This document shows positions 1-64,000 of a DNA stretch of 64,000 bases, piece after piece. Under the pieces are notes generated by a model. It searched no databases and was not told the DNA's origin. It worked only from the letters and a program-made list of their open reading frames with translations. Position numbers and translations under genes: made by a program. Position 1 is the first letter of the stretch, and every line of letters starts with the position of its first letter. Source of the DNA: Nocardia asteroides (GTDB lineage: Bacteria; Actinomycetota; Actinomycetes; Mycobacteriales; Mycobacteriaceae). The stretch is taken from contig CP082844.1 of assembly GCA_019930625.1 (NCBI GenBank), positions 620,001-684,000 on the forward strand. Direction: 5' to 3'.

Positions 1-1136
1 TTCTCCCGGACCTCGGCCACGTCGTCGCCGAGGATGTTGATGTGCCCGATCTTGCGGTCGGGGCGCTCGCCCTTGCCGTACAGGTGCACTTTCGCCTCGG
101 GGAGCCTGGCGAACAGGTGGTGCAGCCGCTCGTCCATCGACATCGCGGGAGCCTGCGGCGCGCCGAGGATGTTCGCCATCACGGTCACCGGGGCCAGCGG
201 CGAGGTGTCGCCGAGCGGGTAATCGAGCACGGCCCGCAGATGCTGCTCGAACTGCCCGGTGCGAGCGCCGTCCATCCCCCAGTGCCCGGAGTTGTGCGGG
301 CGCATCGCCAGCTCGTTCACCAGCAACTTCCCGTCCGTGGTCTCGAACAGCTCCACCGCCATGACGCCGACGACGCCGAGTTCACCGGCGAGGTTCAACG
401 CCATGGTCTCCGCCGCGGCGGCCGTATCCTCCGGCAGGCCGGGGGCCGGCGCGATGACGACCGCGCACTGGCCCTTGCGCTGCACGGTCTCCACCACCGG
501 CCAGGTCGCCGCCTGCCCGAACGGCGAGCGGGCCACCATCGCCGACAGCTCGCGTGCCAGGTCGATCTTCGCCTCGGCGAGCAACTGGACGCCGTGCGCC
601 AGCTGATCGGTGACGATCTGTTCGGCCGCGCCGGCGGATTCCGGCATCCAGACGCCGCGGCCGTCGTAACCACCGCGCACCGCCTTCAGCACGATCCGCC
701 AGCCGTGCTCGTCACCGAACCGCACGGCGTCGTCCACCGAGGTCACCGGCGTGAACGCGGGCACGGGCAGCCCGAGTCCGCTCAGTTTGGTGCGCATGGC
801 CAGCTTGTCCTGCGCGTAGACCAGCGCCTGTGGGGGCGGCTGCACGTTGACACCCTCGGCGACCAGCGCCTCCAAGTGCTCGGTCGGCACGTGCTCGTGG
901 TCGAAGGTCAGCGCGTGCGAGCCGACCGCCGCCTTGCGCAGGGCGGTCAGGTCGGTGTGGCTGCCGAGCACCACCTCCGGGCTCACCTGTGCGGCCGGGT
1001 CCTCGGGGTTCTCCGCGAGCACGCGCAGCCGCTGACCCAGCGCGATCGCCGCCTGGTGGGTCATGCGCGCCAACTGGCCGCCACCGATCATGGTGACGGT
1101 GGGCATTGCCGATGGATCGAAGGAACGTGCGCTCAC
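1..1136 (-). CDS. purK: N5-carboxyaminoimidazole ribonucleotide synthase (PurK), 3' end beyond window
   Basis: PurK uses ATP and bicarbonate to carboxylate aminoimidazole ribonucleotide in de novo purine synthesis; PurE normally acts next and is probably encoded just outside the window. The reading frame runs off the left edge, so only the C-terminal tail is missing. The N-terminus has the nucleotide-binding MIGGGQLARM motif; an ATP-grasp core follows (KAVRGGYDGRGVW, then ELFETTDGKLLVNELAMRPH). I chose GTG 1136 because a -10-like TATTGT ends 5 nt upstream, fitting a leaderless start, and because family members carry about 15 residues before the MIGGG motif. ATG 1106 is the alternative. The gene is divergent from the GtrA-like gene. 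Confidence 0.95.
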   Translation of the reverse strand, partial: MSARSFDPSAMPTVTMIGGGQLARMTHQAAIALGQRLRVLAENPEDPAAQVSPEVVLGSHTDLTALRKAAVGSHALTFDHEHVPTEHLEALVAEGVNVQPPPQALVYAQDKLAMRTKLSGLGLPVPAFTPVTSVDDAVRFGDEHGWRIVLKAVRGGYDGRGVWMPESAGAAEQIVTDQLAHGVQLLAEAKIDLARELSAMVARSPFGQAATWPVVETVQRKGQCAVVIAPAPGLPEDTAAAAETMALNLAGELGVVGVMAVELFETTDGKLLVNELAMRPHNSGHWGMDGARTGQFEQHLRAVLDYPLGDTSPLAPVTVMANILGAPQAPAMSMDERLHHLFARLPEAKVHLYGKGERPDRKIGHINILGDDVAEVRE

Positions 1137-1140
1137 GTCG

Positions 1141-1185
1141 GACAATATTGTCATGTCCGGCGCAAATGATGGGTACCGGTACACT
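1141..1185. promoter_or_regulatory. Divergent purK / GtrA-like control region
   Basis: A perfect 12-bp palindrome GACAATATTGTC (1141-1152) overlaps the -10-like TATTGT of purK on the minus strand (1147-1142). On the plus strand TACACT (1180-1185) ends 8 nt before the GTG of the GtrA-like gene, so transcription would begin at or next to the start codon. Neither start has a convincing ribosome binding site. Promoter positions are inferred from spacing only. Confidence 0.4.
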
Positions 1186-1193
1186 CCGGTCTT

Positions 1194-1733
1194 GTGTCAT
1201 TCGTCGACGACGTGGTCAGCGTCCTCCCCAAGCCGCTGCAAGATATCGCGTACCGGCATCGGGAACTGATCAAGTTCGCGATCGTCGGCGCCACCACGTT
1301 CGTGATCGACAGCGGCATCTTCTACGCGCTGAAGTGGACGGTGCTCGCGGAGAAACCGGTGACGGCCAAGATCATCTCCGGCGTCATCGCCGTGATCGCG
1401 TCCTACATCCTGAATCGGGAATGGTCGTTCAAGCACCGCGGCGGGCGGGAACGTCATCACGAAGCGCTGCTGTTCTTCGGCGTCAGCGGCGTCGGCGTCG
1501 TCCTGGCCTTCACGCCGTTGTGGATCTCCAGCTACATCTTCGACCTACGCCAGCCCAACGTGAGCTTCACGGTCGAGAACATCGCCGACTTCATCAGCGC
1601 GTTCATCATCGGCAATCTGCTGCAGATGGCGTTCCGTTTCTGGGCGATGCGCCGCTGGGTCTTCCCGGACGAAATGCGCGAATTGGAAGCGGAATTCGTG
1701 GACTTGGTGGAAGAGGAACTCGGCCGCAGCTGA
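1194..1733 (+). CDS. GtrA-like integral membrane protein
   Basis: This 179-residue protein belongs by appearance to the GtrA family: small membrane proteins proposed to help flip polyprenyl-linked sugars used in cell-envelope glycosylation. Four hydrophobic segments are visible (about residues 27-47, 58-75, 95-112 and 134-152). The typical motifs are present, FAIVGATTFVIDSGIF in the first helix and YILNREWSF after the second, with a charged C-terminal tail rich in Glu. The start is a GTG without an SD but with a TACACT box 8 nt upstream. It sits between purK and a two-component system, as the M. tuberculosis Rv3277 gene sits beside purK. Confidence 0.88.
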   Translation: MSFVDDVVSVLPKPLQDIAYRHRELIKFAIVGATTFVIDSGIFYALKWTVLAEKPVTAKIISGVIAVIASYILNREWSFKHRGGRERHHEALLFFGVSGVGVVLAFTPLWISSYIFDLRQPNVSFTVENIADFISAFIIGNLLQMAFRFWAMRRWVFPDEMRELEAEFVDLVEEELGRS

Positions 1734-1734
1734 G

Positions 1735-3039
1735 TCACCGCGGTTCGGGCACCGCCGCGTTCGGCGAACGCCCCTTCGAGGACCCGAGGAACACCGCGAA
1801 CAGCGCGGGCCTGCGCCGCTGCAATTCCAGCCGCCCGCCGTCCGCCTCGACCAGCGCCCGCGCCAGAGCGAGCCCCACGCCGGTGGAACCGCCCGCGGAG
1901 AAGCCTCGATCGAAGATGTGCGGCGCGAGTTCGTCACGCACTCCCTGCCCCTCGTCGGCGACCTCGACGCACACCAGCGGCTCCCGGTCGGCGCCCGGCC
2001 GCACCTCGCGCACCGACACCGTGCAGGTGCCGCCGCCGTGCATGAGCGCGTTGTCCACCAGCACCGCGACCGCCTCGCGCAGCCGCGAACCCGTGAGCGG
2101 CGCGCGCAGCGACTCGTCGCCGGTCAGCGTCAGGGTGCGGCCCGCCTCGGTGAACGGGTGGGTCCACTCGGCGACCACGCCGCGCAACTCGTCCATCACC
2201 GGTACCGGATCGCGATCGGCCGCATCCTCGTCGCGGGACGCGCGCACCAGGTCGTCGATCGCGTCGGTGAGCCGGTCGACCTGGGCCATCGCCTCCTCGG
2301 CTTCGTGCACCACCTCCGGATCGGCATGCGCCGACAGCTCGTCGAGGCGCAACCGCACGGCGGTCAACCTGCTGCGCAACTGATGGGAGACGTCCGCCAC
2401 CAGTGCGTGTTCGCGCTGCAGCCGTCCGGCGATCTCCACGGTCGCGGAGTCGAGCACGTCGGAGACCCGATCCAGTTCCGCGATGCCGTGCCTGCGCGAA
2501 TCGGGCCGGAAATCGCCCATCGCCAGCCGCGCCGCCCGCGCCGCGACATCGCGCAGCGGATCGGCCACCCGCCGGGCGGTGACCACCGCGACCGAGACCG
2601 CCGCGCCGAGCGACGCGAGCACCGCCAGCGCGACCACCGCGACCGCTTGGCGCTGCATGGCGTGCATCGGCGCCGAGGGCACCTCCAGGCGCAGCGAACC
2701 GGACGTGCCCATCGACAGCGATTCGACGAGCGGATCGTGCACCTGCGCCACCCCGATGTCGCGGCGGAGGGCGTTGTCCTTCTGCGAGGGATAGACGATG
2801 GTGAGCCTGCCGTTCTCGGGCACCAGCGGCGCCACCGACCGGATGTCCAGCTCGCCGAGCACCATGCCGTCGCGCTCCTGCGCGATGATCTCCGCGGCGA
2901 TCCGGTCCAGCCGGTTCTGGAGGTCGTTGCGGGTGATGTCCTCCACCCACAACCACGCCGTGTAGATGAGCGGCACGCCGAGCACCACCGTGGTGAGGGT
3001 CAGCACGGTGAGCATGGAACGCAGGATCCGGCGGCGCAC
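1735..3039 (-). CDS. Two-component sensor histidine kinase
   Basis: A 434-residue membrane sensor kinase. A first transmembrane helix lies at about 9-30, an extracellular loop of roughly 100 residues follows, and a second helix is at about 131-155. A HAMP segment leads to the dimerisation/phosphoacceptor helix with VSHQLRSRLTAVRL, where His219 is the phosphorylated residue. ATPase motifs follow: N-box VDNALMHGGG, G1 DEGQGV and G2 TGVGLALARAL. The residue after the H-box LRS is Arg where Pro or Thr-Pro is usual. The GTG start is 1 nt after the stop of the response regulator gene, so the two are cotranscribed. The input signal cannot be read from the sequence. Confidence 0.92.
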   Translation of the reverse strand: MRRRILRSMLTVLTLTTVVLGVPLIYTAWLWVEDITRNDLQNRLDRIAAEIIAQERDGMVLGELDIRSVAPLVPENGRLTIVYPSQKDNALRRDIGVAQVHDPLVESLSMGTSGSLRLEVPSAPMHAMQRQAVAVVALAVLASLGAAVSVAVVTARRVADPLRDVAARAARLAMGDFRPDSRRHGIAELDRVSDVLDSATVEIAGRLQREHALVADVSHQLRSRLTAVRLRLDELSAHADPEVVHEAEEAMAQVDRLTDAIDDLVRASRDEDAADRDPVPVMDELRGVVAEWTHPFTEAGRTLTLTGDESLRAPLTGSRLREAVAVLVDNALMHGGGTCTVSVREVRPGADREPLVCVEVADEGQGVRDELAPHIFDRGFSAGGSTGVGLALARALVEADGGRLELQRRRPALFAVFLGSSKGRSPNAAVPEPR

Positions 3040-3040
3040 G

Positions 3041-3718
3041 TCAGTCCGTGTTCAGCCGGAAGCCGACGCCGCGGACGGTGACGATGCGCCGTTCGGCCAT
3101 GGGCCCCTCGTCGCCGATCTTGCGGCGCAGCCAGGACATGTGCATGTCCAAGGTCTTGGAACCGCGCAATTCCGCGTCGCCCCACACTTCGCGCAGGATG
3201 GTCTCGCGCGGCACCACTTGGCCCGCCCGGTCGATCAGCACCTTGAGCAGCTCGTATTCCTTGTTGGCCAAACCGATTTCGATGCCGTTGACCAGCACCC
3301 GCCGCGCGGCGGGCTCCAGGCGGATGCCGCCGACCTCCACCGTGTCGTCACCGATTCCGCTGCGCCGCAACAGCGCTCGCACCCGGGCGAGCAGCTCGGC
3401 CAGGCGGAACGGTTTGCCGACGTAGTCGTCGGCGCCGGCGTCCAGCCCCACGACGAAATCCACCTCGTCGGTGCGAGCGGTGAGCATCAAGACCGCCAGA
3501 TCCGCTCCGCGGGCACGCACTTGACGGCATACCTCCAGCCCGTCCATGCCGGGCAGGCCGAGGTCGAGGATGAGCAGGTCATGACCGCCTTCCAGCGCCC
3601 GCTGCAACACGGCCGGGCCGAAACTCTCGACGGTCACCGAGTAGCCCTCGCGCCCGAGCGCGCGCGACAGCGGGGCGGCGATGGCCTCGTCGTCCTCGGC
3701 CAGCAGTACAGCGGTCAT
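3041..3718 (-). CDS. OmpR/PhoB-family response regulator
   Basis: This 225-residue regulator has an N-terminal receiver domain and a C-terminal winged-helix DNA-binding domain. Acidic residues EDD lie at 8-10, the phosphoacceptor is Asp52 (LILDLGLPGMDG), and the switch residues Thr80 and Lys102 (GKPF) are present. The C-terminal half carries the OmpR-type effector pattern (NKEYELLKVL, SKTLDMHMSWLRRKIG, VRGVGFRL). It is the first gene of a two-gene operon with the histidine kinase, with 1 nt between them. This pair is absent from the corresponding M. tuberculosis position as I recall it, so it looks like a lineage-specific insertion between the GtrA-like and PH-domain genes. Confidence 0.94.
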   Translation of the reverse strand: MTAVLLAEDDEAIAAPLSRALGREGYSVTVESFGPAVLQRALEGGHDLLILDLGLPGMDGLEVCRQVRARGADLAVLMLTARTDEVDFVVGLDAGADDYVGKPFRLAELLARVRALLRRSGIGDDTVEVGGIRLEPAARRVLVNGIEIGLANKEYELLKVLIDRAGQVVPRETILREVWGDAELRGSKTLDMHMSWLRRKIGDEGPMAERRIVTVRGVGFRLNTD

Positions 3719-3735
3719 ACGCCCAGGTTACGGGC

Positions 3736-4281
3736 TCAGCGGTAGCTGCGATGGTCGTCCCAGCGCTCGTCGCGCCCGTCGCGATGGCGTTCCACCTCGA
3801 AAACCTGGTGGTACAGCAGGGCGTGCACCTGCTGTACCGACGGGATGTCGTCGTACTCCAACGGCTCCGAGGAGGACGACTCGATGATCAACGTTCCGGT
3901 GCCGAGCAACCGATCGAACAGCCCGTGCCGGAACTGCACACTGGAGATCCGGCTCATCGGGATGTCGATGCCGCTGTGGGTGATCACGCCCTGGCGCACG
4001 AGCACACGCCGGTCGGTGACGATGAAATGCGTCGACTGCCAGGTGACAATCGGTGCGACACAGCGCCATAGGAGAATCCCCAGGTAGACCACGAGCACCG
4101 TGACGAGCAGCGCCGACAGTGTCGTGCCCTCGGCCTTGCGTGAGACGAGTCCCCCTGCGAAACCGGCGAGCGCCGTGGCGGCGATGAGCGTCACGATCGG
4201 CCAGAAGAGCATCTTCCAATGCGGATGGCGATGGAGCAGCAAGTGTTCCTCCGGCGCCAGCACATCCTCCGGATAACCCAT
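3736..4281 (-). CDS. PH-domain membrane protein (Rv3278c-like)
   Basis: This 181-residue protein starts MGYPEDVLAPEEHLLLHRHPHWK. It has two adjacent transmembrane segments (about 25-47 and 51-70), followed by a bacterial PH-like domain containing VTDRRVLVRQGVITHSGIDIPMSRI, the usual signature of the YdbS/YdbT-type family. The start at 4281 agrees with mycobacterial homologues; a longer in-frame extension to 4323 has no support. The function is unknown. Its conserved place next to birA and the carboxylase genes in mycobacteria suggests an old neighbourhood rather than a shared pathway. The 13 C-terminal residues are rich in Arg, Asp and His. Confidence 0.9.
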   Translation of the reverse strand: MGYPEDVLAPEEHLLLHRHPHWKMLFWPIVTLIAATALAGFAGGLVSRKAEGTTLSALLVTVLVVYLGILLWRCVAPIVTWQSTHFIVTDRRVLVRQGVITHSGIDIPMSRISSVQFRHGLFDRLLGTGTLIIESSSSEPLEYDDIPSVQQVHALLYHQVFEVERHRDGRDERWDDHRSYR

Positions 4282-4470
4282 GTCAGGAACACTACCGCCT
4301 GAAGATGCCCGAACGGCTGACACCGCAGCGCGTCATGCTGCACAATCGGCAGCCTGCGTGTGACTATTCCGCGCAGGTGCTTCTCCGCTCGATCTGGCTC
4401 TGTCCCGCCCGAAGTGCACAGCACGACGCCCGGCTCAGCATCATCGCCGATTCCGACTGTGGAGGAACGC

Positions 4471-5424
4471 GTGACCGAAGACCTGACCCCGCTGCAAATA
4501 CTGGCCGAGCTCGAGCCGGTCGCCGAAGAGAATCTCGATCGGCACCTGTCCATGGCGAAGGACTGGAATCCGCACGATTACATTCCGTGGAGCCAGGGCC
4601 GCAATTTCGCCGCCCTCGGCGGCGCGGACTGGGAGCCGGATCAATCGAGACTCAGCGAGGTCGCCCGGGTCGCCATGATCACCAACCTGCTCACCGAGGA
4701 CAACCTGCCCTCCTACCACCGGGAGATCGCGCAGAACTTCTCCGAGGACGGCCCGTGGGGCGTTTGGGTGGACCGCTGGACCGCCGAGGAGAACCGCCAC
4801 GGCATCGCCATGCGGGACTACCTGGTGGTCACCCGCGGCGTCGATCCGGTCGCCCTGGAAGAGGCCCGGATGATCCACATGAGCACCGGTGTCCAGTCGC
4901 CGGACGGGTGGGGCGGATTCCTCGCGAGCATCGCCTACGTCACCTTCCAGGAACTGGCCACCCGCGTCTCGCACCGCAATACGGGCAAGGCGTGCAACGA
5001 CGCGGTTGCCGATCGAATGCTCCAGCGCATCGCGGCCGACGAGAACCTGCACATGATCTTCTATCGCTCGGTGTGCGGTGCGGCACTGGACCTCGTGCCC
5101 GACCAGGCGATGCCCGCGATCACCAGGATTGTGACGAACTTCGTGATGCCCGGCGCCGGGATGCCCAATTTCCGCCGCTACGGCGTGCTCATGGCCAAAC
5201 ACGGCATCTACGACCTGCGCCAGCACTTGGAGGAGGTGCTCCAGCCGGTGTTCAAGCAGTGGAACGTCTTCGACCGCTCCGATTTCGGGCCGCGCGGCGA
5301 GCAGGCGCGCGACGAACTGGGCGAGTACGTCGAGAAGCTGGGCAAGGACGTGGTCAAGTTCGAGGAGCAGCGCGACCGTGCTCTGGCCCGTGATGCCGCG
5401 CGCGGCGTCACCCAGCACGCCTGA
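4471..5424 (+). CDS. Acyl-ACP desaturase (DesA-like)
   Basis: This 317-residue soluble diiron desaturase resembles M. tuberculosis DesA1/DesA2, which introduce double bonds into ACP-bound fatty acids for membrane or mycolate synthesis. The two diiron EXXH-type ligand sets are visible: EENRH at 106-110 and DENLH at 190-194, with further Glu ligands expected at about 75 and 161 (TFQELATR). Conserved blocks LSMAKDWNPHDYIPW and NLPSYHREIAQNF match the family. The GTG start at 4471 has an ideal SD, GGAGGA with 4-5 nt spacing. It faces birA and is divergent from the PH-domain gene. It is not part of the corresponding M. tuberculosis segment. Confidence 0.92.
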   Translation: MTEDLTPLQILAELEPVAEENLDRHLSMAKDWNPHDYIPWSQGRNFAALGGADWEPDQSRLSEVARVAMITNLLTEDNLPSYHREIAQNFSEDGPWGVWVDRWTAEENRHGIAMRDYLVVTRGVDPVALEEARMIHMSTGVQSPDGWGGFLASIAYVTFQELATRVSHRNTGKACNDAVADRMLQRIAADENLHMIFYRSVCGAALDLVPDQAMPAITRIVTNFVMPGAGMPNFRRYGVLMAKHGIYDLRQHLEEVLQPVFKQWNVFDRSDFGPRGEQARDELGEYVEKLGKDVVKFEEQRDRALARDAARGVTQHA

Positions 5425-5502
5425 GCGCCACTACGCGCGATCCGATCGACAACGGGCGATCCGGAGGAGGCGCGGTCGTGCCGCGCCGCCGAGCGAACCG
5501 GG

Positions 5503-6306
5503 TCAGTACTGGGCGCGCAGGTGCGTCACGTCGCCCGCGGACACCGCTTGGTCGCCGATGAGCAGGCGGCCGTAGTCGTCGACGCCTTCGGCGACGCCGG
5601 TCAGCGTCCGTCCCCCGGGCAGCTCGGCGCGCACTTCGGTGCCGATCGTCGCGCACCGTTCCCGGTAGGCGGCGGCCAGCTCGTCGGTCGCCCAGTCCGC
5701 GTCGCGCCACGAGGTGAAGCGGCGGGCGAACTCCGTCAGCACCGATCGCACGAGCACCGTGCGATCGGTCTCGCGCGCGCCCGCGATGGTCAATGAAGTG
5801 GCGTGCGGCACCGGCAGTTCTTCTTCGGTGAGACTCACGTTGAGCCCGAGCCCGATCACGACGGCGGGCGCGCCACCCGCGTTCGACGCGACCTCGGCCA
5901 GGATGCCCGCCACCTTGCGGCCCTCGATCAGCACATCGTTGGGCCACTTCAACTCCGCGGCCACACTCGCCGTCGTCCGCAGCGCGTCCACCACGGCGAC
6001 GCCGGTCAGCAGCGCCAGCCAGGCGAGCGAGGCCGGACCGATCCCGGGCAACCGCACCAGCAGCGACATCGCCAGCTGCGCCCGGGGCGGGCTGACCCAG
6101 GTGCGCGCGTGCCTGCCGCGCCCTTGCACCTGGGTCTCGGCCAGGAGAACCACGTGGTCGGCGCCCGGATCGGCCGCCCGGGCGATCAGGTCCGCGTTCG
6201 TGGACCCGGTCGACTCCACCACGTCGATCCGGGAGAAGAACGACAGCTCGGGCGACTCGGCGGCACCGCGCCGCAATTGCTCTGCATCCAAGGGTGGCCT
6301 CTGCAC
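5503..6306 (-). CDS. birA: Biotin-[acetyl-CoA-carboxylase] ligase
   Basis: BirA activates biotin with ATP and attaches it to the carrier-domain lysine, here most obviously AccA3 (Lys567) encoded 5 kb downstream. At 267 residues it is the short form with no N-terminal helix-turn-helix, so it should not act as a repressor. Visible motifs are STGSTNADL, the biotinyl-AMP loop GRGRHARTW, KWPNDVL and GIGLN-like VIGLGLNV, and a C-terminal SH3-like part (GRLLIGDQAVSAGDVTHLR). The start is GTG 6306. It is convergent with the desaturase gene and is followed upstream by a small repeat protein on the same strand, which ends 27 nt before it. Confidence 0.95.
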   Translation of the reverse strand: MQRPPLDAEQLRRGAAESPELSFFSRIDVVESTGSTNADLIARAADPGADHVVLLAETQVQGRGRHARTWVSPPRAQLAMSLLVRLPGIGPASLAWLALLTGVAVVDALRTTASVAAELKWPNDVLIEGRKVAGILAEVASNAGGAPAVVIGLGLNVSLTEEELPVPHATSLTIAGARETDRTVLVRSVLTEFARRFTSWRDADWATDELAAAYRERCATIGTEVRAELPGGRTLTGVAEGVDDYGRLLIGDQAVSAGDVTHLRAQY

Positions 6307-6333
6307 ACCGGCAGGCTACTCGCCGCCGGAGCG

Positions 6334-6597
6334 CTAACCGGCCAGGTCGTATTCGAATACGATCGGGTCGGACGACGCCATGCCCGCACGGTCGCCGCCC
6401 TCCCCCTCGGCTTCGGCAGTCTCGGCCCAGTACTCGGGCTCGCCGTACTTCGGCGCCGTCTCGGCGGTCCGCGTCCACGCCGCCGCGGCGGCGTACTCGG
6501 GGGCCGCCGCGGCGGCGTACTCGGGGGCCGCCGCGGCGGCGTACTCGGGGGCCGCCGCGGCGGCGTACTCGGCGAAGGCCCTACCCCATTCCCACAT
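6334..6597 (-). CDS. Small Ala/Glu/Tyr repeat protein, function unknown
   Basis: An 87-residue acidic protein beginning MWEWGRAFAEYAAAAAPEY. Residues 9-40 are four copies of an eight-residue unit EYAAAAAP (the last ends in W). A second half follows that is rich in Glu, Ala and Gly, with scattered EY or KYGEPEYW motifs, ending in VFEYDLAG. The gene is credible despite low complexity because a strong SD (GGGGAGGAG, 6 nt spacing) precedes the ATG and it is co-oriented with birA, 27 nt upstream of it. It has no signal peptide, and I do not recognise the family. The 24-bp DNA unit keeps frame if copies are gained or lost. Confidence 0.6.
   Translation of the reverse strand: MWEWGRAFAEYAAAAAPEYAAAAAPEYAAAAAPEYAAAAAWTRTAETAPKYGEPEYWAETAEAEGEGGDRAGMASSDPIVFEYDLAG
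6479..6574 (-). repeat. 24-bp tandem repeat, four units
   Basis: Four head-to-tail 24-bp units (6479-6502, 6503-6526, 6527-6550, 6551-6574) are identical except for the last two bases of the final one. On the minus strand each encodes EYAAAAAP in the small repeat protein. The unit length is a multiple of three, so slippage would change protein length without a frameshift. Confidence 0.9.
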
Positions 6598-6789
6598 GAC
6601 GGGCTCCTCCCCTGAGCTCGAAAATCCGTCGCCTCGAGGCTATCCGGAACCCGCCCGTGAACGATACTTGTTTTCCGCCCCGTCAACCCGGCTACCGACC
6701 AGGAAGTTTGCGTCGGAAATATGATCTAGCTGCGGTTTTCTACTCATGGGTAGCCCGGACTTGGTTAGAAGGAAATGGCTGGTACTGGT

Positions 6790-6803
6790 TACACTCCGAT
6801 GCC
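6790..6803 (+). promoter_or_regulatory. Probable near-leaderless promoter of accD5
   Basis: TACACT (6790-6795) fits an actinobacterial -10 box. It ends 8 nt before the accD5 ATG at 6804, so transcription would begin within about 2 nt of the start codon. No SD is present in the last 12 nt. The -35 is unclear; the whole 6598-6803 stretch is noticeably less GC-rich than the genes around it. Confidence 0.4.
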
Positions 6804-8444
6804 ATGACGAGTGTCCAGCAGCAGCCCGCATCAGGTCCGGCGGGCGACCCCGATATCCACACCACCGCCGGGAAGCTGGCTGACCTGCGGAATCGGCTGG
6901 AAGAGGCCAAGCACCCGATGGGTGAGGCCGCGGTCGACAAGGTGCACGCGAAGGGCAAGATGACCGCCCGCGAGCGCATCCTCGCCCTGCTGGACGAAGG
7001 CTCCTTCGTGGAACTCGACGCCCTGGCCCGCCATCGCAGCGTGAACTTCGGGCTGGAGAACAACCGCCCGCTCGGCGACGGCGTGGTGACCGGGTACGGC
7101 ACCATCGACGGCCGCGACGTCTGCATCTTCAGCCAGGACGTCACGGTGTTCGGTGGCAGTCTCGGCGAGGTCTACGGCGAGAAGATCGTCAAGGTGATGG
7201 ACCTGGCTCTGAAGACCGGCCGCCCGTTGATCGGCATCAACGAGGGCGCGGGCGCGCGCATCCAGGAGGGCGTGGTCTCCCTCGGCCTCTACGGCGAGAT
7301 CTTCCACCGCAACATCCAGGCCTCGGGCGTGATCCCGCAGATCTCGCTGATCATGGGCCCGGCCGCCGGTGGGCACGTGTACTCCCCCGCACTGACCGAC
7401 TTCGTCGTGATGGTCGACGGCACCAGCCAGATGTTCGTCACCGGCCCGGACGTCATCAAGACGGTCACCGGCGAGGACGTCACCATGGAGGACCTGGGCG
7501 GCGCGCACACGCACATGACCAAGTCCGGCGTCGCGCACTACGTCGCCTCCGGCGAGCAGGACGCGCTGGACTACGTCAAGGATCTGCTGTCCTACCTGCC
7601 GAGCAACAACCGCGCCGAGGCGCCGCGGTTCCCTGCCACCGACCCGATTCCGGGCGCGATCGAGGACTCGCTCACCGAGGAGGATCTCGAGCTGGACTCG
7701 ATCATCCCGGACTCGCCGAACCAGCCCTACGACATGCACGAGGTCATTCGTCGCCTGCTCGACGACGACGAGTTCCTGGAGGTGCAGGCCGAGCGCGCGA
7801 TGAACGTCATCGTCGGCTTCGGCCGGATCGACGGCCGCAGCGTCGGCATCGTGGCCAACCAGCCCACCCAGTTCGCGGGCTGCCTGGACATCGACGCCTC
7901 GGAGAAGGCCGCGCGCTTCGTGCGCACCTGCGACGCGTTCAACGTCCCGATCATCACCCTGGTCGACGTGCCCGGGTTCCTGCCCGGCACCGGGCAGGAG
8001 TACAACGGCATCATCCGGCGCGGCGCGAAGCTGCTCTACGCCTACGGTGAGGCCACTGTGGGCAAAATCACGATCATCACCCGCAAGGCCTACGGCGGCG
8101 CCTACGACGTCATGGGTTCCAAGCACATGGGCGCCGATGTGAACCTCGCGTGGCCGACTGCTCAGATCGCGGTCATGGGCGCTTCGGGCGCTGTCGGATT
8201 CGTCTACCGCAAGCAGCTGCAGCAGGCCGCCAAAGACGGCCAAGACGTCGATGCGCTGCGGCTCGAGCTCCAGAACGAGTACGAGGACACGCTCGTGAAC
8301 CCGTACGTCGCCGCCGAGCGCGGCTACGTGGACGCGGTGATCCCGCCGTCGCACACCCGCGGCCAGATCGTGTCCGCGCTGCGACTGCTCGAACGCAAGA
8401 TGGTGACCCTTCCGCCGAAGAAACACGGCAACATCCCGCTGTGA
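6804..8444 (+). CDS. accD5: Acyl-CoA carboxylase beta (carboxyltransferase) subunit AccD5
   Basis: This 546-residue carboxyltransferase moves CO2 from carboxybiotin to propionyl- or acetyl-CoA, supplying methylmalonyl-CoA or malonyl-CoA for fatty and methyl-branched lipid synthesis. Crotonase-fold motifs are clear in both halves: AGARIQEG and [15 protein letters not shown] in the N-terminal half, and [26 protein letters not shown] and [18 protein letters not shown] in the C-terminal half. The start MTSVQQQP at 6804 lacks an SD but has a TACACT box just upstream. The partners AccE5 (downstream) and AccA3 (11604) are in the same neighbourhood, as in M. tuberculosis. A hairpin overlaps the stop codon. 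Confidence 0.97.
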
Positions 8445-8462
8445 TCGAGCGATACGCTCGAT
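8444..8462 (+). terminator. Hairpin at the accD5 stop codon
   Basis: ATCGAGCG-ATA-CGCTCGAT is a perfect 8-bp stem with a 3-nt loop. It begins on the last base of the accD5 TGA. There is no following U-tract, so it may be an mRNA-stabilising or attenuating hairpin rather than a full terminator. It separates accD5 from accE5, which lies 193 nt downstream. Confidence 0.45.
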
Positions 8463-8637
8463 AGGCCGCGCACAAAGGGTGGCGTCGGACTCGGTAGCAC
8501 TTACCCTGGCGTGTACCGCCTTGTTGCAAAGACGCAACGAGTGAATCCGAGGATGATCGCTTCATCCATAGCTTGTCGGAAAACGGGAACAGCCTGATCA
8601 GTTCACCTGATTCGAGGCGAAGAGAGGACCTGGCACT

Positions 8638-8970
8638 GTGACGACCGTGGCAGAAGAAGATGTGTTGAGCGCCGTCGAACTGGATCTCACAGTCGACCCG
8701 ATCACGGACGAGGTAGGTGCGCCCACCTCGAACGCGGCCGCGCTACCCGCCGAGGCCACCGCTGAACCGTTCTTCCGCGTCGTGAAGGGCTCGCCCACCG
8801 ACGAGGAACTCGCCGCGCTGGTGTGCGTGCTGTCCGCGGCCGCGAACGGCACCGCGCAGACCGGCCCCGCGGGCCCGCCCGACATGTGGGGCCGTCCCAC
8901 GCTGATGCATCGCGGCGCGTCGCCGTTCTCCCCGTACGCATTCCCGCAGCTGTCCCACCTGCGCGGGTGA
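8638..8970 (+). CDS. accE5: Acyl-CoA carboxylase epsilon subunit AccE5
   Basis: A 110-residue protein whose C-terminal part, [21 protein letters not shown] followed by [11 protein letters not shown], is the actinobacterial acyl-CoA carboxylase epsilon domain; the first ~45 residues are acidic and probably disordered. In mycobacteria AccE5 helps AccA3-AccD5 assemble and raises propionyl-CoA carboxylase activity. The GTG start at 8638 follows an AGAGGA SD with about 9 nt spacing. The stop overlaps the maf start (GTGA, 8967-8970), indicating translational coupling to maf. Confidence 0.9.
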
Positions 8971-9599
8971 CGCGGCTGATCCTGGCTTCCGCGTCCCCGG
9001 CCCGCCGGGAGGTGCTCCGTTCGGCGGGCATCGACCCGATCGTCCGGGTCTCCGCCGTGGACGAGGACGCGGTCGCCGCCGCCCTCCCCGAGGGCACGCC
9101 ACCCCAGGTGGTCGTGGTGGAACTCGCGCGTGCCAAAGCGGCCGCCGTGGTCGCCGAGATCCCGGAGTTCGCCGCCGATTGCGTTGTGGTCGCCTGCGAT
9201 TCCATGCTGCTCGTCGACGGCGAGTTGCAGGGCAAGCCGCACACACCGGAGGTCGCCCGCGCTCGGTGGGGTGACATGGCCGGGCGCAGCGCTGATCTCG
9301 TCACCGGTCACTGCGTGGTGCGGATGCGCGACGGGCAGATCACCGCCGAGGCGGTCGACTGCAGCAGCACCACCGTGCATTTCGCCAAGCCGGAGCCGGA
9401 CGAACTGGACGCCTACATCGCGACCGGAGAGCCGCTCCAGGTGGCTGGCGCGTTCACCCTCGACGGGCTCGGCGGCTGGTTCGTCGACCGCATCGATGGT
9501 GACCCGTCCAGCGTCATCGGCATCGGGCTACCACTGCTGCGCCGACTGCTTGGCGATGTTGGGATCAGCGTTACGCAACTGTGGGGCCACACGGCCTGA
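8967..9599 (+). CDS. maf: Maf-family nucleotide pyrophosphatase
   Basis: A 210-residue Maf/YhdE-type protein. The family hydrolyses dTTP, UTP or other non-canonical nucleoside triphosphates and has been linked to septum control. The N-terminal signature [19 protein letters not shown], the catalytic acidic residue in [18 protein letters not shown], and the late block [25 protein letters not shown] are all present. It starts at GTG 8967, overlapping the accE5 stop, and the same accE5-maf order is found in mycobacteria. Its last 72 nt overlap the 3' end of the convergent SufR-like regulator, so one of the two C-termini is under dual coding constraint. Confidence 0.93.
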
Positions 9600-10322
9600 G
9601 GGCGGCGCGGACACGGACTCGGCGTCACCGCCCGCGGGCACCGTCCTTTCGTCGAGCCTGGCCGTCCCGGCGGTCGCCTCGCGCTGCGCGGCGATGAGTT
9701 CCAGTCGGGCCACGCACAGTTCCGGCTCGACGAAAGGATGCATCCGCACGTCGATCGCGCCGCGCGCGCCGCCCCGGTCGAGCACCTCTTCGAGCAGACC
9801 CAGGTGCACACCGCACACCACCTCGGAGTGCGTCCGCGCGAGCTCGCGCAGCGGACACGCCGTCAACCGGATCAGCACCTTCCCCTCGGCCTCCGGGGAC
9901 GGATCGCGCTCGGGCGCGAAACCCAGTTCCGACATCAACGTCATCGTGAGGTCTTTGGCGTCCTCCAGCGACTCGACCCGGTGGTCACCGACGTCGAGTC
10001 TGGTGCCCCAGGCACGGCCCGCCGCGATCGCGGCCTCGGATCTGCGCCGCGGATCAGGGCCGAGCTGATCGGCGAGCACCTGCGCCAGATCCTGGTAGCC
10101 GACCGATCGCTGCACCGCGCTGTACCCGATGCGCGGACGTCCGCGACCGCGCGGCGGCTGCTGGAACTGCCGGACGAGGGATTCCCTGGTGAGCACGTCG
10201 AGATGGAAACGAACCGTCGTGACGTGCTGTCCGGTGATTCTGGCCAGTTCCTGGGCGTCGAGAGGCTCGCTGGCGCCACGTAGGATCGCGAGCAGTCGCC
10301 GCCGCGGCCAAGAATCGGACAT
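9528..10322 (-). CDS. ArsR/SufR-like winged-helix regulator with a cysteine triad
   Basis: A 264-residue regulator. An N-terminal winged helix ([35 protein letters not shown], residues 8-44) is followed by a wing with [12 protein letters not shown]. The C-terminal half contains [27 protein letters not shown] and ELCVARL, placing Cys at 156, 170 and 203. That spacing resembles the three cysteines that hold the Fe-S cluster in SufR-type repressors. It is transcribed away from the rhodanese gene, sharing a 168-bp intergenic region with it. The last 24 codons or so overlap maf; a true C-terminus shorter than predicted cannot be judged. Fe-S binding is inference. Confidence 0.75.
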
Positions 10323-10490
10323 AGCTCACCCCTCCTCCCGGGAGACTTTATCGGATGTAGGTGCCCTTTATTCGGCCCTCATCCGATTTGTGATCTGAAA
10401 CGACAGTCACTAACGCCTCACACCTACCATCGCTGTGAGACCTCGAACCGCTGCCACCGCCGTCCACCCATGCGTGAAGGAACCGACACC

Positions 10491-11408
10491 GTGCCCGTCG
10501 CCCCGGACCCTCATCCCTCGCTCGGTCTCTACGCACATCCTCACCGACTAGTAACCACGGAGTGGCTGTCGGCAAACATAGGCGCGCGGGGACTCAAGAT
10601 CATCGAGGCCAACGAGGACACGCTGCTCTACGACATCGGGCACGTTCCGGGCGCCACCAAACTGGATTGGCGAAGCGATCTGAACGATCCGGTCACGCGC
10701 GACTATATCGACGGAACCCGCTTCACCGAACTCATGCGCGCCAAAGGGATAGAACGTGACGACACGGTCGTGATCTACGGGGACCGGAGCAACGCGCAGG
10801 CGGCGCACGCGGCGTGGGTGTTCACCCTGTTCGGGCACGAGGACGTGCGGCTGCTCGACGGCGGGCGCGCGGCGTGGATCTCCGAGGGGCGCGACACGAC
10901 TTTCGAACCGGACTATCCGGTGCGCAGCGCCTACCCGGCCGTACGCCGCGACGACGGCACCTTCCGGGCCTTCCGGGAGGACGTGCTCGCCCACCTCGGC
11001 AAACCGGTGATCGACGTGCGCTCGCCCGAGGAGTACTCCGGCGCGCGCACCATGGAGCCGGCCGATCCCGAGGACGCGGCGCTGCGCGGCGGCCACATTC
11101 CCAGCGCGTCGAACGTCCCGTGGAACGAGGCGCTCACCGCCGACGGACGCTTCCGTGCGCGGGACGAACTCGACGCGGTCTATAGCGCGTTGACCGGCGC
11201 GGAGGCCGTGATGGTCTACAGTCGAGTCGGCGTGCGATCCAGTCACAGCTGGTTCGTCCTGACCTATTTGCTCGGGCGCCATGGCGTGCGCAACTACGAC
11301 GGTTCCTGGACCGAGTGGGGCAACTCGGTGCGGATGCCCATCGCCAAGGGGTACGACCCCGGCGAGGTGCCAGCGCGCGGTGGTACCCGGCGCACCCGGA
11401 GCAGGTAG
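10491..11408 (+). CDS. sseA: SseA-type thiosulfate sulfurtransferase homologue with catalytic Cys replaced by Ser
   Basis: A 305-residue two-domain rhodanese. Both rhodanese domains are recognisable: [13 protein letters not shown] and [33 protein letters not shown] in the first, [10 protein letters not shown] and [12 protein letters not shown] in the second. The active-site loop reads [13 protein letters not shown]; where M. tuberculosis SseA and other rhodaneses have Cys (YCR), residue 244 is Ser, codon AGT at 11220-11222. Standard persulfide chemistry should therefore be lost. The rest of the loop (RSSHSW) and the [10 protein letters not shown] block are intact, so the gene is not simply decaying. 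GTG 10491 was chosen from the AAGGA upstream and the homologous N-terminus; ATG 10470 is possible. Confidence 0.92.
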
Positions 11409-11603
11409 TCGGGGTGCGGTCCCAAACACAGATCGCGTACGTTGTGATCTGCGACCTACTGTTGAGTAGGTCTAGCCGAGTTCGGCGTCTGTTGGCAGAC
11501 TGCCTACACTCGCCCGAGACGTAAGTTTGTCGATTACGGGAGCGGAGCCCACGCAGCGACCATCCCCGGCGAAGCGACCAGAAGAATGCACACAGGAGGC
11601 TCA

Positions 11604-13409
<1,806 letters not shown>

Positions 13410-13431
13410 CACCTGGCGGTAAAGCGTCGCG

Positions 13432-13466
13432 GAGCGGGCACAGGACGACGAGGTCCGTGCCCGCTC
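13432..13466 (+). terminator. Strong hairpin terminator after accA3
   Basis: GAGCGGGCAC (13432-13441) pairs with GTGCCCGCTC (13457-13466). Inside, GGAC pairs with GTCC around a 6-nt loop, with one bulged A. The position 23 nt after the accA3 stop fits an intrinsic-type terminator, although the following bases are not a clean T-run. Confidence 0.65.
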
Positions 13467-13554
13467 TCGCTGTTCACGCGGCGGTCCCTCCGTCGTCATG
13501 CGAGCTGCCTCCGCCGGACCGGATCCGCACACCAGGGTGTCGTATCGTGATCCG

Positions 13555-14493
13555 GTGACCAGCTCGACAAGCGTCTCCCCCGTCGCGGAGGTGATCCGCG
13601 CGCGCCGCGCCACCGGCGGCCGCGCCGACGGTCACCGCCTGGCGCTGGTGGTGGAGGGCGGCGGCAGCCGTGGGGTGTACTCCAGCGGCATGGTGTCCGC
13701 ACTGGAGGAACTCGGCCTCGCAGGGGTGTTCGACGCGGTCTACGGCACGTCGGCGGGCGCGATCAACGGCGCCTGGCTGCTGTGCGGGCGCGCGATCCCC
13801 GGCATGCGTTCGTGGACCGATCCGACGATCATGCGCCGGGCCATCGACCCGGCCCGTCTCCTGCGCGGACGTCCCGCGTTCGATCTGCGGTATCTCGTGC
13901 ACCAGGTGTACGACGGCATCGAACCGATGGATTTCGACGCGATCCTGGCCAACTCCACGACGTTCCATCCGATCGCCACCGACATCCGGACCGGGCAGGC
14001 GGTCGACCTGCATCCGCACATCACCGACAAGCGCACGCTCATGCGCGCGCTGCGGGCGTCGGCGGGCCTGCCCCTTCTGGCCGGGCCGCCGGTCGTTCTG
14101 GGGGCCTCGGCCTACTTCGACGGCGGTCTCTCCGAGACGGTGCCGATCCGCACCGCGGTCCAGGCGGGCGCAACGCACGCCTTGGTCCTGCGTACCCGGC
14201 GGGTGGACGAGCGGCGCCCGCCCGCTTCGCGGCTGCATCAGATCGTCGGCGGCGGCTATCTGCGCGCCGTGGCCCCGGGCGCGTACCGGGCCTGGATCGA
14301 GCGCCCCGGCCAGCAGGACATCGAGGACCGGGCGCTCGCCGCACTGGGCGAGTCCGTCCTCCAGATCCACCCGCCGCCCGGCTCTCCCGACATCGACAGC
14401 GCCGCCCGCGACACCACCCTGCTGGCCGCGGCTCTCCAGATCGGCCGTCGAGCCGTCCTAGACGCGCTCTCCGCGGTCCTCCCGGCCGTCTGA
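13555..14493 (+). CDS. Patatin-like phospholipase
   Basis: A 312-residue patatin/RssA-type acyl hydrolase. The oxyanion-hole glycines lie in EGGGSRG (34-40), the nucleophile elbow is YGTSAG (Ser66), and the catalytic Asp is in YFDGG (Asp189); together they make the family Ser-Asp dyad. No signal peptide or membrane helix is evident, so it is likely cytosolic, and the substrate (phospholipid or neutral lipid) is unknown. The start is uncertain: GTG 13555 (MTSSTSVSP) or ATG 13498, neither with a clear SD. It is convergent with a Ser/Thr kinase gene that ends 22 nt away. Confidence 0.9.
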   Translation: MTSSTSVSPVAEVIRARRATGGRADGHRLALVVEGGGSRGVYSSGMVSALEELGLAGVFDAVYGTSAGAINGAWLLCGRAIPGMRSWTDPTIMRRAIDPARLLRGRPAFDLRYLVHQVYDGIEPMDFDAILANSTTFHPIATDIRTGQAVDLHPHITDKRTLMRALRASAGLPLLAGPPVVLGASAYFDGGLSETVPIRTAVQAGATHALVLRTRRVDERRPPASRLHQIVGGGYLRAVAPGAYRAWIERPGQQDIEDRALAALGESVLQIHPPPGSPDIDSAARDTTLLAAALQIGRRAVLDALSAVLPAV

Positions 14494-14514
14494 CCTGACT
14501 TTCCGTTCGGCGAC

Positions 14515-16587
14515 TCAGCCCAGGTGGACCCGGACGCCGTTCGACAGGACGAAGTCGTGGAGTTCGAGGTGGTCGGGCGTGGCGGACGGGGGCAGGTCGA
14601 AAACGAGTTTCGTGGTGGCGGACTGGCCCGGACGCAGCTCGAAAGAGTAGCCGAGGCGCTGCTGGGTGTTCTGCCACATGGTTGCGGTGGCGTTGTGGTC
14701 GAAGGGCGTGTTCTGCTCGTCCACGAGGCGCTGGCCCAGGGGCAGGAACCACTTCGTCTCGTCGGAGATATTGCGAACGTCCAGCGTGACGATCAGGAAC
14801 GAGCCCGCGGCCGTTTGCAGTCCGATTCGGGAAACGCCCGTGTCGACCTTCGTCACGACGAACTCGAATTTGCCGTCGCGCACGGCACTGCCCACCGGCG
14901 CTACGGCTGCCGCGTCGGGCAGGGGCTCGTCCCGGCCCGGTCCCGGATGCTCCACCGCTACTGCCGAGGGCGGCGACGTGGGCGCGGGTGAGCCGGAGTC
15001 GCCGGTCCTGGTACCCGCCGCGATCAAGGCGACGCAGCCGGCCGCGAACGCGAACGGCGCGAGGAACACGACGATCAGCGCGCTGATCATCTTCGACAGG
15101 AGACTTCGGCGGCGTCGCGGCCGCCGACGCGGGACCGGGCTGCGGGGACGCCGTTGCGCGATCGAGGAATACCCCGGAGGTTGGACCGCTGGAAAGACCT
15201 TTCGCGCCGGCGCGCCGTTCTGCCGAGACGGCGGCGCTAGGGGTGACGGGACGCGTGCCCGCAGTGCGAGCAACCGCCCCTGCCGACCCTGCTGTCCGCG
15301 CCAAGCGGTTCCAGCGGCGTACACCCCGTTCTGATACCAGCGCCGGACGGCTGGATACGGCTGCCGCACAAGGGGATAACCGCTGGCCGCGCGCACCTGC
15401 TGCTGAGGGGCAGGTCCGTGCACTGACGAAGCCGGATTCGGAACGCGCTGTCCGGGAACAGGGTTTGGTAGGGCCGCGGCCTGGGGCCAGTCGAGCCTCG
15501 TCGCCACGAGCGTCGGGGTCGGACCTGGCTCCGGCATCACTTCGGTCGGGGCGGGCGTCGGCTTCGGCTTCGAATCCGAGGGTTCCTGGGGAGCGACGGG
15601 CCGAGGACCCGACTGCTGCGAGTAATCGCTCCGCGCAGCCGGATTCGCCGGACCACGGTCCTCGGAACGATGCGCGTTTGCCCATGGGGCCTCAGGCTCT
15701 GCGGACGCCCCGGCGGTCAGTGGCTTCGTGGACGGTCGGCCCGATCCTGAGGGCGGCGGCACGGCTCGGGGCTCCGCGACGCCGATCGCGAGGCGGGCGG
15801 CCGCGGCGAATTCCCCTGCTGTGGGGAATCTTTCACTCGGCTCCTTGGCCAGACCGCGGGCGATGACGGCGTCGAGCGCGGCGGGCACCCCGGCGCGCAC
15901 CGCACCGGCCCGTGGGGCAGGCGCCATCAAATGGGCGTGCATCTGCTGCGCGGGATCGGTGTCGCCGTAGAGCCGGGAGCCGGTGAGGCATTCGTAGAGC
16001 ACGCAGGCCAGCGAGTAGACGTCGGCGCGCCCGTCCACCGCCCCGGTGAACCGTTCCGGGGCCATGTACGCGAGGGTGCCGATCGCCATGCCGGTGGTGG
16101 TCACGGCCGTCCGGCCGAGCCCGTGCACGATGCCGAAGTCGATCAGATAGGTGAAGCCGCTCGGGTGGACGACGATGTTCGACGGTTTGACATCGCGGTG
16201 TACCAGCCCGGCCCGGTGCGCGACGTCCAGCGCGGCGGCGACGTGTCCGATGATGCCGACCGCCACGGCCGGCGGCATGGGGCCCTCGGCCACCAGCTTG
16301 CCCGCCAAGTCGGAGCCCTCGACGAACTGCATGTCGATGTAGAGGCGGCCGTCGATCTCGCCGAAGCGGTGGATGCGCGGCACGTGTGGGTCGCGCAACC
16401 GCGCCACCGCTTCGGCTTCGCGCTCGAAGCGCTTGCGGTATCCCTCCGCGGCCGCGAGTTCGGCGGGCAGGAGTTTCAACGCCACCCGGCGCGCCGCCAC
16501 CGTGTCGTACGCCAGCCACACTTGACCCATGCCGCCCTTGCCGAGCAAGCGCTCCAGCCGGTAACCCCCGAATCGCACCTCCCCCAT
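14515..16587 (-). CDS. Receptor-like Ser/Thr protein kinase with DUF4352-like ectodomain
   Basis: A 690-residue Hanks-type kinase. The catalytic domain (about 8-270) has the glycine loop GKGGMGQVW, Lys38 (VALKLL), the HRDVKPSN loop with Asp132, and DFG Asp150, followed by GTLAYMAPERF. A long Pro/Ala/Gln-rich juxtamembrane region (about 275-490) has basic clusters next to the single transmembrane helix (about 499-526). Outside lies a ~125-residue domain with FEFVVTKVDTGV, FLIVTLDVRNISDE and SFELRPGQSATTKLVFDL, the pattern of DUF4352-type immunoglobulin-like domains often found on secreted lipoproteins. It is presumably a sensor; the ligand is unknown. It is a paralogue of the next kinase upstream. 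Confidence 0.93.
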   Translation of the reverse strand: MGEVRFGGYRLERLLGKGGMGQVWLAYDTVAARRVALKLLPAELAAAEGYRKRFEREAEAVARLRDPHVPRIHRFGEIDGRLYIDMQFVEGSDLAGKLVAEGPMPPAVAVGIIGHVAAALDVAHRAGLVHRDVKPSNIVVHPSGFTYLIDFGIVHGLGRTAVTTTGMAIGTLAYMAPERFTGAVDGRADVYSLACVLYECLTGSRLYGDTDPAQQMHAHLMAPAPRAGAVRAGVPAALDAVIARGLAKEPSERFPTAGEFAAAARLAIGVAEPRAVPPPSGSGRPSTKPLTAGASAEPEAPWANAHRSEDRGPANPAARSDYSQQSGPRPVAPQEPSDSKPKPTPAPTEVMPEPGPTPTLVATRLDWPQAAALPNPVPGQRVPNPASSVHGPAPQQQVRAASGYPLVRQPYPAVRRWYQNGVYAAGTAWRGQQGRQGRLLALRARVPSPLAPPSRQNGAPARKVFPAVQPPGYSSIAQRRPRSPVPRRRPRRRRSLLSKMISALIVVFLAPFAFAAGCVALIAAGTRTGDSGSPAPTSPPSAVAVEHPGPGRDEPLPDAAAVAPVGSAVRDGKFEFVVTKVDTGVSRIGLQTAAGSFLIVTLDVRNISDETKWFLPLGQRLVDEQNTPFDHNATATMWQNTQQRLGYSFELRPGQSATTKLVFDLPPSATPDHLELHDFVLSNGVRVHLG

Positions 16588-16760
16588 CGCGAACCTCCAG
16601 TCACCGTTGACGTCCGGTCGACCCGGCCTCCACCTGCGGCGGGAACTCCGGGAAACACCAGATCACCGCGCGAATGCCGAAGAACGTGGCCTCTTTCGGA
16701 GCGTAACCGCACCCCGCGTCGCGCACCACTGTGTGCTCGACGACAGTCCGTCAAGCCCGC

Positions 16761-18143
16761 CTACTTGCCGGGTTTGGGCTTGTTTTTGTCCCTGCCGTTG
16801 CCCTGGTCCGCATTGCCGGGCTTGTCCCGGTCACGCTTGTCGCCACCCGAGCTGTGCTGCTCGGGAGCGTTCTCGACGTTCCCCACGGCGACACCGCCGG
16901 GAGCCGGAAGCCAACTGGCACGGCCCGTCGCCAGCGGAGTACAGGTCAGCAGGAGGCCGTCCACGGTGACACTGTCCACGTCCGCCACCGGATCACACGG
17001 CTGCCCGGCGCCGGGCAGGACCAAGGTGGGCGCCGAGATCGGCACCGGCGCCCGCGTGGCCGGGACGTGCGACGGCAATGTCGATTGTGTCGCGTGGTCC
17101 TGTTCGGAAGGCGGAGCCGAAGCGGTTGCCGAGCCCGCGTCGGCCATTTCCGGCCGTCCGAGCCACAGCGCCCCGGCCACCGCCACGACGAGCGTCCCGA
17201 AAGCCGCCAGAGCCAGACGCGGTCCGATGGACGTGCGCGCCTCGGACGAGACGTCGGTCCTGGCCGTCGCACGCGGCGGCGGCAGCACGAAGGTCGGCGA
17301 CGAAGGCGCGAGTTCGACCGTGGTCGCGTCTCGACCTGTCACGGCCGCGTACCCGGCCGAGGCCAATTCCCCCGCGCTGGAGAACCGCCGGCTCGGGTCC
17401 TTCGCCATTCCGCGTGCGATCACCGCGTCCAGCTCCGGCGGCACGGCGGGGTTGAGCGTGGAGGCGAGCGGTGGTGTCTGCATGAGGTGGGCGCGCAACA
17501 GCCGCGGTGGGTCGCCGTCGTCGAACGGTCGTCGTCCGGTGACGCACTCGTAGAGCACGCAGGCCAGCGAATACTGGTCGGACCGGGGCACCGCCGCCCC
17601 CTCGAACCGCTCCGGCGCCATGTAGGCAAGGGTGCCTACCACATTGCCGGTGGCGGTGATCGCGGGCTGGTCGCTGCGGTGCGCGGTGCCGAAGTCGATC
17701 AGGTAGACCGCGTCGTCGGGGGTCACCATGATGTTGGATGGCTTCACGTCGCGGTGCACCAGGCCCGCACGATGCGCCGCGTCGAGCGCGGTGGCGGTCT
17801 GCGCCACGATCTCGATCGCACGCTCGGGTTCCAGTCGCCCCTCGCGCCGCAGCAGCGCGGCCACGTCACAGCCTTCGATGAACTCCATATCGATGTAGAG
17901 GCGACCGTCGAGTTCGCCGAAGGAATGGATCGGCACCAGGTGCGGCCCGCGCACCTGGGCCGCGAGCCGAGCCTCCCTGGTGAATCGCTGTCGGAATCTC
18001 GTATCCGCCGCATACGCGGGGGCCAAAACCTTCAATGCGACGGCACGGTCGGCGGTGGTGTCGTGCGCGAGCCAGACCTCGCCCATGCCGCCGCTACCTA
18101 GCAACCGATCGAGGCGGTAGTGGCCGAACCACAGCTCGCCCAT
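16761..18143 (-). CDS. Receptor-like Ser/Thr protein kinase
   Basis: A 460-residue Hanks-type kinase closely similar in its kinase domain to its neighbour. It has GSGGMGEVW, Lys38 (VALKVL), HRDVKPSN with Asp132, DFG Asp150 and GTLAYMAPERF, all at the same residue numbers as the neighbour, indicating a tandem duplication. The juxtamembrane segment is short; one transmembrane helix lies at about 309-329. The exported tail of ~130 residues has two cysteines (about 40 residues apart) and ends in a highly charged KRDRDKPGN...KNKPKPGK stretch. ATG 18143 is preceded by GGAGG at 10 nt. It is separated from the second kinase by 173 nt, so it may have its own promoter. Confidence 0.93.
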   Translation of the reverse strand: MGELWFGHYRLDRLLGSGGMGEVWLAHDTTADRAVALKVLAPAYAADTRFRQRFTREARLAAQVRGPHLVPIHSFGELDGRLYIDMEFIEGCDVAALLRREGRLEPERAIEIVAQTATALDAAHRAGLVHRDVKPSNIMVTPDDAVYLIDFGTAHRSDQPAITATGNVVGTLAYMAPERFEGAAVPRSDQYSLACVLYECVTGRRPFDDGDPPRLLRAHLMQTPPLASTLNPAVPPELDAVIARGMAKDPSRRFSSAGELASAGYAAVTGRDATTVELAPSSPTFVLPPPRATARTDVSSEARTSIGPRLALAAFGTLVVAVAGALWLGRPEMADAGSATASAPPSEQDHATQSTLPSHVPATRAPVPISAPTLVLPGAGQPCDPVADVDSVTVDGLLLTCTPLATGRASWLPAPGGVAVGNVENAPEQHSSGGDKRDRDKPGNADQGNGRDKNKPKPGK

Positions 18144-18338
18144 GTCGACAGAACCTCCCGCTAGCCTCTTCCTCATGACCGAACTACCCGAAATCCGCAT
18201 CGGCACCCCGAATGGCGCGAAATTCGCGCCGCGGCCATCCGATCATGTCGCAGCGAGGCCGCCGCGCGTCGCGGAATTCGACCGAGCGGTCACGGGGGCG
18301 CCGGTCTCATCGGGTGGCGGGCGCGGCGCAACGGGCGG

Positions 18339-18689
18339 ATGCTGATGGAGCCGGTCGAGATCAACGCGGGTGCCTGGTATCTGCGCGCCCTGCGTGCCGA
18401 CGACCGGATCGATGACCGTCCCGCTCTGGCCGCGGGCGGGATCACCGAGCCGGACTACGTCGCCCGGCGCAGTGCCGGCTGGGCGGAGGAGACGTGTTTC
18501 TCCTGGGCGGTGTGCGAACCGACGACGGCCGAGCTGGTGGCCGAGATCGCGGTGACGCCGATGGGCGACGGCACCGCGAACGTGACCGGATGGGCTCGCC
18601 CCGCCTACGAAACCGCCCTGGACGCGGGACTGGCTTCCGTCCGCCGTTTCGTCGAAGGCGGTTTGGGGCTGCGGCCGGTCGTCGCTTGA
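18339..18689 (+). CDS. Degenerate GNAT-acetyltransferase-like protein
   Basis: A 116-residue protein whose N-terminus (MEPVEINAGAWYLRALRADDRIDDRPAL) strongly resembles actinobacterial GNAT N-acetyltransferases that begin with the same INAG-YLR-LRADDR-DDRPAL block. The middle WAVCEPTTAELVAEIAVTP matches a GNAT strand 2-4 region. The expected acetyl-CoA pyrophosphate loop (Q/R-x-x-G-x-G/A) is missing: after VTGWARPAYE the sequence goes straight to a helix and ends GLGLRPVV. It is therefore short and probably not an active acetyltransferase. It is divergent from the kinase genes. A 56-codon open frame upstream (18175-18345) has no recognisable content. Confidence 0.6.
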   Translation: MLMEPVEINAGAWYLRALRADDRIDDRPALAAGGITEPDYVARRSAGWAEETCFSWAVCEPTTAELVAEIAVTPMGDGTANVTGWARPAYETALDAGLASVRRFVEGGLGLRPVVA

Positions 18690-18752
18690 CCACGGACCGG
18701 CGTGTCCGGCGCGCTCTACTCGCGCGAAAGGCGCACCGAAAGACGGACGAGG

Positions 18753-19985
18753 TCAGCGCATGACACCGGTGTGCCCGGTGGAATAGCGTCCTGGTTGCGG
18801 CCAGATGGTGAGCCCGTGCGGCCCCTTGCCGACGGGAATGCGCGCCAGCAGCGTCCAATTGACGATGTCGATGGCGTACACCTCGCCGTGGTGGCGGCCG
18901 GACGCCCAGAAAACACGCCCGTCCGCGGAGATATTGCCCATGTCGGGACTGCCGCCCGCGGGCACGAACCACTTGTACACCAGCCCGTTCGCCGCGAAAT
19001 CCCACACCGAGATGCTGCCTTCGTGCCGGTTGGTGATGAGCATCCGCGTGGAGTCGCGGGTGACGTAGAGCCCGTGGGTTCCCTTACCGGTCGGCACGAA
19101 CCCGGTGTTCTCGAAGGTGTGCGCGTCGAAGAGGTAGATGCCGTCGGCGGCCATGTCGGCGACGAAGAAGGTGTGCCCGTCCGGAGAGAGCTTCACATCC
19201 TGCGGCTTGCCCGAGGGTCCGCCCGGCAGGTCGATCACCTTGACGATCCTGCGCTCGGCCACGTCGAAAGCCAGCATCCGGCCGATGAATTCGCACGACG
19301 CGAGGGCGAAACGGCCGTCGGCGGTGAAGTCCATGTGGTCGACGCCCGCGCAGTCGGGGACCGCCAAAGCGTGCATCTTCTGCCAGGTCCGCGGGTCGTA
19401 GAAGTCCAGCGACTTGTCCGCCTCGGCGACGACGAGCGCGTACCGGCCGTCCGGGGTGTAGTACATGTTGTACGGATCGCGCACGGGGAAGGGTTCGCCC
19501 GGCCTCCCCGTCCGCGGATCGATCGGCAGCAGGCTGCCGCCGCCCAACGGCAGGTCGTTGGTGACGTAGAGCGTCTGCATGTCGTAGGAGGGGACGACAT
19601 GCTGCGGCTCCGAACCGCCCGCGGGGAAGGTGTCGATCACCTGGAAGGTGTCCGGATCGATCACCGAGACCGTGTTCGACTGGCTGTTGGGCACGTAGAC
19701 CAAGGGGCGATGGTCGGCCACGGCGGGGCTGAGTTCGCGGTTGGCCGCGTACACGTCGTTCGGTGAGAGCGGGGGCGGCATCCCGGGCAGCAGATCGGTC
19801 ATGTGCGGTGGGAACGCGACGGTGGTGGGTGCGGCCACGGTGGTCGTGGCCGCCCGGCCTTCCTCGGTGCCCACCGTGCCCGCGTCACTGGCGGCGCAGC
19901 CCGCCACCGCCGAGAGCACGACGAGAGGGATCACGAGGTGGGGCGCGCAGCATCGATACGTGCGCTGCCGGTTCACGCGCCGCAC
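18753..19985 (-). CDS. Beta-propeller (YVTN/NHL-type) lipoprotein
   Basis: A 410-residue exported protein. An Arg-rich N-terminus and a hydrophobic segment end in a lipobox, LSAVAGC, with Cys at about residue 30, so it is likely lipid-anchored. A Thr/Val/Pro linker follows, then repeated propeller blades with motifs such as VYVPNSQSNTVSVIDPDT, TLYVTNDLP, LSPDGHTFFVADM and MLITNRHEGSISVWD, typical of YVTN-family surface or periplasmic propellers. Substrate or partner is unknown; some relatives bind heme or metals, but no such site is evident here. The gene ends 63 nt from the convergent GNAT-like gene. The GTG start at 19985 is uncertain; GTG nine bases inside it is also possible. Confidence 0.85.
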   Translation of the reverse strand: MRRVNRQRTYRCCAPHLVIPLVVLSAVAGCAASDAGTVGTEEGRAATTTVAAPTTVAFPPHMTDLLPGMPPPLSPNDVYAANRELSPAVADHRPLVYVPNSQSNTVSVIDPDTFQVIDTFPAGGSEPQHVVPSYDMQTLYVTNDLPLGGGSLLPIDPRTGRPGEPFPVRDPYNMYYTPDGRYALVVAEADKSLDFYDPRTWQKMHALAVPDCAGVDHMDFTADGRFALASCEFIGRMLAFDVAERRIVKVIDLPGGPSGKPQDVKLSPDGHTFFVADMAADGIYLFDAHTFENTGFVPTGKGTHGLYVTRDSTRMLITNRHEGSISVWDFAANGLVYKWFVPAGGSPDMGNISADGRVFWASGRHHGEVYAIDIVNWTLLARIPVGKGPHGLTIWPQPGRYSTGHTGVMR

Positions 19986-20102
19986 CTGCTCGCAGAGTGG
20001 TGAAGACGATCGGCCATGGCTGGGAAGCCTAGGAGGTGGATCCGGGATTTCGGCGTACCCCGCGCCGGGGATACCGGAATGCCCGGATCATCCCGTTCGC
20101 GA

Positions 20103-21437
20103 CTATTCGATGCTGGTCAGCACCCGATCCAGCGCGTCGACGGCCTCGTCCAGCTCGGGGCCGGTGACCGTGAGCGGGGGACGGAACCGTATGCCCCGCT
20201 CGCCGGTGCCGAGGATCAGCACGCGCTCGCGCTCGCGCAGCGCGGTGAGCACCTCGTCGCGCAGCCGGGACGACGACAACGTGATCGCGCACATCAGTCC
20301 GCGCCCACGCGGCTCGCTGACATCGGCGTGCCGGGCGGCGAGCGCGCCCAGCCGTTCGAGCAGGTGCGCACCCAGCGGCCGGGACCGCTCGATCAGCTGG
20401 TCCCGCTCGAGCACCTCCAGGATGCGCCGGCTGCGCACCATGTCGCCCAGGTTGCCACCCCAGGTCGAGTTGAGCCGGGAGCTGACGGCGAACACGTTGT
20501 CGGGTACCTCGTCCACGCGCCCACCCGCCATGACGCCGCAGACCTGGGTGCGCTTACCGAAAGCGACGACGTCCGGCTCCAGGCCGAGTTGCTGGTAGGC
20601 CCAGGCGGTTCCGGTCATGCCGACTCCGGTCTGCACCTCGTCCAGCACGAAAAGCGCATCGTTGTCCTGACACAGCCGCTGCATCGCTTGCAGGAACTGG
20701 GGGCGCAGATGCCGGTCGCCGCCCTCGCCCTGAATCGGCTCGGCGATGAAACACGCTATGTCGTGCGGGTTTTCCTCGAACGCGCGCCGCGCCTGGGTGA
20801 GCGCGCACGCCTCCGCCTCCTCGACGTCGAAGGCGTCGGTGAGATAGGGCGACTTGATGCGGGGCCAGTCGAACTTGGGGAAACGCGCGGTCTTCACCGG
20901 ATCGGTGTTGGTGAGCGACATGGTGTAGCCGGTGCGGCCGTGGAACGCGCCGGTCAGATGCAGCACCTTGGTGCCGAGTTCCGGTGCGCGGCCGTGGGAT
21001 TCGTTGTGCCTGCTCTTCCAGTCGAACGCGACCTTGAGGGCGTTCTCCACCGCGAGGCCGCCGCCGTCGATGAAGAACAGGTGCGGTAGCCGCGGATCAC
21101 CGAGCACCCGCACGAACGTCTCGACGAAGCGGGCCATCTCCACGGTGTAGATATCGGAGTTGCTCGGCTTGTTCAATGCCGCGGCGGTGAGCTCGGCACG
21201 GAACTGCGCGTCGTCGGCGAGGGCGGGATGGTTCATGCCCAGCGCGTTGGAGGCGAAGAAACCGAACATGTCGAGGTAGGGGCTGCCGTCGCGTTCGTCG
21301 ACGAGGCGGCAGCCGCGGGAACGGTTGAGGTCGAGTACCAAGTCGAAGCCGTCGGCCAGGATGCTCACCGACAAGATCTCATGGACCCGGGCGGCGGGGG
21401 TGACCGCCGGGCGGGTGCGTTCCAGTTCGATGGTCAC
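20103..21437 (-). CDS. lat: L-lysine 6-transaminase (lysine epsilon-aminotransferase)
   Basis: A 444-residue class-III PLP aminotransferase that moves the epsilon-amino group of lysine to 2-oxoglutarate, giving piperideine-6-carboxylate for the Pcd enzyme encoded nearby. The PLP lysine is in VAFGKRTQVCG; the PLP-binding Asp is in FVLDEVQTGVG; the substrate-region motif is GAFHGRTGYTMSLTNTDP. Length and sequence match M. tuberculosis Lat (Rv3290c), a dormancy-induced enzyme. The start is GTG 21437. An AT-rich inverted repeat sits 13 nt upstream, and the Lrp-family gene is directly upstream on the same strand, suggesting Lrp control and possible cotranscription. Confidence 0.96.
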   Translation of the reverse strand: MTIELERTRPAVTPAARVHEILSVSILADGFDLVLDLNRSRGCRLVDERDGSPYLDMFGFFASNALGMNHPALADDAQFRAELTAAALNKPSNSDIYTVEMARFVETFVRVLGDPRLPHLFFIDGGGLAVENALKVAFDWKSRHNESHGRAPELGTKVLHLTGAFHGRTGYTMSLTNTDPVKTARFPKFDWPRIKSPYLTDAFDVEEAEACALTQARRAFEENPHDIACFIAEPIQGEGGDRHLRPQFLQAMQRLCQDNDALFVLDEVQTGVGMTGTAWAYQQLGLEPDVVAFGKRTQVCGVMAGGRVDEVPDNVFAVSSRLNSTWGGNLGDMVRSRRILEVLERDQLIERSRPLGAHLLERLGALAARHADVSEPRGRGLMCAITLSSSRLRDEVLTALRERERVLILGTGERGIRFRPPLTVTGPELDEAVDALDRVLTSIE

Positions 21438-21449
21438 GCCCCGAGGGTA

Positions 21450-21463
21450 CGTAAAAATTTACG
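21450..21463. promoter_or_regulatory. Candidate Lrp operator upstream of lat
   Basis: CGTAAA-AA-TTTACG is a perfect inverted repeat in an otherwise GC-rich region, 13 nt upstream of the lat GTG and 39 nt after the lrpA-type gene stop. Lrp/AsnC proteins favour AT-rich dyads. Binding is inference. Confidence 0.4.
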
Positions 21464-21501
21464 GAACCTCTACAGCGAAACGGATTAATTCCGCGAAATC
21501 G

Positions 21502-21954
21502 CTACCTGTCATAGAATGTCTGCAAGATGATGGTGCTCCGGGTACGCACGTTGGCGGTGGCTCTGATCTCTTGGAGCAACTGTTCGAGGTGCCGCGGGGA
21601 CGCCACCCGCACCAGCAGGACGTAGCTCTCCTCGCCTGCCACCGAGTGGCACGCCTCGATGCCGGGGATGTGCTGCAGCACAGCGGGCGCGTCATCGGGT
21701 TGCGACGGGTCGAGAGGAGTGATCGCGACGAATGCCGACAGCAGTTGACCGAGCGCTTCGGGATCGACATGCGCGGTGTACCCGCGGATCACACCGCGCG
21801 CCTCTAGTCGGCGGACCCGTGACTGCACCGCGGACACCGACAGACTCGCCTTTTCGGCCAGGTTCGACAGGGTGGCCCGTCCATCGGCCATCAGTTCACG
21901 AATCAGCAGGCGATCGATGTCATCGAGTACGGGTCTTGCCGGTGTATCCGCCAT
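21502..21954 (-). CDS. lrpA: Lrp/AsnC-family transcriptional regulator
   Basis: A 150-residue leucine-responsive-type regulator. The N-terminal helix-turn-helix covers LIRELMADGRATLSNLAEKASLSVSAVQSRVRRLEARGVI (about 13-52), and the C-terminal RAM ligand-binding domain includes CHSVAGEESYVLLVRVASPRHLEQLL. The gene lies between lat and the divergent pcd, the same arrangement as M. tuberculosis Rv3291c (LrpA), which controls lat there. It probably senses an amino acid such as lysine and regulates both flanking genes. The start is ATG 21954; the shared intergenic region with pcd is 112 bp. Confidence 0.93.
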   Translation of the reverse strand: MADTPARPVLDDIDRLLIRELMADGRATLSNLAEKASLSVSAVQSRVRRLEARGVIRGYTAHVDPEALGQLLSAFVAITPLDPSQPDDAPAVLQHIPGIEACHSVAGEESYVLLVRVASPRHLEQLLQEIRATANVRTRSTIILQTFYDR

Positions 21955-22066
21955 CAGCGAAGGCTAACTCAGGCAGCGCGGCTCGTGTCCGAAACCTCCC
22001 CTCCATCCTCCCGCCATGTGGGACATACACGCCGCGACGCGGCCGAAAGGTACGGCGGAACAACAG

Positions 22067-23596
22067 ATGACCGATGTACTCGATGACCGGACCACCCGAC
22101 AGCTGGCCGCCCGCGCGGAGGCGGTGCTGCGCGAATTGGGCGCGCGACCACCGGAGCCCGGTGACCTGCCCGCACGAACTCCCATCACCGGAGGGCAGTT
22201 GACGACCCTGCGGTCCAGCTCGCTCGAGGAAGTGGATGACGCGATCGGACGGGCCGCCACCGCCTTCCGGGCCTGGCGCAGCGTTCCCGCGCCCGTCCGG
22301 GCCGGGGTCGTGCGCAGGCTCGGGCAGCTGCTCACCGCCCACAAGCGCGACTTGGCCGAGCTGGTGACGCTGGAGGCGGGCAAGATCCCCGCCGAGGCGG
22401 CGGGTGAAGTGCAGGAGATGATCGACATCTGCGAATTCGCCGTCGGCCTGTCCCGGCAGTTGTACGGCCACACCATGCCCTCGGAACGTCCGGGCCACCG
22501 GTTGATGGAGACCTGGCATCCGCTCGGCGTGGTCGGGGTGATCTCGGCGTTCAACTTCCCGGTCGCGGTCTGGGCGTGGAACACCGCGATCGCGCTGGTT
22601 TGCGGCGACACCGTGGTGTGGAAGCCGTCGGAGACGACCCCGCTGACGGCGCTGGCCTGTCACGCGCTGCTGCGGCGCGCGGCCGAGGAGGTGGGCGCGG
22701 ATCCCGAAGTGCATCAGGTGATCCAGGGCGCACGCGACGTGGGCTCCCGGCTGGTCGACGACGAACGGGTGGCGCTGGTGAGCGCGACCGGCTCGGTGCG
22801 GATGGGCCGGCTGGTGGCGCCACGGGTGGCCGAGCGGCTCGGACGCTGCCTGCTGGAGCTGGGCGGCAACAACGGCGCGATCGTCACCGCGTCGGCCGAC
22901 CTGGACCTCGCGGCGCGGGCCATCGTGTTCGCCGCGGCGGGCACAGCCGGGCAGCGGTGCACCACGCTGCGGCGGTTGATCGTGCACCGTGACGTGGCCG
23001 GATCGCTGGTGGACCGGTTGGAGCGGGCCTACCGGCAACTGTCGGTCGGCAATCCGCTCGACGACGGGGTGCTGGTCGGGCCGCTGATCGATGGGAAGGC
23101 CTACACCGGGATGCGTGCCGCGCTGGACAAGGCGGTGACCGACGGCGGCGAACTGGTCTGCGGCGGCGAACGCGTCGAGGGGTTCGGCGACGACGCCTAC
23201 TACGTGCGCCCCGCCATCGTGCGCATGCCCGCCCAGACCGCGGTGGTCCGGGAGGAGACGTTCGCGCCGATCCTCTACGTTCTCGCCTACGACGACTTCG
23301 ATCGCGCGATCGCGCTGCACAACGAAGTGCCACAAGGCCTTTCGTCCGCGATCTTCACCACCGACCAGCGCGAGGCCGAACGCTTCCTCGCCGCCGACGG
23401 ATCCGATTGCGGAATCGCAAACGTCAACATCGGCACCTCCGGCGCCGAGATCGGCGGCGCCTTCGGCGGTGAGAAGCAGACCGGCGGCGGACGCGAATCC
23501 GGCTCGGACTCCTGGAAGGCCTATATGCGCCGAGCCACCAACACGGTCAACTATTCCACCGAACTTCCCCTCGCCCAGGGCATCGAGTTCGGCTGA
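22067..23596 (+). CDS. pcd: Piperideine-6-carboxylate / aminoadipate-semialdehyde dehydrogenase
   Basis: A 509-residue NAD(P)-dependent aldehyde dehydrogenase that converts the Lat product to L-2-aminoadipate, completing lysine degradation by this route; in beta-lactam producers the same step feeds antibiotic synthesis. The catalytic Glu lies in LLELGGNNGAI and the catalytic Cys in TAGQRCTTLRRL. The cofactor-binding block VISAFNFPVAVWAWN and the late EEIFAPILYV-like EETFAPILYV are present. It is slightly longer than M. tuberculosis Pcd (Rv3293). ATG 22067 (MTDVLDDRT) is chosen over the in-frame ATG 22016 because homologues start there and GGCGG lies 8 nt upstream. Confidence 0.95.
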   Translation: MTDVLDDRTTRQLAARAEAVLRELGARPPEPGDLPARTPITGGQLTTLRSSSLEEVDDAIGRAATAFRAWRSVPAPVRAGVVRRLGQLLTAHKRDLAELVTLEAGKIPAEAAGEVQEMIDICEFAVGLSRQLYGHTMPSERPGHRLMETWHPLGVVGVISAFNFPVAVWAWNTAIALVCGDTVVWKPSETTPLTALACHALLRRAAEEVGADPEVHQVIQGARDVGSRLVDDERVALVSATGSVRMGRLVAPRVAERLGRCLLELGGNNGAIVTASADLDLAARAIVFAAAGTAGQRCTTLRRLIVHRDVAGSLVDRLERAYRQLSVGNPLDDGVLVGPLIDGKAYTGMRAALDKAVTDGGELVCGGERVEGFGDDAYYVRPAIVRMPAQTAVVREETFAPILYVLAYDDFDRAIALHNEVPQGLSSAIFTTDQREAERFLAADGSDCGIANVNIGTSGAEIGGAFGGEKQTGGGRESGSDSWKAYMRRATNTVNYSTELPLAQGIEFG

Positions 23597-23670
23597 ACCA
23601 CCCCCGCGCACCCCGCTCCACCAGCACGATTCGGTTATTCGCTCCACCCTGTGTAGTGTTGTCCTTACGA

Positions 23671-23744
23671 CGCGGGGTGGAGCAGCTCGGTAGCTCGCTG
23701 GGCTCATAACCCAGAGGCCGCAGGTTCAAATCCTGTCCCCGCTA
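23671..23744 (+). tRNA. Initiator tRNA-fMet (CAU anticodon)
   Basis: A complete 74-nt cloverleaf. The acceptor stem is CGCGGGG with CCCCGCT, giving an unpaired C1-U72 end characteristic of initiator tRNA. The D arm is GGAGCAGCTCGGTAGCTC. The anticodon stem CTGGG/CCCAG has the three G-C pairs diagnostic of initiators, around loop CTCATAA with anticodon CAT at 23705-23707. The T-loop is GTTCAAATC. The CCA end is not encoded (CTG follows A73). A terminator hairpin lies 8 nt downstream. Confidence 0.97.
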
Positions 23745-23751
23745 CTGGAAG

Positions 23752-23795
23752 CCCGGGTCAGACGGTTCACACCGACTGGCCCGGGTTATTTCTTT
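23752..23795 (+). terminator. Terminator of the tRNA-fMet gene
   Basis: CCCGGGTCAG (23752-23761) pairs with CTGGCCCGGG (23776-23785), with one U-G pair. An inner CGG/CCG pairing closes a 6-nt loop. TTATTTCTTT follows directly, making this the most canonical intrinsic terminator in the window. Confidence 0.85.
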
Positions 23796-24017
23796 GCCGG
23801 GCTCGTCATCGCGGATGATCCGCTCGGCTGCCGCCCGCGAAACCGACGCCTGCTCCGATGCCGGGCAGCGGCTTCGGCGCGGTCGATCGAATCGCGCCCT
23901 CCGTCCGGTTGCCCTCCCTCGTGCACCTTCCCCGGTACGGTAGCCAGAAGATGGCTGAGTTCTTCCCGTTGCGGCCCGTGACGCCCGTGGTTCGCCACGA
24001 ACGCGAAGGAGATAGCT

Positions 24018-25484
24018 GTGCGACGCAGAGCGATGCTCGAGGGATGTGCCGCGGCGGTGGCCGTGTCGATGTTCGCCGCCGCCTGCGGCGGGCCGGACGG
24101 CAGCGCGAAGGCCGAGTTGGCCTTCGATCCCGACGCGTTCACGGAACAGACGAAGACCGTCGCCACCTTCGAGCGCGACAAGGAAGTCGCCTATCGCTTC
24201 TACGAGAGCGTTGTCTATGTCGCGAAACCGGTTGACAAGGCGTATCAGAGCTTGAACATCAGCGTGCCCGTCGAGATCGACGGAACGGCCGTCGACGCGA
24301 GCGCGGCTCCCATCCTTTTCAGCAACTCCGTCGGCGGCTACCTGTCGTCCTCCGTGACGGGCGACGAGCCGGGCGACGGCGGCGAGCGGACCAGGAACCA
24401 AGACCTCGCGCTGGCCGCCGGCTACGTCGTCGTCGAGTCCGGCGCTCGCGGGCGGGACCTCGTCGGTCCCGACGGCACGTACTACGGCGTCGCGCCCGCC
24501 GCCATCGTGGATCTGAAGGCCGCGGTCCGATACCTGCGCCACAACTCCGGCCGCGTGCCGGGAAACACCGATCGGATCGTGGCCACCGGAGTCAGCGCGG
24601 GAGGTGCGCTGGCCGCCCTGCTCGGGGCTTCCGCGGACAGCGGTATGTACCACCGGTACCTCGCCGATCTCGGCGCGGCGGAAGCCAGCGACGCCGTCTT
24701 CGCCGCCGCGCCCTACTGCCCCATCACCGATCTCGAACACGCCGATATGGCCTACGAATGGAATTGGGGCGCCAATCCCCTGCGCTCCGGGGAACTCGAC
24801 GCGACCGCGTCGCGAGACCTGAGTGCGGCGTTCACCGGCTACCAAGCGTCGCTCGGGCTCCAGGGCAAAGACGGATTCGGACCCATCACGGCCGACAACT
24901 ACGGCCGCTACCTCGTGCGGACCTACCTCGAACCGGCGGCAACCGCGTACCTGACCGCACTGCCCGACGCCGACCGCTCCAGCTACCTGGCGGCCAACCC
25001 TTGGATCACGTGGGCGGGCGATCGGGCGGAGTTCCCTTGGCCGGACTTCCTCGCGCACGTGGGAGAGCGGAAGAAGGGCGTGCCCGCGTTCGACGCTTTC
25101 GACCTGTCCTCCGGAGAGAACAACGAGTTCGGGGTGGGAACCACCAAGGCCAGGCATTTCACCCTGTACAGCCTGCGGCGCGCCACCGGCGACCCCGGCG
25201 CGCAGCTGGACGGCGACCTGCCCGAGAAGATCACAATGATGAATCCCATGCCCTTCATCGGACAGAAGAACCCGGCGCGGGCCGAGCATTGGTGGATCCG
25301 GGTCGGCACCAAGGACACCGACACGTCGCTGACCATCGTGGGCAATCTCGCCGCGAGCCTCGAGAATCTGGGCGACGACGTCGACGCCGCGATGTACTGG
25401 GACGCCGGGCACGGCAGCAACGAGGACGCGGCGGATTTCATCCGGTGGATCGGCAGGGTGACCAATTACACCGCGAGCCGCTAG
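24018..25484 (+). CDS. Tannase-like alpha/beta-hydrolase lipoprotein
   Basis: A 488-residue exported protein. A short RR-containing leader and hydrophobic stretch end in a lipobox-like FAAACGG (Cys23), suggesting lipid anchoring. The nucleophile elbow is ATGVSAGGALAALLG, preceded by an LKAAVRYLRHNSGRVPGNTDRIV helix-strand typical of subtype-B tannases/feruloyl esterases; a conserved-looking late Asp (TKDTDTS) and His (WDAGHGSNED) complete a plausible triad. The substrate is not predictable; related proteins cleave galloyl or other aromatic esters. GTG 24018 has AAGGAG at 6 nt spacing. Its stop overlaps the convergent oxidoreductase gene stop by 4 nt. The gene follows the tRNA terminator. Confidence 0.85.
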   Translation: MRRRAMLEGCAAAVAVSMFAAACGGPDGSAKAELAFDPDAFTEQTKTVATFERDKEVAYRFYESVVYVAKPVDKAYQSLNISVPVEIDGTAVDASAAPILFSNSVGGYLSSSVTGDEPGDGGERTRNQDLALAAGYVVVESGARGRDLVGPDGTYYGVAPAAIVDLKAAVRYLRHNSGRVPGNTDRIVATGVSAGGALAALLGASADSGMYHRYLADLGAAEASDAVFAAAPYCPITDLEHADMAYEWNWGANPLRSGELDATASRDLSAAFTGYQASLGLQGKDGFGPITADNYGRYLVRTYLEPAATAYLTALPDADRSSYLAANPWITWAGDRAEFPWPDFLAHVGERKKGVPAFDAFDLSSGENNEFGVGTTKARHFTLYSLRRATGDPGAQLDGDLPEKITMMNPMPFIGQKNPARAEHWWIRVGTKDTDTSLTIVGNLAASLENLGDDVDAAMYWDAGHGSNEDAADFIRWIGRVTNYTASR

Positions 25485-28400
25485 CAGCGCGGCGGCTCGA
25501 TACCGAGTTCCCGCAACCGCTCGGCGTAGACCGCGACGTTGGCGAGCTTGACGTCCTCGTAGCCGCGCACCACGTCGGCGAGGGACGCCGCACGCACCGC
25601 GCGGTCGTAGCCGGCCAGCTCCAGCGTGTCGGCGAGGTCGGTCACCATCGCGGTGTAGTGCGCGAGCAGTTCGCGTTCCACCCGGCGCACGTGCGCGTAA
25701 CCGAACGGGTCGAACTTGGTGCCGCGCAACCGCTTGCCCTTGGCCAGCAGACGGAGGGCGAAGTGACTGCCCGGCCGCATCCCGATCTTCTTCTCCCGGC
25801 CCATCGCGCGCAGGATCGGCGGGTGCAGCCGGTAGGTGAGGTTCGCCCCGTCGGGCACCTGTGCGGCGACCTCGGCCAGGAACGCCGGATCGGTGAGTCG
25901 TCGGGCCACCTCGTACTCGTCTTTGTAGGCCGTGAACTTGTACAGCCCGCGCGCCACCTGTTCGCTGAACGCGGTGCTGTCGGTGACCCGCCGCTCCGCG
26001 TCCCAAATGCGTTGCATCGTGCGCACGTAGTCGCGGGCCACCGCCACGCTCTGGAAACCGATCAGCTCGGTCGCCCGCAGCGCCACCAGCCGCCGCGTCT
26101 CGCCGGTGGCGGTCAGCCCGTCGAACAGGTCCGCGGGCGCCGCGGGTGAGGCGGGTCCGGCCACGCGACGAGCGGTCGCGGCGGCGAACTCCTCCGGCCG
26201 CGCGATCGCGACCCGTCCCCAGCGGAAGGCCGCGAGGTTGGCGTCCACGGCCACGCCGTTGATCTCGATCGCCTCCTCGATCGCGGTGCGCGGCAGCCGC
26301 AGTCCTCCGCTCTGGTAAGCGGCTCCGACCAGCAGGAAGTTCGCGGCGGCGGTGTTGCCGAAGAGGGCTTGCGCGGCGGCGAGCGCGTCGAAGGACCGCA
26401 CCGACCGCGACACTTTCGCCAACCGCTCCAGCAGCATCGCCTCGTCGGGATGGCCGACCGACTTGTCGTAGACCATGTCCCCGGTCGGAGTCCTGCTGGT
26501 GGAGGCCACCGACACGGTCGTCGCGGCGGACCCGTAAGCCAGGTTCTTGGTGTCGGTGGCGGTCAGCAGGTCGAAAGCCACGAGACAGTCGGCCGAGGCC
26601 GGGGCCAGCCGGTTGGCCGGCTCCAGCGCGTCCACGGCGAACCGCAGGTGCGAGACCACGGGACCTGCCTTCTGGCTCATGCCGATCTGGTCCAGGCTCG
26701 CCACCTCGTACCCGGCCCGCATCGCGGCGGTGGCCAGTACCTGGTTCACGGTGACGATGCCGGTGCCTCCGATGCCAGCGAGGAAGACGTTCTGCGTGGT
26801 CGTCGGCGGTTCGTGCGCCAGGTCCGGCAGCCGCGGAGGCTGCTCGCGGCGAACTTCCTCGCGCCGCTCGCGCTCGGCAGGGTCGGGCAGCTCGACCGTG
26901 ACGAACGACGGGCAGTCGCCGTCCAGGCAGCTGTAGTCGGTGTTGCACGAGGTCTGATCGATCCTGGTCTTGCGGCCGAACTCGGTGTCCACCGGCTGCA
27001 CCGACAGGCAATTGCTCCGGACGCCGCAATCACCGCAGCCCTCGCACACCGCCTCGTTGATGACCACCCGGGTGCGGCGCACCGGCAGGGTGCCGCGCTT
27101 GCGCTGCCGCCGCGCGTCGGCCGCACAGTGCTGGTCGTAGATCAGCACCGTGACGCCGGGCACCTCGCGCAGGGCGCGCTGCGCTTCATCGAGACGGTCC
27201 CGATGCCACAGCAGGGTGCCAGGAGCGAGATCGCGTTTGCGGTAACGCTCGGGCTCGTCGGCGCAGACGATGATGCGCCGGACACCCTCGATCGAGAGCT
27301 TGTGGGTGAGCATCGGCACCGTGAGGGCGCCTTCGGCGTGCTGCGCGCCGGTCATCGCGACGACGTCGTTGTGCAGCAGCTTGAAGGTGATGTTCACCCC
27401 GGCGGCCACGCACGCCTGCACGGCGAGCTGACCGGAGTGGAAATACGTGCCGTCGCCGATGTTCTGGAACAGGTGCGGCACATCGGTGAACGGGGCCTGA
27501 CCGATCCATTGCGAGCCCTCGCCGCCCATCTGGGTCAATCCGGTGACCTTGCTGTCCGTGCGCCCGGACATGGTCACCAAGGTGTGGCAGCCGATCCCGC
27601 CGCCCGCCAGCGACCCTTCCGGCACTGCGGTGGATCGATTGTGCGGACAACCGCTGCAGAAGTAGGCCGTGCGCTTGGCGGGCAGCACCGACAGCGACAG
27701 CGGTTGCGGCAGCGGGCGTTTCATCTCGACGTGCCCGTCGAGCACGCGGCGCAGCGGTGCGGCGATGCGCCCGGAGGTGAGTTCGCCATCGGTGCCGAAC
27801 AGCGGGCGGCCCGCGCCGTCGCGCTTGCCGACGATCTCGGGGGCGGCCGGGACGCCGTACAGAATGTCTCGAATCTGGGTCTCGATGAAGGCCGTCTTGT
27901 CCTCGACGACGATCAGCCGGGTGAGGCCGGTGGCGAACTCGCGGACGCGTTCGGGCGCGACCGGATACGGCATCCCGATGCGCAGCAGCCGGATGCCCGC
28001 CTCCCGGAGCGCGTCGTCGTCCGCGCCGAGGTCGATCAGCGCTTGGCGGACCGCGTCGAAGGTGGTGCCCGTGGCGGCGATCCCGATCGTGGCGCGGGCC
28101 GGGTCGACCTCGATCACGTCCAGCCCGTTGCGGGTGCTGTAGGCCCGCACCAGTTCCCAACGGGGACCGTAGAGATCCGCCTCGGCGAGCAGGCTGTCGG
28201 CGGGCGCGCCCATCGGACGCTGCCGGTAGCGGAAAGGCCGGCCGTCCCAGTCGATCTCGGGCACGACGATGTCGATGTCTCCGACCGAGCCGTCGACCGT
28301 CCAGGCGCCGTCGGCTACGTCGGCGACGATCTTCAGTGCCACGAGGCAGCCCGAGGCGCGGGACAGGGCGACCCCGTGCAGGCCCATGGTGATGATCTCG

Positions 28401-28954
28401 CGCGCGTTGCGCGGGAACAGCACGGGAATGTTCATCGCCGCCAGCGAGCGCTCGCTCACCGCGGGCACAGTGGAGGACTTCGCCGCCGGATCGTCGCCGA
28501 CCAGCAACAGGACGCCGCCGCGCGGATTCGCGCCGTACATGTTGGCGTGGCGAAGGGCATCGGTCGCGCGGTCCAGGCCTGGGCCTTTGCCGTACCAGAC
28601 ACCGACGACGCCGTCGTGTGTCGCGGTGCCCGCGGGCAGATCCGCCTGACTCCCCCAGACGGAGGTCGCGGCCAGTTCCTCGTTCAGCCCCGGAACGAAA
28701 GCGATGTCGTGCTCAGCGAGGACATCCGGCATTCCGGACAGCATCTTGTCGACGCCGCCGAGCGGACTGCCCTGGTACCCGGAGACGAACGTGCCGACCC
28801 GCCGGCCCGCTCGGAGATCACGGACGTGCTGCTCGACCAATTGTCGCGCGATGGCCTGGACGCCGGTGAGCACCACGGTGTCCGAGCCGACGCGGTAACG
28901 GTCGGCGAGGTCGTAGGAAGCTGCGATCAGGTCGCGGTCAGCGAGCTCGGTCAT
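25481..28954 (-). CDS. Indolepyruvate ferredoxin oxidoreductase, fused alpha-beta form
   Basis: A 1157-residue TPP-dependent oxidoreductase that decarboxylates aryl- or branched-chain 2-oxoacids to acyl-CoA with transfer of electrons to ferredoxin. In order: a pyrimidine-binding domain (SGYQGSPLGGVDKML, NEELAATSVWG), a TPP domain with GIGCHTLV and the cofactor loop GGEGSQWIGQAP, a ferredoxin-like segment with clustered Cys (CEGCGDCGVRSNC, then CNTDYSCLDGDCPSF), and a gamma-type catalytic domain (AGIGGTGIVTVNQVLATAA, MSQKAGPVVSHLRF). The C-terminal ~250 residues are the extra domain of actinobacterial and proteobacterial single-chain forms. The start MTELADRD (28954) is preceded by GGTGGA. Ferredoxin is not encoded nearby. 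Confidence 0.95.
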   Translation of the reverse strand: MTELADRDLIAASYDLADRYRVGSDTVVLTGVQAIARQLVEQHVRDLRAGRRVGTFVSGYQGSPLGGVDKMLSGMPDVLAEHDIAFVPGLNEELAATSVWGSQADLPAGTATHDGVVGVWYGKGPGLDRATDALRHANMYGANPRGGVLLLVGDDPAAKSSTVPAVSERSLAAMNIPVLFPRNAREIITMGLHGVALSRASGCLVALKIVADVADGAWTVDGSVGDIDIVVPEIDWDGRPFRYRQRPMGAPADSLLAEADLYGPRWELVRAYSTRNGLDVIEVDPARATIGIAATGTTFDAVRQALIDLGADDDALREAGIRLLRIGMPYPVAPERVREFATGLTRLIVVEDKTAFIETQIRDILYGVPAAPEIVGKRDGAGRPLFGTDGELTSGRIAAPLRRVLDGHVEMKRPLPQPLSLSVLPAKRTAYFCSGCPHNRSTAVPEGSLAGGGIGCHTLVTMSGRTDSKVTGLTQMGGEGSQWIGQAPFTDVPHLFQNIGDGTYFHSGQLAVQACVAAGVNITFKLLHNDVVAMTGAQHAEGALTVPMLTHKLSIEGVRRIIVCADEPERYRKRDLAPGTLLWHRDRLDEAQRALREVPGVTVLIYDQHCAADARRQRKRGTLPVRRTRVVINEAVCEGCGDCGVRSNCLSVQPVDTEFGRKTRIDQTSCNTDYSCLDGDCPSFVTVELPDPAERERREEVRREQPPRLPDLAHEPPTTTQNVFLAGIGGTGIVTVNQVLATAAMRAGYEVASLDQIGMSQKAGPVVSHLRFAVDALEPANRLAPASADCLVAFDLLTATDTKNLAYGSAATTVSVASTSRTPTGDMVYDKSVGHPDEAMLLERLAKVSRSVRSFDALAAAQALFGNTAAANFLLVGAAYQSGGLRLPRTAIEEAIEINGVAVDANLAAFRWGRVAIARPEEFAAATARRVAGPASPAAPADLFDGLTATGETRRLVALRATELIGFQSVAVARDYVRTMQRIWDAERRVTDSTAFSEQVARGLYKFTAYKDEYEVARRLTDPAFLAEVAAQVPDGANLTYRLHPPILRAMGREKKIGMRPGSHFALRLLAKGKRLRGTKFDPFGYAHVRRVERELLAHYTAMVTDLADTLELAGYDRAVRAASLADVVRGYEDVKLANVAVYAERLRELGIEPPRC

Positions 28955-29048
28955 ACAGATCCACCCGTCCACACGGCGCCGATCCGGCGCCTACCTCGTT
29001 GAGCACTTGTTGCCGATATCGTGTCCTCGATAATCTGAACGCACAACC

Positions 29049-29078
29049 TTGGGCAATTTGATTGAGCAATGTGCCCAA
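29049..29078. promoter_or_regulatory. Inverted repeat in AT-rich divergent intergenic region
   Basis: TTGGGCAATTTG (29049-29060) and CAATGTGCCCAA (29067-29078) form a 12-nt dyad with 10 matches and a 6-nt spacer. A further half-site-like ATGGGCA lies at 29094-29100, and a TTGACA hexamer (-35-like) at 29083-29088 points toward the small lipoprotein gene. The region 28955-29160 is unusually AT-rich for the window. It probably controls the oxidoreductase gene and/or the lipoprotein gene (inference). Confidence 0.45.
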
Positions 29079-29235
29079 TTATTGACAGCAGGAATGGGCA
29101 CAACCTAAGCACAGTGCGAGGTCCGTGTGACGGTGCACACAAAAGCACGCTTACGTCACGGACGCGGCGATGCGAGCCCGTGCCACACCGCCGCACTTCC
29201 GCCGCACCTCCAGCCACCTGTGTGAAGGTGGGTAG

Positions 29236-29706
29236 ATGGCAATGCTCAGGAGGAGCACGGCGCTCGTCGCCGCCCTCGCGTTCGGAGCGCTGACCGCGTG
29301 CGGGCAGCAGGCGGCCCCGTCCGCGCCCGAGCAGGCCGCGGGAGCGGCGGCCGGGACGCGCGCCGAACCGGGCCCCCGCGGATACGCGGGCGGAACGATG
29401 ATCGTCATCCCGCATGCCCCGGACCTGGAACCCAGTTCGGCGATGCCCTTCTCCGAGTACGACATCGAAGACGGTACGGACAAGCTCGCGATCCACATCC
29501 CGGGCCCGGTCGGCTGCCCGAGCATCGGCTTCACCGCGCGCGTGGAGGAATCGGCCGACCGGGTGAGCGTGCGGCTGATCCGCGGCCTGCATCGCGGGAT
29601 GCCGCCGTGCCAGGGCGCGAACCCGGAGCAGAAGCGCGAGTACGGCGTGGTGGTCGTCGACTTGGAACGTCCGCTGGGCGATCGGACCGTGCTCAGCTTC
29701 GCCTGA
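29236..29706 (+). CDS. Small lipoprotein, function unknown
   Basis: A 156-residue protein with a typical lipoprotein signal peptide: basic MAMLRRST, a hydrophobic core VAALAFGA, and lipobox LTAC with Cys22. An Ala/Pro-rich linker of about 30 residues is followed by a compact domain with two cysteines (GCPSIGF and PPCQGAN) that could form a disulfide, and strands such as RVSVRLIRGL and EYGVVVVDLERPLG. I do not recognise the family. ATG 29236 follows AAGGTGGG; ATG 29242 is an equally plausible start. It is divergent from the oxidoreductase gene. Confidence 0.8.
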   Translation: MAMLRRSTALVAALAFGALTACGQQAAPSAPEQAAGAAAGTRAEPGPRGYAGGTMIVIPHAPDLEPSSAMPFSEYDIEDGTDKLAIHIPGPVGCPSIGFTARVEESADRVSVRLIRGLHRGMPPCQGANPEQKREYGVVVVDLERPLGDRTVLSFA

Positions 29707-30069
29707 TCCGCGCGAGGCGACGGCGGCTCGGTGGACGGCCTGCAGGCCACCTCCCATAGTGATCTGGTTGAATGGCAAACCATCGGCATTGTGACTTGTC
29801 CGGTTCGCCTGATCCGGTGCGGCACCGCGATCGATGGGGCGCTATCTTCGCAGCGGATGGTGCCGCCTTCGCGGCTACCGGCGGTCCCGGAGTCGAAGGA
29901 GGTGCGCCAGTCGCCGCGATCGGCTCGAGGGTCGCCGCAGCGGCGGTTCCTTCTGCTCTGTACCGCAGTGAACGTGGTTCGCTGCGGCTCTCCGTGTAGT
30001 GCCGGTCCGTCCGAAACACCGACGCCGCGGCGCGGTGGGACGGTGACGGCTGACTTTCGAAGGAAACCC
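29707..30069. other. Intergenic stretch without a recognised gene
   Basis: A 363-bp gap between the small lipoprotein and the lipase. An open frame continues through it in the lipase frame, but its content is low in protein character and the lipase has a good SD and signal peptide at 30070. I see no tRNA, strong hairpin or repeat. It presumably carries the lipase promoter, which I could not place. Confidence 0.5.
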
Positions 30070-31257
30070 GTGTCCAGAGTTCCATTCCGGATTGCGATCT
30101 TGCTGGTGAGCATCGTCTCGCTCGGCCTGCTGGGCCTGCCAGCTACGGCCCAGCCGCTTTATCCCACCCCCGATCCCGACCTGTTCTTCAACGCGCCGTC
30201 CCACCTGGCGGACCTCGCGCCCGGCGACGTCGTGCGTACGCGCAGGATCGACACCGGCCCGTATGTGGGAACCGAGGGCTGGCAAGTCGCCTTCCGCTCC
30301 ACCAACTCCCAGGGCAAGCCCGTCATGGGCGTCACGACGGTGCTGCTGCCGATCGGGGTGAAGAATCCGCCGCTGGTCTCCTACCAGGCGCTGATCAATT
30401 CCCTCGGCACCCAATGCAATCCCTCGCGGTCGCTGTTCAACGGCGAGTTGCAGGACGCGGTCGGCGCGATGCTGCCCATCGGACGCGGATGGGCCATCTC
30501 GCTGCCCGACTATCTGGGTCCCACCTCCGCGTACGGCGCCGCGCGACTGGGCGGCATGATGACCCTCGACAGTGTGCGGGCCGTCCGCAAGGTCGCCGAA
30601 CTCGGTCTGTCCGACTCCCCCGCCGCCATCGCGGGCTACTCCGGCGGCGGCATGGCCACCGCGTGGGCCGCCGCGCTGCAACCCACCTACGCGCCGGAAC
30701 TGAAGCTCGCCGCCGCCGTGGCGGGCGGCATCCCCGCCGACCTCGAGGAGATGGCGCTCGCGCTCGGCTTCGACCCGCATCCCGGATTCGGCTTGGCCTT
30801 CGCCGCCGCCATGGGACTGGAGCGGGAGTACCCGGACCGGCTGCCGATCTCCGACCAGCTCAACGAGAACGGTTTGTGGTTCCGGGAATTCACCCACGAC
30901 GCGTGCCGGCGGTTCCTGCTCTTCCACGGCGCCTTCCGCAGCGCGGAGCAGATGGCGGCGTCCAGAAGCCTGATGGACAGCCCCGAGGCGCGAGCGGTTC
31001 TGCGGGAGAACAGCTTGCGGCACTTCGAGGGCGTGCCGACCGTGCCGACCTTCCTCTGGCAAGGCCGCTTCGATACGCTCACCTTCTACGGGCCCGTCGC
31101 CGAGGTCGCCGACCGGTATTGCAGGGCGGGCGCGCCGGTGGACTTCCACACCGTCGACATCTCCGAGCACATGACCGCGGCGGTCGCCGGATTCGCCGAC
31201 GCGTGGAACTACGTGGAGGCCAGGTTCCGCGGCGAACCCGCACCGACCGACTGCTGA
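30070..31257 (+). CDS. Secreted lipase (LIP/secretory-lipase family)
   Basis: A 395-residue secreted alpha/beta hydrolase. The GTG start has AAGGA at 5 nt spacing and opens a signal peptide (FRIAILLVSIVSLGLLGLPATAQP) with likely cleavage after ATA. The nucleophile elbow is AIAGYSGGGMATAWAA; a late Asp (WQGRFDTLTFYGP) and a His (TVDISEHMTA) complete the expected triad. The order of motifs and the early block VSYQALINSLGTQCNPS fit the secretory lipase family (LIP) common in mycolic-acid bacteria, acting on triacylglycerols or esters outside the cell. A strong hairpin lies 12 nt after the stop. Confidence 0.92.
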   Translation: MSRVPFRIAILLVSIVSLGLLGLPATAQPLYPTPDPDLFFNAPSHLADLAPGDVVRTRRIDTGPYVGTEGWQVAFRSTNSQGKPVMGVTTVLLPIGVKNPPLVSYQALINSLGTQCNPSRSLFNGELQDAVGAMLPIGRGWAISLPDYLGPTSAYGAARLGGMMTLDSVRAVRKVAELGLSDSPAAIAGYSGGGMATAWAAALQPTYAPELKLAAAVAGGIPADLEEMALALGFDPHPGFGLAFAAAMGLEREYPDRLPISDQLNENGLWFREFTHDACRRFLLFHGAFRSAEQMAASRSLMDSPEARAVLRENSLRHFEGVPTVPTFLWQGRFDTLTFYGPVAEVADRYCRAGAPVDFHTVDISEHMTAAVAGFADAWNYVEARFRGEPAPTDC

Positions 31258-31269
31258 ATCATTCGCACA

Positions 31270-31298
31270 GCGGCTCGGGAGATATTCTCCCGGGCCGC
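31270..31298 (+). terminator. Hairpin after the lipase gene
   Basis: GCGGCTCGGGAGA pairs with TCTCCCGGGCCGC around a 3-nt TAT loop: 13 bp with one wobble. It starts 12 nt after the lipase stop and precedes the convergent histidine phosphatase gene. No long T-run follows. Confidence 0.65.
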
Positions 31299-31404
31299 TT
31301 CACCCCACGGTGCCACCGCAGCCGATGTCCAGGCCGCGCCGCCGCGGCCCAGGCTCCCCGACTGCCACCGGTTCGGTCGATCGGTGTGCGAGCAGGACCG
31401 CGCG

Positions 31405-31974
31405 TCAGGCCGTGAAGTGCAACGTCCATTCGCCGCGATAGTGCAGGCGGGTCACGCTGCCGGGCGGAACATCGATGCGCCAGAACGATTTGGGCGGGGC
31501 GTCCAGCGTCACCAGCAGCGCGGCCCGGACGACAGCCGGGTGGGTCACCGCGATCGTGGACACCGATTGCGCGGCTATCTCGGCCATCCAGAGCCTGGTC
31601 CGTTCGATCACGTCCACCACGGACTCGCCACCGTGCCCGCGGAAAGTGGGGTCGGTCAGCCAGGCGTACAGCTGGTCCTGGGGCACCGACATCAGTTCGC
31701 CGCCACGCCAGGCGCCCGCGTCCAGGTCGCGCAGCCGGTTGTCCTCCTCGCCGGGCAATCCCAGCAGCGCGGCGGTCTCCACCGTCCGGCGCTCCGGCCC
31801 GGTGAGCACCCGCGGGGCGGTGAGCGGACCGCATCCGACGACCGCCCGCCTGCCCGCTTCGGTGAGCGATTCGTCCACCGGGAAACGTGCTTTTCGCATC
31901 GCCTCGGTCATCCCATGGCTGACCAGGTCGAGTCTGAGCACTTTTTGCACCTGTGGAAGCGTACGGCCCGGCAT
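31405..31974 (-). CDS. Histidine-phosphatase-family protein with RHG motif changed to SHG
   Basis: A 189-residue member of the histidine phosphatase (phosphoglycerate-mutase-like) fold. The N-terminal catalytic motif, normally RHG, reads DLVSHGMTEAMR: His20 is kept but the phosphate-binding Arg is Ser19. Other landmarks are present: GPERRTVETAALLG, the acidic RDLDAGAWRGGEL region, and the second histidine in AVTHPAVVRAALL. Small actinobacterial proteins with this modified motif occur and are of unknown substrate (from memory). ATG 31974 is assumed; GTG codons at 31950 and 31941 are alternatives. It is divergent from lhr, with 83 bp between. Confidence 0.8.
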   Translation of the reverse strand: MPGRTLPQVQKVLRLDLVSHGMTEAMRKARFPVDESLTEAGRRAVVGCGPLTAPRVLTGPERRTVETAALLGLPGEEDNRLRDLDAGAWRGGELMSVPQDQLYAWLTDPTFRGHGGESVVDVIERTRLWMAEIAAQSVSTIAVTHPAVVRAALLVTLDAPPKSFWRIDVPPGSVTRLHYRGEWTLHFTA

Positions 31975-32057
31975 GGTCGGACGTTGTTCGATTGCTCGTG
32001 CTTCGCCCGCGAGGCGGTACGAGCGTGCTTGTCGGTGGGCCGGTGCACACTGAATTC

Positions 32058-35000
32058 ATGCCCCAGTTCTCCCGCGCCACCCAGGAGTGGTTCGACGGCG
32101 CGTTCCCCGCGCCGACGTCCGCGCAGCTGGGGGCGTGGCAGGCGATCGCGGCGGGCGAGCACACGCTGGTCGTCGCGCCCACCGGATCCGGCAAGACGCT
32201 CTCGGCGTTCCTGTGGGCGATAGACCAGCTGGCCACCCGGGAGCAGCGGCCCGAGCGGGCAGGCACCTCCGTGCTGTACGTGTCCCCGCTGAAGGCCCTC
32301 GCCGTGGACGTGGAACGCAATCTGCGAGCGCCGCTGGTCGGCGTCACGCAGACCGCCGAGCGCCTGGGCCTGCGGCCGCCGGAGATCACCGTCGGGGTCC
32401 GTTCCGGCGACACCAGCTCCTCCGATCGGCGGTCCATGCTGCGCACCCCGCCGGACATCTTGATCACCACGCCGGAGTCGCTGTTCCTCATGCTCACCTC
32501 GTCGGCCCGGGACACGCTGTGCGAGGTGAACACGGTGATCGTGGACGAGGTGCACGCGATCGCCGGTTCCAAGCGCGGTTCGCACCTGGCGTTGTCACTG
32601 GCCCGGCTCGACTTGCTGACCGAGCGGCCCGCGCAGCGCATCGGGCTGTCGGCGACCGTGCGGCCACCGGAGGAAGTCGGACGGTTCCTGGTGGGCAACG
32701 CGCCGATCACGGTGGTCGCTCCGCCCGCGCCGAAGACGTTCGACCTGTCGGTTCGGGTGCCGGTGGCGGACATGACCGAACCGGGCGACTCCGACCAGCC
32801 GGGATCCATCTGGCCGCACGTGGACGAGGCGATCGTCGAGCTCGTGCTCGAGCACCGGTCCTCGATCGTGTTCGCGAATTCCCGCAGGCTGGCCGAGCGC
32901 CTCACCGCCCGGCTGAACGAGGCCTACGCGGCGCGGCTCGGCGAGCCGGTGGAGACCGAGCACAAGCCGCCCGCGCAGCTCGGCGCGTCCACCGAGGTGA
33001 TCCACGGCGCCGGGTCCCTGCTGGCGCGAGCCCACCACGGCTCGGTCAGCAAGGAGCAGCGGGCGCTGATCGAAGACGATCTCAAGAGCGGGCGGCTGCG
33101 CTGCGTCGTCGCTACGAGCAGCTTGGAACTCGGCATCGACATGGGCGCGGTCGACTTGGTGGTCCAGGTGGAAGCGCCGCCCTCGGTAGCGAGTGGATTG
33201 CAGCGGATCGGACGGGCCGGGCATCAGGTCGGCGAGATCTCGCGCGGGGTGATCTTCCCGAAGCACCGCACCGATGTCATCCACTGCGCGGTGGCGTCGC
33301 AGCGGATGACATCGGGGCAGATCGAGGCGATCCAGATCCCGGCACACCCGCTGGACATCCTCGCCCAGCAGACCGTCGCCGCGTGTGCGCTGGATTCGCT
33401 GGATGTCGACGCGTGGTTCGAGGTTGTGCGGGGCACCGGAAGTTACGCATCGCTGCCGCGCTCGGCCTATGAGTCGGTGCTGGATCTGCTTTCCGGGCGC
33501 TATCCCTCCGACGAGTTCGCCGAGTTGCGTCCCCGCCTGGTCTGGGATCGCGACGCCGGGACGCTCACCGGACGTCCCGGCGCGCAACGCCTGGCCGTGA
33601 CCTCGGGCGGCGCGATTCCCGATCGCGGCATGTTCGCGGTGTACATGGTGGGTGAGAAAGCCTCCCGGGTCGGCGAACTCGATGAGGAGATGGTCTACGA
33701 GTCCCGGGTCGGCGACGTGTTCGCGCTCGGGGCGACGAGCTGGCGGATCGAGGAGATCACCTTCGACCGGGTGCTGGTGACGCCCGCGTTCGGGCAGCCG
33801 GGCCGGTTGCCGTTCTGGCACGGCGACGGCCTCGGGCGGCCTGCCGAACTAGGCGCGGCGCTCGGCGAGTTCGTGCGCACGGTCGCCCAGGAGCGTGCCG
33901 TCGAACCGGACGTTCCGAAGAGAAAGACTTCGCGGCGCGGCGGCGTTTCATCATCGAGCCCGGCGAAATCGTCGCGGGCGACGGCGCGGCCGGAGCACGA
34001 CGGCGGCGGCCCGGACATGCCGCGTGCGGCGCGGGGCGAACTGAGCGCGTCCGCCGCCGATCCGATGCCGGAGGGCGTCGCGCGGATCATCGGCTCGGCG
34101 GGCCTCGACGACAACGCGACCGCGAACCTGCTCACGCTGCTGGACGAACAGCGCACCGCGACCGGGCACCTGCCCACCGACCGCACCCTGGTGGTGGAGC
34201 GGTTCCGCGACGAACTCGGCGACTGGCGGCTGGTGTTGCACTCGCCTTACGGCCTTCCGGTGCACGCCCCCTGGGCGCTGGCCATCGGGGCCCGGTTGCG
34301 CGAACGCTACGGCGTGGACGCCGCGCCGAACGCCTCCGACGACGGCATCGTCGTGCGACTGCCCGACACCACCGACGATCCGCCCGGCGCCGAACTGTTC
34401 GTCTTCGAGTCCGACGAGATCGACGAGATCGTCACCGAACAGGTCGGCGGCTCGGCGCTGTTCGCCTCCCGGTTCCGCGAATGCGCCGCGCGCGCACTGC
34501 TGCTGCCGCGTCGCGACCCGGGCAAGCGAGCCCCGCTGTGGCAGCAGCGACAGCGTTCGGCCCAGCTGCTGGACGTGGCGCGCAAATTCCCCGAGTTCCC
34601 GATCCTGTTGGAGACGGTGCGCGAATGCCTGCGGGACGTCTACGACCTGCCGTCCCTGCGCGATCTGCTCGGCCGGGTGGGGCGGCGTCAGGTGCGGCTG
34701 GTCGAGGTGGAGACGGCGACGCCGTCACCGTTCGCGAACGCCCTGCTGTTCGACTACATCGGGCAGTTCATGTACGACGGCGACAGCCCGCTGGCCGAGC
34801 GCCGCGCCGCCGCGCTCTCGCTCGACTCCGGGCTGCTGGCCGAACTGCTCGGCCGGGTCGAGCTGCGCGAACTGCTCGACGCCGCGGTCATCGAGCAGAC
34901 CGAACGGGAACTGCAACGCCTCACCCCCGAGCGGCACGCACCCGACGCCGAGGGCTTGGCTGATCTGCTGCGGCTGCTCGGGCCGCTCACCGCCGCCGAA

Positions 35001-36986
35001 GCCGCCGAACGCTGTGACGAGGACCCCACCGCTTGGTTCGGCAGCCTCGTGGCCGCACGGCGGGCGCTGGAGGTCTCCTTCGCGGGACGCGCCTGGTGGG
35101 TCGCGGTGGAGGACGCGGCCCGGTTGCGGGACGCGCTGGGGGTTCCGCTGCCGATCGGCACGCCGTCGGCGTTCATCGAGCCGGTATCCGATCCGCTCGG
35201 CGATCTGGTCGGCCGCTACGCCCGTACGCACGGCCCGTTCGGCACGGATGCGGTGGCGGCGCGGTTCGGACTCGGCACCGCGGTGGCTGCCACCGCCCTG
35301 CACCGGCTCGTCAGCGAAAAGCGCGTGGTGGAAGGCGAGTTCACGCCTTCGGCCGCCGGGTCGGAATGGTGTGACGCTCAGGTGCTACGCCGGCTGCGCC
35401 GCCGCTCACTCGCCGCGGCCAGGCACGAGGTGGAGCCGGTCTCGACCGCCGCGTTCGGACGCTTCCTCCCGTCCTGGCAGCACATCGGCAGCCGCGAACT
35501 GCGCGGCGTCGAGGGCGTGGCGGCCGTCGTGGAACAGCTCGCGGGCGTGCCGATCCCGGCATCGGCCTGGGAATCGCTGGTGCTGCCCGCGCGGGTGCCC
35601 GACTACACCCCCGCCATGCTGGACGAACTCATGGCGACCGGCGAGGTGATCTGGTCCGGCCACGGCGCCATCACCGCCAAGGACGGCTGGATCGCTCTGC
35701 ACTTGGCCGAGCAGGCGCCGTTCACCCTCGCGCCGCCGGACGATATCGATCTCACGGACCTACAGTCGCGCCTGCTCGCCGCCATGGGCGCGACTTTCGT
35801 ACCGTGGACGCCGCTCGATCCCGCGCCGACCCGGCCGGATCGAGCACCGGTGCCGCTGGACGAGCCGGATCCGCCGCCGGGCAGTGCGGTCGACGGCGAC
35901 GGCCACCGAGATCAGCAGTCGACCGGGCCGCGCAAAGGAGCGGGCGGTGCCGCCCTCCCGAACGGCGCCGAAGTGCCTGCCGTCTCGGAATACGCAGCCC
36001 ACGATGGACTTTCGGTCTCCGATGCACACGCCGCGCGACTGATACCGGTGCCGCAGGGCGGCGGCGCGTACTTCTTCCGGCAGCTCTCGGACGCCACCGG
36101 CCTGCTCGACGACGCCGCGGGGGCCTCCGCACTGTGGGAATTGGCCTGGGCCGGTATGGTTTCCGGTGACACGTTCGCGCCGGTCCGGGCGCTGCTGTCC
36201 GGCACGACGCGGACCACCACGGCACACCGCACCCCCCGACGCGCGCCCCGGGGCCGGGCCTACCTGCCCCGCCCGAGCATGCCGACCCGTTCCGGTCCGC
36301 CCTCGGTCGCCGGGCGATGGTCGCTGCTGCCGGAGCGGGTCTCGGACAACACGGTGCGCGCACACGCGACCGCGGATCTGCTCCTGGAGCGGTACGGCGT
36401 GCTGACCAGGGGATCGGTGCAGAACGAGGGGGTGCCCGGCGGGTTCGCGCTGATGTACCGGGTGCTGACCGAATTCGAGGACCGCGGCCGCTGCCGTCGC
36501 GGCTATTTCGTCGACTCCCTCGGCGGCGCGCAGTTCTCCACCACCGACGTGGTCGATCGGCTGCGGTCCTTCGACGCCGAACGCGCCCGTCCCGAGTCCA
36601 GGCAGCCGACCGGCACGGTACTGGCGCTGGCCGCGTGCGATCCCGCGAACCCGTACGGCGCCGCGCTGGCTTGGCCGAAGAACGATGTCGAGGGCGGGCA
36701 CCGGCCCGGGCGCAAAGCCGGAGCGCTGGTGGTGCTCGTCGACGGCGAACTGGTCCTGTATCTGGAACGAGGCGGCAAGACCCTGCTCACCTTCACGGAG
36801 GACGCCGAAGCACGCCGTGGCGCCGCCGCGGCGCTCGCCGACCTGGTCCGTCTCCGCCGGGTGGACTCGCTGGTCATCGACCGGGTCAACGGTGACACCG
36901 TGCACGGCAACACCTTCGCCGGGTTCCTGACCGAAGCGGGCTTCTCCGCCACGCCGCGCGGACTCCGCCTCCGGAGCCGCCCGTGA
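32058..36986 (+). CDS. lhr: Lhr-type superfamily 2 DNA/RNA helicase
   Basis: A 1642-residue ATP-dependent 3'-5' helicase involved in DNA repair; M. tuberculosis Rv3296 is the homologue. The N-terminal helicase core has motif I APTGSGKTLSAFLWA, motif II VDEVHAI, motif III LSATVRPPEEV, and in RecA2 VATSSLELGIDMGAVDLVVQ and QRIGRAGH. Winged-helix and beta-barrel domains follow, with the large C-terminal Lhr-CTD. Two low-complexity insertions stand out, a Lys/Arg/Ser-rich one near residue 620 and a Pro/Asp/Gly-rich one near 1260. ATG 32058 (MPQFSRATQEWFDGAF) matches the usual N-terminus; an in-frame extension to 31953 lacks support. nei2 follows as in mycobacteria. Confidence 0.95.
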   Translation: MPQFSRATQEWFDGAFPAPTSAQLGAWQAIAAGEHTLVVAPTGSGKTLSAFLWAIDQLATREQRPERAGTSVLYVSPLKALAVDVERNLRAPLVGVTQTAERLGLRPPEITVGVRSGDTSSSDRRSMLRTPPDILITTPESLFLMLTSSARDTLCEVNTVIVDEVHAIAGSKRGSHLALSLARLDLLTERPAQRIGLSATVRPPEEVGRFLVGNAPITVVAPPAPKTFDLSVRVPVADMTEPGDSDQPGSIWPHVDEAIVELVLEHRSSIVFANSRRLAERLTARLNEAYAARLGEPVETEHKPPAQLGASTEVIHGAGSLLARAHHGSVSKEQRALIEDDLKSGRLRCVVATSSLELGIDMGAVDLVVQVEAPPSVASGLQRIGRAGHQVGEISRGVIFPKHRTDVIHCAVASQRMTSGQIEAIQIPAHPLDILAQQTVAACALDSLDVDAWFEVVRGTGSYASLPRSAYESVLDLLSGRYPSDEFAELRPRLVWDRDAGTLTGRPGAQRLAVTSGGAIPDRGMFAVYMVGEKASRVGELDEEMVYESRVGDVFALGATSWRIEEITFDRVLVTPAFGQPGRLPFWHGDGLGRPAELGAALGEFVRTVAQERAVEPDVPKRKTSRRGGVSSSSPAKSSRATARPEHDGGGPDMPRAARGELSASAADPMPEGVARIIGSAGLDDNATANLLTLLDEQRTATGHLPTDRTLVVERFRDELGDWRLVLHSPYGLPVHAPWALAIGARLRERYGVDAAPNASDDGIVVRLPDTTDDPPGAELFVFESDEIDEIVTEQVGGSALFASRFRECAARALLLPRRDPGKRAPLWQQRQRSAQLLDVARKFPEFPILLETVRECLRDVYDLPSLRDLLGRVGRRQVRLVEVETATPSPFANALLFDYIGQFMYDGDSPLAERRAAALSLDSGLLAELLGRVELRELLDAAVIEQTERELQRLTPERHAPDAEGLADLLRLLGPLTAAEAAERCDEDPTAWFGSLVAARRALEVSFAGRAWWVAVEDAARLRDALGVPLPIGTPSAFIEPVSDPLGDLVGRYARTHGPFGTDAVAARFGLGTAVAATALHRLVSEKRVVEGEFTPSAAGSEWCDAQVLRRLRRRSLAAARHEVEPVSTAAFGRFLPSWQHIGSRELRGVEGVAAVVEQLAGVPIPASAWESLVLPARVPDYTPAMLDELMATGEVIWSGHGAITAKDGWIALHLAEQAPFTLAPPDDIDLTDLQSRLLAAMGATFVPWTPLDPAPTRPDRAPVPLDEPDPPPGSAVDGDGHRDQQSTGPRKGAGGAALPNGAEVPAVSEYAAHDGLSVSDAHAARLIPVPQGGGAYFFRQLSDATGLLDDAAGASALWELAWAGMVSGDTFAPVRALLSGTTRTTTAHRTPRRAPRGRAYLPRPSMPTRSGPPSVAGRWSLLPERVSDNTVRAHATADLLLERYGVLTRGSVQNEGVPGGFALMYRVLTEFEDRGRCRRGYFVDSLGGAQFSTTDVVDRLRSFDAERARPESRQPTGTVLALAACDPANPYGAALAWPKNDVEGGHRPGRKAGALVVLVDGELVLYLERGGKTLLTFTEDAEARRGAAAALADLVRLRRVDSLVIDRVNGDTVHGNTFAGFLTEAGFSATPRGLRLRSRP

Positions 36987-37076
36987 GCGGACACCTCGGC
37001 GCTCGGGCAAGCCGGGATTCGGCTGACCTACCGCGAAATCGGGCCTCCGAGGCCACCACCGAATCGGGACGGCCGT

Positions 37077-37859
37077 ATGCCTGAGGGAGACACCGTCTTT
37101 CTGGCAGCGAAACGGCTACGCACCGCCCTGGCCGGAAAAGAGCTGACCCGCAGTGATTTTCGGGTGCCGCGATACGCCACGGTCGATCTTCGCGGACAAA
37201 TGGTCGAGAGCGTCGGCAGCTACGGAAAACACCTGTTCATCCGGACCCCCACCGTGAGCATTCACACGCACCTGAAGATGGAGGGCAGCTGGCGCGTGTT
37301 CCACTGTGGGCAGCGCTGGACCAAACCCCGAGTCACCGCCCGGATCGTGCTGAGCACCGAGGACGTCGAAGCGGTCGGCTTCGCACTCGGCACCGTCGAG
37401 GTGGTGCGCGTGCGCGACGAGCACCACGTCGTGGACCATCTCGGGCCCGATCTGCTCGGGCCGAATTGGGATGCGGCCGAAGCAGTCCGGCGGCTGGAGC
37501 GGTATCCGGATCAACCCATCGGCGTCGCCGTGCTGGACCAGCGCAACCTGGCGGGAATCGGCAACGTCTTCCGCAGCGAGGTCTGCTTCCTGCGCCGCGT
37601 CCATCCCGCGACCCGGGTCGGGGATGTGCCGGACCTGCTGGCACTGGTCAACGAAGCGCACCGCATCCTGACCGAATCGGTGGAGAAACCCCCGCGACGG
37701 CCTTTGGTCTACGGCCGCACATACCGCTCGTGCCCGCGCTGCGGCACACCGCTGGCCGCCGACCTACTCGGTGACACCGCACCGGATTACGACCGCGTGG
37801 TTCAGCGGGAGCGCGGCATCTTCTTCTGTCCTCGGTGTCAGCCGGTCCCGGCCGAGTGA
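37077..37859 (+). CDS. nei2: Fpg/Nei-family DNA glycosylase (Nei2-like)
   Basis: A 260-residue base-excision repair enzyme that removes oxidised pyrimidines and nicks the strand. The N-terminus MPEGDTV gives the catalytic Pro2 and Glu3 after Met removal. Helix-two-turn-helix residues lie in DQRNLAGIGNVFRSEVCF, and the C-terminal zinc finger has four cysteines (RSCPRCG and FFCPRCQ). The position directly after lhr, 90 nt downstream on the same strand, is the M. tuberculosis Rv3296-Rv3297 arrangement, supporting a common repair role. No SD is obvious at ATG 37077. Confidence 0.95.
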   Translation: MPEGDTVFLAAKRLRTALAGKELTRSDFRVPRYATVDLRGQMVESVGSYGKHLFIRTPTVSIHTHLKMEGSWRVFHCGQRWTKPRVTARIVLSTEDVEAVGFALGTVEVVRVRDEHHVVDHLGPDLLGPNWDAAEAVRRLERYPDQPIGVAVLDQRNLAGIGNVFRSEVCFLRRVHPATRVGDVPDLLALVNEAHRILTESVEKPPRRPLVYGRTYRSCPRCGTPLAADLLGDTAPDYDRVVQRERGIFFCPRCQPVPAE

Positions 37860-38006
37860 TCGCGTCGCACGAACACCGATATCTCGAACCGCCGACGCCC
37901 GGTGAAGTGCCGCGTACCCAACCTTGCTCGCGCGCCGCACGATTCGCTGCGGCACTGCGATGCGATATCAGCGTCGCCGCTCTTGACGATCTCCTCACCC
38001 GCACTT

Positions 38007-38018
38007 AACTTACAAGTT
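38007..38018. promoter_or_regulatory. Candidate TetR operator
   Basis: AACTT-AC-AAGTT is a perfect dyad within an AT-rich patch, 22 nt upstream of the ATG of the flavin amine oxidase gene that is cotranscribed with a tetR gene. TetR proteins often repress their own operon from such a site overlapping the promoter or start region. This is an inference from position. Confidence 0.45.
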
Positions 38019-38040
38019 GTCAGTTATGAGGGAGGGCACC

Positions 38041-39402
38041 ATGAGCGACCCACGGCGCTACGTCGTGATCGGAGGCGGCCTGGCCGGGCTCGCCGCGGCG
38101 GTCTGGCTGGCGGAAGCGGGCAAGCAGGTCACCCTCTTGGAGCGCAGAGGCCGACTCGGCGGCCGCACCCACGCGATGCGGGCCGAGGCGGTGGACGATC
38201 CGCCGGACAACGGCCAGCACGTGATCGCCAGTGGATACGAACACCTGTTCCGCTACCTCACCAGCGTCGGCACACGGCAATATGTCGCCTTCCCGCACGG
38301 GGGAACCCTGCGCTGGCCCGACGGCCGCAGCGTCACCATGCGCACCAAAGGAATCGCCGCGCTGCGCACGCTGACCGGCGCTCATCCCGATGCGAACCCT
38401 CTCGAGCGCGTGCACGCGGCGATCGCCACGCTCCGGCTCGGCTGGCAATGTCTGCATCAGCCCGCCGACTTGGCCGACCTCACCACCGAGCAATGGTTCG
38501 ACCGAGTCGGCATGCCCGCCAAAGCGCGTGAGGCGCTGTGGGATTGGCTGGCACTCGGCATCGCGGCGGAACCGGTGCAGCGGGAATCGGCGAAGGTGTT
38601 CGCCGATGTGCTGGCCACGGGTATCCGGCTGGGCATCGAACACCGGCGAGCCGTCGACATCGGCTACCCCACCACCGATCTGGACACCTTGTACGTCACC
38701 GGAGCCCTGCGCGTCTTCGAGAAGCACGGCGTGCAGGTGCGATATCGGGCTGTAGCCCGCCGTATCCATATCTCCAACGGCGAAGTCACCGGCGTCACCC
38801 TGGTCGACGGCACCACGATCCCAGCCGACGCGGTGGTGTGCGCGGTACCCAATTCCAGCATCGGCGGACTGCTCGACGAACTGCCCGAGCACGCCGAGAT
38901 CTACGCGGCCGCCGACAAGCTGGGCTACACGCCGATCGTCAGCACCAACCTCTACCTCGATCGCCCGCTGGGCACCACCGCCGAGTTCGAGGCGCTGATC
39001 GGTGGCACCGGCGTCATCGATGAGGTCTTCGACCGTCAGCGGATGACCGGGCGCAGCACCGACAAGGCCTGGCTGTACTGCCTGACCACCAGCGGCGCCT
39101 ACGAGCAGATCCACAAGTCCAGCGACGAGATCGTCGCCGAGCAGATGGCGCTGCTGCGGCGCTACTACCCGGCGGCGCGAGCGGCGAACGTGGTGCAGGC
39201 GCAGGTCGTGCGCATGCCGAAGGCCACCTTCTCCCAGGTCGTCGGCACCCACGCGTTGCGACCGGACCAGCGGACCTCGGTGCCCACCTTGGTGCTCGCG
39301 GGCGACTGGACCGCCACCGACTGGTCGGCGACGATGGAGAGCGCGGTGCAGAGTGCGGCGCGGGCGGTGGATCTGCTGCTCGAGTTACCTTCTCTTCCGT
39401 GA
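38041..39402 (+). CDS. FAD-dependent amine oxidase / HpnE-like oxidoreductase
   Basis: A 453-residue flavoprotein with an N-terminal Rossmann dinucleotide site VIGGGLAGLAAAVWLAEAGKQVTLLE and the GGRTHAM motif of flavin amine oxidases/carotenoid desaturases. A C-terminal FAD block LVLAGDWTATDWSATMESAVQSAARA closes the fold. NGQHVIASGYEHLFRYL and the overall length resemble hydroxysqualene dehydroxylase HpnE and phytoene-desaturase-like enzymes, but no squalene or hopanoid partner genes are adjacent, so the substrate is open. ATG 38041 has an excellent GGGAGGG SD. Its stop overlaps the tetR start (39399-39402). Confidence 0.85.
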   Translation: MSDPRRYVVIGGGLAGLAAAVWLAEAGKQVTLLERRGRLGGRTHAMRAEAVDDPPDNGQHVIASGYEHLFRYLTSVGTRQYVAFPHGGTLRWPDGRSVTMRTKGIAALRTLTGAHPDANPLERVHAAIATLRLGWQCLHQPADLADLTTEQWFDRVGMPAKAREALWDWLALGIAAEPVQRESAKVFADVLATGIRLGIEHRRAVDIGYPTTDLDTLYVTGALRVFEKHGVQVRYRAVARRIHISNGEVTGVTLVDGTTIPADAVVCAVPNSSIGGLLDELPEHAEIYAAADKLGYTPIVSTNLYLDRPLGTTAEFEALIGGTGVIDEVFDRQRMTGRSTDKAWLYCLTTSGAYEQIHKSSDEIVAEQMALLRRYYPAARAANVVQAQVVRMPKATFSQVVGTHALRPDQRTSVPTLVLAGDWTATDWSATMESAVQSAARAVDLLLELPSLP

Positions 39403-40043
39403 CCACGGATCGCTCCACATCCGAGCGCGGCGCCACCGATCCGGCCGATGCACGGCCCAAGCGCCGGATGTCCGCCGCCGACCGTCGAACCCAACTATTG
39501 GACGTGGCGCGCGACATCGTCGCCACCGAGGGCTTCGGCGCGGTGAGCATCGAGCGGGTGGCGCGCGCGGCGCGGGTGGCCCGTGCGCTGGTGTACCAGC
39601 AGTTCACCGACCTGTCCGGGCTGACGTCGGCGCTGCTGGATCGCGAGTCGGCCATCGCGTTCGCCGGTGTGCGCAGCGTGGACTGGGACCACGGTGACGT
39701 GGACCGAGTCGGCCGTGGCATCCTCGCCTACCTGCACGCCGCGCCGACCAGCTGGCGCATCATCCTCAGCCCGTTCGACGGCGGGCCGCCCGAGCTGCGC
39801 GAGCGGCTCGCGCTCGGCCGCGCCTACGCTCGGGCGATCGGCGCGCGCCACCTGTCCCGCTATCTCGAGGTCACCGTGGATCCGGACGGCCCGACGGAGC
39901 GAATCCTGTTGGCCGCCATGGAGGAACTGGCCCGCCTGCACCTCACCGACCCGTCCGGGTATCCGGACGAGCTGGTGCTGCGCTATCTGCGCTCACTGGT
40001 CGACTGGGCGATGCGTATGGAAGCACCCGGGGACCAGGACTGA
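39399..40043 (+). CDS. TetR-family transcriptional regulator
   Basis: A 214-residue regulator. The N-terminal helix-turn-helix domain is RRTQLLDVARDIVATEGFGAVSIERVARAARVARALVYQQF (about 30-70); the C-terminal half is a helical effector-binding domain without recognisable ligand signature. It starts with GTG overlapping the stop of the flavin oxidoreductase gene (GTGA), so the two are translationally coupled. It probably represses this two-gene operon from the palindrome at 38007-38018. M. tuberculosis also has a TetR gene (Rv3295) near lhr. Confidence 0.9.
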   Translation: MTTDRSTSERGATDPADARPKRRMSAADRRTQLLDVARDIVATEGFGAVSIERVARAARVARALVYQQFTDLSGLTSALLDRESAIAFAGVRSVDWDHGDVDRVGRGILAYLHAAPTSWRIILSPFDGGPPELRERLALGRAYARAIGARHLSRYLEVTVDPDGPTERILLAAMEELARLHLTDPSGYPDELVLRYLRSLVDWAMRMEAPGDQD

Positions 40044-40074
40044 TCGGCCCCCCTCACAAGCTTCCGGGAACAGC

Positions 40075-40483
40075 TCAATCCTTGCGCATCCAGGCGAGCA
40101 TGATCCGTGCCTGACGGAGTCGCCAGCCCGCCGGCGTCCGTACCGCGGTGCAGGCCAGTCGCAGGCCGCTCGTCTGGTGGGGCGGTCGGCCGTCGCGGTA
40201 GAAGTACACCAGCGAGTTCGCGGACGCGGCGGCCTGGTCGCCGTCGACGTTCACCAGCAGGTCGGTGGTCGTGCGCTGAGTGCGCTCCCCCTCGACCTCG
40301 GCCTGCCGCATGTAGTCGACGACCTTGTCGATGCCGCTGACCTGGATTCGCGGTGAGTGGACCGCCACATCTTCCGTGAAGATGGTGCCGGAATCCTCCC
40401 ACCGCCCTCGTCCAGCAGGCGCTCGAAGCGGGTGAACAGGTCGGCGACTACATGCGGTCGGCGATCAGGGCATCCGTGGACAT
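40075..40483 (-). pseudogene. SnoaL/NTF2-like protein, disrupted by two single-base frameshifts
   Basis: A start with SD-like GAGG at ATG 40483 gives MSTDALIADRM and then an immediate TAG. Reading on with one missing base restored gives VVADLFTRFERLLDEG, and after a second missing base near GAGGGCGGTGG it gives RWEDSGTIFTEDVAVHSPRI, then runs open to 40075 (ending RQARIMLAWMRKD). Joined, these make a typical ~135-residue SnoaL/NTF2-like protein with the usual N-terminal helix and beta-sheet. Two -1 events within about 55 bp indicate a pseudogene or sequencing errors. A shorter start at GTG 40368 would give only the C-terminal 97 residues. Confidence 0.7.
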
Positions 40484-40499
40484 GGCATCCTCACCACAC

Positions 40500-42233
40500 T
40501 CAGCCTTCGGACGGCACCGGCTCCAAAATCTGCGGGCGGGGCTCGGGAGCCTCGATCCGCAGAGCGTCGGCGGAGGCGTCGTCCGGTTTGGTCTGCGAAC
40601 GGATCTCCGCGTCGACCCGCGCCTGATAGGTCTGAACCTCCCGGTCGATCTCCTCCTCGTCCCAGCCCAGGACGGGCGCGACCAGCTGGGCCACCTGCTC
40701 CGCGCAGTTGGCGCCGCGATGCGGATACTCGATCGAGATCCTGGTCCGCCGGGCCAGGATGTCGTCCAGATGCAGCGCGCCCTCGGCCGCCGCCGCGTAG
40801 ACCGCCTCGACCTGCAGATAGGACGGGGCGTCCGTGATCGGTTGCAGGAGTTCGGGTTTGCCCTCGGCGAAGGCCATGACCTCGCCGATGAGCGAGCCGT
40901 AGCGATCCAGCAGGTGCTTGACCCGGTAAGGATGCACCCCGTAGGTCTCCGCCAGCTGCACCGTCTGGTTGACCAGCGCGAAGTAGCCGTCGGCGCCGAG
41001 CAGCGGCACCTTCGCCGTGATCGATGGCGAGACCCGGGCCGGAATATCCTGCGCCGCTTCGTCCACCGCGTCGTAGGCCATCACGCGATAGGTGGTGTAC
41101 TTGCCGCCCGCGATGCCGATCAGGCCCGGCGCCACTCTGGCGACGGCGTGCTCACGCGACAGTTTGGAGGTCTCGTCGCTCTCCCCCGCCAGCAGCGGGC
41201 GCAAGCCCGCGTACACACCGTCGATGTCGTCGGGCGTGAGCGGCACGACCAGCACCTCGTTCACTCGCGCGAGCAGATAGTCGATGTCGGCCTTGGTCGC
41301 GGCCGGATGCGCCAAGTCGAGATTCCACTCGGTGTCGGTGGTGCCGATGATCCAGTGCGCACCCCACGGGATGACGAACAGCACCGAGGTCGCGGTGCGC
41401 AGGATGATGGCGGTATCGCTGACGATCCGATCTCGCGGCACCACGATGTGCACGCCTTTGGACGCCCGCACGTGGAACCGGCCCCGCTGATTCGACAGTG
41501 CCTGGACTTCGTCGGTCCACACACCGGTCGCGTTGATCACCACATGTCCACGGACCTCGCCGGTGCTCCCGTCCTCGGTGTCGCGAACCTTCACGCCGAC
41601 CACCCGATCGGCTTCGCGCAGGAAACCCACCACCTGGGTGGACGTGCGGATCACCGCGCCGTAGTGCGCGGCCGTGCGCGCCAACATCATGGTGTGGCGT
41701 GCGTCGTCGACGACGGTGTCGTAGTAGCCGACACCGCCGATCAGCGAGTCCCGCCGCAGCCCCGGCGCCAGCCGCAAGGCGCCCGCGCGGGTCAGATGCC
41801 GTTGTCCGGGAACGGATTTGGCGCCGCCCATGGTGTCATAGAGGACCAGTCCGGCGGCCACGTACGGGCGCTCCCAGACGCGATGGGTCAGCGGATAGAG
41901 AAAGCGCAGCGGCTTGACCAGGTGTGGCGCCAGGGTGGACAGCGTGAGCTCGCGTTCCCGCAGCGCCTCGCGTACCAATCCGAACTCCAGCTGCTCCAGA
42001 TAGCGCAACCCGCCGTGGAACATCTTCGACGACCGGCTGGAAGTGCCGGACCCGAGGTCGCGGGCTTCGACCAGAGCGACTTGCAAGCCCCTGGTCGCCG
42101 CGTCGAGCGCGATGCCCGCCCCGACCACGCCGCCACCGACGACGACCACATCGAAATGATCCTTGCCGAAGCGCTCCCAAGCCGTCGTGCGCTGCTCCGG
42201 GCCGAGGAACTGCGTATCCGGTTTCATCGCCAT
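40500..42233 (-). CDS. glpD: FAD-dependent glycerol-3-phosphate dehydrogenase
   Basis: A 577-residue membrane-associated flavoprotein that oxidises glycerol-3-phosphate to dihydroxyacetone phosphate and feeds electrons to the quinone pool. The FAD motif VVVVGGGVVGAGIALDAATRG, the signature SRSSKMFHGGLRYLEQ, and IAGGKYTTYRVMA are present. It matches M. tuberculosis GlpD2 (Rv3302c). ATG 42233 has GGAGGAG at 6 nt spacing. It is divergent from glpK across a 427-bp region that holds a long palindromic repeat, so both glycerol genes may respond to the same signal. Confidence 0.96.
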   Translation of the reverse strand: MAMKPDTQFLGPEQRTTAWERFGKDHFDVVVVGGGVVGAGIALDAATRGLQVALVEARDLGSGTSSRSSKMFHGGLRYLEQLEFGLVREALRERELTLSTLAPHLVKPLRFLYPLTHRVWERPYVAAGLVLYDTMGGAKSVPGQRHLTRAGALRLAPGLRRDSLIGGVGYYDTVVDDARHTMMLARTAAHYGAVIRTSTQVVGFLREADRVVGVKVRDTEDGSTGEVRGHVVINATGVWTDEVQALSNQRGRFHVRASKGVHIVVPRDRIVSDTAIILRTATSVLFVIPWGAHWIIGTTDTEWNLDLAHPAATKADIDYLLARVNEVLVVPLTPDDIDGVYAGLRPLLAGESDETSKLSREHAVARVAPGLIGIAGGKYTTYRVMAYDAVDEAAQDIPARVSPSITAKVPLLGADGYFALVNQTVQLAETYGVHPYRVKHLLDRYGSLIGEVMAFAEGKPELLQPITDAPSYLQVEAVYAAAAEGALHLDDILARRTRISIEYPHRGANCAEQVAQLVAPVLGWDEEEIDREVQTYQARVDAEIRSQTKPDDASADALRIEAPEPRPQILEPVPSEG

Positions 42234-42487
42234 GCTCGACTCCTCCAGCCGACGCGGATGTGTCCGATCGAGCGTTCAAGTCCAGGCTAGGCGAATCGCC
42301 GCGGATCGACCGCCCGCGCCCGGCTCCGTGTCGCCCAGACCTACTCGCCGGTAACAAGACCACCCTAACCGACCGGCGAGCCACCGCCCACAGCTCGGTG
42401 AGCCAACCGACACCGCCGTGTTCACCACCGCCGCCCCGCATCCACCTCCGGGTCGTGCGATCACCTCCTTACGCGGCCATACCACCT
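42234..42487. other. glpD-glpK intergenic region outside the repeat
   Basis: Of the 427 bp between the two divergent genes, 254 bp lie outside repeat copy A. The plus strand is strongly C-rich here. I see no coding content, clear promoter or tRNA. Promoters for both genes must lie here or in the repeat. Confidence 0.5.
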
Positions 42488-42643
42488 CAACTCCCGGTTT
42501 CGAGCGAAGCGAGACCGAGCATCCGCCGTTCGCGGCCCGGCTTGCGTCCGAGTGGCCGCCGCGTAGGCGACGAAGGAGCAAGCGGCGGTCGCTCGGACGC
42601 GAGCCACCGAGGGGCCGCGAACACGCCGCGCCGCGGGCGCGGC
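42488..42643 (+). repeat. Dispersed long-palindrome element, copy A (upstream of glpK)
   Basis: A 156-bp copy of an element seen three times in the window. It starts CAACTCCCGGTTTCGAGCG, contains the long inverted arms (outer GTTCGCGGCCC/GGGCCGCGAAC, inner GGCTTGCGTCCGAG/CTCGGACGCGAGCC, here with one wobble), and ends in GCCGCGCC-GCG-GGCGCGGC (42625-42643). The end lies 17 nt before the glpK ATG. Confidence 0.9.
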
Positions 42644-42660
42644 CAAAATACACTGCACGG

Positions 42661-44160
42661 ATGCGTCGCTATGTGGCCGCCATCGACCAGGGCACGACCT
42701 CGAGTCGGTGCATCGTCTTCGACCGGCAGGGACGCGTCGTCGGCGTCGCCCAGCGGGAGCACGAGCAGATCTTCCCTCGGCCGGGATGGGTCGAGCACGA
42801 TCCGGAAACCATCTGGCGCGATACCGAATTCGTCCTCGGTGAGGTGCTGGAGCGCTGCGGTCTCAGCGCCGAGGACATCGCCGCGGTGGGCGTCACCAAC
42901 CAGCGCGAAACCACGGTGGTGTGGGACCGCGAGACCGGCCGTCCGGTGCACAACGCGATCGTCTGGCAGGACACCCGCACCGACCGGCTGTGCGCCGAAC
43001 TGGCCGGCGACGCGGGACCGGCCCGCTACCAGGACCGCACCGGCCTTCCGCTGTCCACCTACTTCGCGGGGCCGAAGCTGCGCTGGATCCTGGACAACGT
43101 GCCCGGCGTGCGGGAGCGCGCGGAGGCGGGTGAGTTGTGCTTCGGCACCGTCGACAGCTGGGTGCTGTGGAAGCTCACCGGCGAGCACGTCACCGACGTG
43201 ACCAACGCCTCCCGCACCATGCTGCTGGACCTGCGTGCACTGCAATGGGATTCGGAAATCTGCGGGGAATTCGGCGTGCCGGAGTCGATGCTGCCGCAGG
43301 TGCGCAGTTCCTCGGAGGTCTACGCGGCGATCAGCTCCGGACCGCTGGCCGGGGTGCCGGTCGCGGGCATCCTCGGCGACCAGCAGGCCGCGACCTTCGG
43401 CCAAGCGTGCCTTTCACCCGGCGAGGCCAAGAACACTTACGGCACGGGCAATTTCATGTTGCTCAACACCGGTACCACGCCGGTGTTCAGTAAGCACGGC
43501 CTGCTCACCACCGTGTGCTACCGCCTCGGTGACGCGGACGCCGTATACGCCTTGGAGGGATCCATCGCGGTCACCGGGTCGCTGGTGCAGTGGTTTCGCG
43601 ACAATCTCGGCATCATCTCCGCCGCCGACGAGATCGAACCGCTCGCCCGCAGCGTCGAGGACAACGGTGGCGCTTACATCGTGCCCGCCTTCTCCGGACT
43701 GTTCGCGCCCCGCTGGCGCCCGGACGCACGCGGCGTGATCGCGGGGCTCACCCGTTTCGTCACCAAAGCGCACCTGGCGCGAGCGGTGCTGGAATCCACC
43801 GCGTTCCAGACCCGCGAGGTGGTCGACGCGATGCGGGCGGACGCCGAGTCCCAGCGGCTCGGTTTGGAGCTGACCACGCTGAAGGTGGACGGCGGCATGG
43901 TCGGCAACGACCTGCTCATGCAGTTCCAGTCCGACATCCTCGACGTGCCCGTGGTGCGGCCGGTGGTCAACGAGACGACCGCGCTCGGTGCGGCGTACGC
44001 GGCGGGCCTCGCCGTCGGCTACTGGTCGGGCACCGACGACATCCGCGACAACTGGGCCGCCGACAAGACGTGGCGGCCTGCCATGCCGGACGCCGAGCGG
44101 GACGAGCGCTTGGCCGCGTGGAACAAAGCGGTCGAGCGCACCTACGGCTGGGTCGGCTGA
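42661..44160 (+). CDS. glpK: Glycerol kinase
   Basis: A 499-residue FGGY-family kinase that phosphorylates glycerol to glycerol-3-phosphate, the substrate of GlpD encoded divergently. Visible are the ATP-binding [13 protein letters not shown], substrate block [34 protein letters not shown], the FGGY-type [24 protein letters not shown] and [17 protein letters not shown] 42661 follows the repeat element by 17 nt and has no SD; an in-frame extension through the repeat is not believed. The last 19 nt overlap the convergent aminotransferase gene. Confidence 0.97.
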
Positions 44161-45344
44161 GGGTTCCGCACCGCGACGGCGTGCGCGAGCCGGTCGACCG
44201 CCAGTTCCAGCGTCGGTTCGTCGGAGGTGGTGAAGCACATCCGCATCGAGTTGCGGTACCCGCCGCCCACGGCGAACGCCGCTCCCGGCACGTAGGCGAC
44301 CCCTGCGGCGAGCGCACCCGGAAGCAGCAGCTCGGTGTCGGTCCCGTCGGTGAAGTCGGCCCAGACGAACATGCCGCCCGACGCGTCGCTGCACCGTACG
44401 CGGTCCCCGAAACGGCTCCGCATCGCGTGCACGAGCGTCTTCGCGCGCTCGCCGTAGACGCCCCGGACATGATCGACGTGGGCGGTGAGCCATGCCGAGT
44501 CGGCGAGCAGGTCGGTGGCGATCTGCTGGGTGAGCGCCGAACCACACAGATCCGCGCCTTGCTTCAGCAGTTCGACCGCGCGGCACACCGGATCCGGCGC
44601 CACCATCCAGCCCACCCGCAGGCTCGGCGAGAGGATCTTCGATGCGCTCGACAGCCGGATGACGTTGCGAGAGTACGACGCGACCGGCGCCGGCGCGGGG
44701 CCGTCGAACCACAGCTCACCATAGGGATCGTCCTCGATCACCCAGAAGCCGTGCTCATCGGCCAAGCGCGCGAGCTCCGCACGGCGGCGGGAGCTCATGG
44801 TCACGCCACCGGGATTGTGGAAATTGCTCACCGTGTGCACCACGGCCGGGCGCTCGCCACGGGCGAGCAACTCGGTGAGCGCGTCGGTGCGCATCCCCTC
44901 GGCGTCCAGCGGCACCGCGGCGATGCGCGCGCCCGCGGCCCGGAAGACCTGCAGTGCGCCGACGTACGCCGGGTCCTCCACCACGACCAGCGCGCCCGGA
45001 TCGAGCAACACCTCGGCCAGCAGCGACAGCGCCTGCTGGGAACCGTGCGTGACGAACACCTCCGCGAGCGGCACCGGGCGACCGAGCCTGCCCGACTCCC
45101 GCTCGGCGAGGACCTCGCGCAGCGGCGCCCAACCCGGGGATTCGGTGTACTGCAGGCAGCCGTTGTGGCTCAGCGCGGCGGCCGCCGCCTCGGCCAGCCG
45201 GGCGCGCGGCATCAGTTCGGCGTCCGGCAGGCCACCGGCGAGGCTGACGATCTCGGCGCGCGCGGTCAGCTTCAAGAGGTCACGGATCGCCGAACTCCGC
45301 AGGCCGTCCAGCTTGCCTGCCAGCGGTGGGATGGTCGGCGACAT
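44142..45344 (-). CDS. PLP-dependent aminotransferase (LysN/Kat-type, class I)
   Basis: A 400-residue fold-type I aminotransferase without a GntR-type DNA-binding domain. Landmarks are [13 protein letters not shown] at the N-terminus, [30 protein letters not shown], the PLP Asp/Tyr in [11 protein letters not shown], and the PLP lysine in [18 protein letters not shown]. The family contains 2-aminoadipate and aromatic aminotransferases; with lat and pcd producing 2-aminoadipate 20 kb away, a role in aminoadipate turnover is possible but not shown. ATG 45344 has GGAGG at 7 nt spacing, better than the longer start at 45395. Its end overlaps glpK by 19 nt. Confidence 0.88.
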
Positions 45345-45461
45345 GGGAAGACCTCCGGGGAACGCCGTGGTACGCGATATCCCACTGTCGCACACGCCCG
45401 ACCAAAATCCGAAATATTCATCCCATGATCTGAGATCCGCCCCGGTAGCGGCCGTATCCGG

Positions 45462-46484
45462 CTACAGGCGATCCCGGATCGCGTAGACCACCGTCTTGCC
45501 GTCGCGGGCCACCGTGGTCACTGTCTGCCGGTATACCGTGGTGGTCCCGTCGGGCCGGTGTTCGGTCAGGTCCACGTCGAAGGTGTCGGTGGCCAGCTCC
45601 GTGATCCGCAAGCAGTGCGTGGTGCCGACCGGAACGTACTCATCGATGCCCTTCTGGATGCGGTCGGCGGTCGAGACGTTCTCCGCGTCGTCGGCGACGA
45701 ACCGCCGGGCCCGCTCACCGCTGCGCTCGACGTAGAAGGAGTACTGGAATCCGAGAATGGCGCCGGGGCCGCTACTGGTGTCACCCGTGCCGTTGCCGAC
45801 AGTCACCTTGCCGTCCTTGTTCGACGGGCAGCTCAACGCCGCGGTGGTGCCGCCGACACCGGGAGCGGCGCCACTGTCGCCGTTGTCACCGGATACCGCG
45901 ATGATCGTCACCGTCAACGCGATCAGCACCACGACCGCCGCGACCGCGCCGAGCACTCCCCAGCGTCGCGAATGACGAGAGCTTCGCACCGGCGCCGGAG
46001 TCGTGGGGACGCGCAGCGCCAGCCGCATGGCGATCGGGTCCTCCGCCCAGGACAGACCCGAGTCCGCCGGCGGAGGCGGCTTCGGTACGCCGCCCTCGGC
46101 GGTCGGCTGATTCCACCACGAGTCCTGCTGCTCGCCGCCCTTGGGCTGCGGGCGCGCGGCGGGCGGCTCGGGCGCGGCAGCGGCGGATTCGGCAAAGACC
46201 GTGGCATCCGGCGCGCGGAACTGCGACGCGAGAGGAGGCGTCGTCTCCGGCTCGCCCGCGGGTCGCCAACCCAGTTCGGGGTGGTCGGTGGGCTGCTGCG
46301 GCACCTGCCAGCGCGGTCCGGTATCGGTGCCCATCGGCGGACCGAATTCCGCGATGGGCGGACCGAATTCCGCAACGGGTGGCCCGAACTCGGAGACCGG
46401 CGGCCCGAACTCCCCCAACGACGGACCGAATTCCGACCCGGAGGAGTCGGATTCGTTCTCCCTCGCATCACCCTCGGAGGTCAC
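45462..46484 (-). CDS. Single-pass membrane protein with EFGPP repeats, function unknown
   Basis: A 340-residue protein. The N-terminal part (about 15-50) has five repeats of a seven-residue unit built on EFGPP, then a Pro/Gln/Trp-rich disordered region. One transmembrane helix (about 175-200, WGVLGAVAAVVVLIALTVTIIAV) follows a basic RSSRHSRRW stop. The exported C-terminal domain of ~140 residues has two cysteines and reads as a beta-rich fold (ILGFQYSFYVERSGERARRFVA, TTVYRQTVTTVARDG). I do not recognise a named family. GTG 46484 follows AAAGGA at 6 nt. It is downstream of, and probably cotranscribed with, the Pro-rich secreted protein gene, but a hairpin lies between. Confidence 0.75.
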   Translation of the reverse strand: MTSEGDARENESDSSGSEFGPSLGEFGPPVSEFGPPVAEFGPPIAEFGPPMGTDTGPRWQVPQQPTDHPELGWRPAGEPETTPPLASQFRAPDATVFAESAAAAPEPPAARPQPKGGEQQDSWWNQPTAEGGVPKPPPPADSGLSWAEDPIAMRLALRVPTTPAPVRSSRHSRRWGVLGAVAAVVVLIALTVTIIAVSGDNGDSGAAPGVGGTTAALSCPSNKDGKVTVGNGTGDTSSGPGAILGFQYSFYVERSGERARRFVADDAENVSTADRIQKGIDEYVPVGTTHCLRITELATDTFDVDLTEHRPDGTTTVYRQTVTTVARDGKTVVYAIRDRL

Positions 46485-46510
46485 ACCCAATCCTTTCCCA
46501 GGACGCACAA

Positions 46511-46538
46511 GTGGGGCGGCCGCGAACGACCGCCCCAC
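46511..46538 (-). terminator. Hairpin between the two Pro-rich protein genes
   Basis: GTGGGGCGG and CCGCCCCAC form a perfect 9-bp stem with a 10-nt loop, 20 nt after the upstream gene stop and 26 nt before the next start. There is no T-run, so partial termination or processing is as likely as full termination. Confidence 0.5.
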
Positions 46539-46557
46539 CCGTCGAGATCAGCACGTA

Positions 46558-47577
46558 TCAGTACTGGAGTGAACCACCCCACTGGGTGGTGACACCACCC
46601 ACATCGACGGTTTGCGGAGCGAAATCGCCCGGCTGAAGCGGAAGCTTAACCTGTGCGGCGGCCTCCAGGGCGGCCGCGCCGCCCGGCTGCTCCCGGATCC
46701 AGTCCTCCACCGCGGCCTTGGCCACGTTCAGCTGGGTGGTGTCGAACACCGCGGTGGTGTTGTTCGAGGCCAAGCCCTCGCCGCCGGTGTAGGTGGTCAG
46801 CTTGACGGTGTTCTTGTCGACGAACTCCACCGAGACACCGGCTTCACCCGCACCGGTCGGCGTGCGGTAGCCGATGGTGCCGACGTAACCGGCCTCGTTG
46901 CTGAAGTGGTGGGTGTTGGCCACGTGACCGGGCAGCACGGTGCCGCCGTCGATGTTGGCGCCGATCTCCGCGTGCGGACCGGTCATCTCCACGACCGGCG
47001 CCGGCGGGGCGGCTTCCAGGCGCGGCGCCTGCCAGCGCGGCTGCGGCTGCACCAGCGTGGAACTCTCCGGCTCCCGCGCCTCGGCGTTGCCGCCCTGGGT
47101 GCCCGGCTGCGGGGCAGCCTGCTCCCCGGGCTGCGGCGCGGCCTGATCCGGCACGACCGCGGGCTGCGGATCGCTGGGCTGCTGCTGGCCGGGAACCGGC
47201 AGCGGCGCGACGCGGGGGGTGGTCACGCCCGGCTGGGTCGGTTGGGCCAGCCGCGGATCCTTCTTCTGATCGGGCACGGCCTGGTTCTGGTCCGGCGTGG
47301 TGACGCCGGGCTGGCTCGGCGTCGGCTTGCTCTCCGGCTTCTGCCGATCCTGCTCGGATTCCGGCTTGTCCGGTTCCGGCTGAGTGGTCTCGGGGGTGCT
47401 CGGCGACTCGTTCACGCCCGGCTGCGCCGGAGCGGGCGTCGGCGGAGTGGTCGGCTGATCGTTGGGAGCCGCCCCCGCCGGCGCAGCGAAGAGAGTGGCC
47501 ACTGCAGCCGCTGTGGCCAGCGGCAACGAGGTGCTCGCCATCGCTCGCTGCGCCCGACTCGGCTTACGATGTTTCAC
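46558..47577 (-). CDS. Secreted Pro/Gln-rich protein, function unknown
   Basis: A 339-residue exported protein. GTG 47577 opens a signal peptide (KHRKPSRAQRAMASTSLPLATAAAVATLFAAPAGA) with cleavage expected after AGA. About 160 residues of Pro/Gln/Thr-rich sequence with recurrent QPGVTTP and QPGEQ/QPGTQ motifs follow, probably a cell-wall-spanning linker. The C-terminal ~125 residues form a globular domain (GPHAEIGANIDGGTVLPGHVANTHHF, GVSVEFVDKNTVKLTTYTG). There is no cysteine, so no lipid anchor or disulfide. The family is unrecognised. An AAGGG sequence lies about 10 nt upstream. A perfect 20-bp palindrome sits 74 nt before the start. Confidence 0.75.
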   Translation of the reverse strand: MKHRKPSRAQRAMASTSLPLATAAAVATLFAAPAGAAPNDQPTTPPTPAPAQPGVNESPSTPETTQPEPDKPESEQDRQKPESKPTPSQPGVTTPDQNQAVPDQKKDPRLAQPTQPGVTTPRVAPLPVPGQQQPSDPQPAVVPDQAAPQPGEQAAPQPGTQGGNAEAREPESSTLVQPQPRWQAPRLEAAPPAPVVEMTGPHAEIGANIDGGTVLPGHVANTHHFSNEAGYVGTIGYRTPTGAGEAGVSVEFVDKNTVKLTTYTGGEGLASNNTTAVFDTTQLNVAKAAVEDWIREQPGGAAALEAAAQVKLPLQPGDFAPQTVDVGGVTTQWGGSLQY

Positions 47578-47884
47578 TTTTCGCAATCCCTTCCCGGGTG
47601 CGGCCTGGTCGGCCGCATTCAGTTGTCCCCTGGGTGAGACGCCTGATCGCCGAACGGCCCGGGCCGTTCGCTCGTGCCGATTTGGAAAGGACCCATCCCC
47701 CCACACCGAACTCCGCGACCCTCCTGCGATCGCATCTCTGCCGAGAGTGAACCACATGTGCGCACGATGGGCAACGCTGCGAATGACCAAGGGTGGCAAG
47801 ACTCCCCGCGTCCCCGCCCCGCCCCGAGTTCTCGGGGCGTGATGTCCTGAATCGGACACGGCACAGCGCGCGCCGAAACGGAAG
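47578..47884. other. Intergenic region with a palindrome and a hairpin
   Basis: These 307 bp hold a perfect 20-bp palindrome CGAACGGCCCGGGCCGTTCG (47651-47670) and, just after the lpdA stop, a hairpin GCCCCGA-GTTC-TCGGGGC (47821-47838) that could terminate lpdA transcription. The promoter of the secreted protein gene must lie here. No gene is seen. Confidence 0.6.
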
Positions 47885-49288
47885 TCAGTCCAGGTCGTCG
47901 TGCCGCATCAGCAATCGCGCCGCCTCGGTCACCGAACCCGTCAGCGAGGGGTACACCGAGAAGGTCTGGGCCAGGTCGTTGACCGTCAGGTTGTTCTGCA
48001 CCGCAAGGGCGATCGGCAGGATCAGCTCCGAGGCGATCGGAGCGACGACGACGCCGCCGATCACCACGCCGGTCGCGGGGCGGCAGAAGATCTTGACGAA
48101 ACCGCGTCGCAGCCCGGACATCTTGGCGCGGGGGTTCGTGTTCAGCGGCAGCATCACCGTGCGGGCGGGGACCTCACCGTTGTCGATCGCGTTCTGGCTG
48201 ACGCCGACGGTCGCGATCTCCGGCCGGGTGAACACCGCGGAGGCAACGGTCTTCAGGCGAATCGGGCTGACGCCCTCCCCGAGCGCGTGGTACATCGCGA
48301 TGCGTCCCTGCATCGCGGCCACCGAGGCCAGCGGCAGCAGGCCGGTGCAGTCGCCCGCGGCGTAGATGCCGGGCACCGACGTGCGCGAAACGCGATCCAC
48401 CCGCAGGTAGCCGCCGCGGTCGAGTTCGATGCCGACCCGCTCGAGTCCGAGCCCGGCGGTGTTGGGTGTCGAGCCCACGGTCATCAGCGCGTGCGAGCCG
48501 GAAACCGTGCGTCCGTCGGACAACTTGACCACGATGCCGTCGGCGGTGCGCTCCACCGCGTCGGCGCGGGCGTGCTTGACCAGTTCGACGCCGCGTTCGG
48601 CCAGCGCGTCCTCCAGCACGAGCGCCGCGTCGGCGTCCTCCCCGGGCAGAACGCGGTCGCGGCTGGAGACCAGCTTCACCCGCACACCCATTTCGGTGTA
48701 GGCGGAGACGAACTCGGCGCCCGTCACACCGGAACCGACGACCACCAGGGTCTCCGGCAACTCCTCGAGGTCGTAGAGCTGACGCCAGTTGAGGATGCGT
48801 TCACCGTCCGGCTCGGCGCCCGGCAGCACGCGCGGGCTCGCGCCGGTGGCGATCAGCACCACCTCGGCCTCGATGGTCTGCTGCGCGCCGTCGGCCAGCT
48901 TGGCCAGCACGCGGTGCGCGGCCAGCCCGCCGGCGCGGTCGATCAGCTCGCCGTACCCGGCGAGCACGGTCACCCCCACGGTCTGCAGCTTGGAGCGGAT
49001 ATCGGAGGACTGCGCCAGGGCCAGCGCCTTCACGCGCCCGTTCACCTCCGCCAGCTGCACCTGCGCCTGGTTCGGGTCCAGGGTGATCCCGAGATCGCGA
49101 GCGCGGCGCAGGTCGGTGCGCACGCCGGTCGAGGCGATGAAGGTCTTGGACGGGACACAGTCCCAGAGCACACACGCGCCGCCGATGCCGTCGGAGTCGA
49201 CCAGCGTCACCGACGCTCCGTGCTGTGCCGCCACCAGGGCCGCCTCATAGCCGGCCGGTCCGCCGCCGATGATCGCGATGCGGGTCAT
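47885..49288 (-). CDS. lpdA: LpdA-type FAD-dependent pyridine nucleotide-disulfide oxidoreductase
   Basis: A 467-residue flavoprotein of the disulfide reductase family and homologue of M. tuberculosis LpdA (Rv3303c), an NAD(P)H:quinone reductase. The FAD site is IAIIGGGPAGYEAALVAAQ, the second nucleotide site VVVGSGVTGAEFVSAY, and the FAD Asp block GIYAAGDCTGLLPLAS. The redox motif reads GGACVLWDCVPSKT: both cysteines (39 and 44) are present, whereas I recall the M. tuberculosis protein having Ala at the first. The C-terminal His-Glu pair of lipoamide dehydrogenases is absent (VYPSLTGS), so lipoamide reduction is unlikely. ATG 49288 has GGAGG at 5 nt. Confidence 0.93.
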   Translation of the reverse strand: MTRIAIIGGGPAGYEAALVAAQHGASVTLVDSDGIGGACVLWDCVPSKTFIASTGVRTDLRRARDLGITLDPNQAQVQLAEVNGRVKALALAQSSDIRSKLQTVGVTVLAGYGELIDRAGGLAAHRVLAKLADGAQQTIEAEVVLIATGASPRVLPGAEPDGERILNWRQLYDLEELPETLVVVGSGVTGAEFVSAYTEMGVRVKLVSSRDRVLPGEDADAALVLEDALAERGVELVKHARADAVERTADGIVVKLSDGRTVSGSHALMTVGSTPNTAGLGLERVGIELDRGGYLRVDRVSRTSVPGIYAAGDCTGLLPLASVAAMQGRIAMYHALGEGVSPIRLKTVASAVFTRPEIATVGVSQNAIDNGEVPARTVMLPLNTNPRAKMSGLRRGFVKIFCRPATGVVIGGVVVAPIASELILPIALAVQNNLTVNDLAQTFSVYPSLTGSVTEAARLLMRHDDLD

Positions 49289-49461
49289 TGATACCTCCGC
49301 TCGTGCTTCGCGCCGGGATCTCCGGCACGGGTAAACGTTATCCGGCAACCTCCTCGCACTACCGAGCGCGTTACCGGTGCGCAACAGTTCCGCACCCCGC
49401 GCCGCGCCGCAGGTGCGGCAATCAAACGCGGTCTGCGAAGGTTATTGGCTACCCTTCTCTG

Positions 49462-49935
49462 GTGCCGATCTATGCCGCCTATGGGTCCAACATGGACTCG
49501 ACGCAGATGCTCGAGCGCTGTCCGCACTCCCCCATGTCCGGGACGGGCTGGTTGGAGGGCTGGCGGCTCACCTTTGCCGGTGATGACATCGGCTGGGAAG
49601 GGCCTCTCGCGACGGTCGTGGAGGATCCCAATTCCCGGGTGTTCGTCGTGCTCTACGACGTGTCCCCCGAGGACGAACAGCGGCTGGACCGCTGGGAGGG
49701 CTCGGACTTCGGTATCCACAAGAAGATCCGACTGCGCGTCACCCGCAACGCCGACGGCGGCGAACCCACGCTGGCCTGGCTGTATGTGCTGGACGCCTAC
49801 GAGGGCGGCCTGCCCTCGGCCCGCTACCTCGGCGTGATCGCCGACGCCGCCGAAAAGGCGGGAGCGCCAGAGGATTACGTCCACGCCCTACGCACCCGCA
49901 ACAGCCGGAACGTCGGCCCGGGCAACTTCGGCTGA
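49462..49935 (+). CDS. Gamma-glutamylcyclotransferase-like protein
   Basis: A 157-residue GGCT/AIG2-fold protein. The N-terminal VPIYAAYGSNMDSTQMLERCP contains the YGSNM substrate-binding loop of the family; the acidic catalytic position is in DEQRLDRWEG. Family members cyclise gamma-glutamyl amines or peptides to 5-oxoproline; actinobacterial substrates are unknown. GTG 49462 has no clear SD. It is divergent from lpdA, and this neighbour pair is conserved in M. tuberculosis (Rv3303c-Rv3304). A perfect 15-bp hairpin lies between it and the convergent amidohydrolase gene. Confidence 0.88.
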   Translation: MPIYAAYGSNMDSTQMLERCPHSPMSGTGWLEGWRLTFAGDDIGWEGPLATVVEDPNSRVFVVLYDVSPEDEQRLDRWEGSDFGIHKKIRLRVTRNADGGEPTLAWLYVLDAYEGGLPSARYLGVIADAAEKAGAPEDYVHALRTRNSRNVGPGNFG

Positions 49936-49955
49936 CCGCGACAGTCCGCCGACGT

Positions 49956-49994
49956 CAGCGGCGTGGCCGACCCGAGGGTTCGGCCACGCCGCTG
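49956..49994. terminator. Bidirectional hairpin terminator
   Basis: CAGCGGCGTGGCCGA (49956-49970) and TCGGCCACGCCGCTG (49980-49994) pair perfectly over 15 bp with a 9-nt loop. The site lies midway between the convergent GGCT-like and amidohydrolase genes, so it can serve both directions. Confidence 0.75.
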
Positions 49995-50044
49995 CACCGG
50001 CAACGCCCCGTGTGACGAACAACAGCGCCGGTGTGACGAAGAAC

Positions 50045-51307
50045 TCAGCGCGCGCCGAGCACGAGATTGCTCAGCACCCGCACGCCGACCGCGAGGGCAC
50101 GCTCATCGATGTCGAAGGTGGGCTGGTGCAGGTCCAGCTGTTCGCCCTCCCCGGACCAGACGCCCAGGCGCGCCATCGCGCCCGGCACCTCCTCGAGATA
50201 CCAGGAGAAGTCCTCGCCACCGCCGGACTGCAGAGTGTCGGCCAGCGCGTCGGGGCCGAGCGCGCGGATCGCGTCCTCGAAGATGCGGGTGGAGTGCTCG
50301 TCGTTGACCACAGGAGGCACGCCGCGCCGGTAGTTCAGCTGGTAGCGCACGCCCGTCGGGGCCAGCAGGCCGTCGACGATCTGCCGCACCATCGGCTCCA
50401 GCAGCGACCAGGTGGCGTGATCTCCGGTGCGGATGGTGCCGGTGAGCATGCCGGTCTGCGGAATGGCGTTGGGCGCTTTTCCCGCGCTCACCGCACCCCA
50501 CACCATCACGGTGCTGGTGCGCGGGTCGATGCGACGGCTGAGCAGGCCCGGCAGGCCGGTGATGACCGAGCCGATCGCGTAGACCAGGTCGCTGGTCAGG
50601 TGTGGACGGGAAGTGTGGCCGCCCGGCGAGTCGAGCACCAGCTCGATGGTGTCGGCGGCGGAGGTGATCGCACCGACGCGGATGCCGACCCGGCCCACTT
50701 CCAGGCGCGGGTCACAATGCAGCGCGAAGATCCGCTCCACACCCGTCATCGCGCCCGTGGCGACCACGTCGATCGCACCGCCCGGCATGACCTCCTCGGC
50801 GGGCTGGAACACCAGCCGCACCCCGACCGGCAGCTCCGGCACCTCGGCCAGCGCCAGCGCCGTGCCGAGCAGGATGGTGGTGTGCGCGTCGTGGCCGCAC
50901 GCGTGCGACACGCCGGGCACCGTCGAGGCGAAGGGCAGTCCGGTGAACTCCTGCAGCGGCAGCGCGTCCATATCGGCGCGCAGGCCGATTCGCGGCCCGT
51001 CCGGCCCGATGTCACAGATCAAGCCCGTGCCGCCGGGAAGTACCTGCGGCGCCAGGCCCGCCTTGGTCAGCCACGCCGAGACGAACTCGGTGGTGCCGAA
51101 CTCGGTACGGGACAATTCCGGGTTGGCGTGGATGTGCCTGCGCCATTGGACGAGATCGACCGTGTGATCGGCCAGCCACGACTCCACCGCTTCCCGCCCG
51201 GATCCCACGGTCTCCGACGCCGCGGAGCCGCCGGTGCTCTCCACGGCCACGCGGATACCCGCTGCCTGGCCCGTCGCCGGCGCCGCCGAACGGCCGGTTG
51301 TGCTCAC
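50045..51307 (-). CDS. amiA1: M20-family amidohydrolase (AmiA1-like)
   Basis: A 420-residue metallopeptidase-fold amidohydrolase of the M20D group (N-acyl-amino-acid, hippurate or peptide hydrolases). Metal-ligand motifs are ADMDALPL, SHACGHDAHT with Cys-Gly-His, FQPAEEVMPGG and a late GGGEDFSWYL. The first ~35 residues (TGRSAAPATGQAAGIRV) are a non-conserved extension. GTG 51307 overlaps the stop of the upstream paralogue gene (51304-51307), so the two are coupled. The pair corresponds to M. tuberculosis Rv3305c/Rv3306c. The true substrate is unknown. Confidence 0.92.
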   Translation of the reverse strand: MSTTGRSAAPATGQAAGIRVAVESTGGSAASETVGSGREAVESWLADHTVDLVQWRRHIHANPELSRTEFGTTEFVSAWLTKAGLAPQVLPGGTGLICDIGPDGPRIGLRADMDALPLQEFTGLPFASTVPGVSHACGHDAHTTILLGTALALAEVPELPVGVRLVFQPAEEVMPGGAIDVVATGAMTGVERIFALHCDPRLEVGRVGIRVGAITSAADTIELVLDSPGGHTSRPHLTSDLVYAIGSVITGLPGLLSRRIDPRTSTVMVWGAVSAGKAPNAIPQTGMLTGTIRTGDHATWSLLEPMVRQIVDGLLAPTGVRYQLNYRRGVPPVVNDEHSTRIFEDAIRALGPDALADTLQSGGGEDFSWYLEEVPGAMARLGVWSGEGEQLDLHQPTFDIDERALAVGVRVLSNLVLGAR

Positions 51308-52545
51308 CGAATGTCCTCCTGTCGTTGAACTAGCCGTTGCAACAACCTGTCTCTATGGATGTCATCGCGGGCGACGGCGATAGCGGTACGCGCGAGGGCG
51401 AGCGCACCGTCGAGGACCGCACGATCCGCCGAAGCGTTGACGCTGGCCGCGGCGAAGCCGGGCTGATGTGTCACCGCACCACCGGCATCGATGCCGATGA
51501 CCGGGTGGATCCCCGGAATGACGTTGGTGACGTTCCCCATATCGGTGCTGCCCAGCGGCCGCTGCGCCTCGAACTCCGGAGCCAGCGGCACGCGTCCCAA
51601 TCCGGCGAGTTGCTCGCGATAGACGAGCAGCAACTCCGGATCCGGGGTCAGCTCGGTATACGTCGGCGCGAGCGTCCGGATTTCGTGGGTGCAGCCGGTC
51701 GCGAGGGCGCCCGCCTCGAAACAAGCCGACGCTCGTCGCATCAGATCGTCGAGGGATGCGGAGTCGACTGCGCGTAGGTAATACAGCAGTTCCGCACGTC
51801 CGGGCACGATGTTGGGAGCTACGCCACCGTCGCCGACTATACCGTGCAGTTGCTGGCCGGGCAGGAGATGCTGCCGCAGCAACCCCAGAGCGACCTGTGC
51901 GACGGTCACCGCGTCGCCCGCGTTGCGGCCCTGCTCCGGGGCCGCGCTGGCATGCGCCTCACGCCCGTGGAAGACCACCGAGACGTCGGCCAGAGCCAGC
52001 GACCTGGCGCCGACGATGTCGAGCGGACCCGGATGCACCATCATCGCCATCGCGACGTCATCGAACACCCCATGTTCCAGCATGAGCACCTTGCCGCCGC
52101 CGCTCTCCTCGGCGGGGGTGCCGAACACCAGCACAGTCAGGTCCAGCGCGTCGGCGACCTCGGCGAGACCGAGCGCCGCCCCCACCGCGGACGCGGCGAT
52201 GACGTTGTGCCCGCAGGCATGCCCGATCTCGGGCAGCGCGTCGTACTCGGCGCAGATGCCGACGGTCAGCGCCCCGCTGCCATAGCGTGCTCGGAACGCC
52301 GTCGGCAGACCGGCGACGCCGTTGTCGATCTCGAAGCCACGCTCGGCGAGCGGAGCGACGGTCTTGGCGACGCTGCGGACCTCCTCGAACGCCAGCTCGG
52401 GTTCGGCGTGGATCGCGTGTGACAGGCCGATCAGCTCGGCCGACGCCGCTCGGATCGCGGCGTCACTGCGACCGGCCGGGTCGACCTCGCACACGGCGTT
52501 GCCGTCGTGTTGCGATTCCTGGCGCCCGCTGCGCGGTGGTGGCAT
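51304..52545 (-). CDS. amiB1: M20-family amidohydrolase (AmiB1-like)
   Basis: A 413-residue M20D amidohydrolase, paralogous to the downstream gene. It has EYDALPEIGHACGHNVIAASA, GTPAEESGGGK, a dimerisation domain with FHGREAHASAAPEQGRNAGDA, and LGSTDMGNVTNVIPGIHP. The related p-aminobenzoyl-glutamate hydrolase subgroup shares the GSTDMGNV motif, so folate breakdown products are a possible substrate class. ATG 52545 is chosen as it begins a plausible N-terminus; an in-frame extension to 52824 would read through the dispersed repeat and is rejected. The repeat terminal hairpin lies 33 nt upstream of this ATG. Confidence 0.9.
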   Translation of the reverse strand: MPPPRSGRQESQHDGNAVCEVDPAGRSDAAIRAASAELIGLSHAIHAEPELAFEEVRSVAKTVAPLAERGFEIDNGVAGLPTAFRARYGSGALTVGICAEYDALPEIGHACGHNVIAASAVGAALGLAEVADALDLTVLVFGTPAEESGGGKVLMLEHGVFDDVAMAMMVHPGPLDIVGARSLALADVSVVFHGREAHASAAPEQGRNAGDAVTVAQVALGLLRQHLLPGQQLHGIVGDGGVAPNIVPGRAELLYYLRAVDSASLDDLMRRASACFEAGALATGCTHEIRTLAPTYTELTPDPELLLVYREQLAGLGRVPLAPEFEAQRPLGSTDMGNVTNVIPGIHPVIGIDAGGAVTHQPGFAAASVNASADRAVLDGALALARTAIAVARDDIHRDRLLQRLVQRQEDIR

Positions 52546-52995
52546 GCAACACAGTCTCGCACTGCTGTGTTTGTTTATGCAGCGCCTACGGCGCTGCGTG
52601 TTCGCGGCCCCCTTGTGGCTCGCGTCCGAGCGGCCGCCGCTTGCTCCTTCGTCGCCTACGCGTCGGCCACTCGGACGCGAGCCGGGCCGCGAGCGGACAA
52701 TGCTCGGTCTCGCTTCGCTCGAAAGACGTGGTTGTGCCCGTGTGGTGGAGACGACACCTCGACCTGCGGACTTGGGGCCTGCTATTCGTCGGCGGTCGTC
52801 TTCGTGCGGACCGGTGCAACTCATATCCGCCCGCGCGCGACGGTGCCCCGAGAGGAGCCGAGGTATGAGCCGGCTGTCCGAGCGCGGCGCGCGCCGGGTC
52901 CAAAGGGGCGGGCTCAGCCTGCGGCGAATGCCAGGGTCTCCGAGGTCGACGGAATCAGCCCGCCACGAACACCGAGCTCCCCGAGCCGGACGGAA
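52546..52995. other. Intergenic region between amiB1-like gene and enoyl-CoA hydratase gene
   Basis: These 450 bp contain repeat copy B (52579-52724), about 190 bp without recognisable features, and two degenerate 41-bp copies of the 3' end of the neighbouring enoyl-CoA hydratase gene. A short dyad (AACACAG and CTGTGTT on the minus strand, 52548-52571) lies between the repeat and the amiB1-like ATG. No gene is seen. Confidence 0.55.
52579..52724 (-). repeat. Dispersed long-palindrome element, copy B (upstream of amiB1-like gene)
   Basis: A 146-bp minus-strand copy. The core from TTTCGAGCGAAGCGAGACC to GGGCCGCGAACAC differs from copy C at only about four positions. The terminal hairpin is GCAGCGCC-GTA-GGCGCTGC (52597-52579, minus strand). 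Its end is 33 nt before the ATG at 52545. The first ~10 bp shared by copies A and C (CAACTCCCGG) are not present. Confidence 0.9.
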
Positions 52996-53036
52996 TCAGC
53001 CCGCCGCGAACGCCAGGTTCTCGGGGGTGGTCGGCA
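52914..53036 (-). repeat. Degenerate 41-bp tandem repeat of a gene 3' end, three units
   Basis: Three units with exact 41-bp spacing start at TCAGCC on the plus strand (52914, 52955, 52996). The last covers the final codons and stop of the enoyl-CoA hydratase gene; the other two are diverged copies lying just beyond the stop, each repeating a CGGGCTGA- or CAGGCTGA-like end on the minus strand. Confidence 0.75.
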
Positions 53037-53724
53037 CCGCGAGACCGGCCAGGGCCTTCCCGTGCAAGGCGCGCTTGATCACCGGCAGGTTGGGCTTGCG
53101 GTTGCTCGCCAGGGCCGCCGCCCGCTCGATCGCGGTCGCGAGCAAATCGGGGGCTTCGGCCTTGCCGTCGGCGATGCCCGCGGCGATGGCCTCGTCCGCC
53201 GCGTAGCGGTGGCCGGTGGTCATCGCCTGCACACAGACCTGGTTGGTCAGCCGCTCGGTGAGCAGGGCGTTCATCCCGATGGTGAACGGCATGCCCAAGT
53301 GCACCTCGGGCAGGCAGTAGAAGCCGCGATCGGCGCGCATCATCCGGAAGTCGTGCGAGGTGGCCAGCATGGCCCCCGCGCCGAAGGCATGGCCGTTGAT
53401 CGCGGCCACGGTCGGCAGCGGGAAGGCGAGCAGGCGGGTGTAGAGCGAGTGCACGCGGTCGAGGTAGCCGTGCATCTTGTCCAGGTTGCCGAACAGCCAG
53501 TCGGTGTCCAGACCGTTGCTGTAGAACTTCCCGGTCGCGGTGGTCACCAGCGCGGCAGGTCCCTGGGAGCTCTCGACCTCGTCCAGCAAGCCGTGGAATT
53601 CGTCGATCCAGTCCGGGTGGAAACGGTTCTCGCTGTCCGTCTGTCCCTCGGTGCCGAGGTACACGACGAACACTTCACCTTGGCGTTCGAGATACGGCAT
53701 GCGGTGCAGCGTATCGGGCCACAT
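52996..53724 (-). CDS. Enoyl-CoA hydratase/isomerase-family protein
   Basis: A 242-residue crotonase-fold protein. The two oxyanion-hole segments are GKFYSNGLDTDWLF and INGHAFGAGAMLATSHDFRMM. The Glu pair used by true hydratases is not obvious at the usual places (CLPEVHLGMPF carries one Glu), so isomerase or other crotonase activity is equally likely, resembling plant-type delta3-delta2 enoyl-CoA isomerases in the NGLD motif. Start ATG 53724 or the internal ATG 53700 (MPYLERQGEVFVV) are both plausible. It lies on the same strand as the amidohydrolases but 450 bp upstream of them; the 3' end has been tandemly copied downstream. Confidence 0.85.
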   Translation of the reverse strand: MWPDTLHRMPYLERQGEVFVVYLGTEGQTDSENRFHPDWIDEFHGLLDEVESSQGPAALVTTATGKFYSNGLDTDWLFGNLDKMHGYLDRVHSLYTRLLAFPLPTVAAINGHAFGAGAMLATSHDFRMMRADRGFYCLPEVHLGMPFTIGMNALLTERLTNQVCVQAMTTGHRYAADEAIAAGIADGKAEAPDLLATAIERAAALASNRKPNLPVIKRALHGKALAGLAVPTTPENLAFAAG

Positions 53725-54072
53725 CGAACACCCCTACTCGCGGGTAGAAAGTCGAATGCCGACCCGCGACGAGCAACGCCCGACCCGACCTTTGCGATGC
53801 CGGCCCATGGTCGCGCCCCTCGATGCCGCCGATCCCGATGCGGCACGACTGATCCGAAGGCGACGAGAACTCCAGCCAGTCGGCCAGGCGTCGTCCAACC
53901 GCGCTGACACCCGCCGCGACCACACCCGGCCACCGCCCACCCGACCTGGCCAACATCCAGCTACCAGCCACCGGTGGGAAGCGTGCCAGCAGGACGACCG
54001 CCCATGCGATCACACCGGCCGATGCCGCCGCCGGGGCTCGGCTGCATCACCACCGACGCGCCCACACCCGCC
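53725..54072. other. Intergenic stretch upstream of repeat copy C
   Basis: These 348 bp lie between the divergent enoyl-CoA hydratase gene and repeat copy C. The plus strand is C-rich and purine-poor, much like the stretch that precedes copy A. Open frames cross it, but none has an SD or recognisable protein content. I see no RNA gene. Confidence 0.5.
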
Positions 54073-54228
54073 CAACTCCCGGTTTCGAGCGAAGCGAGAC
54101 CGAGCATTGTCCGTTCGCGGCCCGGCTCGCGTCCGAGTGGCCGACGCGTAGGCGACGAAGGAGCAAGCGGCGGCCGCTCGGACGCGAGCCACCGAGGGGC
54201 CGCGAACACTCAGCGCCGCAGGCGCTGA
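54073..54228 (+). repeat. Dispersed long-palindrome element, copy C (upstream of deoD)
   Basis: A 156-bp copy. Outer arms are GTTCGCGGCCC (54113-54123) and GGGCCGCGAAC (54198-54208); inner arms are GGCTCGCGTCCGAG (54124-54137) and CTCGGACGCGAGCC (54177-54190), perfect over 14 bp. The terminal hairpin is TCAGCGCC-GCA-GGCGCTGA (54210-54228), ending 15 nt before the deoD ATG. It aligns end to end with copy A. Confidence 0.92.
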
Positions 54229-54243
54229 CAATCAAACAGAGCT

Positions 54244-55035
54244 ATGGTGACGATCATGCTTGCCGAACAGGCCGCCGAGGCGATCGCCGAACGTACGGGA
54301 GTGTCACGCCACCGGGTCGCGGTGGTGCTGGGGTCGGGCTGGCAGGACGCGGCCGCGGAGATCGGGGCGCCGCGGGCGTCGGTTCCGATGCCGGAGCTGC
54401 CGGGGTTCGGGACACCGACCGCCCAGGGCCATGTCGGCATGGTCCATTCGGTTCAGGTGGACGACAACGCCGTGCTGCTGCTGATGGGCCGCCAGCATCT
54501 CTACGAGGGCTACCAGCCCGCCGATGTGGTGCATCCGGTGTCGGCGGCCGTGGCGGCGGGCGCGGAGATCGTCGTGCTGACCAACGCCGCGGGCGGTATC
54601 CGGCCCGGCCTCCGTGTGGGTGAGCCGGTGCTGATCAGCGACCATCTCAACTTGACCGGTCGCACGCCGCTGGCAGGCGCGACGTTCGTCGACCTGGTCG
54701 ACGCCTGGGACCCCGAGTTGCGGGCGGTCGCCAGGGAGATCGACCCAAGCCTGACCGACGGCGTCTACGCGGGCCTGACGGGGCCGCAGTACGAGACACC
54801 CGCCGAGATCCGGATGCTGCGCACGATCGGCGCGGACCTCGTCGGCATGTCCACGGTGCTGGAAGCGATCGCCTGCCGCGCGCTGGGCGCCCGGCTGCTG
54901 GGCATCTCGCTGGTCACCAATCTGGCCGCGGGGGTGACGGGCGCGCATCTGTCCCACGCCGAGGTGCTCGCCGAAGGGCACGCCGCGGCGCCACGGCTGG
55001 GCAAACTGCTGCGCGGCGTGCTGGAACGGGTGTAG
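54244..55035 (+). CDS. deoD: Purine-nucleoside phosphorylase
   Basis: A 263-residue trimeric-type purine nucleoside phosphorylase that splits inosine or guanosine with phosphate, in salvage. Motifs are [13 protein letters not shown] (phosphate loop), [47 protein letters not shown] and [12 protein letters not shown] 54244 lies 15 nt after the terminal hairpin of repeat copy C and lacks an SD; ATG 54256 is a second possible start (MLAEQAAEA). Its TAG directly abuts the ATG of the phosphomutase gene, indicating an operon. It is the M. tuberculosis Rv3307 homologue. Confidence 0.95.
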
Positions 55036-56532
55036 ATGCTGCGGTTCGGCACGGCAGGACTGCGCGGGCCGCTGCGCGACGGCCCGGACGGCATGAACGT
55101 CACCACGGTGAGCAGGGCTACCGCCGGGATCGCGGCGTGGCTGCGCGAGCGCTGCCTCGGCGGCGGCGCGGTGGTCGTCGGCCGCGACGCCAGGCACGGT
55201 TCCGCCGAGTTCGCCGCGGCGACCGCGGAGATCTTCGCGGCGGCGGGCTTCGCGGTGACGCTGCTGCCGCGTCCGCTGCCCACCCCGGTGGTCGCGTACG
55301 CGGTGCGTGCGCTGGGGGCGGTCGCGGGCGTGCAGATCACCGCCTCGCACAATCCGGCCACCGACAACGGCTACAAGGTCTACCTCGACGGTGGATCGCA
55401 GCTTCTCGCCCCGGCCGACACCGAAATCGAGCGCTGCATCGAAGCCGTCAGCGAGCCGATCGATCGTCAGCCGGTGAACCCCGCAGACGACGACGTGGTG
55501 CGGCGCTATGTGCGCCGCGTCGCCGAATTACCCTCCCGGATCGGCGGACCGGGCGAGCGCGCCGGGATCCGGATCGCACTCACACCACTGCACGGCGTCG
55601 GCGGCGAACTCGCCGTCGAAGCGCTCGGCGCGGCGGGTTATCCCGACGTCCATGTGGTGGATGAGCAGTACGCACCGGATCCCGACTTCCCCACCGTCGC
55701 GTTCCCGAACCCCGAGGAGCCCGGTGCGAGCGATCTGCTGCTCGCGACGGCGGCCCGGGTCGGCGCCGATGTGGCGATCGCGCTGGATCCCGACGCGGAC
55801 CGGTGCGCGGTGGGTGTCCCGCGCCCGGACGGTACCTGGCGGATGTTGCGCGGCGACGAGACCGGCGTACTGCTGGCCGACTGCGTGCTGCGCACCGCTC
55901 CCGCGGACTCGCTGGTGGCGACGACCATTGTGTCGTCGCGACTGCTTTCCGAGCTGGCTCCCGCTCGCGGCGGCCGCTACGCGGAAACGCTCACGGGATT
56001 CAAATGGCTGGCCCGCGCGGGCGACGGCTTGGTCTACGCCTATGAGGAGGCGATCGGCCACTGCGTCGACCCGGCGGCGGTCCGGGACAAGGACGGTATC
56101 TCCGCCGCCGTGCTGGTGGCCGATCTGGTGGCCCGGCTGAAAGCCACGGGTCGCGTCCTCGATGACGAACTCGACGACTACGCGGTCGAATTCGGCTTGC
56201 ACACGGGCGACCAGGTGTCGCTGCGGCTCGCCTCGGCCGCCGATGCCGCCGCTGTGGTGCAGCGGTTGCGGGCGAACCCGCCGGAGCGGATCGCGGGCGA
56301 GCCGGTCGAGTACACCGACCAACTCCGGGTGCGGGGACGGATGCGGACCGACGCGCTGATCTTCGAGGGTGTCTCCTCCCGTGTGGTCGTGCGACCTTCC
56401 GGCACCGAGCCGAAACTCAAGTGCTACTTGGAGGTGGTCGAACCGGTCGGCTCGCACGCCGATCTTCCGGCCGCGCGAGCCGCTGCGCGCGTACGCCTTT
56501 CGGCGCTGCGCGACTTCTGCCGGGCGCTCTGA
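55036..56532 (+). CDS. pmmB: Phosphohexomutase/phosphopentomutase-type phosphomutase (PmmB-like)
   Basis: A 498-residue alpha-D-phosphohexomutase superfamily enzyme. It has an N-terminal RFGTAGLRGPL, the phosphoserine loop in QITASHNPATDNGYK, the metal loop ALDPDADRCAV, the sugar-binding loop YAYEEAIGH, and the phosphate-binding RPSGTEPKLK. Annotated as phosphomannomutase in mycobacteria, its position directly after deoD (no gap) suggests phosphopentomutase activity on ribose-1-phosphate released by DeoD, as in many nucleoside operons. Family length is normal. It is convergent with upp, with 3 nt between stops. Confidence 0.93.
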   Translation: MLRFGTAGLRGPLRDGPDGMNVTTVSRATAGIAAWLRERCLGGGAVVVGRDARHGSAEFAAATAEIFAAAGFAVTLLPRPLPTPVVAYAVRALGAVAGVQITASHNPATDNGYKVYLDGGSQLLAPADTEIERCIEAVSEPIDRQPVNPADDDVVRRYVRRVAELPSRIGGPGERAGIRIALTPLHGVGGELAVEALGAAGYPDVHVVDEQYAPDPDFPTVAFPNPEEPGASDLLLATAARVGADVAIALDPDADRCAVGVPRPDGTWRMLRGDETGVLLADCVLRTAPADSLVATTIVSSRLLSELAPARGGRYAETLTGFKWLARAGDGLVYAYEEAIGHCVDPAAVRDKDGISAAVLVADLVARLKATGRVLDDELDDYAVEFGLHTGDQVSLRLASAADAAAVVQRLRANPPERIAGEPVEYTDQLRVRGRMRTDALIFEGVSSRVVVRPSGTEPKLKCYLEVVEPVGSHADLPAARAAARVRLSALRDFCRAL

Positions 56533-56535
56533 CCG

Positions 56536-57159
56536 TCAGCGCGGTCCGAACTGCCTGTCGCCCGCGTCGCCGAGACCGGGCACGATGTAGGCGTTCTCGT
56601 TCAGTTCCGCGTCGACGACAGCGGTGACCAGCCGCACCGGCAGGCCCGAGTCCGCCAGTGTCGCAATACCTTCCGGCGCTGCGACGACGCAGACGGCGGT
56701 GATGTCGGTGGCGCCGCGCGCCGCGAGCAGTTGCAGGGTGTGACGCATAGAGCCGCCCGTGGCCAGCATCGGATCGAGCACGAAGACCGGCAGCCCGGCG
56801 AGATCGGCGGGCAGCGACTCCATATAGGGCACCGGCTGGTGGGTTTCCTCGTCGCGGGCGAGGCCGACGAATCCGATTCTGGCGTCCGGGATCAGTTCCG
56901 CGGCCGCATCGATCATGCCGAGCCCGGCGCGCAGCACCGGGACCAGCAGCGGCGGCCGGGCCAGCCGGACGCCTTCGGTGGGGGCGACCGGTGTGACGAT
57001 CTGGAAACGCTCGACCTCCGCGTCGCGCAGCGCCTCGTAGATCAGGATCCCGGTCAGATCACGCAGTGCGGCACGGAAAGCCGGATTCGCGGTTCGCTCG
57101 TCCCGCATCGTGGTCAGCAGGGCGGCGACGAGTGGATGGTCCACGGTGTGGGTGCGCAT
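56536..57159 (-). CDS. upp: Uracil phosphoribosyltransferase
   Basis: A 207-residue enzyme that makes UMP from uracil and PRPP. The PRPP-binding motif is [14 protein letters not shown]; the family signature [13 protein letters not shown] and the C-terminal uracil-binding [15 protein letters not shown] are present. ATG 57159 ([20 protein letters not shown]) is the family start; an in-frame extension to 57732 would run antisense through the EspC-like gene and is rejected. The gene is divergent from the type VII-associated operon, with 144 bp between. Confidence 0.96.
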
Positions 57160-57303
57160 GAGGGAACGATAAGGTCGGCCCGGGGTGCGCCGCCGGACGC
57201 CACGGAACTTTTTTCCGAAGCGGCGGAACCGAACCGGAACAGCGCGCGTCGAACCAAGTGGATGACGTACTCTGCCTGGGAACAACAGATGGGGGAAGCT
57301 CTG

Positions 57304-57624
57304 ATGCGAAAGATGTCGGCGGACACCGAGGGCATCGCGGCCTACGGCGCGACCACTCACGTCATGGCCGGTGATATGGCGGCGGCGGGAGTGAGCGCTG
57401 CGGCGGCGGAACCCGCGCTGCTCGGCCCGATCATGGGGCTCATCGGCGGTGACTTCATGGCGGCCTATGCCGCGGCGCACGCCGGGCACGTCGCCGCGAT
57501 CGGCCAGCTGTCGGCGGTGCTCACCAGTATGGGCGGCGCGGCCACCGGAGCGGCGGCCGTCCTCACCGAGACCGACGCCACCCACGCGAGCGCGCTGCGG
57601 AACGCGGCCGCCGAAGTGGAGTGA
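57304..57624 (+). CDS. EspC-like (type VII secretion target) helical protein
   Basis: A 106-residue Ala-rich helical protein. [31 protein letters not shown] followed by a second helix with [14 protein letters not shown] matches the ESX-1-associated EspC/DUF2580 family, small partners or substrates of type VII secretion. ATG 57304 has a GGGGGA SD with suitable spacing; ATG 57262 ([19 protein letters not shown]) would add 14 residues. It is first in a four-gene unit; the next gene starts 4 nt after its stop. No signal peptide is present, as expected for this route. Confidence 0.8.
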
Positions 57625-57628
57625 GCCG

Positions 57629-58729
57629 GTGATCGACATCAACGCGCTGGCCAAACCGATCTTCGACCTGCTCGCCAGCTTCGGCAGCGGCGTGCTGCCC
57701 TCGGGCGGCCCCACGGACGCGCTGCGCAGCACCTCGGCCGTGGTCGACCAGATTCACCAGATGGGCCGCGACAGCATCAACGGTATGAACACCGCCTGGG
57801 ACGGCCGTGCCGCCGACGCGGCCACCGCCAAGGCGCTGCGCGTGCAGACCTCGGCGGCCACCATCTCCGATCGCGGCAACGAGATGGCGACGGTCGTGAA
57901 CCAGGCCGCGGGCGAGGTCGAGACGGGTCAGAAAGAGCTCACCGACATCGCGCAGTCCTTCGTGAACACCGCCGCGAGCATAGGTCCGGCCCTGGCGACC
58001 CCGCAGGGGCTGACGGTGCTCGTCGGCACGGCGATCGACCATCTCGGCCAAGCGCTCAACGTCGTCGGCCGGGTGCAGAACGAATTGCAGACGCACACCG
58101 CGTCGATGAACGAGCTGACCCCGCCGCCCACGACCCCGTCCCTGTCCGGCGTGCCCGTACAGCAGGTGGTGTCCACCGCCTCCGGCGCACTCAACGGCGC
58201 GGGGCAGCTGCTGAGCACCGCGATGGCCACGCCGACGCTATCCCAAGCCATGCGTGGTCCCAGCACCACGCCGGGCACCTCGGGCACGCCCAAGCCCGAC
58301 ACCGGTTCCTCGGGAGCGCCCGACGACGGCAAGGGCGTGAAGATCACGCTGCCCGACGGCAGCGTCGTGGAGGCGCCCAACGAACAGGCCGCCACGGCGG
58401 TCCGGTCGGCGATCGGCGCTGTCGGCACGCCCTATGTCTGGGGCGGCAACAGCCCGGGCGCGGGATTGGACTGCAGCGGGCTCACCAAGTACGCCTACGG
58501 CGAGGCGGGCGTCGACCTGCCCCGGCTCGCGGCCGAGCAGGGCAACGGGGCCACACCGATCTCGGCCGGTGACCTGATGCCCGGCGACCTGGCGATCTGG
58601 GACGGCCACGTGGCCATGGTGATCGGCAACGGGCAGTTGGTCGAGGCGGGTGACCCGGTCCAGATCAGCTCGATTCGAACGGAGAACTCAGGCATGGACT
58701 TCTACGGTTTCTACAGGCCGACGGCATGA
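57629..58729 (+). CDS. NlpC/P60 peptidoglycan hydrolase with WXG-like N-terminal domain
   Basis: A 366-residue protein. The first ~180 residues are helical with [22 protein letters not shown], a WXG-like helical hairpin, then a Pro/Thr/Ser-rich linker. The C-terminal ~120 residues are an NlpC/P60 domain: catalytic Cys in [12 protein letters not shown], His in [12 protein letters not shown], and [12 protein letters not shown] before it. It should cut peptide stems of the cell wall. It lacks a signal peptide; together with the EspC-like partner this argues for type VII export. GTG 57629 follows GGAG. Its stop overlaps the next start (ATGA, 58726-58729). Confidence 0.9.
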
Positions 58730-59067
58730 CCCAACCCCAGGTCCCCAATGTCACGGTGGCTGCCAGCAGCAACCGGTCGGGCACCATCTCGGTGCGCGCT
58801 ACCGATCAGGGCATGCCGGTGGAGATCAAGTTCGAGCGCAGCGAATACCGTTACGGCGCACAGTCGCTGGCGAACGAGATCCTGCGGCTCACCCAGCGCT
58901 CCGCCATCGCGGCGCGGGCGCGGCGGCGCGAATTGCTCGCCGAGGCGGGCATGCCCTCGGACATTCTCGACCGGCTCGGCCTGCCCACCCGCCAGCAGGC
59001 GGTGGACGAGCTCGACCGGATCGATGACGCGGACACGGGACCGACGACCTGGATGAGGCCGGTATGA
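58726..59067 (+). CDS. EspH/DUF2694-like small protein
   Basis: A 113-residue protein. The segment SGTISVRATDQGMPVEIKFE followed by a long basic helix (YGAQSLANEILRLTQRSAIAARARRRELL) resembles the core of ESX-1-associated EspH and, more loosely, the YbaB/EbfC fold. The tail is acidic (DELDRIDDADTG). Role unknown; a chaperone-like or adaptor function for the exported neighbours is a guess. Both ends overlap neighbours by 4 nt (58726-58729 and 59064-59067), so it is translated as part of a coupled unit. Confidence 0.65.
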   Translation: MTQPQVPNVTVAASSNRSGTISVRATDQGMPVEIKFERSEYRYGAQSLANEILRLTQRSAIAARARRRELLAEAGMPSDILDRLGLPTRQQAVDELDRIDDADTGPTTWMRPV

Positions 59068-59411
59068 GCGCGGAAATGGACGCCCTGGTCGCGTCGGCTA
59101 CCCAGAAACTGGAGGCGCTGGAAGCCGCGCTGTACGGGCTGAAGCAGGTGCGCGGACGGTTCACCTCCGAGGACGGCGCGGTGAGCGTCGAGGTGAACAG
59201 CGATGGCGCGATGGTCGGCCTGACCCTCGCGGAATCGGTCACTTCGCTGCCGCCCACCGAGGTCGGACAGTTGATCGTCTGGGCCTGCAGGCAGGCCGCC
59301 GAGGACGCCGGCGCGCAGCGATCCAAGGTGGTTGCGACACTGAACGAGTCGTTCGTCCCGGCCGGGCAGCCGCCCGCGGGCACGAATGGGGGCGGGCCGG
59401 ATAGTGCCTGA
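59064..59411 (+). CDS. YbaB/EbfC-like small protein
   Basis: A 115-residue protein: an N-terminal helix (MDALVASATQKLEALEAALYGLKQVRGR), then a strand-turn-strand FTSEDGAVSVEVNSDGAMVGLTL and a second helix, the organisation of YbaB/EbfC-type nucleoid-associated proteins. In actinobacterial type VII-linked clusters such proteins occur near EspC-like genes (from memory). DNA binding is not evident from sequence. It is the last gene of the four-gene coupled unit, starting at the ATGA overlap. Confidence 0.75.
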   Translation: MSAEMDALVASATQKLEALEAALYGLKQVRGRFTSEDGAVSVEVNSDGAMVGLTLAESVTSLPPTEVGQLIVWACRQAAEDAGAQRSKVVATLNESFVPAGQPPAGTNGGGPDSA

Positions 59412-59437
59412 CGCGGAAGGTCGATAGGCTTCCGCAC

Positions 59438-60694
59438 ATGGCTTCTGGAGACATCGTCCCGATCGAGCTCGGCCTGACCGACGGCGATCTCGTCACCCTG
59501 TGGGCACCGCGCTGGCGAGACGGTGACGACGAGTGGGAGGCGTTCCTCGGTCACGAGGATGCCCTCTACGGTTTCGAATCCGTGGCGGAGCTGGCCGCGT
59601 TCATCCGCACCAGCTCCGACAACGACCTCATCGACCATCCGGCGTGGAAGGTTGTCGCGGGTCTGTCCGCGGTCGAACTGGAACCGGAGGAGAACTTCAC
59701 CTTCGATCTGGTCGCCGTGCCGGAGCTGGCCGCCGGTGACCCCGACGTGGACACCGTCGCCGAGTTGGAAGACACCCTCGGCATGGTGCGCAACATCGGT
59801 GAGGTGTGCGAGCTCGAGACGGTGACCAAGTTCTTCGGTTCGCATCCGGTACTCGGCGCGCTGCCCGGCGGGGTGAGCGCGTTCGTCGGCCGCGACGGAG
59901 AGGAGTTGTGGGACCAGATCGGCGCGGCCATCGCCAAGGACTGGGACGACGTGCTGGACGCCATCGACTCCGTCGTGCAGACGCCCGAGGTCGACGCCGA
60001 AGCGGTCGCGGTCGCCGAGGCCGAGCTGCTGGCCGCCGAGGAGAACGTGGTCGACGCCGACGACGCGGCCGACAGCGACGAGGAGGAATTCGAGCCCGTC
60101 GACCTCGACGAGGAAGAAGACGACGAGGAAGACGAGGACGAGGACGAATCGTTCTGGCACGAGGTCGGCATCGACCCGGTCAAGATCGTCACGTCCGAAG
60201 GCAGCGTCTTCACGCTGCGCTGTTACCTCGACGACGAGCCGATCTTCCTCGGCACCAAGGGCGCGATCACGGTCTTCCCCTCCGAGCGTGCGCTGGCCCG
60301 CTACCTCGCCGACGATCACGAGCACGACCTGGCCCGCGTGAGCACCTTCGCCGACGTGCAGACCGCGGCGGTGGACGGCTCGCTGGAGGTGGAGGTCACC
60401 GACGAGAACGTCTACGTGCTGCCCGGCTTGGCCGAGGATTTGGCGGAAGGCCCGGAGGCGGTCGACATCGAACAGCTGGACCTGGCGGTCGAGCTGTTCA
60501 CCGACGCCGCCGACTACGCCGACGACGACACGGTGGAGCAGGCGCTGGCGCAATCCACCCCGCTGGGCTGGTATGTCTCCTACCTGCTGAATCCCGACCC
60601 CACCCGGTTGGCGCCCAACCCGCCGTTCACCGCCGAAGCCCAGGCCTGGCGCGAACTGGAACGCCACCTGGAGTCCCGGCTCGACAAGCAGTAA
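59438..60694 (+). CDS. Conserved acidic protein (Rv3311-like), function unknown
   Basis: A 418-residue soluble protein, conserved in mycobacteria next to deoD-pmmB-upp (Rv3311). Two similar halves appear to flank a central acidic region (about 200-245), which is almost entirely Glu and Asp (for example DLDEEEDDEEDEDEDE). Each half contains a VPIELGLTDGD- or DPVKIVTSEGSVFTLR-type strand start and a LGHEDALYGFES- or LGTKGAITVFPS-type turn followed by LAAFIRTSSDND or LARYLADDHEHD, suggesting an internal duplication. No enzyme motif, signal peptide or membrane helix is seen. Its stop is directly adjacent to the convergent thioesterase gene. Confidence 0.88.
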   Translation: MASGDIVPIELGLTDGDLVTLWAPRWRDGDDEWEAFLGHEDALYGFESVAELAAFIRTSSDNDLIDHPAWKVVAGLSAVELEPEENFTFDLVAVPELAAGDPDVDTVAELEDTLGMVRNIGEVCELETVTKFFGSHPVLGALPGGVSAFVGRDGEELWDQIGAAIAKDWDDVLDAIDSVVQTPEVDAEAVAVAEAELLAAEENVVDADDAADSDEEEFEPVDLDEEEDDEEDEDEDESFWHEVGIDPVKIVTSEGSVFTLRCYLDDEPIFLGTKGAITVFPSERALARYLADDHEHDLARVSTFADVQTAAVDGSLEVEVTDENVYVLPGLAEDLAEGPEAVDIEQLDLAVELFTDAADYADDDTVEQALAQSTPLGWYVSYLLNPDPTRLAPNPPFTAEAQAWRELERHLESRLDKQ

Positions 60695-61351
60695 CTAGCT
60701 CAGCCGGATCCACACCTGCTCGGCCTGCCCGAGCAGGCGTTCGTCGGCGCCGTAGACAGCGGTCGAGGCCCAGCATTTGCGGCCTTGCTCGCCGTGGAAC
60801 TCGCCGACGACGACGCAGCGCTCGCCGACCTGCGGCACGTCGTGCACGGTGGCGGTCATCGAGCCGAGCAGTGCGGGACGTTCGAGCATGCCGGGGAGCG
60901 ACCAGCCGCCGGGGCAGTCCATCGCGGCCCACAGCAGCGGCGGGCCCAGCGGCACGGTGTCGTCGGGCACCCACGGCGAGGCTACTCGAGCCTCGTCCAC
61001 TCGTCCGGGTTCGATGCGCAGCCCGTCGGCCCGCCGGCTGCCGCAGACGAAGCAAGAGGCGAACATCTCGATGCTCGTATAGCCGCGCGCTGCCTCGGCC
61101 GCGTCATCGAACCGGACATGACGCGGTGCGTCCCGCATGAGCTCGCCGCTGTTCGACTCGGCGATCAGCGTGTCGCCCTCGTACAGCCGTTGGCCGCGCA
61201 CGTCGAGCGGCGTCTCCAGCGGCGGCGGGCTGCGCAGGATCACGGTCACAGTCTGCTCGCCGCGCTGCTCGGCGAGCAGACCGGCCACGTAGCCACCGTT
61301 GCCGGAGTCGGGTGGTCCGTTGAACCGGCGGGGGATACGCAAGGTCGCCAT
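60695..61351 (-). CDS. Hotdog-fold thioesterase-like protein
   Basis: A 218-residue protein with a RRFNGPPDSGNGGYVAGLL start, the pattern of acyl-CoA thioesterase/hydroxyacyl hotdog proteins seen widely in actinobacteria, then ETPLDVRGQRLYEGDTLIAE and CFVCGSRRADGLRIEPG, and a second hotdog-like half (GPPLLWAAMDCPGGWSLPG, GERCVVVGEFHGEQGRKCWAST). It probably hydrolyses or binds acyl-CoA; specificity is unknown. ATG 61351 is the natural start; a longer frame to 62197 is antisense-type shadow over add. It ends next to the acidic protein gene and is 23 nt downstream of add on the same strand. Confidence 0.8.
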   Translation of the reverse strand: MATLRIPRRFNGPPDSGNGGYVAGLLAEQRGEQTVTVILRSPPPLETPLDVRGQRLYEGDTLIAESNSGELMRDAPRHVRFDDAAEAARGYTSIEMFASCFVCGSRRADGLRIEPGRVDEARVASPWVPDDTVPLGPPLLWAAMDCPGGWSLPGMLERPALLGSMTATVHDVPQVGERCVVVGEFHGEQGRKCWASTAVYGADERLLGQAEQVWIRLS

Positions 61352-61374
61352 GTCGGTCACGGTAGCCCGGTCGC

Positions 61375-62472
61375 CTATCCGATGAGCACCGCGTATCCGG
61401 GCTTGATGATGTCGTCGATGATCCGCAGCCGCTCGGGGAACGGGATGAACGCCGACTTCATGGCGTTGATGGTGAACCGTTCCAGGTCGCTCCAGCCATA
61501 GCCGAACGTCTCGACCAATTTGAGCATCTCCTGGCTCATGCTGGTGTCGCTCATCAGCCGGTTGTCGGTGTTGACCGTGACGCGGAAGCGCAGGCGGGCC
61601 AGCAGGTCGAACGGGTGCTTGTCCAGCGAGGGCACGGCGCCGGTCTGCACGTTCGACGACGGGCACAGCTCCAGCGGAATGCGCATGTCCCGGACGTAGT
61701 TGGCGACCACGCCCAGCTCTGCGTCCTCGATCGCGCCGGGCACGCTGATGTCGTCGGTGATCCGCACACCGTGGCCGAGGCGGTCGCATCCGCAGAACGC
61801 GAGCGCTTCGTGAATGGACGGCAGGCCGAAGGCCTCGCCCGCGTGGATGGTGAAGTGCGCGCTGTTGGCCCGCATGTACTCGAACGCGTCCAGGTGCCTG
61901 CTGGGCGGGAAACCGGCCTCCGCACCCGCGATGTCGAAGCCGCCGACCCCGCGATCGCGAAAGCGCACCGCCAGTTCCGCGATCTCCCGCGAGCGCGCCG
62001 CATGCCGCATCGCGGTCAGCAGACAGGTCACCACGATGGTGTGGCCCTGCTCCGCGGCGGCGGCCTCGCCCTCGCGGAATCCGGCCAGCGTGTGTTCGAC
62101 CACTTCGTCCAGCGTCAGTCCGCGCTCCAGATGCTGTTCGGGAGCGAAGCGCACCTCCGCGTACACGACGCCGTCGGCGGCGAGGTCCTCGGCGCATTCG
62201 CGAGCGACCCGGTGCAAGCCCTCCGGAGTCTGCATTACGGCGACGGTGTGCGCGAAGGTCTCCAGATAGCGTTCCAGCGACCCGCTGTCCGCCGCGTCAC
62301 GGAACCAGGCCGCCAGCGACGCCTCATCCGTGGCGGGTAGGTCGTCGTAGCCGCTGTGCGCGGCGAGTTCGAGCACCGTCGCGGGCCGCAGGCCACCGTC
62401 GAGGTGATCGTGCAGCAGCGCTTTCGGCGCTTGGCGGATCGAGGCGAGAGTCAGAGGCATCGGTCCAGTCAT
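61375..62472 (-). CDS. add: Adenosine deaminase
   Basis: A 365-residue zinc hydrolase that converts adenosine to inosine, the substrate of DeoD. Zinc ligands are in [25 protein letters not shown] (catalytic Glu) and DRLGHGVRI, and Asp pair in [16 protein letters not shown]. The start [23 protein letters not shown] at 62472 matches mycobacterial Add; ATG 62460 is an alternative. It lies 156 nt downstream of deoA on the same strand, forming a salvage block with deoA, as in M. tuberculosis (Rv3313c-Rv3314c). Confidence 0.96.
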
Positions 62473-62628
62473 GTATCGACGGTAGCCGCAGCGCGCCGAA
62501 ACGGCAGCCGACTGCGACCGTGGCAACCATCTCGTTGCCCGCCGGATGCGGGCCGGTCCACAACGGGACACCCATCGACCACACAGGCGGCGACTGCGCC
62601 CGCCGGAATTTCGCGGCTCGCCAACAGA

Positions 62629-63918
62629 TCAGGACACGATTCGGTCGAGGATCAGCGGAGCGGGAGCGGACGCGGCACCGGTTTCGATGGTGACAGCGCC
62701 GGACAGGGCCGACGTAGCGCCGGTGAAGGCGTCGGGGGTGTCGGTGTGCATGGTCAACAGCGGTTGCCCCGTGGTCACGGTGTCGCCCGGCTTGGCGTGC
62801 ATCTCGATGCCCGCGCCGGACTGCACCGGATCGCCTTGTCGTGCCCGGCCCGCGCCGAGGCGCCAGGCGGCGATGCCGACGCTCAGCGCGTCGAGCCGGG
62901 TCAGCACACCGTCGGCCTCGGCGCGCACGGTCTCGGTGTGCTTCGCGGTGGGCAGCGGCGCGTCCGGGTCGCCACCCTGGGCGCGGACCATCGCGCGCCA
63001 GTGGTCCATCGCCCGTCCGTCGGCCAGCGCGTCGGCGGGGTCGGCATCGAGCCCGGCCAGCGCGACCATCTCGCGCGCCAAGGCGATGGTCAGCTCGACG
63101 ACGTCCTCGGGACCGCCGCCCGCGAGCACCTCCACCGATTCCGCGACTTCCAGGGCATTGCCCGCCGTGCGGCCGAGGGGGGTGTCCATGGCGGTGAGCA
63201 GCGCGACCGTCCGGACGCCCGCGTCGGTGCCGAGTTCGACCATGGCTGTCGCCAGGTCGCGCGCCCCGTCGAGGGTCTTCAGGAAGGCGCCGGAGCCGAC
63301 CTTGACGTCGAGCAGCAGCGCGGCGGTGCCCTCCGCGATCTTCTTGCTCATGATCGAGCTCGCGATCAGCGGGATCGATTCGACCGTGCCGGTGACGTCG
63401 CGCAAGGCGTAGAGACGCCGGTCCGCGGGTGCGAGATCGGCGCCCGCCGCGCAGATCACCGCGCCGACGGCCGGGTCGGCGAGGATGTCGCGCATCCGCG
63501 GCACCGGCACGTCCGCCTGCCAGCCGGGAATGGATTCCAGCTTGTCCAGGGTTCCGCCGGTATGGCCGAGCCCGCGCCCGGACAATTGCGGCACCGCGGC
63601 GCCGCACGCGGCGACCAGCGGCGCCAGCGGCAGCGTGATCTTGTCACCCACTCCGCCGGTCGAGTGCTTGTCCACGGTGGGGCGCGGCAGGCCGGTCAGG
63701 TCCATGCGCCGCCCGGAGGCGATCATCGCGGCCGTCCACCGCGCCGTCTCGCGCCGCGTCATCCCGCGCCAGACGATCGCCATGGCCAGCGCGGACATCT
63801 GCTCGTCGGCCACCACGCCGCGGGTGAACGCGTCGACCACCCAGTCGATCTGCGCGTCGGACAGTTCTCCCCCGTCGCGCTTGGTCGTGATGATCGAAAC
63901 CGCGTCCAGTGCCGTCAC
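62629..63918 (-). CDS. deoA: Thymidine/pyrimidine-nucleoside phosphorylase
   Basis: A 429-residue enzyme that splits thymidine or uridine with phosphate. Signatures are KHSTGGVGDKITLPLAPLVA, SGRGLGHTGGTLDKLESIPG, and VGSGAFLKT in the phosphate/pyrimidine site; the C-terminal domain (GAGIEMHAKPGDTV, TGQPLLTMHTD) is the usual alpha/beta lobe. GTG 63918 opens MTALDAVSIITTKRDGG with no clear SD. The remaining 82 bp to the window edge contain no recognised start or feature; cytidine deaminase would be expected next by synteny, but I cannot see it. Confidence 0.95.
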   Translation of the reverse strand: MTALDAVSIITTKRDGGELSDAQIDWVVDAFTRGVVADEQMSALAMAIVWRGMTRRETARWTAAMIASGRRMDLTGLPRPTVDKHSTGGVGDKITLPLAPLVAACGAAVPQLSGRGLGHTGGTLDKLESIPGWQADVPVPRMRDILADPAVGAVICAAGADLAPADRRLYALRDVTGTVESIPLIASSIMSKKIAEGTAALLLDVKVGSGAFLKTLDGARDLATAMVELGTDAGVRTVALLTAMDTPLGRTAGNALEVAESVEVLAGGGPEDVVELTIALAREMVALAGLDADPADALADGRAMDHWRAMVRAQGGDPDAPLPTAKHTETVRAEADGVLTRLDALSVGIAAWRLGAGRARQGDPVQSGAGIEMHAKPGDTVTTGQPLLTMHTDTPDAFTGATSALSGAVTIETGAASAPAPLILDRIVS

Positions 63919-64000
63919 GGTCGCCAGTCTGGCACGGGCCGCCGCCGCACCCCGGTTCTCACTGGTGGCATGCGGCCACCGTCGAGGCCGGGAGGCGCAA

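Follow-up and report, generated by a model that had tools for sequence, protein, structure and literature searches.

Within a 64,000-nucleotide stretch of the Nocardia asteroides genome (contig CP082844.1; hereafter the window), a long palindromic element stands in front of three different genes, raising the question of what this element is and why it occurs at these places. That the copies are nearly identical and lie where the initial annotation had placed them was borne out by alignment. The direct copies at 42471-42646 and 54056-54231 share 91% identity across 176 nt, and the third, on the minus strand within 52569-52745, matches the direct pair with 84% identity over 177 nt and 92% over 166 nt. 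The genes downstream are glpK, whose product is an FGGY kinase (Pfam), an M20 amidohydrolase gene and deoD, and the genes neighbouring element copies are unrelated to one another, as had been claimed. A covariance model run on the window recovers three strong full-length copies, of 137, 132 and 128 bits, the remaining five listed matches being antiparallel self-hits (29-35 bits) or scoring below 19 bits. Assembly duplication is ruled out, since the copies differ, their neighbourhoods differ, and members of the family turn up in 102 of 118 Nocardia genomes.

The core of the element comprises 131 positions and 42 pairs, about 33-34 of them in the long palindrome, whose outer arms are nearly invariant and whose inner stem covaries; the terminal hairpin, which covaries as well, and a tail, AAATCAAACACAG in the family consensus, complete it. 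In copy 3 (plus strand), whose fold beats 200 of 200 dinucleotide shuffles (RNA z -6.8), the fold gives a 5' hairpin at 54080-54102 and, together with pair counts from 44 copies, the palindrome at 54113-54207, with outer arms GTTCGCGGCC/GGCCGCGAAC, and the terminal hairpin (hp3) at 54210-54228, and alignment places the tail at 54229-54241. Copy 1, before glpK, has its core of palindrome, terminal hairpin and tail at 42526-42655 on the plus strand (covariance model, 128 bits, and repeat alignment), and its likeness to the deoD copy starts at 42471; the core of copy 2, before the amidohydrolase gene, occupies 52565-52696 on the minus strand (132 bits). Of the extent described initially, the palindrome stands; the conserved 3' end is a tail that follows a further hairpin, beyond that palindrome, and the likeness reaches further 5'. 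The structure is conserved by covariation, with 139 double-change cells among the 44 copies against 32.4 ± 4.5 after shuffling. No U-tract is present on either side of hp3, and comparison of the 5' part with the tail by eye revealed no inverted repeats at the two outer ends; unlike in a MITE, the palindrome is internal. Many copies in the deoD loci comparison are internally deleted.

So far, the family has been found only in Nocardia, with marginal matches only in 14 of 197 genomes elsewhere in the order. This genome has 27 model matches and another Nocardia genome up to 69; among 39 Nocardia genomes, 35 have matches and four have none. These counts bear on the idea that the outer arms are read by a chromosome-structuring or repair protein, for which the repeats would be kept. 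Six of the 10 pairs of the outer helix never vary and none shows a double change among the 44 copies, unlike the inner stem, as might be expected of a binding site, yet the patchy presence at orthologous sites (see below) and the four genomes of 39 with no match argue against a core chromosome function, and the location of the element at gene edges would be left unexplained; we find this idea quite improbable.

The position of the element relative to genes was analysed in 342 non-overlapping hits from 211 sequences (210 loci and the window). The 155 tails kept were those that were detectable and had 40 nt of flank, with identical junctions merged and 14 nested rows used only at sites with no other row. 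Most loci were fetched with a 24-base piece of the 5' hairpin, so that copies without this hairpin are under-represented, and related sequences in the counts are not independent; genes were called with a codon-score script, and distances to start codons are approximate. At 78 sites the tail faces a start in 43 cases and a stop in 34 (P = 0.36), and in tandem spacers the two orientations relative to transcription occur 23 and 15 times (P = 0.26). The earlier observation that the same end faces the start codon is thus correct for the three window copies and is rejected as a general rule, and the counts lend no support to 5' leaders as a preferred target either, with 34 of the 78 sites having that same end on the side of a convergent gene's stop.

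Random placement, put forward initially as the outcome that would count against any such rule, describes the balanced orientation and fails for the distance of the tail to the gene edge. At 26 of the 34 stop-facing sites the tail end overlaps the stop codon or lies within 4 nt of it, compared with 2.1% expected under uniform insertion (8.2% by a conservative estimate), a null built on the genes called in the window plus 20 stretches of the genome. The stop codon falls within the tail at many of these sites, and the genes concerned are full length. At the start-facing sites, TAnnnT follows the tail by 0-3 nt in 15 of 43 cases, against 0.77% expected, and is missing there in the other 28. A second sample, consisting of the best 29 of 50 matches in one genome (G007) and the best 13 of 56 in another (G005), both already in the first sample and so not an independent replicate, has the tail at -12 to +4 of the stop in 19 of 23 cases, and the 5' edge of the core within 20 nt of a gene in 0 of 39. 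Docking is therefore polar, with the tail end on the gene edge and the other end far from genes.

At the window genes, -10-like boxes are found between the element and the start codon, or at its very end. TACACT (42649-42654, plus strand) lies at the end of copy 1, 6 nt 5' of the glpK ATG at 42661; GAGACT (52553-52558, minus strand) lies 7 nt 5' of the conserved amidohydrolase ATG at 52545; and TATGGT (54243-54248, plus strand) touches the tail of copy 3, 7 nt 5' of the deoD ATG at 54256, which is kept in relatives in a comparison of 30 deoD loci. Relatives that lack the element likewise carry such a box at the two genes compared: at deoD and, as AACACT or similar, at the amidohydrolase gene. 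As the element ends upstream of the box, these sequences suggest that its place is ahead of the promoter. This leaves unsupported, for the three window copies, the proposal of a structured leader controlling translation. More generally, a cis-acting RNA leader with riboswitch-like control of the downstream gene would agree with the stable, covarying, RNA-like structure and with the location of the window copies just 5' of starts, but the boxes come downstream of the element end, the 34 stop-facing sites of 78 are at convergent genes, the neighbouring genes are unrelated, and Rfam 15 at gathering score has no match at the element (two chance-level hits, E 0.44 and 1), making such control very improbable.

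Filled and empty orthologous sites occur at the deoD, pyrophosphatase, amidohydrolase and deoxyribonuclease IV genes, and the window itself contains an empty site, the spacer at 49936-50044 after the amidohydrolase gene at 50045-51307 (minus strand), where five close relatives have the element. Presence and absence at orthologous sites, together with dispersed copies across the genus, fit the REP/MITE-like mobile element suggested at the outset. By a hairpin-only criterion, which was chosen after the first result had been seen and replaced a T-run criterion that looked too strict for the genus, a strong hairpin stands downstream of the stop in 33 of the 47 empty loci and in 0 of the 12 filled loci of two genes, leaving out L441 (misaligned) and loci with too little flank. 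Filled loci were told from empty ones by a regular expression that was composed by eye and also accepts the arms of a sister form with other outer arms, carried by five of the 12 filled loci; once these five are set aside, 0 of 7 filled loci have the hairpin (P = 7e-4), and taking only the pyrophosphatase gene, 0 of 2 (P = 0.09). When a T-run is demanded, 5 of 23 empty and 2 of 6 filled loci of the pyrophosphatase gene qualify, so that they do not differ, and the amidohydrolase gene has 8 of 25 empty and 0 of 5 filled loci.

On the best reading, the element is a mobile, REP-like palindrome that writes over the DNA flanking genes and is able to replace terminators. The tail end would settle on the edge of a functional unit, namely the stop codon of a convergent gene, a -10 box or a start codon, and the element would take the place of the sequence originally there, any native terminator hairpin included, as far as the last nucleotides whose loss selection would not tolerate. 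The tail would then make good what was overwritten: TTTGA, read on the opposite strand, would provide an opal stop codon, CAAAAT a -10-like box, and a GTG start could take its G from the tail. The hairpins may give stop-facing genes a portable boundary for their transcripts, as a terminator or 3'-end block, and start-facing ones an upstream insulator. That they stop transcription is a possibility; the G-U pairs favour the strand bearing the tail, even at stop-facing sites, whose host mRNA carries the opposite strand, and this bias is easier to reconcile with propagation than with a terminator function in mRNA. Stated in full, as a family, specific to Nocardia, of small, polar palindromes that are non-coding, mobile and REP-like, sit on gene edges and stand in for the native flank, terminator included, the proposal seems to us as credible as its negation. 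A stronger version, in which mobile DNA targets the edge of the gene or transcription unit as such, some recombinase copies a folded single strand into place, replacing a gene end to an in-register stop or a promoter to its -10 box, and terminators and promoter boundaries are moved around the genus, we regard as rather unlikely.

Alternatively, a selfish REP/MITE could insert anywhere in spacers and later be trimmed by small deletions to the stop, -10 box or start, its hairpins having no host function. The distance from tail to gene takes three different values at one locus (L112, L004 and L184), and in two empty/filled pairs the native flank is missing, not displaced; both results, like the internal deletions of many copies and the wide spread from 0 to 69 matches per genome, are in line with trimming. 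Inspection of the two pairs by eye showed no target-site duplication. However, trimming should shrink both sides and only the tail side docks, and, counted in codons, the stop has not moved at the deoxyribonuclease IV and pyrophosphatase genes or at three of five filled amidohydrolase loci. We hold this alternative possible, and less probable than the overwriting palindrome.

In the literature searched, with most subscription papers outside its coverage, the element is not described in titles or abstract beginnings. The ERIC, RUP and BOX types are likewise noncoding, intergenic and built as long imperfect palindromes (100-200 bp), with no known transposase of their own; their sequences are not known to resemble that of the Nocardia element, nor are they known to dock exactly and in a polar way on gene edges. 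According to the accessible parts of two papers (PMC3733652; PMC12306157), GTAG/CGTC REPs are dispersed extragenic stem-loops with one unpaired, tagged end, near or overlapping coding regions, whose end often gives a stop codon to flanking ORFs and whose stems, listed at 5-13 bp, vary with compensation; CGTC REPs have no dedicated transposase, and ribosome stalling is reported for E. coli REPs at most 15 nt from a stop codon. The Nocardia element resembles these REPs, as far as described there, in being a dispersed extragenic stem-loop repeat of tens of copies, in supplying a stop codon to the flanking ORF at many stop-facing sites and, like CGTC REPs, in the lack of a Y1/RAYT in this genome. 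It differs in its much larger core, with the long palindrome and a second hairpin, in its tag, which is AAATCAAACACAG beside the terminal hairpin rather than GTAG or CGTC, in docking with the same end also on -10 boxes and starts, and in the missing native terminators where it sits; in addition, Nocardia is outside the phyla named in those parts. DNA uptake sequences, mentioned as terminators in the available part of another paper (PMC2267715), are also dispersed repeats that putatively do the work of terminator hairpins; they are short and in close complementary pairs, whereas the Nocardia element is one long polar unit with its own tail. If the overwriting reading is right, gene ends across a whole genus are being rebuilt by a repeat bringing its own stop codon and hairpins, providing a natural experiment with orthologous genes with and without a native terminator in many species, and gene-edge docking, described in the accessible text for REPs at stop codons in other phyla, would extend to promoters and terminator loss in Actinobacteria without a RAYT enzyme.

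This raises the question of what moves the element. The copies are probably mobilised by a trans-acting enzyme, with a folded single strand as a conceivable intermediate. The hairpin close to one end also brings to mind integron attC sites, Helitron/IS91 elements and group II introns, none of which we claim as a relative. A Y1/RAYT partner (Y1_Tnp, PF01797) is rejected for this genome, which has 0 matches, and the domain is present in 19 of 118 Nocardia genomes, compared with 102 for the repeat; no mobilising enzyme was found. The phage sequences searched contain no element match, and the plasmid records searched contain one, on a 2.66-Mb Nocardia farcinica replicon. No autonomous copy, with a gene between split element halves, was found in the fetched loci, which include three candidate spans, two of about 350 nt without an ORF longer than 300 nt and one of 3.9 kb with four such ORFs.

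The initial annotation had claimed three near-identical copies of the element in the window, and this was borne out by pairwise identity, a fold test and a covariance model of the family, which finds three strong copies there, lying in order before glpK, an M20 amidohydrolase gene and deoD. The two direct copies (42471-42646 and 54056-54231) are 176 nt long with 91% identity, and the one on the minus strand within 52569-52745 is 84% and 92% identical to them. The fold of copy 3 beats 200 of 200 dinucleotide shuffles (z −6.8). From 5' to 3', the element comprises a 5' part, a 5' hairpin, the palindrome, a terminal hairpin (hp3) and a conserved tail, AAATCAAACACAG. Conservation of the 5' part is weak, being clear over ~30 nt and fainter further out. 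In several more distantly related species the matches begin at query base 29 and leave the 5' hairpin uncovered. The outer arms of the palindrome, GTTCGCGGCC/GGCCGCGAAC, are nearly invariant, and the inner stem varies with compensated changes.

Across 44 copies, 98.5% of the cells are paired, and 139 cells carry double changes, compared with 32.4 ± 4.5 after shuffling and no more than 17 in any slid version. Such changes affect 18 of the 23 pairs of the inner stem and five of seven in hp3, but none of the 10 in the outer helix. On the tail strand, counting one copy per site, G-U exceeds A-C at both start-facing (67:10) and stop-facing sites (53:13), these being named after the gene edge that the tail faces. 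This gives a hint of folding in the tail strand itself, irrespective of the direction of the neighbouring gene. Most of this excess comes from a few positions, and counted by position the ratios are 17:6 (P = 0.03) and 14:10 (P = 0.54), respectively. In unpaired columns, C-to-T is not above G-to-A (0.066 and 0.063).

The placement of the tail was analysed in 210 fetched loci plus the window, where 342 hits gave 155 tails and, grouped by similarity of the downstream DNA, 78 sites: 43 start-facing, 34 stop-facing and one neither. A fixed orientation toward the start codon, as initially proposed, did not hold, since tandem spacers divide 23 versus 15, with no bias. In 26 of the 34 stop-facing sites the end of the tail overlaps the stop codon or lies at most 4 nt away, and in 30 it is within 17 nt, whereas uniform insertion predicts 2.1% within 4 nt, or 8.2% taking only spacers up to 150 nt (P = 6 × 10−22). 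At 15 of the 43 start-facing sites, TAnnnT starts 0-3 nt past the tail, versus 0.77% per test in DNA further downstream. Among the 28 without it are four in which the first base of a GTG start is the last base of the tail, which there reads CAAAAT or AAAAAT at about the −10 distance. For a related actinobacterium, PMC3898074 reports a −10 motif of the form TANNNT that is not accompanied by a conserved −35, with 26% of genes leaderless. A second sample of 42 copies, from two genomes partly included in the first, places 19 of 23 stop-facing tails at −12 to +4, the four exceptions being one at +12 and three with a second partial copy after the tail; TAnnnT follows the tail at seven of 19 start-facing sites. 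The end opposite the tail does not dock on genes. In the same sample, none of 39 copies has its 5' core edge 20 nt or less from the preceding gene (median 234 nt). At locus L166, a second, oppositely directed copy touches the TACGCT that belongs to the divergent gene for enoyl-CoA hydratase.

Orthologous sites with (filled) and without (empty) the element were compared. Eight of 30 deoD loci are element-free, with a spacer of 103-141 nt (L161, L163, L164, L165, L168, L174, L177, L178), and in most filled ones the 3' end of the element directly abuts CTATCGT or CTATGGT. The inorganic pyrophosphatase gene is filled in genome G005 and empty in N. asteroides and G007; in G005 the stop remains codon 163, with GSH* replacing GGH*; the native hairpin is absent and the opposite gene retains its own. 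The copy in G046 (L413) follows an unchanged native C-terminus, as do copies of a sister form, a related element with other outer arms, in five other loci. Another amidohydrolase gene, at 50045-51307 (minus strand), is empty in N. asteroides and filled in five relatives; it ends in GAR* in N. asteroides, and in GSV*, GSV* and GCV* at equal length in three filled relatives, the other two being longer by two codons. Deoxyribonuclease IV ends in HVG* in empty relatives versus HCV*, HCA* or CCV*, at equal length, in filled ones. L005 keeps its native RAV*, and therefore the tail-like bases there are at least partly native.

For the pyrophosphatase and amidohydrolase genes together, a hairpin of at least 11 bp, counted as strong, lies within 85 nt of the stop at 33 of 47 empty versus 0 of 12 filled loci (P = 9 × 10−6, kinship ignored), or 0 of 7 filled without the five sister-form loci (P = 7 × 10−4). 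Taken separately, the amidohydrolase gene gives 16/24 empty versus 0/5 filled (P = 0.01), and the pyrophosphatase gene, without sister forms, 17/23 versus 0/2 (P = 0.09). Under a hairpin plus T-run criterion there is no difference for pyrophosphatase (5/23 empty, 2/6 filled), and the amidohydrolase gene gives 8/25 versus 0/5.

Those genes examined whose stop codon lies inside the tail are not broken, since they are full length against their profiles: ribosomal protein S15 matches through the last position, ClpP to 210/211, GlmM to 441/442 and 3-hydroxybutyryl-CoA dehydrogenase to 286/287. Judged from the profile alone, the final S15 codons look native up to the stop.

The element probably spreads as a non-autonomous, polar palindrome, whose tail end would be carried to a gene edge or survive only there, with the native flank lost as far as the bases protected by selection. 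The tail would make a good adapter: TTTGA occurs in its complement, TAG, TAA or TGA arises in a different frame in some of its variants, and a few changes would turn its A-rich part into a −10 box. The element hairpins would then end up in the place of the former terminator. Docking may reflect either targeting or later trimming: targeted replacement is favoured by docking on one side only and by a stop position that is preserved in most cases, and trimming by the three tail positions at one locus (L112, L004, L184) and by internally deleted copies.

In the N. asteroides genome, BLAST finds 58 matches (E ≤ 10−3), antiparallel self-matches of the palindrome included, and the covariance model 27. 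A 159-nt consensus matches 102 of 118 Nocardia genomes and none of the other 16, and the covariance model is positive in 35 of 39, finding between 1 and 69 matches in each among at most 87 candidates scored per genome. In a draw of 200 genomes from the order, all three Nocardia genomes match; of the 197 others, 14 have a single marginal match (E 6 × 10−5 to 9 × 10−4) and the rest none. The 24-base 5'-hairpin piece occurs in at least 120 stretches in named genomes, and 80 of 80 among the matches listed are Nocardia. No match was found in phage records, and the sole one in plasmid records is a Nocardia farcinica replicon. The behaviour at stop codons resembles that of REPs: GTAG REPs are described, in parts of PMC3733652, as small stem-loops whose tagged end often supplies the stop codon to flanking ORFs, with a dedicated transposase seemingly absent for CGTC REPs, and PMC12306157 reports ribosome stalling by E. 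coli REPs that lie no more than 15 nt from a stop codon. Judged by tag, size or transposase, however, the Nocardia element does not belong to the REPs, and we place it among the REP-like repeats as a new variant specific to Nocardia.

The sister form, whose outer arms read, for example, GGGTTTCGGCC or GGGGTTGAGGCC, likewise begins no more than a few nt from stop codons; it follows the pyrophosphatase stop at L409, L411, L414, L416 and L418 and also occurs at L224 and L225. At L266 and L180, a hairpin-plus-tail module resembling the 3' end of the element, with no long palindrome, precedes −10-like boxes. In tandem or nested copies (L167, L175, L193, L096, L050, L164, L141), the tail is followed by another 3' piece starting at CCGCGAAC, CCCGGCTCG or CGAGCC. 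A palindromic motif, CTACTCGCGGGTAG (53734-53747), immediately before the enoyl-CoA hydratase gene, looks like a candidate operator; it or a close form is present in nearly all deoD loci compared, filled and empty alike. The window also holds a hit to the Rfam sRNA family ASdes (4789-4856, minus strand; 72 bits, gathering score 40) and a 24-nt tandem repeat (6455-6572) of one decayed and several perfect units.
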